Shown in pieces: positions 1-38,564 of a stretch of 38,564 nucleotides of DNA. Numbering within the stretch: position 1 is the first letter of the stretch; each line of letters opens with the position of its first letter. The notes under the pieces were generated by a model. It worked only from the letters and a program-made list of their open reading frames with translations. It was not told the origin of the DNA and made no database searches. This stretch comes from Kiritimatiellota bacterium (GTDB lineage Bacteria > Verrucomicrobiota > Kiritimatiellia > Kiritimatiellales > Tichowtungiaceae). Where the stretch lies: NCBI GenBank assembly GCA_014381785.1, contig JACNKZ010000047.1, positions 1 to 38,564 of the forward strand, written 5' to 3'. Made by a program: the position numbers and the translations under genes.

Positions 1-621
1 GACTGTCTGGTGGTGAGCAATACGGCGCTGTGGTACGGCGGCGGGCTTTACGGCGGCAATGCGATCCGTTGCGAATTTAAGGAAAACACGGCGCGCCGCT
101 CCGGCGGGGCGGCGAGTCATGCGCGGCTGGGCAGTTGTGTGCTGGCCTATAACCGGGCCGGACGTTTCGGCGGCGGCGCGCAGCGCAGCGAGTTGTTTAA
201 CTGCACGGTGGCGCACAACCGCGCCGAGGAGATGGGCGGCGGCACCGCATTCGGCGCGGCTCAGAACACCGCGATTCACCACAACCAGACGCTGCTGGGA
301 AATCACAATTATTATGAGACAGAGATGACGTATTCGAGCAGCTGGCCGAAGCCGAAGGGGCAGGGCAATATCGGCGGCGAGCCGGGCTTCAAGAACAGCG
401 ACGCCGGCGTCTTTACTCTGCAGCACAGCTCCCCGATGATCGATCAGGGAACCGACACCTTTCTGGCGGCGGATCGTTCCGGCCGGCCGCGGGTTCTGGA
501 CGGAAACAACAATGGCCATGCCCGCGCGGACATCGGTGCGTTTGAGTTTGTCCACTCAAAAGCGGACAGTGACGGCAACGGGGTTCTCGACCTGAACGAG
601 TCCTCGCCAGCCGGGCCGTGA
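1..621 (+). CDS. Beta-helix surface protein, 3' end only (choice-of-anchor-Q type C-terminus)
   Basis: The reading frame is open from base 1, so the gene starts outside the window; about 206 residues are visible. The first two thirds are Gly/Asn-rich short repeats (GGGLYGGN, SGGAASHARL, GGGAQRSELFNCTV) typical of right-handed parallel beta-helix (pectin-lyase-like) proteins. Then comes a segment of the form SPMIDQGTDT...DRSGRPRVLDG...ADIGAFEF, which matches the conserved end of choice-of-anchor-Q proteins. It closes with an Asp/Asn-rich stretch (ADSDGNGVLDLNE) that looks like a calcium-binding or thrombospondin-type-3-like motif. Such proteins are normally exported and bind or cleave polysaccharide, or act as adhesins. 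No catalytic residues can be assigned from the fragment. The stop is TGA at 619-621. The substrate and any anchoring mechanism are unknown. Confidence 0.75.
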   Translation, partial: DCLVVSNTALWYGGGLYGGNAIRCEFKENTARRSGGAASHARLGSCVLAYNRAGRFGGGAQRSELFNCTVAHNRAEEMGGGTAFGAAQNTAIHHNQTLLGNHNYYETEMTYSSSWPKPKGQGNIGGEPGFKNSDAGVFTLQHSSPMIDQGTDTFLAADRSGRPRVLDGNNNGHARADIGAFEFVHSKADSDGNGVLDLNESSPAGP

Positions 622-658
622 GCTTCCCCGAAGCGCGGCGCGAAGGCGCTTCCGTGGC

Positions 659-686
659 TTGACACCCTAGTGTGCTCTGATAGCAT
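659..686 (+). promoter_or_regulatory. Candidate sigma70-type promoter for ppdK
   Basis: A perfect TTGACA hexamer lies at 659-664. After 16 bases comes TAGCAT at 681-686, which matches the -10 consensus at 4 of 6 positions. It sits in the 143-base gap before ppdK and would start transcription about 70 bases ahead of the gene. This is a sequence match only; the -10 box is weak. Confidence 0.4.
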
Positions 687-764
687 TGCGCCTCTTTTTT
701 CGGAGAGAAAAACGCATTAGACGCTCCGTGCAATTTGAGGAGCGCAAACTAAAGGAGAGACCTG

Positions 765-3521
765 ATGGCGAAGAATAAGCAGTACGTGTATTTCTACGGA
801 TTTGGAAAAGAAAACACTGAAGGTGACAGCACGATGAAGGCCGTGCTCGGCGGCAAAGGTGCCAACCTGGCAGAAATGTCTAATGCCAATATTCCCGTCC
901 CTCCCGGATTTACCGTTTCCACCGAAGCCTGCGCCTGCTACAGTAAAAACGGCGGCCGCTATCCGCAGGGGATGGAAGACCAACTCAAAAAAACCTTGAG
1001 CAAGCTCGAAAAACTGATGGGTAAAAAACTCGGTGATGCCAACGATCCACTGCTCGTTTCTGTCCGCTCGGGCGCCGCGGTTTCCATGCCCGGTATGATG
1101 GACACCGTTCTCAACCTCGGCTTGACTGACAAATCCGTTCACGGCTTCATCAAGCAGACCGGCAACGAGCGCACCGCATGGGACTGCTACCGTCGCTTCA
1201 TCGATATGTTCGGTAACGTGGTGATGGGTCCATACACCGGACTGACTCACGAGGACTTCGAAGCGGAGCTCGAAAAACTCAAGAAGAAGTACAAAGCCAA
1301 AGACGATACCGATCTGTCGGCCGATCAACTCAAAGAACTCGTCGATATTTACAAAAAAGTTTATCTCAAAAAGGTTAAAAAACCGTTCCCGCAGGATCCG
1401 ATGCAGCAGCTCGATCTCTCCATTCGCGCCGTCTTCGGTTCGTGGAATTCTGAGCGTGCTGAGAAATACCGCCAGATCAACAAGATCACCGGTTTGCTCG
1501 GCACCGCGGTCAATGTTTGCACAATGGTTTTCGGTAACATGGGCCAAGAGTCCGGTACCGGGGTGGCTTTCACCCGCGACGGCGGAACCGGTCACAGCGA
1601 CCCGATGGGTGAATACCTCATCAACGCGCAGGGCGAAGACGTGGTGGCGGGTATCCGTACCCCGAAAGACCTCAAAGACATGCCGAAAGAAAAATCGGCA
1701 GTCTGGAAAAAAGCCCACGCCGATCTCACCAAGATTATGGCCCGCCTCGAAAAGCACTATAAATACCCGCAGGACGTGGAGTTCACTGTGCAGGAAGGCA
1801 AGCTCTGGATGCTCCAGACCCGTAACGCCAAACGCACCGGTCTGGCGGGTGTCCGCTGGGCGGTCGAAATGGCCACCGGCGAAGATGTATTTACCGGCGC
1901 AAAGCTCACCAAGGTGCTGACGCAAAAAGAGGCGTTGATGACCCTATCCGGCGAAGACCTTGAGCAATTGCTCTTCCCGATCTTCGACATTGCGGCTGAG
2001 AAAAAAGCCAAACTCATCACCACCGCTCTTCCGGCCGGCCCGGGCGCCGCGGTGGGTCAGATCGTCTTTGATGCCAAAGATGCGGAGGCTGCGGTCGCGA
2101 AAAACCCGAACGCCAAAGTGGTGCTCGTGCGTCACGAAACGAGCCCCGAAGACGTCGGCGGCATGTGGGCCGCGCAGGGCGTTCTCACCTCGACCGGCGG
2201 CATGACCTCCCACGCGGCGGTTGTGGCTCGCGGCTGGGGTAAGTGCTGCATCTGCGGCGCAGGCAACCTGATCATCGACTACAAAAAGCAAACGGTTACG
2301 GTGGGTAAGAAGACCTACAAAGCCGGTGACTGGCTGAGTCTCAACGGTTCGACCGGCAGAGTGTACGAAGGTCAGATCGTCACCCAGGTCAGCCCCGTTG
2401 TGGCCGGTGTGGTTGAAGGAACCGCCGCCGCTAAAAAAGATCCGATCTTTAAAATGTACGATCTGGTTTCTCAGTGGTCGGACGCCAATCGCAAGATCAA
2501 CGTGCGCACCAACGCCGACACCCCAAAAGATGCCGCCGCCGCCCGTTCATTCGGTGCGGAAGGAATCGGCCTCTGCCGGACCGAGCACATGTTCTTCGAA
2601 GGCGACCGCATCTGGGCAATCCGCGAGTTCATCCTCGCCGAGGACGCAACGGGCCGCAAAGCCGCGCTGGCCAAACTGCTGAAACATCAGCAGAAGGACT
2701 TCGAGGGCATCTTCAAAGCCATGGACGGCCTGCCGGTGACGGTTCGCCTGCTTGACCCGCCGCTGCACGAGTTTGTGCCGCATACCGCGACGGACCAGAA
2801 AGAAATGGCCAAACGTCTCGGCGTACCGGTTAAAAAGGTTGCGGACCGCGTCAAACAGTTGCACGAGTTTAACCCGATGCTCGGACACCGCGGTTGCCGC
2901 CTGTCGGTCACCTATCCTGAGCTGTGCGTGATGCAGACCACCGCGATTATCGCGGCCGCCTGCAAGGTCGCCAAAGCCAAGAAAAAGGTCAAAGTGCTTC
3001 CGGAAATCATGATTCCGCTCGTCGGAACCAAAGCCGAGCTCGACTTCCTCGAACAGATCGCCCGTGCGACTGCTGAAGAGGTTATCAAGAAGTCCGGCGT
3101 GGCTCTGAAGTATATGATCGGCACCATGATTGAAATCCCGCGCGCGGCGCTGACCGCCGATGAGATCGCCGAGACCGCTGAGTTCTTCAGCTTCGGAACC
3201 AACGACCTCACACAGATGACCTTCGGGTTCAGCCGCGACGACATTGGAACCTTCCTGCCGGATTACCTGCAGGAAAAACTTCTGCCGTCCGATCCCTTCC
3301 AGCACATTGACCAGTCCGGCGTCGGCCAGCTCATCAAAATGGGTGTGGAACGCGGCCGCTCGACCCGACCCGACCTCAAGTGCGGAATCTGCGGCGAGCA
3401 TGGCGGTGATCCCAAGAGTGTTAAGTTCTGCTGTAAAGTGGGCCTCAACTATGTGAGCTGTTCACCATTCCGTGTGCCGATCGCCCGTTTGGCTGCCGCG
3501 CAGGCCGCCATTCAGGGGTAA
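765..3521 (+). CDS. ppdK: Pyruvate, phosphate dikinase
   Basis: This 918-residue enzyme interconverts pyruvate + ATP + Pi with phosphoenolpyruvate + AMP + PPi. It can run gluconeogenically or as a PPi-linked glycolytic step. The order is the normal one: an N-terminal ATP-grasp nucleotide-binding domain (GGKGANLAEM near the start), a central swivelling phosphohistidine domain with GGMTSHAAVVARG (catalytic His at residue 483), and a C-terminal PEP-binding barrel ending in CGICGEHGGDP (catalytic Cys at 876). All catalytic motifs are intact. The length is slightly above the usual 870-900. The ATG is preceded by AAAGGAGAG at 751-759, a strong ribosome-binding site. The gene is monocistronic, with a candidate promoter upstream and a clear intrinsic terminator downstream. 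No partner regulatory kinase/phosphatase gene is in view. Confidence 0.97.
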   Translation: MAKNKQYVYFYGFGKENTEGDSTMKAVLGGKGANLAEMSNANIPVPPGFTVSTEACACYSKNGGRYPQGMEDQLKKTLSKLEKLMGKKLGDANDPLLVSVRSGAAVSMPGMMDTVLNLGLTDKSVHGFIKQTGNERTAWDCYRRFIDMFGNVVMGPYTGLTHEDFEAELEKLKKKYKAKDDTDLSADQLKELVDIYKKVYLKKVKKPFPQDPMQQLDLSIRAVFGSWNSERAEKYRQINKITGLLGTAVNVCTMVFGNMGQESGTGVAFTRDGGTGHSDPMGEYLINAQGEDVVAGIRTPKDLKDMPKEKSAVWKKAHADLTKIMARLEKHYKYPQDVEFTVQEGKLWMLQTRNAKRTGLAGVRWAVEMATGEDVFTGAKLTKVLTQKEALMTLSGEDLEQLLFPIFDIAAEKKAKLITTALPAGPGAAVGQIVFDAKDAEAAVAKNPNAKVVLVRHETSPEDVGGMWAAQGVLTSTGGMTSHAAVVARGWGKCCICGAGNLIIDYKKQTVTVGKKTYKAGDWLSLNGSTGRVYEGQIVTQVSPVVAGVVEGTAAAKKDPIFKMYDLVSQWSDANRKINVRTNADTPKDAAAARSFGAEGIGLCRTEHMFFEGDRIWAIREFILAEDATGRKAALAKLLKHQQKDFEGIFKAMDGLPVTVRLLDPPLHEFVPHTATDQKEMAKRLGVPVKKVADRVKQLHEFNPMLGHRGCRLSVTYPELCVMQTTAIIAAACKVAKAKKKVKVLPEIMIPLVGTKAELDFLEQIARATAEEVIKKSGVALKYMIGTMIEIPRAALTADEIAETAEFFSFGTNDLTQMTFGFSRDDIGTFLPDYLQEKLLPSDPFQHIDQSGVGQLIKMGVERGRSTRPDLKCGICGEHGGDPKSVKFCCKVGLNYVSCSPFRVPIARLAAAQAAIQG

Positions 3522-3548
3522 CATCCGGACCGGCAACGGCTCTGCAAA

Positions 3549-3577
3549 AGCGCCCCGAAGGTTTTCGGGGCGCTTTT
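3549..3577 (+). terminator. Intrinsic terminator of ppdK
   Basis: CGCCCCGAA (3551-3559) pairs perfectly with TTCGGGGCG (3564-3572) around a GGTT loop, and is followed by a T-rich run. It lies 27 bases after the ppdK stop. Confidence 0.9.
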
Positions 3578-3580
3578 CTT

Positions 3581-3597
3581 TTTCCAAGGTTTGGAAA
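3581..3597. repeat. Dispersed palindrome TTTCCAA-N3-TTGGAAA (single copy)
   Basis: Perfect 17-base palindrome with spacer GGT, directly after the ppdK terminator and about 70 bases before the sigma-factor gene. It belongs to the same repeat family as the copies near 4783, 12852, 20051, 31387 and 38420. Confidence 0.85.
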
Positions 3598-3666
3598 CTC
3601 TGCTAGAAAGGGCATCCGAACCCAGACGTATTAAGGCAAAAGTTTACAAGGGTTGGAAAAAACGCA

Positions 3667-4269
3667 ATGGCAGAGAACCCCGCAGCAAAAAAACGGCCTG
3701 AGCTGAACGAAACCGATCTGGTCCGTCGCGCACAGCTGGATGATATGTCTGCTTATGAAGAGCTCATCCGGCGCTATTACGACAGAATCTACGGGCTGGT
3801 CTACGGCATGGTCAGTAGCCGCGAGGATGCCGAGGATGTGACGCAGGAGGTTTTTGTGAAGGCCTGGAAGGCACTGGCGCATTTTCGCGAACAGGCCAGC
3901 TTCTACACCTGGATTTATCGCATTGCCATTAACCGCGCCATCAATTTTCGCAAACGGCGCAATCGCCGTAAAACCGTGCAGTTTGAGGAGTTCGATCCCG
4001 ACATTAAGCAGGCGGAGTCCTATAAGGAGTTTTCCAGCAAAGGATCTGTACTGCGGAAAATGAGTCTGAGAGAGTTTCAGAAAAAAATGAACGAAGCGCT
4101 GCTGACCCTGTCGGATAAACACAGAGCGGTGGTCATACTGCACGATGTACAGGGACTGCCCCATGCGGAGATCGCCGGCATTGTGGGGTGTTCCGAAGGG
4201 ACCGTTCGCTCTAGACTGTTCTATGCTCGCAAACGGCTGCAGGCGGAATTGGCGGAATTTGAAGTATGA
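3667..4269 (+). CDS. ECF-type RNA polymerase sigma factor
   Basis: This 200-residue protein has the two domains of an extracytoplasmic-function sigma-70 factor. Sigma region 2 lies at about residues 20-95 (YEELIRRYYDRIYGL, then REDAEDVTQEVFVKAWKAL, then FYTWIYRIAINRAINFRKRR). Region 4 lies at about 140-195 (LTLSDKHRAVVILHDVQGLPHAEIA, a helix-turn-helix ending GTVRSRLFYARKRL). It would direct RNA polymerase to a specific set of promoters, usually envelope or stress genes. The next gene starts within its stop codon (ATGA overlap at 4266-4269), so the pair is translationally coupled. ATG at 3667 is the first Met of the conserved protein; the ribosome-binding site is weak. The target promoters cannot be named from this window. 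Confidence 0.93.
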   Translation: MAENPAAKKRPELNETDLVRRAQLDDMSAYEELIRRYYDRIYGLVYGMVSSREDAEDVTQEVFVKAWKALAHFREQASFYTWIYRIAINRAINFRKRRNRRKTVQFEEFDPDIKQAESYKEFSSKGSVLRKMSLREFQKKMNEALLTLSDKHRAVVILHDVQGLPHAEIAGIVGCSEGTVRSRLFYARKRLQAELAEFEV

Positions 4270-4682
4270 GCAAAAAACCCCCAGAGACTCCCGAGATCGA
4301 CATGGCCCGATTATTGTCGTTGAAGGCGTTCGAGCATCCCGATGCGGAACGCGTTGAAAAAAACATTCAAAGCACCCTGCAGGCGGTGCGTGCGGCACAC
4401 CATCAGCCGTCGCTCCATTTCTTTCCCGATAAGAGTCTGGCGTGGATGTTTGCTCAGCCGCGCTATGGAATTGCCGCGCTGTTTGTCCTCTTTCTCGGGC
4501 TGCACGTGATGCAGCGATCGATGCCGACGGAGTCGGTTGGTTCCGGGGCCATTGTGGAAGAGCCGGGCGCGGAGCTTGATCTGGCGAGCATGGTTGACAC
4601 CAATGTATCGCCCTCGATGGCTATGCCTGCTGTTCGGCCGGCCTATTCTTCACTGGCTAAGCCGCTCTCGTTTACTGAATAA
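4266..4682 (+). CDS. Small single-pass membrane protein coupled to the ECF sigma factor (possible anti-sigma partner)
   Basis: 138 residues. A charged N-terminal cytoplasmic part (1-60) is followed by one hydrophobic segment at about 67-83 (YGIAALFVLFLGLHVM) and a Ser/Pro/Met-rich C-terminal tail of about 55 residues that would lie outside the cytoplasm. Position, topology and ATGA coupling to the sigma gene are what one expects of an anti-sigma factor. However, there is no recognisable zinc-binding anti-sigma motif (no HxxxCxxC), and no cysteines at all. The role as sigma regulator is therefore an inference from context only. It ends 31 bases from the convergent rsmA gene. Confidence 0.7.
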   Translation: MSKKPPETPEIDMARLLSLKAFEHPDAERVEKNIQSTLQAVRAAHHQPSLHFFPDKSLAWMFAQPRYGIAALFVLFLGLHVMQRSMPTESVGSGAIVEEPGAELDLASMVDTNVSPSMAMPAVRPAYSSLAKPLSFTE

Positions 4683-4713
4683 CGTTCGCATCTCGCAGAC
4701 CGGCTGTGAAATT

Positions 4714-5574
4714 TCAATCCGCCAGCCGGACCCACTGCTCGATTGTAATCTGCTCCGGGCGCATCGCCGGATCGATGCCGGCTTTTTCCAACCCTTGGAA
4801 AAATTCCGGCAGGTTTTTCCGAAGGTTGGAACCGATCTGCTTGCGGCGCTGAGTGAACGTTGTTTTGACCAGCCGTTTGAAGCGGTCGTAGTCCGCCACA
4901 TCTGCCAGCGGCGCGGAGCGCTTTTCAAAACGGACCACCGCCGACCACACCTTGGGCGCGGGCATAAAACAGTTCGGGCTGACGTTCTTGATGTTCTTCA
5001 CCTCATAGTTCAGCTGGCTCCAGATTGCCAGCGGGCCGTACGCTTTGCTGCCGGGCTGCGCGGTGAGGCGGTCGGCCACTTCCTTCTGCACCATGAACAC
5101 CATCTTCTCCGGTAGCGGATTTGCTTCGAGTGCATTGACGATGAAACGGCTGCCGACCGAATAGGGCAGGTTGGCCACAATTTTATTCATCCCGCCGGAA
5201 AATAACTCAGACAGATTCACGTTCAGAACATCGTCCTCCAAAAGAACCACACCTTTAAAGGTATGGTTAATATGGCGGGCCATCGCCGGATCTTTTTCGA
5301 TGGCGGTCAGCGGCGCGCCGGTCGCCAGCAGCGCCTGCGTCAGCGCGCCGAGACCCGGCCCGATTTCAAGCAGGCGGTCTCCGTCTGAAATCTGAGCGGC
5401 ATCGACGATGATGCCGAGGATGTTGCCGTCGATGAGGTAGTTCTGTCCGAGCCCTTTGTTCGGCCGGTGGCCGAGAGAATCCAGTAACGAGCGGATAACA
5501 GAAGGAGACGTCAGGCGCGGAAGAGGGGTGCCGGAGTGTTGGAGTGCTGGAGTGCCGGAGGTTTCTTTTTTCAT
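4714..5574 (-). CDS. rsmA: 16S rRNA (adenine1518-N6/adenine1519-N6)-dimethyltransferase
   Basis: RsmA/KsgA dimethylates two adjacent adenines in the 3' hairpin of 16S rRNA, a late 30S maturation step, using S-adenosylmethionine. Visible motifs are GQNYLID near the N-terminus, the SAM-binding LEIGPGLGALT, the acidic IEKD, the catalytic NLPYSV, and the C-terminal GIDPAMRPEQITIEQW. The ATG at 5574 is preferred because GGAG lies just upstream; an ATGATG at 5601 is in frame but lacks a site. The first 20 residues (SGTPALQHSGTPLPRL) are translated from a low-complexity GGAGTG-type repeat, so the N-terminus may be an extension. Near the C-terminus, residues FFQGLEK are encoded by a TTCCAA palindrome. 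It is last in the order surA-pdxA-rsmA, as in enterobacteria. Confidence 0.95.
   Translation of the reverse strand: MKKETSGTPALQHSGTPLPRLTSPSVIRSLLDSLGHRPNKGLGQNYLIDGNILGIIVDAAQISDGDRLLEIGPGLGALTQALLATGAPLTAIEKDPAMARHINHTFKGVVLLEDDVLNVNLSELFSGGMNKIVANLPYSVGSRFIVNALEANPLPEKMVFMVQKEVADRLTAQPGSKAYGPLAIWSQLNYEVKNIKNVSPNCFMPAPKVWSAVVRFEKRSAPLADVADYDRFKRLVKTTFTQRRKQIGSNLRKNLPEFFQGLEKAGIDPAMRPEQITIEQWVRLAD
4783..4831. repeat. Two TTCCAA-type palindromes 31 bp apart, inside rsmA
   Basis: Copy 1 (4783-4803) is a perfect 21-base palindrome with nine-base arms and spacer CCC, centre 4793. Copy 2 (4817-4831) is TTCCGA-AGG-TTGGAA with one mismatch, centre 4824. The centre-to-centre distance is 31. Both are read as part of the rsmA C-terminal coding sequence. 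Confidence 0.8.
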
Positions 5575-5581
5575 CACTCCA

Positions 5582-6568
5582 TTACTCCGCTGTTCCATCA
5601 TTCCGCGCTCGCTTCGCGAGCGCTATTGCCGTTTCGATGGCGGCGATCATGCTGCCGGAGTCGGCCTTGTCCTGTCCGGCAATGTTGAAGGCGGTGCCGT
5701 GGTCGGGCGAGGTGCGGATGATGGGCAGGCCGACCGTCCAGTTTACGCCGCAATCAAACGCATGCATTTTTAGCGGGCCGAGGCCTTGATCGTGATACAT
5801 CGCCACAACGGCATCGAAGGATCCCTGAAGCGCTTGGTAGAAAATGACGTCGGCGGGAACGGGGCCGATTGCGTTGAGGCCGCCGGCCCGGGCGGCCTCA
5901 ATGGCGGGGACGATGAGGTCTGCCTCCTCGGAGCCGAGTGCGCCGCCATCGCCCGCGTGCGGGTTGAGGCCGCAGACGCCGATGCGTCCATTCTCAACGC
6001 CGAGCTGGCCGAGCGCTTCGCCGGTCAGCTCAATGGCTTCCAGAACGGCGTCTTGGGTCAGGGCGTCGGCCACGTCGCGCAGCGGCAGGTGACGGGTGGC
6101 GAGCATCACGCGCAGTCCTTTGCCCATCAGCATCATGCCGTAGCGTTTGCAGCCGGTCATGGAGGCGATCATTTCGGTGTGGCCGGTCCAGGGGATGCCT
6201 GCGAGTTGCAGTCCCTCTTTACAGATGGGGGCGGTAACGATCGCGTCGAGCTCGCCCGCGAGGCAGCCCTGCACGCCGCGTTCGATGGCGGCAACGGCGA
6301 TCATCGAGGCTTCGGCGGTGATGGCCCCCGGCTCGGGCGGCCGCTCGGTGGCAACGTTCCAAACGGCTCGACCGGGCTCACCGGAGCCATTGGAACCTGG
6401 AAAAAGTTTTTCCGGGCCGATGAAGGTGAACTCGACGTCATTTTTCCCGCCGTCGCCAAGGCTATGGCGGGCACGCCAAACCTCGGAAGAAGCGGCCTTG
6501 AGGACGATTTCGGGGCCGATGCCGTTGATGTCGCCGCAGGTTAACCCGATTCGAATTTTATCCTTCAT
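5582..6568 (-). CDS. pdxA: 4-hydroxythreonine-4-phosphate dehydrogenase
   Basis: PdxA oxidises 4-phosphohydroxy-L-threonine in the DXP-dependent pyridoxal 5'-phosphate pathway. The 328-residue protein shows LTCGDINGIGPEIV at the N-terminus, GHTEM (metal-ligand His), HLPLRDVADAL, GLNPHAGDGG, VAMYHDQGLGPLK and RTSPDHGTAF, so all conserved blocks are present. The start at 6568 places Met directly before the conserved KIRIGLTCGD. The frame is open to 6628, but those 20 extra residues overlap the upstream gene and look unrelated. The segment after FTFIGPEK contains a short Gly/Ser-rich insertion. It is sandwiched between the SurA-like gene (46 bases) and rsmA (7 bases), so the three are probably co-transcribed. 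Its product PLP is the cofactor of the GlyA domain encoded further right. Confidence 0.95.
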   Translation of the reverse strand: MKDKIRIGLTCGDINGIGPEIVLKAASSEVWRARHSLGDGGKNDVEFTFIGPEKLFPGSNGSGEPGRAVWNVATERPPEPGAITAEASMIAVAAIERGVQGCLAGELDAIVTAPICKEGLQLAGIPWTGHTEMIASMTGCKRYGMMLMGKGLRVMLATRHLPLRDVADALTQDAVLEAIELTGEALGQLGVENGRIGVCGLNPHAGDGGALGSEEADLIVPAIEAARAGGLNAIGPVPADVIFYQALQGSFDAVVAMYHDQGLGPLKMHAFDCGVNWTVGLPIIRTSPDHGTAFNIAGQDKADSGSMIAAIETAIALAKRARNDGTAE

Positions 6569-6614
6569 AGGATTTGGGTCTTTCGGATGTAGGATTTCCG
6601 CGCCGCCGGCGCGG

Positions 6615-7574
6615 TTAGTAGCGTTCAATGTAATGGCGGGCGGTGAGGCGTTCGATCAGTTTGTCGTGCAGTCGTTCGCGCTCCTGTGCGGCTAGGTTTT
6701 GTTTGATCGGGTCGCGCACTTCTTCGAAGGGGACAGTTCCCTCTTCCTGCCGGCTTTCCACGTTGACGATGTAGAACACGTTGTTGTCTTCAATCAGCTC
6801 GCTGATTCCCCCGGCGGGTGTGTTTTGCAGTGCGGGGCGGAGGATCTCTTTGACGTCGGCCGGGTCGCGCCACGGGCTGAGCGAGGTGTCGCCTTCGGAA
6901 ACCTTTTCGGCCAGAGCGGCGAAGTCGGCGCCGTCACGCAGTTTTTGGAGAATATCTTCCACCTGCTTGCGTTTGACGGCCTGTTCTTCTTTGGTGGCCC
7001 CTTTGTTGATGAGGATAAAGCGGTATTTTACCCGGAAAGGGATGGCGAGTTCTTTTTCTCTGACGCGGTCATATTCCGCCCGAACGGCTTCGTCGGGGAT
7101 GCGGACCTTGCGGAGGACTTCCTGGCTGTAATACACTTGCATAACGAGCCGGTCGGTGATTTCTTCGCGCCATTCCTCAAGGGTCATGCGGCGTTCCGCC
7201 AGCGCCCGGTTAAACAGGGCGCGGTCGCCATCAAACCGATCACGGATGATGCTCTCCACCTCGTCGTCAATCACTTTGGGAGGCAGGGCCAGCTCCTGGC
7301 TTTTTGCCTCTTCCTGAATGAGGGCCTCTTCGATCAGTGTTTCGCGGCCCTGGATATGAAGTTGCTGCAGCTGTTGAACGAGCTCTTCGCCCTGATAGCG
7401 CTGCAAGAGCTGCTGAATGACCGGGGCGATGCTTTCGCGGATGTCGCCGTAGGTGATGATGCGGTTGTTGACGCGCGCGGCGTAGCCATCGATAGCCGTG
7501 ATAACCGGCTCGCTGTTGGTCTGCGCGAACAGAGTCGATGCGGCAAAAAGCAGAAGGATAAGTGACTTTTTCAT
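6615..7574 (-). CDS. surA: SurA-like periplasmic chaperone / parvulin-type peptidyl-prolyl isomerase
   Basis: 319 residues. It begins with a classic signal peptide (MKKSLILLLFAASTLFA, cleavage about residue 17), then a helical SurA-N-like region (about 25-160) rich in charged helices, then one parvulin-type domain (about 182-274; RVKYRFILINKG ... FAALAEKVSEGD ... GGISELIEDNNVFYIVNVESR), and a short C-terminal helix. The family escorts unfolded outer-membrane proteins through the periplasm, implying a two-membrane envelope. Only one isomerase domain is present, whereas E. coli SurA has two. It is first gene of the minus-strand order surA-pdxA-rsmA. It is divergent from era, with a 105-base gap. 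The name is given by domain layout plus synteny; a generic parvulin chaperone is the alternative. Confidence 0.85.
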   Translation of the reverse strand: MKKSLILLLFAASTLFAQTNSEPVITAIDGYAARVNNRIITYGDIRESIAPVIQQLLQRYQGEELVQQLQQLHIQGRETLIEEALIQEEAKSQELALPPKVIDDEVESIIRDRFDGDRALFNRALAERRMTLEEWREEITDRLVMQVYYSQEVLRKVRIPDEAVRAEYDRVREKELAIPFRVKYRFILINKGATKEEQAVKRKQVEDILQKLRDGADFAALAEKVSEGDTSLSPWRDPADVKEILRPALQNTPAGGISELIEDNNVFYIVNVESRQEEGTVPFEEVRDPIKQNLAAQERERLHDKLIERLTARHYIERY

Positions 7575-7679
7575 AGGTTATGCATTATGCGGAAAGGGGT
7601 GGGATTGTGCAATGGCTATTCAGGCGGCAACGCATTTTGTTCTGTGCGGGCGGAAGGCAACGTGGCATCCTGCGCGGCT

Positions 7680-8588
7680 ATGACAGAAATCAGTACACAA
7701 CGGGTCGGCGTAGTCGCCGTGGTCGGCCGGACTAACGTCGGTAAATCGACGCTGCTCAACGCGCTGCTCGGCGAAAAAGTGAGCATCGTCAGCGACACGG
7801 TGCAGACCACCCGCAATGTGATTCGTGCCATTCTGACCGAGGAGCGCGGGCAGGTTGTTTTTCTCGACACCCCCGGCATTCACAAGGCGGAAGGCGATCT
7901 CGGCAAGAACCTCAACAAGATGGCCCGCTCGGCGATCGGCGGCGCCGATGCCGCGCTGCTGGTGCTCGACGCCTCCAGTAAAATCTGGATGGAGGACGAG
8001 GGCTGGATGCGCCGCTTGATGAAAGACAAAACGCCGTGCGTGATTCTGCTGAATAAAACCGATATCGGCACAAGGCATCTGCTGAGCTACAAAGAGCGCT
8101 GGGCGGAAGTCGCCGTCGAAAAAGAGTCAGATTTAAAGCCGGTCTGGATTGAGGGCTCAGCGCTCAACGGCGGTGGACTGCCGGAGCTGAGCTCCGCGCT
8201 GTTTGAGTTGATGCCGGAAGGGCCGCTGCTTTTTCCGGAAGACATTTTGACGGACTATCCCCGCAAGCTGAACATGGCGGATGTGATTCGGGAAAAATAT
8301 TTTGAGCGGTTGCATGATGAGCTGCCCCATTGTCTGGCCATCTGGATTGAGGAGATCGAGGAGACCCCGGCCAAGTGGACCATTCAGGCGGAGGTTTACG
8401 TGGAGCGCCATTCTCAAAAGGGCATCGTGATCGGCGAAAAGGGACGGCTGCTCAAAAGCGTTCAGTATCAGGCCGAAAAGGAACTGACCGAAATGTACGG
8501 CCTGCCCGTTAAAGTGAAGCTCTGGGTGAAGGTCGAGAAGGACTGGCGCAAAAACTTCTGGATACTCAAAAAACTGGGGTATGCATAA
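7680..8588 (+). CDS. era: GTPase Era
   Basis: Era is a GTP-binding protein that binds the 3' end of 16S rRNA and helps 30S assembly. The 302-residue product has G1 GRTNVGKS (16-23), switch region with VSDTVQTTRN, G3 DTPG (63-66), G4 NKTD (125-128) and G5-like GSAL, followed by a KH RNA-binding domain with the GxxG loop (VIGEKGRLLKSV) near residue 260. ATG at 7680 places Met eleven residues before the G-domain strand. An open extension to 7587 exists but is unconserved in appearance. Era and RsmA act on the same end of 16S rRNA and their genes lie 2 kb apart on opposite strands. It is convergent with the next gene, only five bases away. Confidence 0.97.
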   Translation: MTEISTQRVGVVAVVGRTNVGKSTLLNALLGEKVSIVSDTVQTTRNVIRAILTEERGQVVFLDTPGIHKAEGDLGKNLNKMARSAIGGADAALLVLDASSKIWMEDEGWMRRLMKDKTPCVILLNKTDIGTRHLLSYKERWAEVAVEKESDLKPVWIEGSALNGGGLPELSSALFELMPEGPLLFPEDILTDYPRKLNMADVIREKYFERLHDELPHCLAIWIEEIEETPAKWTIQAEVYVERHSQKGIVIGEKGRLLKSVQYQAEKELTEMYGLPVKVKLWVKVEKDWRKNFWILKKLGYA

Positions 8589-8593
8589 GCCCC

Positions 8594-9559
8594 CTATTGT
8601 TTTTTGTACTGCAACAGCCAGTTGTAAACATCTTCACCGGCATAGACTCGATTCCATACATCGTGGAACATATCCTGTTCTGTCGTAAAGCGCATGATCG
8701 CGCCCAGCTCACTCATTTTGTCCATGCCCGCAAAGAAATATTGGGTTTCCACGGCAGGATCTCTGCCGCCGGAAAACACCCATACAGGAATGCCCGCCTT
8801 AGCTATGGTTTCAGCCTGTTCGACGGATGGATAACCAACGACCGGCAGCAGGGCGGCAAATTTTTCAGGGTACTTGGCGGCGTAGTACCAGGTGCCAAAG
8901 CCGCCCATGCTGGCGCCCGTCAAATAAACCCGCTTTTTATCCGCGCGATAGTTGAGCAGCACAGAGTCTAGAATGGTAATCACGTCCGGATCGGTTTTTC
9001 GCCATCCGGTTTCGGTCAGAAAGTCGTCAGACTCCGGAGTTTCGGCGGGTACGGCCCCGCGCATGGGCCCGAACATCTGTAACGCCGGCATATCGGTATG
9101 GTGTGGCGGAACACCCTCATCCAGACGCTTGGGAATACCATCCCAGGTGCGATTGCGAATGTAATCCGGCCCATCGGGTCCATCCTGACCAAACATATGA
9201 AGCTGCGGAGTGATAATGATGAACGGCAGATCTTTCTTTTGAACCCAGGCTTCGTAAAGCGGTCCGTACGCCATCACATAGTCCAGATCCTCTTTGCCGT
9301 TGCCCCGTTCGCCATCTCCGTGCATAAAAATCAGCACGGGCCACTCTTTGGATGAGTTTTCTTCGTATCCAATGGGCAGATAGAGAAAATAATCCCGCTC
9401 GAGATTATCGACGATGCTTGTGTATGGGAGGCGCAGGAGCTGCGGTTCGTTTTTCTGTTCCATGGCGGATGGGGTGCTAAAGGTGAATGCACAGCCTACT
9501 GTCGCAAGGGCGAGGTAAGAGCCTAATATAGTAAGAGTGAGGTAAGAACATAATTTCAT
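8594..9559 (-). CDS. Secreted alpha/beta-hydrolase (esterase / prolyl-oligopeptidase-like)
   Basis: 321 residues. A hydrophobic export signal at 1-22 ends in TVGC, so Cys23 could be lipidated, though the lipobox is imperfect. The core is an alpha/beta-hydrolase: LIFMHGDGERG (oxyanion region, about 77-86), nucleophile elbow TGASMGGFG (Ser217), acid in SGGRDPAVE (Asp267) and His299 in DMFHDVW. The family includes periplasmic feruloyl/acetyl esterases and dienelactone-hydrolase-like peptidases; the substrate cannot be told. ATG at 9559 has a GGAGA site 8 bases upstream. The signal peptide contains a short internal duplication (SYLTLT / SYLALA), visible in the DNA as two GAGGTAAGA copies. It is convergent with era and adjacent to the IS110 remnant. 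Confidence 0.85.
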   Translation of the reverse strand: MKLCSYLTLTILGSYLALATVGCAFTFSTPSAMEQKNEPQLLRLPYTSIVDNLERDYFLYLPIGYEENSSKEWPVLIFMHGDGERGNGKEDLDYVMAYGPLYEAWVQKKDLPFIIITPQLHMFGQDGPDGPDYIRNRTWDGIPKRLDEGVPPHHTDMPALQMFGPMRGAVPAETPESDDFLTETGWRKTDPDVITILDSVLLNYRADKKRVYLTGASMGGFGTWYYAAKYPEKFAALLPVVGYPSVEQAETIAKAGIPVWVFSGGRDPAVETQYFFAGMDKMSELGAIMRFTTEQDMFHDVWNRVYAGEDVYNWLLQYKKQ

Positions 9560-9635
9560 AATCTATTCTCCATGTTGGCCAGACCTTATGGCTGAAGTTG
9601 GTGGTGCCACGGTCATTTTCTTTTTAAAATAGTTG

Positions 9636-9730
9636 GCGTGCCCCATGGGATGGTCTCGTGGGCTGCTCCGGCGAACCGGAGCCTATCCAACATTGTATTA
9701 AGCAATGTAATACAAACCAAAGGACACGCC
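9636..9730 (+). ncRNA. Structured non-coding region ahead of the IS110 transposase (possible bridge-RNA remnant)
   Basis: GGCGTG (9636-9641) can pair with CACGCC (9725-9730), enclosing two internal hairpins: GCTCCGG/CCGGAGC with a CGAA tetraloop (9665-9682), and TTGTATTA/TAATACAA with a 7-base loop (9693-9715). IS110-family elements encode a structured guide (bridge) RNA in a non-coding end beside the transposase. The position and nested-hairpin design fit, but no donor- or target-matching loops were identified, and the element is broken. Expression is unproven. Confidence 0.4.
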
Positions 9731-10152
9731 ATGCGAAAAGTATACATAGGAATCGACGCGCACAAAGAATCAAATGTTGTTGCACTCGCTTTTTCAGGAG
9801 CGGGGGAGCCGGAGCTCTACGGAAAGGCATCGGCTGATTTAAAGGCGTTTGAGGCTGTACTGCGGCGGATCATGAAGAAGCATGATCTATCCAAGGAGGA
9901 TATTGCGCTGTGTTACGAGGCGGGGCCGACAGGATTCGTATTGGCGAGACGACTGATTAAGCTGGGCTTTGAATGCATCGTGGTCGCACCGTCTAAGATC
10001 CCGTCACAGTCTGGTGACCGGGTGAAAACAGATCGACGCGACGCCCGCAAGCTCGCCCGGCTCTTTCGCGACGGGGAGCTTGCGGGGATTCATATTCCCT
10101 CCGTTGAAGACGAAGTGATCCGCGATGTGTGCCGGGGTCGGACGGATGCGGT
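9731..10152 (+). pseudogene. IS110-family transposase, 5' fragment (about 141 residues)
   Basis: The product begins MRKVYIGIDAHKESN and carries the first half of the DEDD RuvC-like catalytic set: Asp9, Glu63 in YEAGPTG, and Asp101/Asp104 in VKTDRRDARKLAR. Similarity to the family continues to RDVCRGRTDAV (about 10152) and then stops. In full-length members (about 340-400 residues) an arginine-rich helix and the C-terminal transposase-20 domain with the catalytic serine follow; both are missing here. The frame runs on to 10327 as unrelated sequence. The cut falls exactly where the integrase sequence begins, so a deletion or recombination joined the two genes. The element should be unable to transpose by itself. 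Confidence 0.85.
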
Positions 10153-11412
10153 AAGCGGAACTTGGTGGACGAAGCTCATCTTCCGTACTACACCAATTGG
10201 GTTTTGCGTTTTCTACGCTCTGAGTTCGACCGGGAGCACCTTTCGGAAAACGATTTGCTCCAGTGTTTTTCGGATCAGCTGGCTCGTGATGATTCAGTGC
10301 AAGACTGGCAGCTGCGGCAGGCTATGAAAGCTGTTGAGCTGTATTTGAATGTTTTCCTGCGGGAGCAGAAAAACAGTATGGCGTATGGAGCAGAGGGCGT
10401 GGGGCCGGAGGGTTCCGCTCTGTCGGAACAGGGAGTAGACGGGGCGTCTGCGGTACAACGTTCGGATGCGCTTGCACGGATGAAGAATTTACTGAAGCTC
10501 CGCCATTATGCGTCCAAGACGCAGGTGACGTATGTGGGATGGGTCGAACGCTATTTCCAATATACCCGAACGCAATCCATCGCTTGGAATTCGGCGGATA
10601 GCGTGCGTGCCTATCTTTCTTTTTTGGCCACTCAGCGTAATGTGGCGTCATCGACGCAGAATCAGGCGTTTAATTCGCTCCTCTTTCTGTTTCGAGAAAC
10701 GCTGAAGGTGGATTTGCCCGACATCAACTCCGTGCGCGCAAAGCGGGGCCCGAAGCTTCCGGTGGTGCTGTCGGTTGAGGAAACTCAATGCGTGTTGGCT
10801 CATGCCGCGGGAACCGCCGGATTGATGCTTCGCTTAACGTATGGTGCCGGGTTGCGCGTTTCGGAAGTTGTTCGGCTTCGGGTGCAAGATTTGGATTTCG
10901 ATCATGACACGGTAATGGTTCGCTCCGGAAAGGGGGATAAAGATCGAAGCACGGTTTTGCCCGCCAGCCTAGTGGACGAACTGAAGGATCATTTGGAGCG
11001 AGTGCATTTTTTGCATACAGAGGATCTGGAAAAAGGTTGTGGTGCGGTTTGGCTTCCGAATGCGTTGGCCAGAAAGTATCCCAACGCCCCCGTCGAGTGG
11101 AATTGGCAGTATGCCTTTCCGGCCGCCAAATTATCGGTCGATCCCGAGAGCGGAAAGACGCGACGGCATCATGTTAGCGAAAAATCGTTACAGAAATCCA
11201 TGCGACAAGCGGCTTGTGCCTCTGGGGTAACCAAGCATGTCACGACGCATACCTTGCGCCACAGTTTTGCGACTCATCTGCTGATGCAGGGGGTTAACAT
11301 CCGCGAAGTGCAGGAACTGCTCGGCCATAAAAATGTCGACACGACGATGATTTACACCCATGTGGTGCGCACCATGAGCGCACGGCCTCAAAGTCCGCTC
11401 GATACGCTTTGA
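10129..11412 (+). CDS. Integron-type tyrosine recombinase (IntI-like), 5' end fused to IS110 sequence
   Basis: Up to 427 residues. The C-terminal half is a tyrosine recombinase with a complete catalytic set: Arg243 (GAGLRVSE), Lys271, His374/Arg377 (HTLRHSFATHLL), His400 and Tyr409 (TTMIYTHV). Between about 305 and 350 it has the extra segment that marks integron integrases (LPNALARKYPNAPVEW ... RRHH), absent from XerC/D. A SAM-like core-binding domain lies at about 118-200. Before it is a further helical region (16-80) known in some environmental integrases. The frame enters from the IS110 fragment, so the native start is lost; GTG at 10129 or ATG at 10480 could serve. No attC array is visible nearby. 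The protein may be active if translated. Confidence 0.85.
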   Translation: MPGSDGCGKRNLVDEAHLPYYTNWVLRFLRSEFDREHLSENDLLQCFSDQLARDDSVQDWQLRQAMKAVELYLNVFLREQKNSMAYGAEGVGPEGSALSEQGVDGASAVQRSDALARMKNLLKLRHYASKTQVTYVGWVERYFQYTRTQSIAWNSADSVRAYLSFLATQRNVASSTQNQAFNSLLFLFRETLKVDLPDINSVRAKRGPKLPVVLSVEETQCVLAHAAGTAGLMLRLTYGAGLRVSEVVRLRVQDLDFDHDTVMVRSGKGDKDRSTVLPASLVDELKDHLERVHFLHTEDLEKGCGAVWLPNALARKYPNAPVEWNWQYAFPAAKLSVDPESGKTRRHHVSEKSLQKSMRQAACASGVTKHVTTHTLRHSFATHLLMQGVNIREVQELLGHKNVDTTMIYTHVVRTMSARPQSPLDTL

Positions 11413-11422
11413 ATGAGCATAA

Positions 11423-11453
11423 AAAAACCGCCCCGGAATGCCGGAGCGGTTTT
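11423..11453. terminator. Bidirectional intrinsic terminator
   Basis: CCGCCCCGG pairs with CCGGAGCGG (one mismatch) around AATG, with an A-run before and TTTT after. It lies between the integrase end (plus) and the AsmA-like gene end (minus) and can serve both. Confidence 0.85.
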
Positions 11454-11470
11454 CGATTTCGACGGTTCGT

Positions 11471-12286
11471 TTATTCTTTTCCGAACAGTCCGCCGATTCC
11501 TTTTTTGAGGGCGTCTGTCGTGCTTTTCGCCGCGTCGGTGGCGGCTCCGCCGACGTCTTTCATGCTATCGGTGGCGGCTCCGCCCACATCTTTCACTGCG
11601 CCGCCAGCACCTTTCAGGGCATCGCCGGCAAAGTCGCCGGAAGAGGCCAGCGCTTTAACGACCGCATCGCTGATGGAGCCGAAGACTTCGGAGATCACCT
11701 CTCGAATATCGGTTCCACCGGTGCCTTTGCCAATGTCCTGCATTTGAATCGAGGGCAGGGGCAGGGTCATCTTTTTGCCGCCGAGCGCGGTGAGGGTGAC
11801 GTTCACTTTGGCATTGTTGAGCTGGAAGTCTTCAATCACGACCTTCTTCGCTGGGGCCTTTTTCTTCTTCGGCTCTTCGGTAACTTTTTCTTCCGGCTGT
11901 TCGGCCGGAGCCAGATTATCCATTAAGGTGCTGATGTTGCTCGATCGCAGCCCTTTTTCGTAGGTGATTTCCGGCGCGTCGATCAGGATCTGTTTAATCA
12001 TAATCGTGTCCGTGAAGAGAGACCCCAGAGCAATATCCAGATTGAACTCGCCCAGTTCCATCAGGCTGTCGGTTTTAAACCCTTCCGGATTCCCGATGAT
12101 CAATGCTTTCACGTGCACATTTCCGGTCAGCGGGTTGACCCGTACTTTTTCGACGCTCATGGGAACTCCGGCGATTTTGGGCCCGGCCGTTTCAATTCCC
12201 GCTTTGATGATTTGCCCTAAGAACAGAACCACAACCACAATCAGAATCAGAATGACGATACCCACAATTAACAGGATCTTTTTCAT
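11471..12286 (-). CDS. AsmA-like membrane-anchored protein with repetitive Ala/Gly-rich tail
   Basis: 271 residues. One N-terminal membrane anchor (MKKILLIVGIVILILIVVVVLF) is followed by a beta-rich domain of the AsmA/DUF748 type (about 30-120; VRVNPLTGNVHVKALIIGNPEGF, LGEFNLDIALGSLF). A Lys/Glu-rich linker follows, then a second short beta segment (VVIEDFQLNNAKVNVTL). The last 60 residues are an alanine/glycine-rich amphipathic repeat (GGAVKDVGGAATDSMKDVGG) ending GIGGLFGKE. AsmA-like proteins lie in the periplasm and several move phospholipid between membranes; this is a short member and the function is not established. ATG at 12286 is chosen because GGGAGG lies at 12291-12296. A terminator follows it. 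Confidence 0.7.
   Translation of the reverse strand: MKKILLIVGIVILILIVVVVLFLGQIIKAGIETAGPKIAGVPMSVEKVRVNPLTGNVHVKALIIGNPEGFKTDSLMELGEFNLDIALGSLFTDTIMIKQILIDAPEITYEKGLRSSNISTLMDNLAPAEQPEEKVTEEPKKKKAPAKKVVIEDFQLNNAKVNVTLTALGGKKMTLPLPSIQMQDIGKGTGGTDIREVISEVFGSISDAVVKALASSGDFAGDALKGAGGAVKDVGGAATDSMKDVGGAATDAAKSTTDALKKGIGGLFGKE
11535..11600. repeat. 33-bp tandem duplication within the AsmA-like gene
   Basis: Two adjacent 33-base units (11535-11567 and 11568-11600) share TCGGTGGCGGCTCCGCC followed by RACRTCTTTCA. They encode the repeated KDVGGAATD block. The period is a multiple of three, so copy number can change without shifting the frame. Confidence 0.75.
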
Positions 12287-12373
12287 ACAACCTCCCTTTC
12301 TTTTCAAGGCGAATTCTGGCGGTCTTTGACGACGGGCTCAAGTCTCATTTGTTATCAATCTGTTCGGAGAGAG

Positions 12374-12407
12374 ATAAAAAAACCGCCCCGGAATCCGGGG
12401 CGGTTTT
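12374..12407 (-). terminator. Intrinsic terminator of the small lipoprotein gene
   Basis: Perfect nine-base stem CCGCCCCGG (12383-12391) / CCGGGGCGG (12395-12403), loop AAT, with a run of seven A on the plus strand (T on the transcript). It is almost the same hairpin as the one at 11423. Confidence 0.9.
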
Positions 12408-12428
12408 CGCAGAATGGCTCAGCGGGGT

Positions 12429-12773
12429 TTACTTGAATTGGTCGTAGTACACCACTTCATCGTTGATCGCGAAAATTTTCGCTTTGGTGAAGACCTTATG
12501 TTTCTCGCGGGCCTTGTCGCATTTCATTGCGGCGTTCATTGCGGCTTCTTGCAGATTGTCTCTGCTGTGGTCATATCCGAAGGCCCAGCTTCCGCCCGGA
12601 TCAACGGCCACAACGATAACCTTTTCGCCCGGGCGCTCTTTGTAGCGCATGAAAACCGGATTGAATGTGTCCGGCGGGGCCAGGCGGACTTCAAATGGCT
12701 CGCCGGAGTTAGCGCAACCGAAAAGGGCGGAAAGCAGAATGGCGAGCAGAGCAAATTTGACGAACGGTTTCAT
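12429..12773 (-). CDS. Small outer-envelope lipoprotein of unknown function
   Basis: 114 residues. The signal peptide ends in the lipobox LFGC (Cys20), predicting a lipid anchor. The mature part is about 94 residues. It has a segment PGEKVIVVAVDPGGSWAFGY followed by an alpha-helical stretch with one Cys (EAAMNAAMKCDKAREKH) and a final strand KIFAINDEVVYYDQF. The layout of a short Trp/Gly strand followed by an A/C-containing helix resembles DUF4189-type domains, but I am not sure of that match. It is monocistronic: its own terminator lies downstream and a cluster of palindromes lies upstream. Confidence 0.75.
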   Translation of the reverse strand: MKPFVKFALLAILLSALFGCANSGEPFEVRLAPPDTFNPVFMRYKERPGEKVIVVAVDPGGSWAFGYDHSRDNLQEAAMNAAMKCDKAREKHKVFTKAKIFAINDEVVYYDQFK

Positions 12774-12851
12774 AGAAAACTCCCTGAAGTGAATTGGCGT
12801 GAATCAAACCGTAAAAGCCCGCCATAGTCAATTACAAAGCCCTTTCCGGGC

Positions 12852-12930
12852 TTTCCAATCATTGGAAAATCGGGGCAAAAAAACTCCAACCATTGGAGCT
12901 TTCCGGATGAAAAGCTCCAAGGGGTGGAAG
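12852..12930. repeat. Three TTCCAA-type palindromes at exact 31-bp spacing
   Basis: Copy 1 12852-12868, TTTCCAA-TCA-TTGGAAA (perfect), centre 12860. Copy 2 12884-12898, CTCCAA-CCA-TTGGAG (perfect), centre 12891. Copy 3 12915-12930, CTCCAA-GGG-GTGGAAG (one arm degenerate), centre 12922. The set lies in the 213-base gap between the rpiB-glyA gene and the lipoprotein gene. Confidence 0.85.
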
Positions 12931-12986
12931 AAATAAACCGCCCTGACGCTCTGCCCACAGTGCTACAGCGTTGCAGGCGGGAGTCG

Positions 12987-14669
12987 TTAGGGCAGTTCGA
13001 AGCGGTTGGAGAAGGCGATGACCTGCTCGCGGATTTCCGCCAGCTTGGAATCGTCTTCCATGTTTTCCGTCACCGTTTTGATAAAGTCGGCGATAGTCAC
13101 CATGTCTTCTTCCTTCATGCCGCGCGTGGTGACCGCCGGGGTGCCTAGACGGACGCCGGAGGTGACAAACGGGCTTTTCTTGTCGAACGGGATGCCGTTT
13201 TTGTTGGCAGTGATCGATGCTTTATCCAATGCGTTGGCGACGTCCTTGCCGGTGAGGCCGCTGGCGCCGACATCGACCAGCATCAAGTGGTTGTCGGTTC
13301 CATCGGCGACCAGGCGGAATCCGTTTTTCTGCAGGGCATCGGCCAGCGCGGCGGCATTTTTTACCACCTGCTGCTGATAGACTTTGAATTCCGGCTTGAG
13401 ATCTTCGCCAAAGGCGACCGCTTTGGCGGCGATCACATGCATGAGCGGGCCGCCCTGAATGCCGGGGAAGACCTGGCGGTCGAGGTCGGCCGCGAATTTG
13501 TTTTTGCACAGCACCATGCCGCCGCGCGGGCCGCGCAGGGTTTTGTGGGTGGTGGTGGTTACGAAGTCGGCGTGCGGAACCGGGCTCGGGTGGCAGCCCG
13601 CGGCGACGAGACCGGCGATGTGAGCCATGTCGACCATGAAGTAGGCGCCGACGCTGTCGGCGATTTTCTTGAGGCGCGGGAAGTCGATGATGCGCGAGTA
13701 GGCGCTGGCACCGGCCACAAGCATGCGCGGTTTGTGCTCTTCAGCGAGGCGGGCGACTTCGTCGTAGTCGATCTGCTCGGTGTCTTTGCAGACGCCGTAG
13801 GGGATGATGTTGAAGAAGCGCCCGGAGAAATTCATTGGATGGCCGTGGGTGAGGTGTCCGCCTTCGGCGAGGCTCATGGCGAGGATGGTGTCGCCCGGCT
13901 CGAGAACGGAATAGTAAACGGCCATGTTGGCGCCGGATCCGCTGTGCGGCTGCACGTTGGCGTGTTCGGCACCGAAAAGTTCTTTGGCGCGGTCGATGGC
14001 CATCTGCTCAGCCTCGTCGACGCATTCGCAGCCGTTGTACCAGCGTTTGGACGGGTAGCCTTCGGCGTATTTGTTGGTCAGGCGCGAGCCCTGCACTTCG
14101 CGGACGGCCTGGCTGACAATGTTTTCGGAGGCGATCAGTTCGATGTTGTTTTTCTGGCGGATGTTTTCGTCGCGGACGATCTTGTAGATTTCCGGGTCGG
14201 CTTCGTAGAGGGCGACGGCGTCGCTGGTGCTTTTGCCGAAGGCCCTCATTTTATTGACGCGGCGGCCGTGGCGGCCGTCGGTGTCCGGCTCGTTGCTCAG
14301 CCAGGCTTCAAGAATATCCATCAAAGCGTCTTCGGCGGCATTGTTGGCTCCGAGGCAGAGCACATTAGATGCATTGTGAATGCGGGTCAGCTCGGCCATT
14401 TCCGGCGTGCAGCAGACCGCGGCGCGCACGCGCGGAAATTTGTTGGCGGTGATGCTCATGCCGATGCCGGTGTTGCAGATCAGAATGCCCTGGTCGGCTT
14501 CGGCCTGCGAAACCCGGCGCGCCACTTCGGCGGCGTAGTCGGGATAGTCGCATGATTCGGCGCTGTGGGTGCCGCAGTCCTCAACTTCAATTCCCTTAGC
14601 CTTCAGCACATCAATAATTTTTGCTTTCAGTTCAAATCCGCCGTGGTCGGCGCCAATTGCGATTTTCAT
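12987..14669 (-). CDS. rpiB-glyA: Fused ribose-5-phosphate isomerase B and serine hydroxymethyltransferase
   Basis: One 560-residue reading frame joins two enzymes. Residues 1-125 are Rpi[16 protein letters not shown], catalytic Cys65 in [12 protein letters not shown] and His98 in RIHNA, interconverting ribose 5-phosphate and ribulose 5-phosphate. After a short basic linker (GRHGRRVNK), residues 141-560 are [25 protein letters not shown], and the PLP lysine Lys376 in [14 protein letters not shown], transferring the serine hydroxymethyl group to tetrahydrofolate. Both domains have full length and intact active sites. An internal ATG (14249) precedes the SHMT part but has no clear ribosome-binding site, so a fused product is favoured. 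It starts one base into the stop of the upstream phosphatase gene. Confidence 0.93.
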
Positions 14670-15133
14670 TATTCAGTTCCTTTAGCTTCCATCATATAAA
14701 GAATCAGGTCGGGCAGAGCGGCGTCTATCTCATCGCGCACATGGCGATAAAGATCCAGCGATCCGCCGACCGGGTCGTTAATATCAGCCGCGCATTGTGC
14801 GATTCCGAACGATTTTAGCAAGAAAACTTTGCCTTCGCTTTCCGGCGCAACCGCCAGAATGGCCTGCCGGTGCCCTTCCGTCATGGTGACTAGCAGATCG
14901 GCCTCGGCGATCAGCCGCGGCGTCAGTGTTTGCGAGCTAATATTCGAGATATCGATTCCCTTTTCGCGCAGCGCTTCCACCGAATGCTCACTGGCGGGCC
15001 AGCCGTTCGCCGCGCAGACGCCTGCGGAGGAAATTTCCCAGCCGCAGTTATCCGGCAGCATGGCTTTCAGCAGTCCCTCCGCCATCGGGCTGCGGCAGGT
15101 GTTTCCCGTGCAGACAAAAATTAATTTTTTCAT
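14669..15133 (-). CDS. Low-molecular-weight phosphatase, probably protein-arginine phosphatase type
   Basis: 154 residues of the LMW protein-tyrosine-phosphatase fold. The P-loop is [13 protein letters not shown] at 8-20 (nucleophile Cys8, Arg14), with the general acid in NDPVGG near residue 119. The threonine in CTGNTCRS is the residue that distinguishes the arginine phosphatase YwlE from tyrosine phosphatases, so phosphoarginine is the likelier substrate; this is by analogy. Its ATG overlaps the tsaC stop and its stop overlaps the next start, so tsaC, this gene and rpiB-glyA are translated in series. The gene order matches that around Bacillus ywlE. No arginine kinase (McsB) gene is in view. 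Confidence 0.88.
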
Positions 15134-15723
15134 GAGAGCCTTTTAATTATGTCCTTTTTTGAAACTGCTCCCTCGCGCAGGATCTTGATTTCATCTTCTG
15201 TGCAAAGAATAACGGTACTCGGAATATTGGCGCCGGGATTGTCTGAGTCGAGAAAAAGCGGCACGGCCGTTTCCAGGGTTTGGAGCGCCTCCTGCGCATT
15301 GGCGGCGTCGGCGCCGCCGCTTTTGTTGGCGCTGGTGAGCGCGATGGGGCGGCCGAAGGCGCGGGCGAGCGCGAGCGGCACGTTGTGGTCCGGCACGCGG
15401 AAGCCGGTCGGGCCGTCCGGCGTGTTGAGCACGAGGGTCAGCGGGCCGGGCCAGTATTTCTCTGCCAGCGCGCGGCCGTCTTTTCCAAAGTCCGCGCCGA
15501 GGGCTTCAACCTGCTCGAGGGATGCGGCGAGGCGGGCGATCGGCTTGCCGCGCTCGCGCTCTTTGGCGCAGTAGAGTGCTTCGATGTGCTCCGGTGCGCA
15601 GGCGATGCCATAGACGGTTTCGGTTGGCACACCGACCAGTTCGCCCGCTTCCAAAAGCGCACAGGCCCGCCGGATGATTTCCGGGTCGGGCCTTGTTGCG
15701 TCAACTGGAACAATTTCGCTCAT
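15130..15723 (-). CDS. tsaC: L-threonylcarbamoyladenylate synthase (Sua5/YrdC/YwlC family)
   Basis: 197 residues. It makes threonylcarbamoyl-AMP from threonine, bicarbonate and ATP, the first step of the universal t6A37 modification of tRNAs reading ANN codons. Conserved blocks are GELVGVPTETVYGI, ALYCAKERERGKPIA, KYWPGPLTLVL and ALTSANKSGG. It lacks the Sua5 C-terminal domain. The start at 15723 gives the usual short leader before the YrdC domain; an upstream open extension to 15879 looks non-coding. The ribosome-binding site is weak. It heads the operon tsaC, phosphatase, rpiB-glyA. The 215 bases upstream (15724-15938) hold no gene, and no clear promoter or riboswitch was found there. Confidence 0.93.
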   Translation of the reverse strand: MSEIVPVDATRPDPEIIRRACALLEAGELVGVPTETVYGIACAPEHIEALYCAKERERGKPIARLAASLEQVEALGADFGKDGRALAEKYWPGPLTLVLNTPDGPTGFRVPDHNVPLALARAFGRPIALTSANKSGGADAANAQEALQTLETAVPLFLDSDNPGANIPSTVILCTEDEIKILREGAVSKKDIIKRLS

Positions 15724-15938
15724 AATGTAGCTTATTGATAAAGTCCCACTCTTGTGATCACTTCTTAAATATCCCGATTCAACCGATATGAAACATAGGC
15801 AGAATGATTGCTTGTTCAGTTGCAGTTGGCCGTGGAAATTATTGCCGCTTCGCTGCCGTCTCAATAGCACCAGCCTCACTTCGTGTCTGCCCTTAATTAT
15901 TCTACCTAAAAATATTGCCGCAGTGGGGCATGAAGACC

Positions 15939-16445
15939 CTACTTTCCAAGTTGCTTTTGCAGGTCGGCGTTCGATTTCAGCACGTCGTCGTGCATATCTT
16001 GTTTGAACCCAACCAGTTTAGCGGCGAGTTCTTCGTCGGCCAGTGCCAGCATCTGCACGGCGAGGATAGCGGCGTTGACGGCGCCGACTTTGCCGATGGC
16101 GACGGTGGCGACCGGAACGCCTTTTGGCATCTGAACGGTCGAGAGCAGCGAGTCCATTCCGTCGAGCGCCCAGGCGGGCATCGGGATGCCGATAACCGGC
16201 AGGATGGTGTGTCCGGCCAGAACCCCGGCCAGATGGGCCGCGCCGCCGGCCGCGCCGATAATTACTTTAAATCCGTTTTTGGCGGCGTTTTCCGCAAACT
16301 CGCACGCTTCGTGCGGGGTGCGGTGCGCGCTCATTACTTGGACCTCAGCGGTGATGCCGAACTCCTTGAGGGTTTCGAAGCAGTGCTCTACGACCTTCCA
16401 GTCGTTGGCGCTTCCCATCACGATTGCTACCTGTGTGTTAGCCAT
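15939..16445 (-). CDS. purE: N5-carboxyaminoimidazole ribonucleotide mutase
   Basis: 168 residues. PurE class I converts N5-CAIR to CAIR in purine synthesis. The signature GSANDW (12-17), the SAHRTP loop (about 40), AAGGAAHLAG and GIPMPAWALDGMDSLLS are all present. The length is normal. GGGAG lies 7 bases before the ATG. It is downstream of the RecG-like ATPase and of purD on the same strand, with a 111-base gap that also contains nothing recognisable. PurK is not in the window. Confidence 0.96.
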   Translation of the reverse strand: MANTQVAIVMGSANDWKVVEHCFETLKEFGITAEVQVMSAHRTPHEACEFAENAAKNGFKVIIGAAGGAAHLAGVLAGHTILPVIGIPMPAWALDGMDSLLSTVQMPKGVPVATVAIGKVGAVNAAILAVQMLALADEELAAKLVGFKQDMHDDVLKSNADLQKQLGK

Positions 16446-16556
16446 TTTTAACTCCCATTTATTTAAAATTAACCCAAAAGATCGGGTATTTGTATGTCGT
16501 TGTAAGTCAGCACTTTATAGCTTTCGCGACGCCAGATGACACTAAAAGAATACCCA

Positions 16557-18191
16557 TTACCCTAAATAAGGGTAACTTGTTGAAATCCAAGAAGATCCGC
16601 GTGTTTTCCCTTTTTTTATTATTTTACCCTCTTGCTTTAAGTTTCTAATGAGGCCTTTTATTTGATCATCCGAAAGATCGGGAAGAACCTGTCTGAACTC
16701 TGCCATCGTGGCCTCTGATGAGTGCTGGATATGTTTGAGTAGTAGTTCTTTATTCGCCGCTCGTGACAGTCCTTGTCGCCGTGTGTAGATACCACTTTTG
16801 TTCGCCATTTCAAAGAACGAGCGGCTTAAAAGATAGCGAGTCCCTCGACCGTGACCTGTACATTCAACCACCCCGAGCTCAACCAATTCTTTTAGGCGGG
16901 GTTTGGATTCTGGGTTAATAGGCAAGCTGGAATGGATTTGATCGAGAAGAATCAAGTCGTGGGTTTCCATCTGAAAATCAGGTCTTTCAGCAGAAACTTT
17001 TTCTAGGAACTGCACAAAGAGGGGGTCTTTTACTTGACCGGAAATGGTCATCGAAACCTGATAGGCATCGGTATTCGAAAAGTCAGGCAGCGGCTTGCTC
17101 TGTTCGATAAGACGTTCATAAATAAGATTCATGCCTTGGCCGGAACGTTCAACCAGATTGCATTTTTCAAACGCTTCGGCGATGCGGCGGTTCCGCGGGT
17201 TTTGGCGGTCAATTATGTTTTCAAGCGTGATGCCTTCCGGCAGTCCGCCGGGACTGACGATTTCAATTTTTTGTGGGAATTGGCGAATGAAGATGGAGCC
17301 GCCTAAGCGATAGTCTCGATGCGAGATGGCGTTGAGCAGAGCCTCCCGGATCGTGCGTTCATCAAAGGTCGGAATGTCATAAACAAATAGTCCTTCGGAG
17401 TAATGCTGTTTATCATTACGAAGATTGATTAGTTCCCAAAGTTGGTCGTAGCAGGAAAAAAAGCCTTCGCGGATATTTACACGCTGTTGAGCCGGGCCCG
17501 CCCGACCCGATGATTTATACTCAAAAACGACTTCTGACTGGGGAAGAAAGGTTCGCAGGGTTTTTTCTGTTCCGAACAGAATCAACGCGGCAAATGTTAT
17601 TTTTCGATCAACCAACAGACTTGCATCTTCCAGCAACTGTTCCGGGGAAAGTTCGCTAAGGCGTTTGTTTTCGGAGTGCTCGATCCAACGAGCGCGGAAC
17701 CTTTCAATCGCATTTGGGCTTAAGTCGCTGAAGACGGCGGCGGTGCAAATTTCTGCGGAATAGTCCGGCGCGGATTCATCAAAAATACGCTGGAGTTGTT
17801 CTGGGGTCATGGGAACAAGGCTCTCACCTGACCTCATCAAGTATTGACCATTATATTCCAATGCTCGCCCGATGGGGCGTGATGGGATATGTACGATCAG
17901 GATCCGCTTCTCATCAACAAAAAGCTCTTCAAATTCAATTCGGAGGTGAGCTTTTTGTAATGTTTGATGCGTTATTTCAGCAAGATCTAAAAAGGCAGAT
18001 GTTCCGGCGACCTCTCGTGAGGCATCTTCGACTCCCAAAATAAGCCGGCCGCCACCTTCATTCGCCAGCGCGATGGTGTATTGAAGAAGCTTTTCGCGCG
18101 GAAAACTATCCCGTGCGGCTTTAAATTCAAGATGCTCCCCCTCGGGTTTAGTGAGCCATCTTTTGAATTCGGCTATGGCGGTAGGACTCAG
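16557..18191 (-). CDS. AlbA_2 / RecG-like ATP-binding protein with probable CTG start
   Basis: 544 residues from CTG at 18191. An N-terminal AlbA_2 (Schlafen-like) domain carries the motif GEHLEFKAA and LANEGGGRLILGV (about 20-55), and runs to about 120. A C-terminal GHKL-like ATP-binding segment of the RecG C-terminal type (DERTIREALLNAISHRDYR ... GLPEGITLENII ... VERSGQGM) spans about 260-380. The end is a winged-helix-like tail. Family members are usually DNA-binding regulators. No ATG or GTG precedes the AlbA_2 domain after the upstream stop; CTG follows AGAGGAG by six bases. An annotator could instead choose the TTG at 18038, which would truncate AlbA_2. The gene is visibly more AT-rich than purD, so it may have been acquired between purD and purE. 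Confidence 0.85.
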   Translation of the reverse strand: MSPTAIAEFKRWLTKPEGEHLEFKAARDSFPREKLLQYTIALANEGGGRLILGVEDASREVAGTSAFLDLAEITHQTLQKAHLRIEFEELFVDEKRILIVHIPSRPIGRALEYNGQYLMRSGESLVPMTPEQLQRIFDESAPDYSAEICTAAVFSDLSPNAIERFRARWIEHSENKRLSELSPEQLLEDASLLVDRKITFAALILFGTEKTLRTFLPQSEVVFEYKSSGRAGPAQQRVNIREGFFSCYDQLWELINLRNDKQHYSEGLFVYDIPTFDERTIREALLNAISHRDYRLGGSIFIRQFPQKIEIVSPGGLPEGITLENIIDRQNPRNRRIAEAFEKCNLVERSGQGMNLIYERLIEQSKPLPDFSNTDAYQVSMTISGQVKDPLFVQFLEKVSAERPDFQMETHDLILLDQIHSSLPINPESKPRLKELVELGVVECTGHGRGTRYLLSRSFFEMANKSGIYTRRQGLSRAANKELLLKHIQHSSEATMAEFRQVLPDLSDDQIKGLIRNLKQEGKIIKKGKTRGSSWISTSYPYLG

Positions 18192-18193
18192 AG

Positions 18194-19462
18194 TTAACTC
18201 CTCTTCAATTCACGATGGGCAATATCTTTACGATAGAAGGGGTCCTTCCACGAGATTTTTTTGACAGCGGCGTAGGCGTTGTCGACCGCAGTTTGCAGGT
18301 CGGAGCCGAGCGCGGTGACGCCGAGAACGCGTCCGCCGGCGGTGACGATGTTGTCGCCGTCGAGCGCGGTGCCGGCGTGGAAGACAATCGCGTCTTCAGC
18401 GGCGGCTTGGTCGAGGCCGGAGATGACGTCGCCTTTGGCGTAGTCGCCGGGGTAACCGCCGGCCGACATGACGATGCAGACGGACGGTTCGGACTTCCAC
18501 GAAATCAAATCTTCGGAGAGGGTGCCGTCCACACACGCTTCGAGCGCGGGCAGAATATCGCCATCCCAGCGGGAGAGTACGGCCTGCGTTTCGGGATCGC
18601 CGAAGCGGCAGTTGAATTCGACGACGCTCGGTTGGCCGTTGTCGATCATCAGTCCGGCGTAAAGCACGCCTTTATAGGTGATGCCGCGCTTTTTGAGTTC
18701 GGCCAGCGTGCGGTCGTAGACTTCAGTGCGGACTTTTTCGAGCACGGCATCGGTGACAATCGGGGCGGGGGAGTAGGCGCCCATGCCGCCGGTATTGGGG
18801 CCGGTGTCGCCTTCGTAGGCGCGTTTATGGTCCTGCGACGAGGCGAGCATCACCACGTGTTCGCCGTCGATCAGCGCGAGGATGGAAGCTTCTTCGCCGA
18901 CGAGAAAATCTTCGATCACCACGCGGCTGCCGGCATCGCCGAAGGCTCCGGCCAGTGCATCGCGGATGGCAATTTCCGCTTCCATTACGGTTTCAGCAAC
19001 CGTGACCCCTTTGCCTGCGGCCAGTCCATCGGCTTTGATGACGATCGGTGCGCCGCGCTCGCGGGCGTATTCGCAGGCTTCCTCGGCATCGGTGAAGACG
19101 GCGTAGCCGGAGGTCGGGACGCCGGCGGCTTTCATAATCTCTTTGGCAAACTGTTTGCTGCCTTCGAGCTCGGCGGCGGTGCGGCTCGGCCCGAAGACGC
19201 GGAAGCCTTCGGCTTCTAGCTCGTCGGATAGTCCGGCGCACAGCGGCGCTTCCGGGCCGATGACGGTGAGGTCGGGCTGGTTGGCTTTGGCCCAGCTGAC
19301 GATTCCGGCGACGTCGGTTGCGCCGAGATCGAGGTTGGTGCCAAGCGCGGCGGTGCCTGCATTGCCGGGTGCGCAGAACAGCTCCGGCGCGCGCGAGTCG
19401 TTTTTGAGTTTCCAGCAGAGAGCGTGTTCGCGCCCGCCGTTGCCTACAACCAGTACCTTCAT
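18194..19462 (-). CDS. purD: Phosphoribosylamine-glycine ligase (GAR synthetase)
   Basis: 422 residues. PurD joins phosphoribosylamine and glycine with ATP, the second step of purine synthesis. The N-terminal domain opens VLVVGNGGREHALCWKL; the ATP-grasp core has GPEAPLCAG, SKQFAKEIM, IKADGLAAGKGV, SSQDHKRAYEGDTGPNTGGMGAYSP, FNCRFGDPETQ; the C-terminal domain contains MSAGGYPG. All are complete. ATG at 19462 fits the family; an open extension to 19624 is translated from repeat-like intergenic DNA. The substrate glycine is also a product of the GlyA domain encoded downstream on the same strand. The stop lies two bases from the CTG start of the next gene. Confidence 0.96.
   Translation of the reverse strand: MKVLVVGNGGREHALCWKLKNDSRAPELFCAPGNAGTAALGTNLDLGATDVAGIVSWAKANQPDLTVIGPEAPLCAGLSDELEAEGFRVFGPSRTAAELEGSKQFAKEIMKAAGVPTSGYAVFTDAEEACEYARERGAPIVIKADGLAAGKGVTVAETVMEAEIAIRDALAGAFGDAGSRVVIEDFLVGEEASILALIDGEHVVMLASSQDHKRAYEGDTGPNTGGMGAYSPAPIVTDAVLEKVRTEVYDRTLAELKKRGITYKGVLYAGLMIDNGQPSVVEFNCRFGDPETQAVLSRWDGDILPALEACVDGTLSEDLISWKSEPSVCIVMSAGGYPGDYAKGDVISGLDQAAAEDAIVFHAGTALDGDNIVTAGGRVLGVTALGSDLQTAVDNAYAAVKKISWKDPFYRKDIAHRELKRS
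18198..18204 (-). promoter_or_regulatory. Strong ribosome-binding site ahead of a CTG start
   Basis: AGAGGAG on the minus strand, six bases before CTG (18191-18189) and overlapping the last codons of purD. No standard start codon is available at the right distance. Confidence 0.6.
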
Positions 19463-19745
19463 TAAAAAACCTTTCGTTAAAGAGGGGGAGAAAATAGCCA
19501 CAAAGAGCACGAGAAGCCACGAAAAAAAGGAGCAGCGCCGAGCTAGGAGTTTAGACGAACTGCGACCGCCGAAGGCAGAGGCTGGCCTGCAAAGCAGGAC
19601 GGCAACGACCAGCGGGAGTGGCAATGAACGCTAATTTGCGCGAATTCAAAAATAGAAACCCCGGGTTTAGTTGCGGGTGGAAAATTTGGGTGCAGGTTCA
19701 GCCTGCCTCTGGACAGGGCGGGGGCAAACGGGTAGCTTGTCGCGC
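19463..19745. other. 283-base divergent intergenic region with low-complexity sequence
   Basis: It separates purD (minus) from the HAD gene (plus). Bases 19494-19530 are a purine-rich repeat with CACAAAGAGCACGAG and GAAGCCACGAAAAAAAGG, which looks like dispersed non-coding repeat DNA. The rest contains no open frame with recognisable similarity and no clear promoter. Confidence 0.5.
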
Positions 19746-20678
19746 ATGAAAGAATTCTATTCTCAGCAGGACCTCCTTGATTTTGTGCCGCGGCATGAGG
19801 TGTTTATCGGACTCGATTCGGACGGGTGCGTATTCGACAGCATGACGGTGAAGCAGCGGATTTTTCATGACGGGATTATTCGCATGTGGGGGCTGGAGGC
19901 GGCGGAAGATGACGTGCGGCGGATCTGCGAGTGGGTCGGGCTCTATTCGCCGTGGCGCGGCCTCAACCGGTTTCAACTCCTTCTGAAAATTTTCCAAACC
20001 TTGGGCAACTGCGTTGCGGCACAGGGCTTCGCCTCGCAAGGGCAGTCCGATTTCCAATGTTTGGAAAAACTGAGTGCAGAATTTCCAGACATTGGAAAAA
20101 CGCTTCCGATTGCGGCGCTGGAGCGGTTTATTGAGTCTGGGGTTCCGCTGAGCATGGCGGAGCTGGATAAGTGCCGGGATGCCGGGCTTCAGGATGTATT
20201 TGATTGGAGCGCAGAAGTGAGCCGTCAGATTGCAACGATCAGCGAGATGCCGGTATTCGACGGTGTTTCTCTGGGGTTGGAAAAACTGCGCGAGGCATCG
20301 GATCTGATTGTGGTGTCGCAGACGACGGAGGAGGCGCTGGTGCGCGAGTGGCGTAACGCGCAGCTAGAAGAGTTTATTGATGTGATCGCGGGCGCGGAGC
20401 TGGGGTCGAAAGCGGAGTCCCTCACCCGCGCGGCGGTGGGGCGCTATTCTCTGGATAAAATTGTGATGGTCGGCGATGCACCCGGCGACCTGGAGGCGGC
20501 GCAGTCGGTCGGGTGTCTGTTTTTTCCGATCCTTCCCGGGGGCGAAGTCGCCAGCTGGACGGAGTTGCTGGATACGGCGCTACCTCGCATTCAGGCCGGA
20601 ACGTTTGCCGGGGCGTATCAGGAGGATCTCATTGAGCGCTTCAACGCTGTGCTTTCTCCGACGCCTCCATGGGAGTAG
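19746..20678 (+). CDS. HAD-superfamily hydrolase
   Basis: 310 residues. The four HAD motifs are present: I, GLDSDGCVFDS (nucleophile Asp and acid Asp); II, VVSQTTEE; III, Lys in ELGSKAES; IV, VMVGDAPGDLEAA. A helical cap domain lies between I and II. HAD enzymes usually dephosphorylate small metabolites; the substrate is unknown. The cap contains a stretch (KIFQTLGN ... DFQCLEKL ... FPDIGKTLP, about 80-120) encoded by three TTCCAA palindromes, so it appears to be an in-frame repeat insertion and may not be conserved in homologues. ATG at 19746 precedes MKEFYSQQDLL; the frame is open to 19671 without other support. Confidence 0.85.
   Translation: MKEFYSQQDLLDFVPRHEVFIGLDSDGCVFDSMTVKQRIFHDGIIRMWGLEAAEDDVRRICEWVGLYSPWRGLNRFQLLLKIFQTLGNCVAAQGFASQGQSDFQCLEKLSAEFPDIGKTLPIAALERFIESGVPLSMAELDKCRDAGLQDVFDWSAEVSRQIATISEMPVFDGVSLGLEKLREASDLIVVSQTTEEALVREWRNAQLEEFIDVIAGAELGSKAESLTRAAVGRYSLDKIVMVGDAPGDLEAAQSVGCLFFPILPGGEVASWTELLDTALPRIQAGTFAGAYQEDLIERFNAVLSPTPPWE
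19991..20098. repeat. TTCCAA-type palindromes inside the HAD gene
   Basis: Copy 1 19991-20006 (TTTCCAA-ACC-TTGGGC, degenerate), centre 19999. Copy 2 20051-20067 (TTTCCAA-TGT-TTGGAAA, perfect), centre 20059. Copy 3 20082-20098 (TTTCCAG-ACA-TTGGAAA, one mismatch), centre 20090. Copies 2 and 3 are 31 bp apart; copy 1 is 60 bp before copy 2. All are translated in the HAD cap. Confidence 0.8.
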
Positions 20679-20692
20679 GGGGAGAGGATAAT

Positions 20693-20777
20693 TGGAGTAT
20701 TGGATTGATGGATTGTTGCATTTAGCCGGACATTCAGATCTTCCAGCAATCCCGTATTCCAATAATCCAATATTCCA
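20693..20777. repeat. Imperfect inverted repeat between convergent genes
   Basis: TGGAGTATTGGATTGATGG (20693-20711) is complementary at 16 of 19 positions to CCAATAATCCAATATTCCA (20759-20777). It fills the 104-base gap between the convergent HAD and antiporter genes and could act as a two-way terminator or be a dispersed repeat. Confidence 0.65.
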
Positions 20778-20782
20778 TTCCC

Positions 20783-21940
20783 TCAATCTTGTTTGAGCTT
20801 CGGGTTGCTGGCCAGCGGGGAGGGGAAGCGGGCGGTGACGATGTACGAGGAAATAAGCAGAGAGAGTACGGTGGTCAGCTGAACCAGCTGGAAGCCGTTG
20901 CTGCTTAACAGACCGGCGCGCTGTTCGGCCACTACCAGAATCAATGAAAACTCACTGGCCTGCGCTAGGCGCGCGCCGGTTTCGTGTGCAAACGGGGCGT
21001 CTTCTTTGGCCCGACTGAACAGCCAGCGGAAGGTGCCGTATTTTACCGCCATCATCAGCGGGCAGAGGATGAGCGCCGGCAGGGCGACGGCGCGCAGGGC
21101 GGAGGGGTCGAAACGGGTGCCGAGCACAAAGAAGAAGAAGACCAGAAAGAAGTCGCGGAAGGGCTTCAGCTGTTCGGAGAGGAAGAAGGCCAGCGGACTG
21201 CGGGCGAGGGCGACGCCGGCGATAAAGGCTCCGATCTCGTGCGAGAGGCCGATGTGTTTGGCAAGCAAGGCCAGACCGAGACACCAGCCGAGCGCCAACA
21301 GCTGGAGCATTTCGTGGAAGCGGTCGCAACGGGCCATCGCCCGCCGAAGAATAATCTGTTCAAACGCAAAGGCCGCGGCAATAAGACCGATGCCTTTGAC
21401 GGGAAGCAACAGCCATTGCATCGGTGAGCCGCCCCGGCTGCCGATCAGGATGAGCAGGGCGACGGCGATGATGTCCTGCGCGATGAGGATGGCGATGCAG
21501 TAGGCCCCCATTCGTTTGTGATGCAGGGCGGTGGTCGGAAGCAGTTTGATGACGAGGATGGTGCTGGAAAAGATAAACGGCAGGCCGATGAAAAAGGCCT
21601 CGACGGGGCTGAATCCCCAGAGTAGGCAGAATCCACCGCAAATGAGAATGGCCACGGCGGAGTTGATGAGGGTGAGCAGAAGGGTTTGCCGGAGCAGTTC
21701 ATTGAGGCGGCGGGGGTGCAGGACGATTCCGGCGAGGAAGAGCAGAAGGGTGATGCCGATATCGGAGATTCCGTTGAGAACGGCGGTGTCGTGAATCAGC
21801 CCGAATCCGGAGGTGCCGCACAGGAAGCCGCCGATCAGGTAGGCGACGATGATGGGCTGTCGCAGAAGGAGCGCGCCCCAGGAAAGGACGGCGCAGGCGA
21901 TAATGATCAGGCTGATTTCAAAAAAAACCGTTTCACCCAT
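20783..21940 (-). CDS. CPA2-family cation:proton antiporter, membrane domain only
   Basis: 385 residues, almost entirely hydrophobic, with about 11-12 predicted membrane segments. KefB/CPA2-type landmarks are VAYLIGGFLCGTSG, DIGITLLLFLAGIVL, STILVIKLL, AQDIIAVALL and the helix with GLSHEIGAFIAGVALARS. The family exchanges Na+ or K+ for protons across the inner membrane. No RCK/TrkA-N nucleotide-binding domain follows, so it lacks the KefB/KefC type of gating. ATG at 21940 begins MGETVFFEISLII. It is divergent from the DUF212 gene, with a 107-base gap containing no clear promoter. Confidence 0.9.
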   Translation of the reverse strand: MGETVFFEISLIIIACAVLSWGALLLRQPIIVAYLIGGFLCGTSGFGLIHDTAVLNGISDIGITLLLFLAGIVLHPRRLNELLRQTLLLTLINSAVAILICGGFCLLWGFSPVEAFFIGLPFIFSSTILVIKLLPTTALHHKRMGAYCIAILIAQDIIAVALLILIGSRGGSPMQWLLLPVKGIGLIAAAFAFEQIILRRAMARCDRFHEMLQLLALGWCLGLALLAKHIGLSHEIGAFIAGVALARSPLAFFLSEQLKPFRDFFLVFFFFVLGTRFDPSALRAVALPALILCPLMMAVKYGTFRWLFSRAKEDAPFAHETGARLAQASEFSLILVVAEQRAGLLSSNGFQLVQLTTVLSLLISSYIVTARFPSPLASNPKLKQD

Positions 21941-22047
21941 TCGAGGCTCCTGTTTGCATGCGGGGCGGCCCGAAAAAGGTTGCGCCCGAGGGCCATATAC
22001 TCTTTATTAAGCCGCTTATTTACAAGGCAAACCCGACAGGGGAATTC

Positions 22048-22497
22048 ATGAACACAATTCATATGGCATTATGGGCCGGCGTGGCTGGCTGGCTGGTGGC
22101 GCAAATAACCAAGATGATTATTTGTCTGGTGCAGAGCCGCCGGTTGGATTTTCGTTATCTGGCGAGTACCGGTGGAATGCCGAGTGCGCATTCCGCACTG
22201 GTGAGCGCGTTGACCACAGCCATTGGGCTGATCGAGGGGACGGATTCGCCGTTTTTCGCGATCAGTTTTGTTTTCGCATCGGTCGTGATGTTCGACGCGC
22301 AGACGGTTCGGGCGGCGGCGGGCAAGCAGGCCCGGCTGCTGAATCAGATTGTGGATGAACTTTTCAAGGAACACCATCTGTCGGAAGTGAAGCTTAAAGA
22401 GCTGCTGGGGCATACCCGGTTAGAGGTCTTTTTCGGGATGCTGACCGGCATCTTCAGCGCCATTGCTTTGCTTCGCTTCTTCCCCGTGCAGGGATAA
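22048..22497 (+). CDS. DUF212 / divergent PAP2-like membrane protein
   Basis: 149 residues with about four membrane segments. The signature is STGGMPSAHSALVSALTTAIG (about 42-62), followed by FDAQTVRAAAGKQARLLN and LGHTRLEVFFGMLTGI. This is the DUF212 (YuiD-like) family, related to type-2 phosphatidic-acid phosphatases; the HS pair in MPSAHS is where PAP2 enzymes carry a catalytic histidine. The activity of the family is unsettled. ATG at 22048 is preceded by AGGGGAA. The Met is followed directly by a membrane helix. Confidence 0.85.
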   Translation: MNTIHMALWAGVAGWLVAQITKMIICLVQSRRLDFRYLASTGGMPSAHSALVSALTTAIGLIEGTDSPFFAISFVFASVVMFDAQTVRAAAGKQARLLNQIVDELFKEHHLSEVKLKELLGHTRLEVFFGMLTGIFSAIALLRFFPVQG

Positions 22498-22499
22498 AA

Positions 22500-22529
22500 A
22501 AAGCTCCGATGGAATTCCATCGGAGCTTT
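22500..22529. terminator. Perfect-palindrome bidirectional terminator
   Basis: The 30 bases form a perfect palindrome with arms beginning AAAGCTCCGATGGAA. It lies between the convergent DUF212 and ferredoxin genes and carries A and T tracts on both sides. Confidence 0.85.
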
Positions 22530-22549
22530 CAGCGAAAATGATCGCGTGC

Positions 22550-22720
22550 TTAGCCGGCGCTGATCGCACTAACTGGGCAGGTCGCTTCGCAAGCGCCGCA
22601 GTCGGTGCAAAGATTTGCATCGATAACGTAGAGGCCGTCGCCAGCGCTGATTGCTTCAGTCGGGCAAACGCTTTCGCAGGCGCCGCACATGGTGCAGTCT
22701 TCAGAAATTTTGTAAGCCAT
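22550..22720 (-). CDS. 2[4Fe-4S] ferredoxin, 56 residues
   Basis: Two CxxCxxCxxxCP motifs, at Cys9-12-15-19 and Cys38-41-44-48, in a protein of 56 residues ([16 protein letters not shown] at the start). This is a clostridial-type bacterial ferredoxin that binds two [4Fe-4S] clusters and carries low-potential electrons, so an anaerobic or micro-aerobic metabolism is likely. The start at 22720 has AAGGAGA at six bases. The gene is divergent from a Fur-family regulator, with a 159-base gap. Confidence 0.95.
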
Positions 22721-22879
22721 GATACTTCTCCTTAGTTGTTGTCTCAGCGGAACCGCCTTATGCGTCCGCTCGTAAAATCAGGGGGGACGATACCATCCTT
22801 ATTTTTAGTTTCATTCCTAAAAGGTGCTGTGGTATACATTTATATAAGGATTAAGTCTAAAGAAGGAGTGACGGAGCCG

Positions 22880-23356
22880 ATGAGCTTGGACGACGGTAGA
22901 ATTAAAGAACATTCAGAAGGGGAGCCGGACGTCTCTGTGCAAGAGGCTTGGCCAACTTTTGTTGATTTTCTCAAAGCCAAAGATTCGCGGATTACGCAGG
23001 CTCGTCGAATTGTTTTTGAGCATGTTTTTGCCCGGCATGATCATTTTCGCGCAGATGACCTTGCCGCGGAATTGGCATCCGGACCGAATCATGTGAGTCG
23101 CGGAACGGTTTACCGCACGCTGGACTTGATGACAGAGGCGGGGTTGGTGCAGAAGATCCGGGATCAGGATGTTCACGCCCATTATGAACACATCTACGGC
23201 CACGGGCGACACCATCACCTGATTTGTGAAGAGACCGGTGAGTTTATCGAGTTTGCCAGTCCCGAGATTTCAGCAGAGATCGAACGGATTTGCAAGCAGT
23301 ACGGATTTAAACAGCGGCTTCATCGACTGGTTGTGTTTGGTTCGCGAGAGAGCTAA
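22880..23356 (+). CDS. Fur-family transcriptional regulator
   Basis: 158 residues. The N-terminal winged helix has the family pattern (SRITQARRIVFEHVFARHDHFRADDLAAEL, then SRGTVYRTLDLMTEAGLV). The C-terminal metal-binding dimerisation part has HAHYEHIYGHGRHHHLICEETGEFIEF, with the histidine cluster of the regulatory metal site. The second cysteine of the usual CxxC zinc pair after HHHLIC is not present (CEETG), and no other CxxC follows. Zinc-pair loss is known in some Fur proteins, and the metal specificity cannot be told. ATG at 22880; an in-frame GTG at 22868 follows AGAAGGA. It is divergent from the ferredoxin gene, so it may control it. The stop overlaps the rmuC stop. Confidence 0.88.
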   Translation: MSLDDGRIKEHSEGEPDVSVQEAWPTFVDFLKAKDSRITQARRIVFEHVFARHDHFRADDLAAELASGPNHVSRGTVYRTLDLMTEAGLVQKIRDQDVHAHYEHIYGHGRHHHLICEETGEFIEFASPEISAEIERICKQYGFKQRLHRLVVFGSRES

Positions 23357-24441
23357 ATTAATTCGTCATCAGCTGGCTCATCCAGTGCGTCCGGGGGCTC
23401 TCCCGCAAGATCCACCTTTTCAATTTTTTCGAATCGGCTCGATATTTTCTGGGCGGAGATTTTCACCTGCCCCACATCATCATGTGCCTGACTGATGTGG
23501 GCCGCCAGTTTGTCCATGCGGGTTTGAAAGCGACCAAAGTCCTGAGCCAGAACGGACAGGTGCTCCTGAATAATGTGAACCTGCTGGCGGGTGGCGGCAT
23601 CTTTCAGCACGGCCCGCGCCGTGGTCAGAACGGCCATCATGGTGGTGGGGGAGACCAGCCAGACGCGAGCATGCTGCGCGTCTTCAACCAGATCCGGATA
23701 ATGGCTGTGGATCTCGGCAAAGATGGCTTCGGCCGGAATGAACATCATGGCTCCATCCGAGGTTTGCCCGGGAAGGATGTATTTGGAGGCAATGTCTTTG
23801 ATGTGTTTTTTGATGTCCTGCCGGAACTGGCGTTCGGCCGCGGCGCGGTCGGCATCCCCTAGATCCAGGTCGGTCATGCGCTGGTAGCTTTCGAGGGGGA
23901 ATTTGGAATCGATACAGACGGTTCCGGTCGGCTCAGGGAGGAAGAGGACACAATCGGCCCGCACTCCGTTATCGAAGGTGTGCTGCAGTGAATAGCTGTT
24001 TTCCGGCATCATATTGGAAATTAACGCACTGAGTTGCACCTCACCAAAGGCGCCCCGCGAGCGTTTGTCTGAAAGGATTTCTTTCAGGCTGACCACGTTG
24101 CCGGAGAGTTCCGCGATTTTTTCCTGCGCTTTGTCGATTTCGACCAGTCGCTTGAGGACATCCTGAAAAACCTTGCTGGTTTTATCAAATCCATGCTCCA
24201 GCCGCTGTTCTACTTTTTCGCCGATCTGTTCCAATCGCTGATTGTTGACCGCAACCAGTTTCTCGACCACCTCTTCGCTTTTTCGCGCACGCGCGTCGGT
24301 CTGTTCGGTCAGGGAGTCGAGCCCCCGGGTGAGCATTTCCAGCCGGGTGCTTTGCTGGGCGTTTCCGTGCAGGGCGATCGCGAGCTGGAGCAATACCAGA
24401 CCGGCCAGAATACAGATAACGATTAAGGTGATAATTTCCAT
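23353..24441 (-). CDS. rmuC: DNA recombination protein RmuC homologue
   Basis: 362 residues. An N-terminal membrane-anchor helix (MEIITLIVICILAGLVLLQL) is followed by a long coiled coil (about 25-125), then the RmuC nuclease-like domain (RGAFGEVQLSALISNMMPENSY, CIDSKFPLESYQRM, FIPAEAIFAEIH, VWLVSPTTMMAVLTTARAV). RmuC restricts inversions between short repeats in E. coli; its biochemical activity is uncertain. The start at 24441 is supported by AAGGAGC. Convergent overlap of stop codons with the Fur gene leaves no room for a terminator. Confidence 0.93.
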   Translation of the reverse strand: MEIITLIVICILAGLVLLQLAIALHGNAQQSTRLEMLTRGLDSLTEQTDARARKSEEVVEKLVAVNNQRLEQIGEKVEQRLEHGFDKTSKVFQDVLKRLVEIDKAQEKIAELSGNVVSLKEILSDKRSRGAFGEVQLSALISNMMPENSYSLQHTFDNGVRADCVLFLPEPTGTVCIDSKFPLESYQRMTDLDLGDADRAAAERQFRQDIKKHIKDIASKYILPGQTSDGAMMFIPAEAIFAEIHSHYPDLVEDAQHARVWLVSPTTMMAVLTTARAVLKDAATRQQVHIIQEHLSVLAQDFGRFQTRMDKLAAHISQAHDDVGQVKISAQKISSRFEKIEKVDLAGEPPDALDEPADDELI

Positions 24442-24550
24442 AAAGGGCTCCTTGCGGGGGTCGGGACGACAACCCGCAACGCTTGACACTTTACGCCGCC
24501 GACTTGATACTGCAACAGATTTATGTTTGGTCTTAACCCGTCGTGAAAAT

Positions 24551-25828
24551 ATGAAACTTTTTGGAAGAAAAAAGAACCGTCAGGAAACGGCCGAGTCAGC
24601 CTCCACCAGCTCGGATGCGGGCAGCAGCTTCTATGCGGCGCAAAACCACGAAGCCCCTCTGGATGAAATTCCGCAAGGACATGGCAGGCAGATTCATCGC
24701 ACCTCCCAGCACACGCCAGCCCGCCGCAGAGACAATAGTAACCGCGCGACGAACCACGATATGTTGCTACTGTTATTCAGAATGGTTTTGATTCCCGCGC
24801 TGATCATTGGAGCGTTTTTCGGCCTGAAGGCGGTGTTGGGCCTGTTTGATGGTCCTACGGAAAAAGACCGGGTGCAGTGGGAAACGAACACCGAGCTCAT
24901 GGAGAAGGGGACGGATGTTTTAACGGCCGGGGCGACATCTGAGTCAACAGAACAATTATCGATTGATCTGGATTTTTTAAGGGAACGTTTGAGCCGGTGG
25001 GAACAAACGGAGCGCCATCTGCGGGGGGCGGAGGCCTTGCCGCGGCTGGGGATCTACGAGGATGCCATTGTGCGGCTGGAGAAGGCTCTGAGATTGTCGC
25101 CGAATAACCAGAAGGCGCAGCAAATGTTGCTGGAAATTTATATGAAGACCGGAAATTACGCCGGCGCGATTCCGCTGTGTGTCAGAATGCTGGATCAGGA
25201 CAGTACGCGGTGGGATATAAAAGTGGATTTGCTGAAGGCGCTGCAGGGTGTGGAAGAAACAGCCATGTGCGTGTTTTTATCGGATCAAATGCTGCTCCAG
25301 CAGCCGGGAGACGCGGGCGTTCTTGAGATTTCCGCTTATGCACATGCGGCAGAAGGGGATACGGAAAATGCGCTGCGGATGTACGAACAGGTTCTGGCGA
25401 ATGATCCCAAGCATCTTCTGGCACTGGAAGGGTCCGGAGTTATTTATCAGTGGCAGAAAAAATGGCTGAAGGCGGTTCCTTACTATCTGGAATTGTTGGA
25501 GCTTGACCCCAAGCCAGAGCACTATCTGGCTCTGGCCCGCGGTTATGCTCAGCAGGCGGAAGCGGGCAAGACGGTGATTTTCTTAGGACAGGCCGCCAAC
25601 CTGTACGGGGCAGAGACGGTTTCGCCCTGGTTAGCTCTTCCGGAGTTCGATCCAGTTCGTGAAACAGCGGACTTCCGTTCGTTTGTGGACCGGATGGTGG
25701 GTACAGGAACCCGAAACGCGATCGAGGAGATTCGTCGTTTGGAGGCTCAGAGAACACCTCTTCTGGAAGTGGATCAGATCATGTTGCCCTCCAAGCCCGA
25801 TCTCGAGATATTGAAACCCCGCCGGTAG
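24551..25828 (+). CDS. Membrane-anchored TPR protein (family member 1)
   Basis: 425 residues. A charged, low-complexity cytoplasmic N-terminus (1-70) is followed by one membrane helix (about 71-95; LLLLFRMVLIPALIIGAFFG). After a charged linker come tandem TPR-like helices (LPRLGIYEDAIVRLEKALRLSPNNQKA, TGNYAGAIPLCVRML, GDTENALRMYEQVLANDPKH, WLKAVPYYLELLELDPKP). It closes with LALPEFDPVRETADFRSFVDRM, a terminal motif shared with the two TPR proteins at 27782 and 29103. The start at 24551 was chosen by the family N-terminus. TPR proteins are scaffolds for protein partners; none is named. Ten bases separate it from comEC, so the two may be co-transcribed. Confidence 0.8.
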   Translation: MKLFGRKKNRQETAESASTSSDAGSSFYAAQNHEAPLDEIPQGHGRQIHRTSQHTPARRRDNSNRATNHDMLLLLFRMVLIPALIIGAFFGLKAVLGLFDGPTEKDRVQWETNTELMEKGTDVLTAGATSESTEQLSIDLDFLRERLSRWEQTERHLRGAEALPRLGIYEDAIVRLEKALRLSPNNQKAQQMLLEIYMKTGNYAGAIPLCVRMLDQDSTRWDIKVDLLKALQGVEETAMCVFLSDQMLLQQPGDAGVLEISAYAHAAEGDTENALRMYEQVLANDPKHLLALEGSGVIYQWQKKWLKAVPYYLELLELDPKPEHYLALARGYAQQAEAGKTVIFLGQAANLYGAETVSPWLALPEFDPVRETADFRSFVDRMVGTGTRNAIEEIRRLEAQRTPLLEVDQIMLPSKPDLEILKPRR

Positions 25829-25837
25829 TTACTCGCG

Positions 25838-27778
25838 ATGAAAAGTAGCCAACAGGTGCGCCGACCTCTTGTTGGCGTGGCGTTGTCGCTGGCTGCGGGT
25901 CTTTATCTTCAGAGAGCATTCGATTTGCCGCCTCTGTTGCTTCTCGCCTTGTCCGCCATTGCGCTGTCTGTTGCCGCCGGGAGTGAACGGAACCGGCAGG
26001 CCGCGGCATTTTCAGCCTGTCTGATGCTGGCGGCTGCATACGGAGCGGTTGAGCAGATTCACACGCCACCGGGGTCGTCATTACGAGTCGCGGAAACACT
26101 GTCTTCGCGGCAGGAGATGGTCGGAACGGTGGCCGGGGATCCGGAGGGCGATGAAGAAAACGGTGCATTGCAGTTTTTGTTTAAGCTTGAGGCGGTTCAT
26201 TTTGCGGAGGGCTGGCGGCCGGCGGACTCTGTAATTCGCGTGCGAATGAAGAGCCCGGCGAACCGGGCGGCATATGGCGACCGGTGGCGGCTTCAGGGCC
26301 GGTATCGAAGTTATGAAACGACCTATAGCGGAACAGAGGGGACTCTCTACACAGCGGGTAGCGACTCAGTGCGGGTTCAAAGAGCTCCCTTCTCGCTCAA
26401 GGGGCTTTGTTACAAACTTCGGCGCCGCGCCGCACCGGCTTTGCAAGCGGGCGTACAGGCGTTTCCGGAACATACCCGACTGCTTCAGGCTCTTTTGCTG
26501 GGATACCGGAATGGGTTGCCAGCAGATTTTTACCAAACATTTTCCCGAACGGGAACACTGCATATCTTCGCCATTTCCGGCCTGCACGTCGGGGTGATGG
26601 CCGCCATTTTGATTGCCGGATTGAAGATGGTTGGGGTCTCCAAGCCGCACTGGGGTCTTTTTTTAATTCCGTTGCTGTTTTTCTATGTCCTTTCCACAGG
26701 GATGAAGCCCAGCGCATTTCGCGCATTCACGATGGCGGCTGTCTATTTTGCCGCGCCATTGGTTCGCCGCCGCCCGGACTCGGTCTCTGCGATTTCTCTG
26801 TCCGCGATTATTCTGCTTCTGATGAATCCACTTCAGCTGGGCGACCCGGGCTTTTTGCTTTCGTTTACGGTCGTCAGCGGAATTGTCATGGTACACCTCT
26901 ATGTGGCACGCCGCCTCAGTGGATTTAATCGGCCGGGTTGGGCGGTTCCGCTGGCACAGATCAGCGGGCCGCGACCGGTGATGGCCGCTGGCCGTGCGGT
27001 TGCGATGCTGGCCCTGACCTCCGTAGCGGCCTGGCTGTTTTCCGCCCCGTTAACCGCCGCGTTTTTTCACACCGTTTCCCCGGCCGCTCTTCTCGGCAAC
27101 CTGGCCATCATTCCGCTTACATTTATGATCGTCCTGACCGGATGTCTGTCCCTGTTGGCTGCGCCGGTTCTTTTTTCAGCCACCGTTGTTTTTAATCATG
27201 CCAACCGGGTGTTTATCACGTTATTGCTCGCTGTGATCAAAAGTTTGGGGGATCTTCCTGGAGCCTGCCGATTTGTTTGCTCTCCGTCGGTCGTGACGAT
27301 GGCGCTGTGGTATGGCGGACTGGTTCTGATCTTTGTTGCGCCCCGGCGCTGGGGCAGAGCGGGCGCACTGTTTTTTCTACTGGCGGGAGTCATGTGGTTT
27401 GCAGCTCCGCTGCCGGACGTGAAGGGGGTTCAAATAGCAAAAGAATCTGATGCCGCGATATGGATCCGAACCGAGTCGTCCGAAGAACAGATTCTGGTCA
27501 CGAACGGAGACGCGTACGGTATCGCCCGCGCCTCCCGACGGCTTCAGAAAGAGGGCATCAACCGCATTCCGACTCTGGCGGTGCGCGGAGCGGAAATGGA
27601 TGCGGACGCACTATACGGATTGTGCAAAACGTTTTCAGTGCAGCGTGTATGGATGCTTCCGGCGTTTCGAAACGATGCGGCCGCTAACCGGCTGGCGGAA
27701 AGCGGTGCGCAGATCCTGTTTTCTGCGCATCCCCGGTGGAGTGCCGGAGATGGAGTCATCACGGTCGATTTGAACTGA
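25838..27778 (+). CDS. comEC: ComEC/Rec2-family competence protein
   Basis: 646 residues. Two N-terminal membrane helices, an extracellular DUF4131/OB-like domain (about 75-185), then the polytopic competence domain (about 215-535) with HIFAISGLHVGVM (242-254). ComEC forms the inner-membrane channel that takes up single-stranded DNA during transformation. The C-terminal part (about 536-646) is where a metallo-beta-lactamase-like domain normally lies, but the HxHxDH metal motif is not found (LAVRGAEMDADALYG in its place), and the domain is shorter than usual. No other competence genes are in the window. Ten bases after the TPR gene; it ends three bases before the convergent TPR gene. Confidence 0.9.
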   Translation: MKSSQQVRRPLVGVALSLAAGLYLQRAFDLPPLLLLALSAIALSVAAGSERNRQAAAFSACLMLAAAYGAVEQIHTPPGSSLRVAETLSSRQEMVGTVAGDPEGDEENGALQFLFKLEAVHFAEGWRPADSVIRVRMKSPANRAAYGDRWRLQGRYRSYETTYSGTEGTLYTAGSDSVRVQRAPFSLKGLCYKLRRRAAPALQAGVQAFPEHTRLLQALLLGYRNGLPADFYQTFSRTGTLHIFAISGLHVGVMAAILIAGLKMVGVSKPHWGLFLIPLLFFYVLSTGMKPSAFRAFTMAAVYFAAPLVRRRPDSVSAISLSAIILLLMNPLQLGDPGFLLSFTVVSGIVMVHLYVARRLSGFNRPGWAVPLAQISGPRPVMAAGRAVAMLALTSVAAWLFSAPLTAAFFHTVSPAALLGNLAIIPLTFMIVLTGCLSLLAAPVLFSATVVFNHANRVFITLLLAVIKSLGDLPGACRFVCSPSVVTMALWYGGLVLIFVAPRRWGRAGALFFLLAGVMWFAAPLPDVKGVQIAKESDAAIWIRTESSEEQILVTNGDAYGIARASRRLQKEGINRIPTLAVRGAEMDADALYGLCKTFSVQRVWMLPAFRNDAAANRLAESGAQILFSAHPRWSAGDGVITVDLN

Positions 27779-27781
27779 CGA

Positions 27782-28888
27782 TTACTCGCGGTCGTCGAGG
27801 GAAATGGATTTAATCTCCAATTGATCCACCAGCGACTGGAATTCCTGTGATTCACGCACCATGTTGAATTCATCGCGGTTCATCCAGGCCAGTGCCAGAG
27901 CCGGGTCAATCAGTTGAATTCCACGCTGAAGAGCGGCCATGGCTTTATCCCGCTCTCCGTTTTGAAGCTGCACCTGTGCCAGCAGAAAATAGATAGGGGC
28001 CACATCAGTAACCTGTTGAGTCAACTTGTCGAGGAACTGGGCCGCGGTTTTCCAACGACCCAGTTTGGTCAAATATAAGGCATAGGTTTGCATGGTTTCC
28101 AGGTCGTCCGGCCGCAGCTCGAGATATTTTTCAAAGTGGAAAACCGCATCATCCGCACGATCCATTTTCCGGTAGAGCACCGCCAGGTTTTTGTGGCAGA
28201 TCGGACTCTCCGGCTGCAGTTCTAGCGCGCGGGTCAGGTGTTTTTCGGCCAGATCATAATTTTTCGTGCCGATGTAGGCCGTGCCTAGATTGTTCACTAC
28301 GCCGAACAGCTCCTCTTCCTGCAGCGCGAGCTCAAGGTGCTTGGCGGCCAACTCGTACTCTTCCTCTTGAATATAGAGCATTCCCATGGAGCGGTGCAGG
28401 CCCTCAATTTCAGGATAGATCTTCACAACTTCCTGAAAATTCTTGAGTGCCTCCTCGGGCTCATCGATTGCCATCGCCTGCTGCCCCAGGATGATGTGAT
28501 ACGCCGCCTTTTTTACCCATTTGGTTGAAAGCGGCTTTTCTCCCGGCTCGTCAAAAGGGTCGGCATTGTCTGTGGCCCGTTGATATTCCATTACCCAAGC
28601 CGCCTCGGCGGGCAGGGAGTGTCGCGGAATATAAGTGGATTCCGCAGTCCGGACCGGCAGGGCAAGTTTCTCGTTGTTCTTGCTCAGAAAGTCGCGAATT
28701 ACAACGGCAATCAGAACCACAGAAAGAACAACCGCCAGTCCACCGAAAAACATCGAGATAACGCGGCTTCTCATGAGGGCCCGCTGCCGCTGTTCAATAA
28801 TTTCCTGTGCGACCTGCGGAGTGAAATCTTTTTCGAAATCAAGATTGTCGCGGTGGTAGATATCTCGGAGTTCGTCTTTTTTCTTCAT
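27782..28888 (-). CDS. Membrane-anchored TPR protein (family member 2)
   Basis: 368 residues. A charged cytoplasmic N-terminus (1-40) is followed by one membrane helix (about 45-67; VISMFFGGLAVVLSVVLIAVVI), then about eight TPR-like helical pairs in the outer part (PEEALKNFQEVVKIYPEI, YELAAKHLELALQEEE, YDLAEKHLTRALELQPES, ADDAVFHFEKYLELRPDD). Start of the outer part: TYIPRHSLPAEAAWVMEYQ. It ends EFNMVRESQEFQSLVDQLEIKS. The whole protein aligns by eye with the gene at 29103. AAGGAAAC precedes ATG 28888. Partner proteins are unknown. Confidence 0.8.
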   Translation of the reverse strand: MKKKDELRDIYHRDNLDFEKDFTPQVAQEIIEQRQRALMRSRVISMFFGGLAVVLSVVLIAVVIRDFLSKNNEKLALPVRTAESTYIPRHSLPAEAAWVMEYQRATDNADPFDEPGEKPLSTKWVKKAAYHIILGQQAMAIDEPEEALKNFQEVVKIYPEIEGLHRSMGMLYIQEEEYELAAKHLELALQEEELFGVVNNLGTAYIGTKNYDLAEKHLTRALELQPESPICHKNLAVLYRKMDRADDAVFHFEKYLELRPDDLETMQTYALYLTKLGRWKTAAQFLDKLTQQVTDVAPIYFLLAQVQLQNGERDKAMAALQRGIQLIDPALALAWMNRDEFNMVRESQEFQSLVDQLEIKSISLDDRE

Positions 28889-28945
28889 AATCGTTTCCTT
28901 TCTAACAGGGGGGTAATCACGGAACGGTTCGAAAACCGTGAAAAA

Positions 28946-29023
28946 TGGGGTGAGTAACGGGATTCGAACCCGCGACATCCAGAATCACAATCTGGCGCTC
29001 TAACCAACTGAGCTATACCCACC
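28946..29023 (-). tRNA. tRNA-His (anticodon GTG)
   Basis: 78 bases, minus strand. It has an eight-pair acceptor stem including the encoded G(-1):C73 pair characteristic of tRNA-His, D arm GCTC/GAGC, anticodon arm CCAGA-TTGTGAT-TCTGG (anticodon GTG at 28988-28986), T arm with TTCGAAT loop, and CCA encoded in the genome. One G-T pair is present in the acceptor stem. A small ACGGTT/AACCGT hairpin with a TTCG loop follows. Confidence 0.97.
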
Positions 29024-29102
29024 AATCTCCGAAAGCGGGCGACAGTAATAAAACGACTGGGAAAAGCAATAGTTATTCCTCTGTATGTACCGAAAAATTC
29101 CA

Positions 29103-30197
29103 TTACCAACCTTCTTTTAGCGTTACCATCGCCAGTTCAACCCGCCGGACTAGAGCTTGAAACTCAGCGGTGTCCCGGATCGAGTCAAAGTCGGCCAGAT
29201 GTAATTTCGTTAATGCCAGATTGGGGCTGATGTAGTGGGACATCTTTTGTAGCGCGGCAACCGCCTGCACGCTATTGGTAGAGCGAGCCTCAATCTGGGC
29301 CAGCAAAAGGTATAGCGATTGGGCATGGTCTGTATGAAGCACAGGGTACGTCACAAGGAATTCGGCGGCTTCTTCCCCTCGATCGAGTTCGATTAAATAT
29401 TCCGCATAGGTTTCCATCGTTTCCGCATCTTGATCATAGAGCTCAAGGTAGCGTTTGAAATTCGCCAGAGAGGATTCCGGGTTCTCTGCTTCGCGGTACA
29501 GCAGCGCCAGATTTTTATAGCTTGCCGGGTGTTCCGGCTGCGTCGCCTGAGCTTGCAGGAGATATTCTTCGGCCCGCTTCAGTTCTCCGGCGGCCATCCA
29601 TGCGGCGCCCAGATTGTTAAGAACCGAAAACGACCTCTCCTCCTCCAGAGCGGTCTCCAGATGTGCAATGGCCTTGTCCAGATCTTGCTGCTGCAGATAA
29701 AGGGTGCCAAGCGATCCGTGAACCCCCAAAATTTTCGGAAAAATCGTCAGCGCTTTTTCAAAGTGGACCGCCGCCTTCTTGTCCTGCTGAAGAGCCAGAG
29801 ATTGCTGCGCCACAATCAGGTGATAGGCGACCTGTCTCACCCACTTCTTTGAAACCGGCTGTTCTATGGTGGCGATTAGATCAGGACTGAGGGCTATGTG
29901 TCGATAGGTCACCACCCACTGGGCATCATGCGGAAGAGTATACTGAGGAATATAGGCGACCTCTTCCGGAGCCAGTCCCTCCCTCACCGGCCGTTTCGAG
30001 CGGTCCTTATCCAAAAGCACGGGAACTAACAGCGTAGAGAGCACAAGCAACAGCGTGATCAAAAGAAGATTGTGCCGCTGTGAAATCAGCAACGCGAGAT
30101 CCAGCTCCCCAATCAGATGCTTCGCCAACGCAGGATCCGGACTCTCCTGCATGGCGTCCTGAAACACATCGCTGAAATTTTGTTTAACCTTTTTCAT
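29103..30197 (-). CDS. Membrane-anchored TPR protein (family member 3)
   Basis: 364 residues from ATG 30197 (MKKVKQNFSDVFQDAM). A cytoplasmic N-terminus is followed by a membrane helix (about 43-62; LLLITLLLVLSTLLVPVLLD) and the same outer layout as the gene at 27782: AYIPQYTLPHDAQWVVTYR, SKKWVRQVAYHLIVAQQ, TPR-like pairs (KKAAVHFEKALTIFPKIL, LDKAIAHLETALEEE, LKRAEEYLLQAQATQPEH, PESSLANFKRYLELYDQD), and a terminal DFDSIRDTAEFQALVRRVEL. The frame is open to 30623, but those residues overlap aroC in another frame and are not credible. Only 22 bases separate it from the aroC stop. No clear ribosome-binding site. Confidence 0.8.
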   Translation of the reverse strand: MKKVKQNFSDVFQDAMQESPDPALAKHLIGELDLALLISQRHNLLLITLLLVLSTLLVPVLLDKDRSKRPVREGLAPEEVAYIPQYTLPHDAQWVVTYRHIALSPDLIATIEQPVSKKWVRQVAYHLIVAQQSLALQQDKKAAVHFEKALTIFPKILGVHGSLGTLYLQQQDLDKAIAHLETALEEERSFSVLNNLGAAWMAAGELKRAEEYLLQAQATQPEHPASYKNLALLYREAENPESSLANFKRYLELYDQDAETMETYAEYLIELDRGEEAAEFLVTYPVLHTDHAQSLYLLLAQIEARSTNSVQAVAALQKMSHYISPNLALTKLHLADFDSIRDTAEFQALVRRVELAMVTLKEGW

Positions 30198-30219
30198 GTA
30201 AATGAAGCGGTCCGGAACT

Positions 30220-31305
30220 TTAGCGGATGCGGTACTCCTGTTGCAGGGCGGCATCCGCCAGTACCAGCGCCGCCATTGCCTCCACAATCGGTACCGCGCG
30301 CGGCAGCACGCACGGATCATGACGGCCCTTCGCCTCCAGCGTGACCGCCTTGCCGTCCAGATCCACCGTCTCCTGCGCCAGCCCGATTGTCGCCACTGGT
30401 TTAATTGCAATCCGGAACACAACCGGTTCGCCGTTCGAAATTCCGCCCTGCACGCCGCCGCTGTAATTCGTCGTGGTGCCCAGTCGGTCTCCTTTTTGCA
30501 CAAACGCATCATTGTGCTGCGACCCGCGCAGGTGCGTGCCCGCAAAACCGGATCCGATCTCAAACCCTTTGGTCGCCGGAATCGACAGCATCGCATGCGC
30601 CAGCTTCGCCTCCAGCTTATCAAACACCGGCTCGCCCAGCCCGGCGGGCAGACCGCGGCAGATGCACGTCACCGTGCCGCCCAGCGAATCCTTGGCATCG
30701 CGCGCCTCCTCAATCGCCGCAATCATCTTGGCTGCGGTGTCGGCATCCGGACAGCGGACCGGCGTCGCATCCACCAACTCGCGCGTCAACCCCTCCGCCT
30801 CCATCGGCGGACACTCAATCGTATTGACCGAGCTCACATACGCCACAATCGAAAGTCCACCGAAACGGCTCTTCAGCCACTTTTCAGCAATCGCCCCGGC
30901 GGCCACGCGCCCGATCGTCTCCCGGGCGCTCGACCGACCGCCGCCGCTCGACGCCTTATTGCCGTACTTCATCAAATAGGTGTAATCGGCATGTGAAGGC
31001 CGCGGCACCACATCCATTTCACCGTAATCACCGGGGCGCTGATCCTTGTTGTTTACCGACAGCCCGATCGGCGTGCCCAGCGTCTTGCCGTTCTCGGTAC
31101 CGGAAAGAATCGTCACGGCATCCGCCTCATCGCGCGGGGTCGTCAGCGCACTCTGGCCCGGACGCCGCCGCGTCAGCTGCGGCTGAATATCCGCCTCCGT
31201 CAGCTCCAGATTGGCCGGACAGCCGTCCACAATCGCGCCGACCGCCTTGCCGTGCGACTCCCCGAACGTTGTAACTCTGAAAAGTGTACCGAATGTGCTG
31301 CTCAT
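30220..31305 (-). CDS. aroC: Chorismate synthase
   Basis: 361 residues. It makes chorismate from 5-enolpyruvylshikimate 3-phosphate with reduced FMN, the last shared step of aromatic synthesis. Family signatures [48 protein letters not shown] (the RxSxR-like block), [30 protein letters not shown] and [19 protein letters not shown] are all present. ATG at 31305 with GGAG nine bases upstream. The frame stays open to 31530, but that part is translated repeat DNA. The upstream region contains a phased palindrome array. It lies downstream of gltD on the same strand. Confidence 0.96.
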
Positions 31306-31326
31306 AAACTTATCTCCGCAAAAAGT

Positions 31327-31442
31327 TTTCAATCTCTGGGGAATCTTGCTCTGGGTCTTCCGAGGGTCGGAAAAATGTATACTCTGTTTTTCCAGCCATT
31401 GGAAAAAAATTAACCCGTTTTTCCAATGCTTGGAAAAACGGG
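31327..31442. repeat. Phased array of TTCCAA-type palindromes upstream of aroC
   Basis: Centres at 31334 (TTTTCAA-TCT-CTGGGGA, degenerate), 31365 (TTCCGA-GGG-TCGGAA, perfect variant), 31397 (TTTTTCCAG-CCA-TTGGAAAAA, one mismatch) and 31428 (perfect, thirteen-base arms from CCCGTTTTTCCAA, 31414-31442). Steps are 31, 32 and 31 bases. The array fills half of the 288-base gap between aroC and gltD. Confidence 0.75.
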
Positions 31443-31549
31443 TGATTGTTGCACAGGGGACGGCAACGTCTGTCTTGCCCTGAATTATACACAACCTTCG
31501 CTTCCCGAATACGGGTAAGCGAAACGACAACCCCCTGCCGCCTCCGAAC

Positions 31550-31583
31550 TTCAGGTCTTAAGCCCTAAGGCCTACAGCCTGCT
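31550..31583. repeat. Degenerate GGCTNTAG-type repeat after gltD
   Basis: Read on the minus strand it contains GGCTGTAGGCCTTAGGGCTT, a relative of the inverted repeats flanking the four-helix-bundle gene at 33127 and 33579. It lies just after the gltD stop. The rest of the gap between aroC and gltD holds the palindrome array. Confidence 0.5.
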
Positions 31584-31593
31584 TCCTCGCTAC

Positions 31594-33060
31594 CTAGCGC
31601 CTTGGCAAATCCTCGGGCCCTTTGGTGGGCAGGAAGGATTCACCCATCAGGAATTCGTCGACGCAGCGCGCGGCCTCCCGCCCTTCGGAGATGGCCCAGA
31701 CAATCAGCGATTGTCCACGGCGGCAGTCGCCCGCCGCAAAGACCTTCTTAACAGAGGTTTGGTAGTTGGCGCCGGTTCGAATATTGCCGCGTTCATCCAG
31801 CTCAACACCGAGACCCTGAATGACGTTGTCGCGCTCCGGCCCAGTGAAGCCGAGGGCCAGTAGAACAAGGTCGGCTTTCCACTCTTTTTCTGACCCGGGG
31901 ACCTCCTCCATGTTGGAGTTACCGGTCTGGCGCTCGCGGGTGAATTCCACGTTGACGGTGGTGATGCCCGCGACGTGTCCGTTTTCGCCGCGGAACGATT
32001 TGCTGAGCATGCTGTAGCGGCGGGGATCTTCGGCCAATTCGCGGTGCGAGGAGCTGGTGCGCAGCTTCATCGGCCAGTAGGGCCACGGCTGGTGGGCCGG
32101 GCGGTAGAGCGGCGGCTGCGGGAAGAGTTCGAAGTTTACCACGCTTTTGGCGCCGTGGCGGATCGAGGTGCCGACGCAGTCGGATCCGGTGTCGCCGCCG
32201 CCGATGACGATCACGTTTTTGTCTTTGGCCGAGATTTTTACCGCGGTTTTGTCTCCGCCGATTTTTTTGTTCTGCCCGGAGAGGAAGTCCATGGCGAAGT
32301 GGATGCCCTCGAGGTCTCTTCCAAGGATCGGAAGATCGCGCCCGATGGTTGAGCCGCAGCACAGGACAATGGCGTCAAATTCTTTGAGTTCTGCCACGGG
32401 TAGCGCCGAGCCGATCGCAGCGTTGGGTTTAAAGGTGATGCCTTCGGCTTCCAGTACGTCAAGGCGGCGGTCGATGATCCGCTTCTCGAGTTTGAAGTCG
32501 GGGATGCCGTAGCGCAGGAGTCCGCCGATTTTGTCGGAGCGCTCGAAGACGGTGACGGTGTGGCCGGCGCGGTTGAGCTGGTCGGCGGCCGCGAGCCCGG
32601 CGGGGCCGGAGCCGATGACGGCGACGGTTTTCCCCGTGCGATCTTCCGGGGGCTCCGGAACCACCCAGCCTTCCTTGAAGGCGTGTTCGATGATGCTTTT
32701 TTCAATGCTCTCAATCGTCACGGCCGGCTCGTTGATGCCGAGCACGCAGGCTTCTTCGCACGGAGCGGGGCAGAGGCGGCCGGTGAATTCGGGAAAGTTG
32801 TTGGTGGCGGATAGCATTTCCCACGCCTGTTTCCAGCGGCCTTTATAGGTGAGGTCGTTGAACTCGGGAATGATGTTTCCGAGCGGGCAGCCGATGTGGC
32901 AGAAGGGGACGCCGCAATTCATGCACCGCGCCGCCTGACGTTGCAGTTTGTATTCAGGAAACGGTTCGTAAACCTCTTCGTAGTCCTGAATGCGTTCGTC
33001 GACCGGACGCTCTGCCGCGTTCTGCCGTTTGTATTCTTTAAACCCTGTTGGCTTACCCAT
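31594..33060 (-). CDS. gltD: Glutamate synthase small subunit
   Basis: 488 residues. It transfers electrons from NAD(P)H through FAD and iron-sulfur clusters to the large subunit, which makes two glutamates from glutamine and 2-oxoglutarate. N-terminal cysteine clusters ARCMNCGVPFCHIGCPLGN and LCPAPCEEAC bind [4Fe-4S] clusters; VIGSGPAGLAAADQL binds FAD; VIGGGDTGSDCVG binds the nicotinamide nucleotide; AAGDCRRGQSLIVWA closes the FAD site. All are intact and the length is normal. AAGGAGA lies six bases before the ATG. Its partner gltB lies upstream on the same strand, separated by a 556-base stretch that contains a four-helix-bundle gene. Confidence 0.96.
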   Translation of the reverse strand: MGKPTGFKEYKRQNAAERPVDERIQDYEEVYEPFPEYKLQRQAARCMNCGVPFCHIGCPLGNIIPEFNDLTYKGRWKQAWEMLSATNNFPEFTGRLCPAPCEEACVLGINEPAVTIESIEKSIIEHAFKEGWVVPEPPEDRTGKTVAVIGSGPAGLAAADQLNRAGHTVTVFERSDKIGGLLRYGIPDFKLEKRIIDRRLDVLEAEGITFKPNAAIGSALPVAELKEFDAIVLCCGSTIGRDLPILGRDLEGIHFAMDFLSGQNKKIGGDKTAVKISAKDKNVIVIGGGDTGSDCVGTSIRHGAKSVVNFELFPQPPLYRPAHQPWPYWPMKLRTSSSHRELAEDPRRYSMLSKSFRGENGHVAGITTVNVEFTRERQTGNSNMEEVPGSEKEWKADLVLLALGFTGPERDNVIQGLGVELDERGNIRTGANYQTSVKKVFAAGDCRRGQSLIVWAISEGREAARCVDEFLMGESFLPTKGPEDLPRR

Positions 33061-33126
33061 GATACGTCTCCTTCGGAGACGGAGAAGGCTTTAGACCTTA
33101 GGCTTTGGACTATAGGGAAGGCTTTT

Positions 33127-33601
33127 GGCTATAGACCGTAGGCTTTAGGTTTTGAACCTTAATCTCCGCCTTTTCGTAATGAATTTATTAAAGCGTTTAA
33201 TACGCGCGCGACTTCCGCCGCCGCTTCTTCCAAATGAGTTGTTTTCAAATAACTAAGTCGGCGAGCGAGCGAGGCCTGATACTCCACCTCTTTGGCAGAG
33301 CCGTAAGCATCGTCCAGAAAACGAAGATAATCTTTCTCTGTATTCCGAGCACAACCCTCAACGATGTTTGAGGGAACGGAAACTCCGGCGCGCCGAAGTT
33401 GAGAGGTTAGTCCAAAAACTTCTTCGCGAGGAAACGCTTTGGTTTCACTGTACGTTAACAACGCCAGCTTGTCCGCTAGTTCAAACGCTTTCAGTTTTCG
33501 GTGATCTCTCATTGTTTTAAAAAGGCTTTGGACTTTAGCTTTGGGTCCATTCCTGTTTCTCCCGCTATTGTTTTTCTTCCTAAAGTCTAAGGTCTATAGC
33601 C
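33127..33601. mobile_element. Inverted-repeat-bounded insert carrying a four-helix-bundle gene
   Basis: A 23-base sequence at 33127-33149, beginning GGCTATAGACCGTAGG, recurs inverted at 33579-33601 with 21 of 23 positions identical. Related direct copies (GGCTTTAGACCTTAGG at 33088, GGCTTTGGACTTTAGC at 33524) surround it. The 429 bases inside contain one minus-strand gene. The whole lies between gltB and gltD. It could be a mobile unit, or an RNA stem like that of an rRNA intervening sequence. No transposase or target duplication was found. Confidence 0.55.
33159..33512 (-). CDS. Four-helix-bundle protein (S23 / rRNA-intervening-sequence protein family)
   Basis: 117 residues, all helical. The family pattern is clear: FELADKLALLTYSETKAFPREE, then FGLTSQLRRAGVSVPSNIVEGCARNTEKDYLRFLDDAYGSAKEVEYQASLARRL. 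This family was first seen in 23S rRNA intervening sequences and also includes the Avd accessory protein of diversity-generating retroelements. It forms ring-like oligomers and binds nucleic acid in the Avd case; the function of stand-alone members is unknown. No reverse transcriptase or variable repeat is nearby, so a retroelement is not supported. It is on the same strand as gltB and gltD, and so is transcribed through if the three form one operon. Confidence 0.9.
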   Translation of the reverse strand: MRDHRKLKAFELADKLALLTYSETKAFPREEVFGLTSQLRRAGVSVPSNIVEGCARNTEKDYLRFLDDAYGSAKEVEYQASLARRLSYLKTTHLEEAAAEVARVLNALINSLRKGGD

Positions 33602-33616
33602 TATGGCCATCCCCTC

Positions 33617-36600
33617 TTATTCTCCCGCGAACTGTTCGCTGGCAAGCAGGGCGAGTGCACGTTTGTAATCGACCGGCATCACTTTGATGAATTTGCTCAG
33701 CGTCTTTTCCCACTGATCCAGAAGGCGTTTCGCGATCGCGCTTCCCGTGTATTCCAGATGCCGCTCGATGATTCCGCGCAGAAATTCAATGTCGTCTTCG
33801 GTGAGCGGATCAAAGTCGACCATCTCGGGGTTGCAGCGGTTTTCAATAAAGTCGCCCGCCTCGTCGAGGACATACGCGATTCCGCCGGACATCCCGGCCG
33901 CGAAGTTGCGGCCTGTCGGGCCGAGAATGACGGTTTTGCCGCCGGTCATATATTCGCAGCCGTGGTCGCCGATACCTTCAACAACGGTTTGGGCCCCGCT
34001 GTTACGCACGCAGAACCGTTCGCCCGCGAGTCCGTTAATGTAGGCCTCGCCCTTCACCGCGCCGTAGAGCGCGACGTTGCCGATCAGAATGTTTTCTTCA
34101 GCCTTGAAGGTGGAGACCTTCGGCGGATAGACGATCAGCTTCGCGCCGGAAAGACCCTTGCCGAAGTAGTCGTTGGCGTCGCCCTCAATGCGCAGGGTGA
34201 TGCCCTTTGCACCGAATGCGCCGAAGCTCTGACCGGCCGAACCGGTGCAGTTGATCTTGATCAGATCATCGGGCAGTCCGTCTTCGCCATGGCGTTTCGA
34301 GATTTCATGGCTGAGCATGGCGCCGATGGTGCGGTTGGTGTTTTCAATCTTCACGTCGATGACGACCGGTTCGGAACGGCGCAGCGCCGCCTGCGAGCGG
34401 GCGATCAGATTGTGGTCGAGCGCCCCGCCGAGGCCGTGGTCCTGCGAATCGATACAGCGGGTGCCCGCCATCGGATTGATGTGCTCCGTGGAGAGAATTT
34501 TCGAGAAGTCGAGTCCTTTGGCTTTCCAGTGCTCGATCGCCTTTTTGGTTTCGAGCTGTTCAACATGACCGACCATATCGTCGAGGGTGCGGAACCCGAG
34601 TTCAGCCATGATTTCGCGCAACTCTTCGGCAATGAAGCGGAAGTAGTTCACCACATACTCCGGCTTGCCGCAGAATTTCTTGCGCAGTTCGGGGTCCTGT
34701 GTCGCGATCCCGACGGGGCAGGTGTTGAGATGGCACACGCGCATCATGATGCATCCCATCGTGATGATCGGACCGGTCGCAAAACCGAATTCCTCGGCAC
34801 CGAGCAGGGCGGCGACGGCGACGTCGCGGCCAGTGAGCAGCTTGCCGTCGCACTCGACCCGGATGCGGGTGCGCAGATTGTTGAGCACCAGAGTCTGCTG
34901 GGTTTCGGCCAGACCGAGTTCCCAAGGAAGTCCTGCGTGCTTGATCGACGACTGCGGCGATGCGCCGGTTCCCCCGTCGTAGCCGCTGATCAGCACGACG
35001 TCGGCCTTACCTTTGGAGACGCCGGCGGCGATGGTGCCAACGCCAACCTCGGAGACGAGTTTGACGTTGATGCGCGCGGACGGATTCGCGTTCTTCAGGT
35101 CGTGAATCAGCTGCGCGAGGTCTTCGATCGAATAGATGTCGTGATGCGGCGGCGGAGAAATGAGCGTCACATACGGCATGGAGTGACGGGTTCGCGCGAT
35201 CCACGGTTTCACTTTATGGCCGGGGAGCTGTCCACCTTCGCCGGGCTTCGCGCCCTGCGCCATTTTAATCTGAATTTCGTCGGCGTTGGTCAGGTAGTTG
35301 CTGGTGACGCCGAAGCGGCCGGAGGCTACCTGTTTGATGGCGCTACGCCGCAAGTCGCCGGTGATATCGACATCAAACCGGTCGGGGTCTTCGCCGCCTT
35401 CGCCGCAGTTGCTCTTGCCGCCGATACGGTTCATGGCAATCGCGAGCGTCTCATGCGCTTCCTGACTAATCGAACCGTAGGACATGGCGCCGGTTTTGAA
35501 GCGCGTCACGATTTTATTCCAGCTTTCCACTTCGCGCAGCGGAACGGGCGGACGGTCTTTTTTAAATTGAAGCAGACTGCGCAGGGTGCAGAGGTTGCTG
35601 CTTTCTTCATTGATCATTCCTGCAAACTCGCGATAGCGCTCAATGCTGTCGGTTCGCACGGCTTCCTGCAGTTTGGAAATGGCCAGCGGGTTGAGAATGT
35701 GGTCTTCGCCGTTGCGCCGCCATTTATAGGCTCCGCCCGGTTCGAGCGGAAGCGTGTGCGGGATAGTGCGTTTGGGCCAGGCCTTGGCGTGGCGGGCCGC
35801 TACTTCCGTCGCGATCCCGTCCAGATCAATGCCTTCAATCCGCGAGGCCGTGCCGGTGAAATAGGTGGAGATTACCTTGCTACTGAGGCCGATCGCTTCA
35901 AAAATCTGCGCTCCGCGATAGCTGTGCAGGGTTGAAATCCCCATTTTCGACATTGTTTTGAGAAGCCCCTTGTTGACCCCTTTGAGAAAATTATTGGTGG
36001 CTTTTTCGATGCTGATTTCTTCGAGGGTGTTGTCTTCAATCATCGCCTCGAGGGTTTCAAAAACAAGATAGGGATTGACGGCGCCGACGCCGAAACCAAA
36101 GAGCAGAGCGAAGTGGTGCACTTCGCGCGGCTCTCCACTTTCTACAATCAGTGCGCACTGGTTGCGCTGCAGTTTGCGGATCAAGTGATGGTGTAGCGCG
36201 CTGGTCGCCAGCAGGGCCGGGATCGGCGCTTTTTTCCGGTCGGCGGTTCGATCCGAAAGGATCAGCAGGGTGCCGCCCTCTTCAATGGCTTCAGAGGCTT
36301 TGTTGCAAAGCTCGGTCAGCGCGCGCTGAAGGCCTTTGCCGCCCGCGTTCACGTTGTAGAGAATCGGCAGGGTGACGGGTTTGAGGCCGTCTTGATCCAG
36401 CGCCTTGATTTTGGCCATCGCTTCGTTGGTCAGAATTGGTTGCTCGATTTTGAGTTGCTGACAGTGCAACGGGGTTTCTGCAAACAGATCCTGCCCCGCG
36501 CCGATGTTGGTCAGCAGCGAGGTGATGCACTCCTCACGGATGGCGTCGAGCGGAGGATTGGTTACTTGCGCAAAGAGCTGCTTAAAGTAGTTGTAGAGCA

Positions 36601-38158
36601 TTTGCGGTTTATCCGCGAGCACGGCCAGCGGCGTGTCGGTTCCCATCGAGCCGGTGGTCTCTATGCCATTTTTCGCGATCGGGGCCAGCAGATGGTTGAG
36701 GTCTTCCATCGTGTAGCCGAACAACCGCTGGCGCTGCACCCGTGTTTCGGGCTTCGGCTTTTGAACAACGGTTTCGGGCAGCGCATTCAGGCTGACGAGA
36801 TTCTGGTCCAGCCACTCTCCATAGGGTTGCTGGGTCGCGATTTCGTGTTTGATCTCCTCGTCCGGAACAATGCGCCCTTTTTCCATGTCGACAAGGAACA
36901 TACGGCCCGGCTCGAGGCGGCCTTTGTACTCCACGTTTTCAGGATCGATATCCACAATGCCGGTTTCCGAGCCCATGATCACATAGCCGTCTTTGGTGAC
37001 GGTGTAGCGCGAGGGGCGCAGACCGTTGCGGTCGAGAATGGCCCCGAGGCAGGTGCCATCGGTGAACGGAATCGAGGCCGGGCCGTCCCAGGGCTCCATC
37101 AGGCAGGAGTGATACTCATAGAACGCTTTTTTCTCCGCGCTCATGGTCTTGTGGTTCTGCCACGCTTCGGGAATCAGCATCATCATCACGTGCGGCAGCG
37201 AGCGGCCGGTGTGATAGAGCAATTCGACCGCCTGGTCGAGCGACGCGGAGTCCGACAGGCTCGGCTGAATGATCGGGAAGAGCCGGTCGATGTTTTCGCC
37301 GAACAAATCGGATTTGAACAGACCCTGCCGGGCGTTCATCCAGTTGAAGTTTCCGCGCAACGTGTTGATTTCGCCGTTGTGACAGAGCACATGGAAGGGC
37401 TGGGCCAGTTTCCAGGCCGGGAAGGTATTGGTGCTGTAGCGCTGATGCACAATGGCCAGCGCGCTTTCGAACTCCGGATCCAGCAGGTCGGGGTAGTAGG
37501 CGCTGATCTGCTCGGGAAGCAACAGCCCTTTGTAGATAATGATCCGGCAGGTGAGCGTCGGGATGTAAAAATCGTCTTTATCCGCCAGCTTGGATTCAAA
37601 AATCGCGTTTTCAGCCACCTTGCGGATGATATAGAGCATGCGGTCGAAGTGGCGCTCGTCGTTGACGCCTTTGCCGCGGCCAATAAAAATCTGCCAGATG
37701 CGCGGTTCGGAATTCTTGGCGGTCTTGCCAATCGTTTCGTTACAGGTCGGCATCTCGCGCCAGCCCAGTAGAACCTGCCCCTCGGCTTCGACCGATTTTT
37801 CGAGAACCTGCATGCACTCCTTGCGCTGCGCCTCGTCCTGCGGAAGGAAGACTAGACCGGTGCCGTATTCTTTCGGGGCGGGCAGTTCAAACCCGAGTTT
37901 TGAACATTCGCGCTGATAAAGGGCGTGCGGAATCTGCAGCAGAATTCCCGCGCCGTCACCGGTCATCGGATCGGAGCCCACCGCCCCGCGATGGGTGAGG
38001 CGCACTAGAATTTCAATCCCGCTCTGGATGATGTCGTGCGACTTTTTTCCATGAAGGTTACAAATAAACCCGACGCCGCAGGCATCGTGCTCGTTGTCCG
38101 CATGGTAAAGTCCCTGCGGTTTCGGAAATCCTTTTGGATATGCTTCATTCAAATTCAT
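33617..38158 (-). CDS. gltB: Glutamate synthase large subunit
   Basis: 1513 residues. The N-terminal glutaminase domain starts at Cys27 ([12 protein letters not shown]); the 26 residues before it form the propeptide that is normally removed to free the nucleophilic cysteine. A central domain follows, then the FMN-binding synthase barrel ([21 protein letters not shown]), the [3Fe-4S] cysteines in [16 protein letters not shown], and the C-terminal GXGXG beta-helix ([39 protein letters not shown]). All are complete. AAAGG lies seven bases before the ATG. It catalyses glutamine-dependent glutamate formation together with GltD and so assimilates ammonia. Confidence 0.97.
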
Positions 38159-38345
38159 GGCTACACCTTTATCTTTTTCGACAAAAATTCAATGTGAAGA
38201 TTACAATATTTCTGCCGTTGGTCAAACCGCAAAACCCAAATATGTATTCACCGCTTAAAATGTTACATATTTGTATCATTAGTTGCGCAAGGCTTTTACT
38301 TTTATAGGTTTATGAAAATTAAAAATTACAAATCTGTCCGCACAT

Positions 38346-38377
38346 TTTTATAAAAACAGGGGGTTCGCACCTGTTTT
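38346..38377 (-). terminator. Leftward intrinsic terminator-like hairpin before gltB
   Basis: AAAACAGG (38353-38360) pairs with CCTGTTTT (38370-38377) around a nine-base loop. On the minus-strand transcript it is followed by TTTTTATAAAAA. It would stop transcription arriving from the right of the window and so separate it from gltB. Confidence 0.65.
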
Positions 38378-38419
38378 CGAGGCCGGCGGCCCGCTCGTTA
38401 CGAGGTTTTCTGAACAGGA

Positions 38420-38434
38420 TTCCAAGCCTTGGAA
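38420..38434. repeat. TTCCAA-GCC-TTGGAA palindrome upstream of gltB
   Basis: Perfect 15-base palindrome, centre 38427. A weak half-like copy (TTGCAA-TGC-GTGGAA) is centred 22 bases further at 38449. Member of the dispersed family described elsewhere in this window. Confidence 0.75.
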
Positions 38435-38546
38435 ATGTTTCTTGCAATGCGTGGAAAAATTTCAAATACACACTCCGTTGGCATCACACAAACAAGTAGG
38501 GCGAACTTCCCGAGTAATGCCACCTTCAGTTTGCTTTTTGGACAAG

Positions 38547-38563
38547 GCAGGCGGGACGCCTGC
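38547..38563. repeat. Stable GC-rich hairpin at window end
   Basis: GCAGGCG pairs with CGCCTGC around GGA. There is no T-run visible before the window ends; it could be part of a dispersed repeat or a terminator. Confidence 0.5.
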
Positions 38564-38564
38564 G

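Follow-up and report, generated by a model that had tools for sequence, protein, structure and literature searches.

The window analysed here, a stretch of 38,564 nucleotides from a Kiritimatiellota bacterium, contains a gene of the S23 (23S_rRNA_IVP, PF05635) four-helix-bundle family between gltB and gltD, and this gene is bracketed by two inverted arrays of a heptad repeat. The unit is probably a minimal mobile element of the intervening-sequence (IVS) kind, in which inverted heptad-array terminal repeats surround a single four-helix-bundle gene. An earlier note on the same DNA had described an IVS-like element or a minimal mobile unit; both parts of that interpretation are well supported, and the heptad nature of the arms was absent from it. 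To our knowledge, the structure of the S23/IVS four-helix-bundle proteins is solved and their function is not established. Two old puzzles, what these proteins do and where intergenic heptamer repeats come from, appear to be one: intergenic heptad repeats and, probably, rRNA IVSs look like one mobile-element family. More tentatively, and with doubt slightly ahead of belief, we put forward a bacteria-wide class of elements of about 430 bp whose sole protein would recognise the heptads, with dispersed arrays as non-autonomous offspring and rRNA IVSs as the members that reside in rRNA.

The unit between gltB and gltD

Three co-oriented genes occupy the minus strand at this locus: gltB (33617–38158) upstream, the PF05635 gene (33159–33512, 117 amino acids) in the middle, and gltD (31594–33060) downstream. 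The small protein passes both curated cut-offs of its family (PF05635 23S_rRNA_IVP, E = 6e-31, 107 bits against a cut-off of 33.8; TIGR02436, E = 2.5e-31, 108 bits against 24). Profile searches found no further domain over cut-off in it and recognised no catalytic domain. No second gene lies inside the arms, the element encodes no transposase, and none acting on it in trans was found. The closest solved relative of the protein is Xcc0516 (PDB 2GSC; E = 3e-37), reported by Lin et al. 2006 (as cited in PMC4990558) to assemble four-helix bundles into a toroidal homopentamer. The polar residues Q38, R41, S45, N49 and E52 are invariant and are candidates for a binding face. Judged by dN/dS, which was mostly 0.04–0.14 among junction orthologues (pairs with non-saturated dS), the protein at the junction is under strong purifying selection. 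PF05635 proteins have been described as distant fold relatives of the Avd protein of diversity-generating retroelements (PMC10053308). Membership of the window protein in the Avd family was rejected (18 bits vs 80 for NF033474, 15 vs 40 for bAvd), and the bAvd and DivGenRetAVD models both scored far below cut-off.

The earlier note had placed the gene within 23-base inverted repeats, and these were confirmed (33127–33149 and 33579–33601, 21/23 inverted match). The ungapped inverted repeat reaches further, to 35 nt at 83%, and comprises a left terminal arm on the gltB side (33579–33613), directly after the gltB stop codon, and an inverted right terminal arm on the gltD side (33115–33149). Both arms are degenerate tandem arrays of a heptad (AGGCTTT/TAGRCYT). 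A second, outer right-hand array (33086–33115) is also inverted to the left arm, with a 90% inverted match between 33086–33106 and 33582–33602. Just upstream of the gene start, an extra inner array at about 33523–33538 has the same polarity as the right arm and fits the layout of left arm, spacer, right arm, gene and right arm found in two related genomes (G007 and G038). All of these arrays are assigned to the minus strand. So is a gene-less solo array of the AGGCTTT/TAGGC type (31551–31593) directly after the gltD stop codon, whose motif is that of the arms.

The window holds nine occurrences of the arm pattern where 1.1 would be expected, and none of 100 shuffles reaches nine; over the whole genome of 2.2 Mb there are 39, and a reversed control pattern gives 10. 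The earlier note had named genome-wide noise unrelated to the gene family as a refuting outcome; that reading fails because the repeats, though dispersed genome-wide, track the PF05635 family, as described below. Its proposed search for further copies of the gene with the same arms found none among those inspected in the source genome: the other PF05635 genes inspected there are flanked by different heptads of their own, and no gene accompanies the AGGCTTT arrays or hairpins inspected elsewhere. A long stem in the gltB–insert–gltD transcript had also been anticipated. In the predicted fold of the RNA from the gltB stop codon to the gltD start codon, the arms do pair (z = −4.4), which indicates a potential stem.

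The junction in related genomes

We surveyed the junction by gltD searches in 40 relatives, with one further junction. Nine genomes have the gene and its inverted heptad arms between gltB and gltD (G000, G003, G007, G008, G009, G013, G033, G038 and G027, the last with its filled junction at a contig end). Empty sites, which the earlier note had suggested looking for in relatives, were found in six (G010, G005, G026, G016, G028 and G022) as junctions of 5–20 nt; that of G010, whose GltD is 93% identical, is clean. G032 retains a gene-less remnant. No target-site duplication is visible at gltB–gltD, where the insertion is old. The junction proteins fall into a single clade (support 97/90; present in 98% of bootstrap trees), and their arms are of the TAGGC type in most genomes, GAGGC in G008 and CAGGC in G013. 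The pairing of an element's own arms was 27/32, that between TAGGC-type arms 27.4, and that between types 23.7; both arms of the junction element have changed together between genomes. We propose that the element entered the gap in an ancestor of this Kiritimatiellales group, was passed down at that site and was lost repeatedly. The assignment to the order Kiritimatiellales rests on L207, which equals the same-order genome G027 in match length and identity.

The gene and the stem might instead benefit the host by controlling the GltB:GltD ratio or the coupling of the two subunits, a role in subunit ratio that the earlier note had also raised, and arrays elsewhere would then be post-transcriptional binding sites. 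We regard this as unlikely. Although the strong purifying selection on the junction protein, the single clade, the dispersed cognate arrays and the same-strand gene with a Shine-Dalgarno hairpin before gltD would all suit such a regulator, the insert is absent from the clean junctions of close relatives, G010 included, and has decayed in G032, and the PF05635 family is also present in unrelated operons (nrd, cas and plasmid genes) with other heptads.

Two features of the junction may be recorded beside this. The short hairpin (33065–33081, minus strand; CGTCTCC-GAA-GGAGACG) holds the gltD Shine-Dalgarno sequence; such sequestering hairpins, of the CTCCGAAGGAG type, precede gltD at filled junctions and scars and are absent at clean empty sites, and their stems carry paired changes between genomes. 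In G035 (L070), an ORF6N-domain gene stands behind a heptad array at the junction, and G001 (L054) apparently has a decayed ORF6N-type gene there. The site may be used by other small genes too.

Heptad arrays and PF05635 genes across bacteria

Among 84 distinct PF05635 genes of the genus set, 77 were scored for arrays, and period 7 stood out among periods 4–12. An array was present at a flank in 69% and at both flanks in 34%, compared with 6% and 0 for 332 control genes in 400 kb of G007. The same 400 kb held 18 strong period-7 arrays, against 0–5 at other periods, and most of the period-7 arrays were not beside a PF05635 gene. At the phylum level, 22 of 27 PF05635 loci had an array, 13 of them on both sides. 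Named loci from many phyla adjoined a 7-periodic array in 57/77 cases and had arrays on both sides in 31/77, whereas control stretches 1 kb away gave 7/66 and 1/66, respectively; lag 7 was by far the strongest of lags 5–11, and a minority of these loci had period 8. About a quarter of the PF05635 loci showed no array at the threshold used. Rfam gave no match on 19 loci, most of them with weak or no arrays, and the array-less copies among them are therefore not in recognised rRNA. The arms of one locus matched in inverted rather than direct orientation at 24/26 genus and 32/37 cross-phylum loci, with a similarity of about 0.64 within a locus against 0.41–0.43 across loci. Flanking genes were co-directional on both sides at 45/66 named and 56/72 genus loci, as against 44/88 for small control genes. 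A search of phages found no PF05635 relative at E ≤ 1e-5.

The heptad sequence differs from locus to locus. At non-syntenic loci of the genus, motif similarity was 0.638 where the proteins were at least 75% identical, 0.605 at 60–75%, 0.473 at 45–60% and 0.436 below 45%; across phyla, protein and motif were correlated with a Mantel rho of 0.22 (p = 0.001). Arms were closer to the window motif in homologues that shared at least 50% identity with the window protein (similarity 0.573) than in the others (0.450). Close protein pairs (85–88% identical) occur at unrelated positions, such as L002/L124, L004/L117 and, within one genome, L089/L099, which indicates movement. For many proteins, the match between gene and heptad types thus yields an individual predicted cognate binding site.

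Where a genome holds a PF05635 gene type, arrays of the corresponding motif are scattered through it; the genomes surveyed include drafts, and comparisons across them are not phylogenetically independent. In Kiritimatiellales, TAGGC-type matches, in counts that include those at the junction, numbered 19–50 with the junction gene and 0–11 in ten genomes without it (p = 1e-4, a statistic that ignores the shared ancestry of these genomes). A second sample comprised 61 genomes, likewise treated without regard to shared ancestry, and its designation as Lysobacteraceae/Xanthomonadaceae rests on the named locus at its centre, L258 of Luteimonas salinisoli. There, GGGANTC arrays numbered 13–426 in 17/17 genomes with GGGANTC-like arms, against a median of 2 in 12 genomes with other arms and of 0 in 32 genomes scored as gene-lacking (one of these matching weakly, below cut-off); 3 of the 32 had at least 10. 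Proteins with GGGANTC arms are orthologous to Xcc0516/2GSC. Counter to the pattern, the three genomes without the gene had 14–86 arrays, and two with genes of other motifs had 61 and 153. In G159, G183, G190, G176 and G179, which hold many GGGANTC arrays, no gene with matching arms was found; the gene may have been lost or may fall in a draft gap, or the arrays may have another source. In G184, whose arms are AGGGCTT, the reversed control pattern matches that motif and scored 92. G148 and G149, set against six other genomes, likewise support the dispersal of cognate arrays. The reversed control pattern (CTNAGGG type) scored 196 in G150 (Thiohalocapsa, L250), where the resident arms are AGTGGTT; it is another abundant heptad family, and no partner gene was found for it.

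Insertion sites, related systems and a proposed mechanism

The element also interrupts gene clusters on cyanobacterial plasmids, where it adjoins nrd genes, separates cas6 from cas4, or lies inside a conserved operon of three genes. In Trichormus plasmid C and in Scytonema, an insert of 423 or 409 bp occupies a site that is empty in Nostoc linckia and Aulosira, the flanks being about 98% identical. A 5-bp sequence, GTAAT, is duplicated at the insert ends, at the stop codon of the upstream gene, and the gene and arrays arrive together in a site that lacks arrays. Among related plasmid operons of Nostoc ATCC 53789, that of pNsp_b is empty, that of pNsp_a has the element between genes 1 and 2, and that of pNsp_c has one with another heptad between genes 2 and 3; TTCTA is an ambiguous candidate duplication there. 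Other pairs show no duplication or allow no call: none was definable for L329 against L332–L334, and the pairs L315/L325 and L309/L317 are too diverged. An unambiguous duplication is thus present in one filled/empty pair only. Together with the empty gltB–gltD sites in relatives and the close homologues at unrelated loci, these plasmid sites bear out the minimal mobile unit of the earlier note.

We consider it quite improbable that the gene is an ordinary passenger on MITE-like repeats that some unrelated transposase mobilises, its protein having no role in mobility or recognition. The ORF6N gene behind the array at the G035 junction indicates that other genes can ride, and the PF05635 protein has no recognised catalytic domain; against this, not one of the 332 control genes was bracketed on both sides, motif and protein co-vary across phyla, and rRNA IVSs employ the same protein family (PMC4990558). 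A mutational by-product, with slippage arrays at intergenic hairpins, genes in tolerant gaps and arms matched by quasi-palindrome correction, is very improbable: heptads are over-represented in many bacterial genomes, for which polymerase slippage has been proposed (PMC4692102), and most arrays of the 400-kb sample lie away from PF05635 genes, but arrays are rare beside control genes and never stand on both sides of one, the motif tracks the protein lineage at non-syntenic loci, the gene type present predicts its dispersed motif, and the GTAAT insertion brought gene and arrays together into an array-free site.

The mobile-element reading places the unit close to the rRNA IVSs. As described in PMC4990558, the Coxiella IVS is 428 nt long and has an S23 ORF and a terminal stem of 28 bp that RNase III cuts; tandem GACAGAT heptamers lie beside the ORF, with an RNase III cut at the first repeat, and the accessible text of that paper mentions these heptamers without generalising. 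Like the 23S rRNA IVSs of Leptospira, Coxiella and Brucella, the gltB–gltD element is a sporadically distributed unit of about 430 nt with a PF05635 gene in terminal inverted repeats able to form a long stem, and its arms recall the heptameric repeats next to the Coxiella S23 ORF, in line with the IVS-like character first proposed for it. Unlike them, it lies between protein genes and not in a 23S rRNA helix, and both of its arms are recognisable heptad arrays whose motif is also dispersed in the genome. Classification as an rRNA IVS was rejected by location, with no Rfam match across 31500–34000 and a position between gltB and gltD. By its IVS-like build, the element looks like an IVS and is probably kin.

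RAYTs are Y1 transposases, and their genes are low-copy and flanked by inverted copies of a dispersed extragenic repeat whose type tracks that of the gene. The gltB–gltD gene is similarly bracketed by a repeat in inverted orientation, further copies of which are scattered through genomes that hold the gene. In contrast to REP/REPIN-RAYT systems, the PF05635 protein is a four-helix bundle with no known catalytic site and not a Y1 (HUH) transposase, and the repeat is a heptad array and not a palindrome with a tag. Comparison with insertion sequences and MITEs, which combine terminal inverted repeats with a target duplication, gives a mixed picture: the duplication is clear in one plasmid relative (GTAAT), ambiguous in a second and absent or unclear in others, and the insertion in the window is too old for a call. 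Unlike an insertion sequence, the element codes for no transposase.

Intergenic heptamers have been reported as GGGAATC in Xanthomonas, GGGGAYT in Nostoc, heptanucleotides in Calothrix and TAACTGA in Beggiatoaceae (PMC4692102, PMC4679880), those of Xanthomonas without explanation (PMC4692102), and the accessible text of both papers draws no link to the PF05635 family. They resemble the arrays described here in unit length and intergenic position. The Xanthomonas repeats, moreover, frequently form convergent pairs (PMC4692102), and the Lysobacteraceae GGGANTC arrays coincide with the GGGANTC-armed Xcc0516 orthologue, the flanks read in this comparison being those of family orthologues. A literature search whose scope ended short of subscription journals and preprints found no report linking the PF05635 family to heptad arrays.

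In the mechanism that we propose for the mobile element, the two inverted heptad arrays would serve as terminal repeats around the gene for a pentamer-forming four-helix-bundle protein. This protein probably recognises the heptads of its own element, and on such binding, to DNA or RNA, the mechanism rests. The protein would help the unit and the gene-less array hairpins to spread or persist, and the strand-transfer chemistry would come from another enzyme. By analogy with rRNA IVSs, the arms may pair in the glt mRNA and offer RNase III a stem to cleave, which would make an insertion inside an operon tolerable. If this is true, 23S_rRNA_IVP genes inside unrelated operons, such as those reported in cas loci (PMC3936711), need have no role in the pathway.

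Several further arrangements were observed. In a Pseudanabaena galeata plasmid (L310), the four-helix-bundle gene between cas6 and cas4 has long near-perfect heptad arrays on both sides, AAAAGCT and AAAAGCC, which are not simply inverted; this locus bears on the published finding of 23S_rRNA_IVP genes among cas genes (PMC3936711). In plasmid pNe_5 of Nostoc edaphicum (L311), near-perfect inverted GGGAGTA heptads accompany an element between the ribonucleotide-reductase beta and alpha genes. The window itself contains a gene-less inverted pair of 8-base arrays (20677–20728, TTGGATTG-like, and 20739–20790, CCAATAATCC-like), which makes a solo array hairpin broadly like the heptad ones, and a single 8-base array at 5515–5568. 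At 9638–11409, a fragment of an IS110 transposase (PF01548) overlaps a tyrosine-recombinase ORF (PF00589, PF13495), possibly of the integron type.
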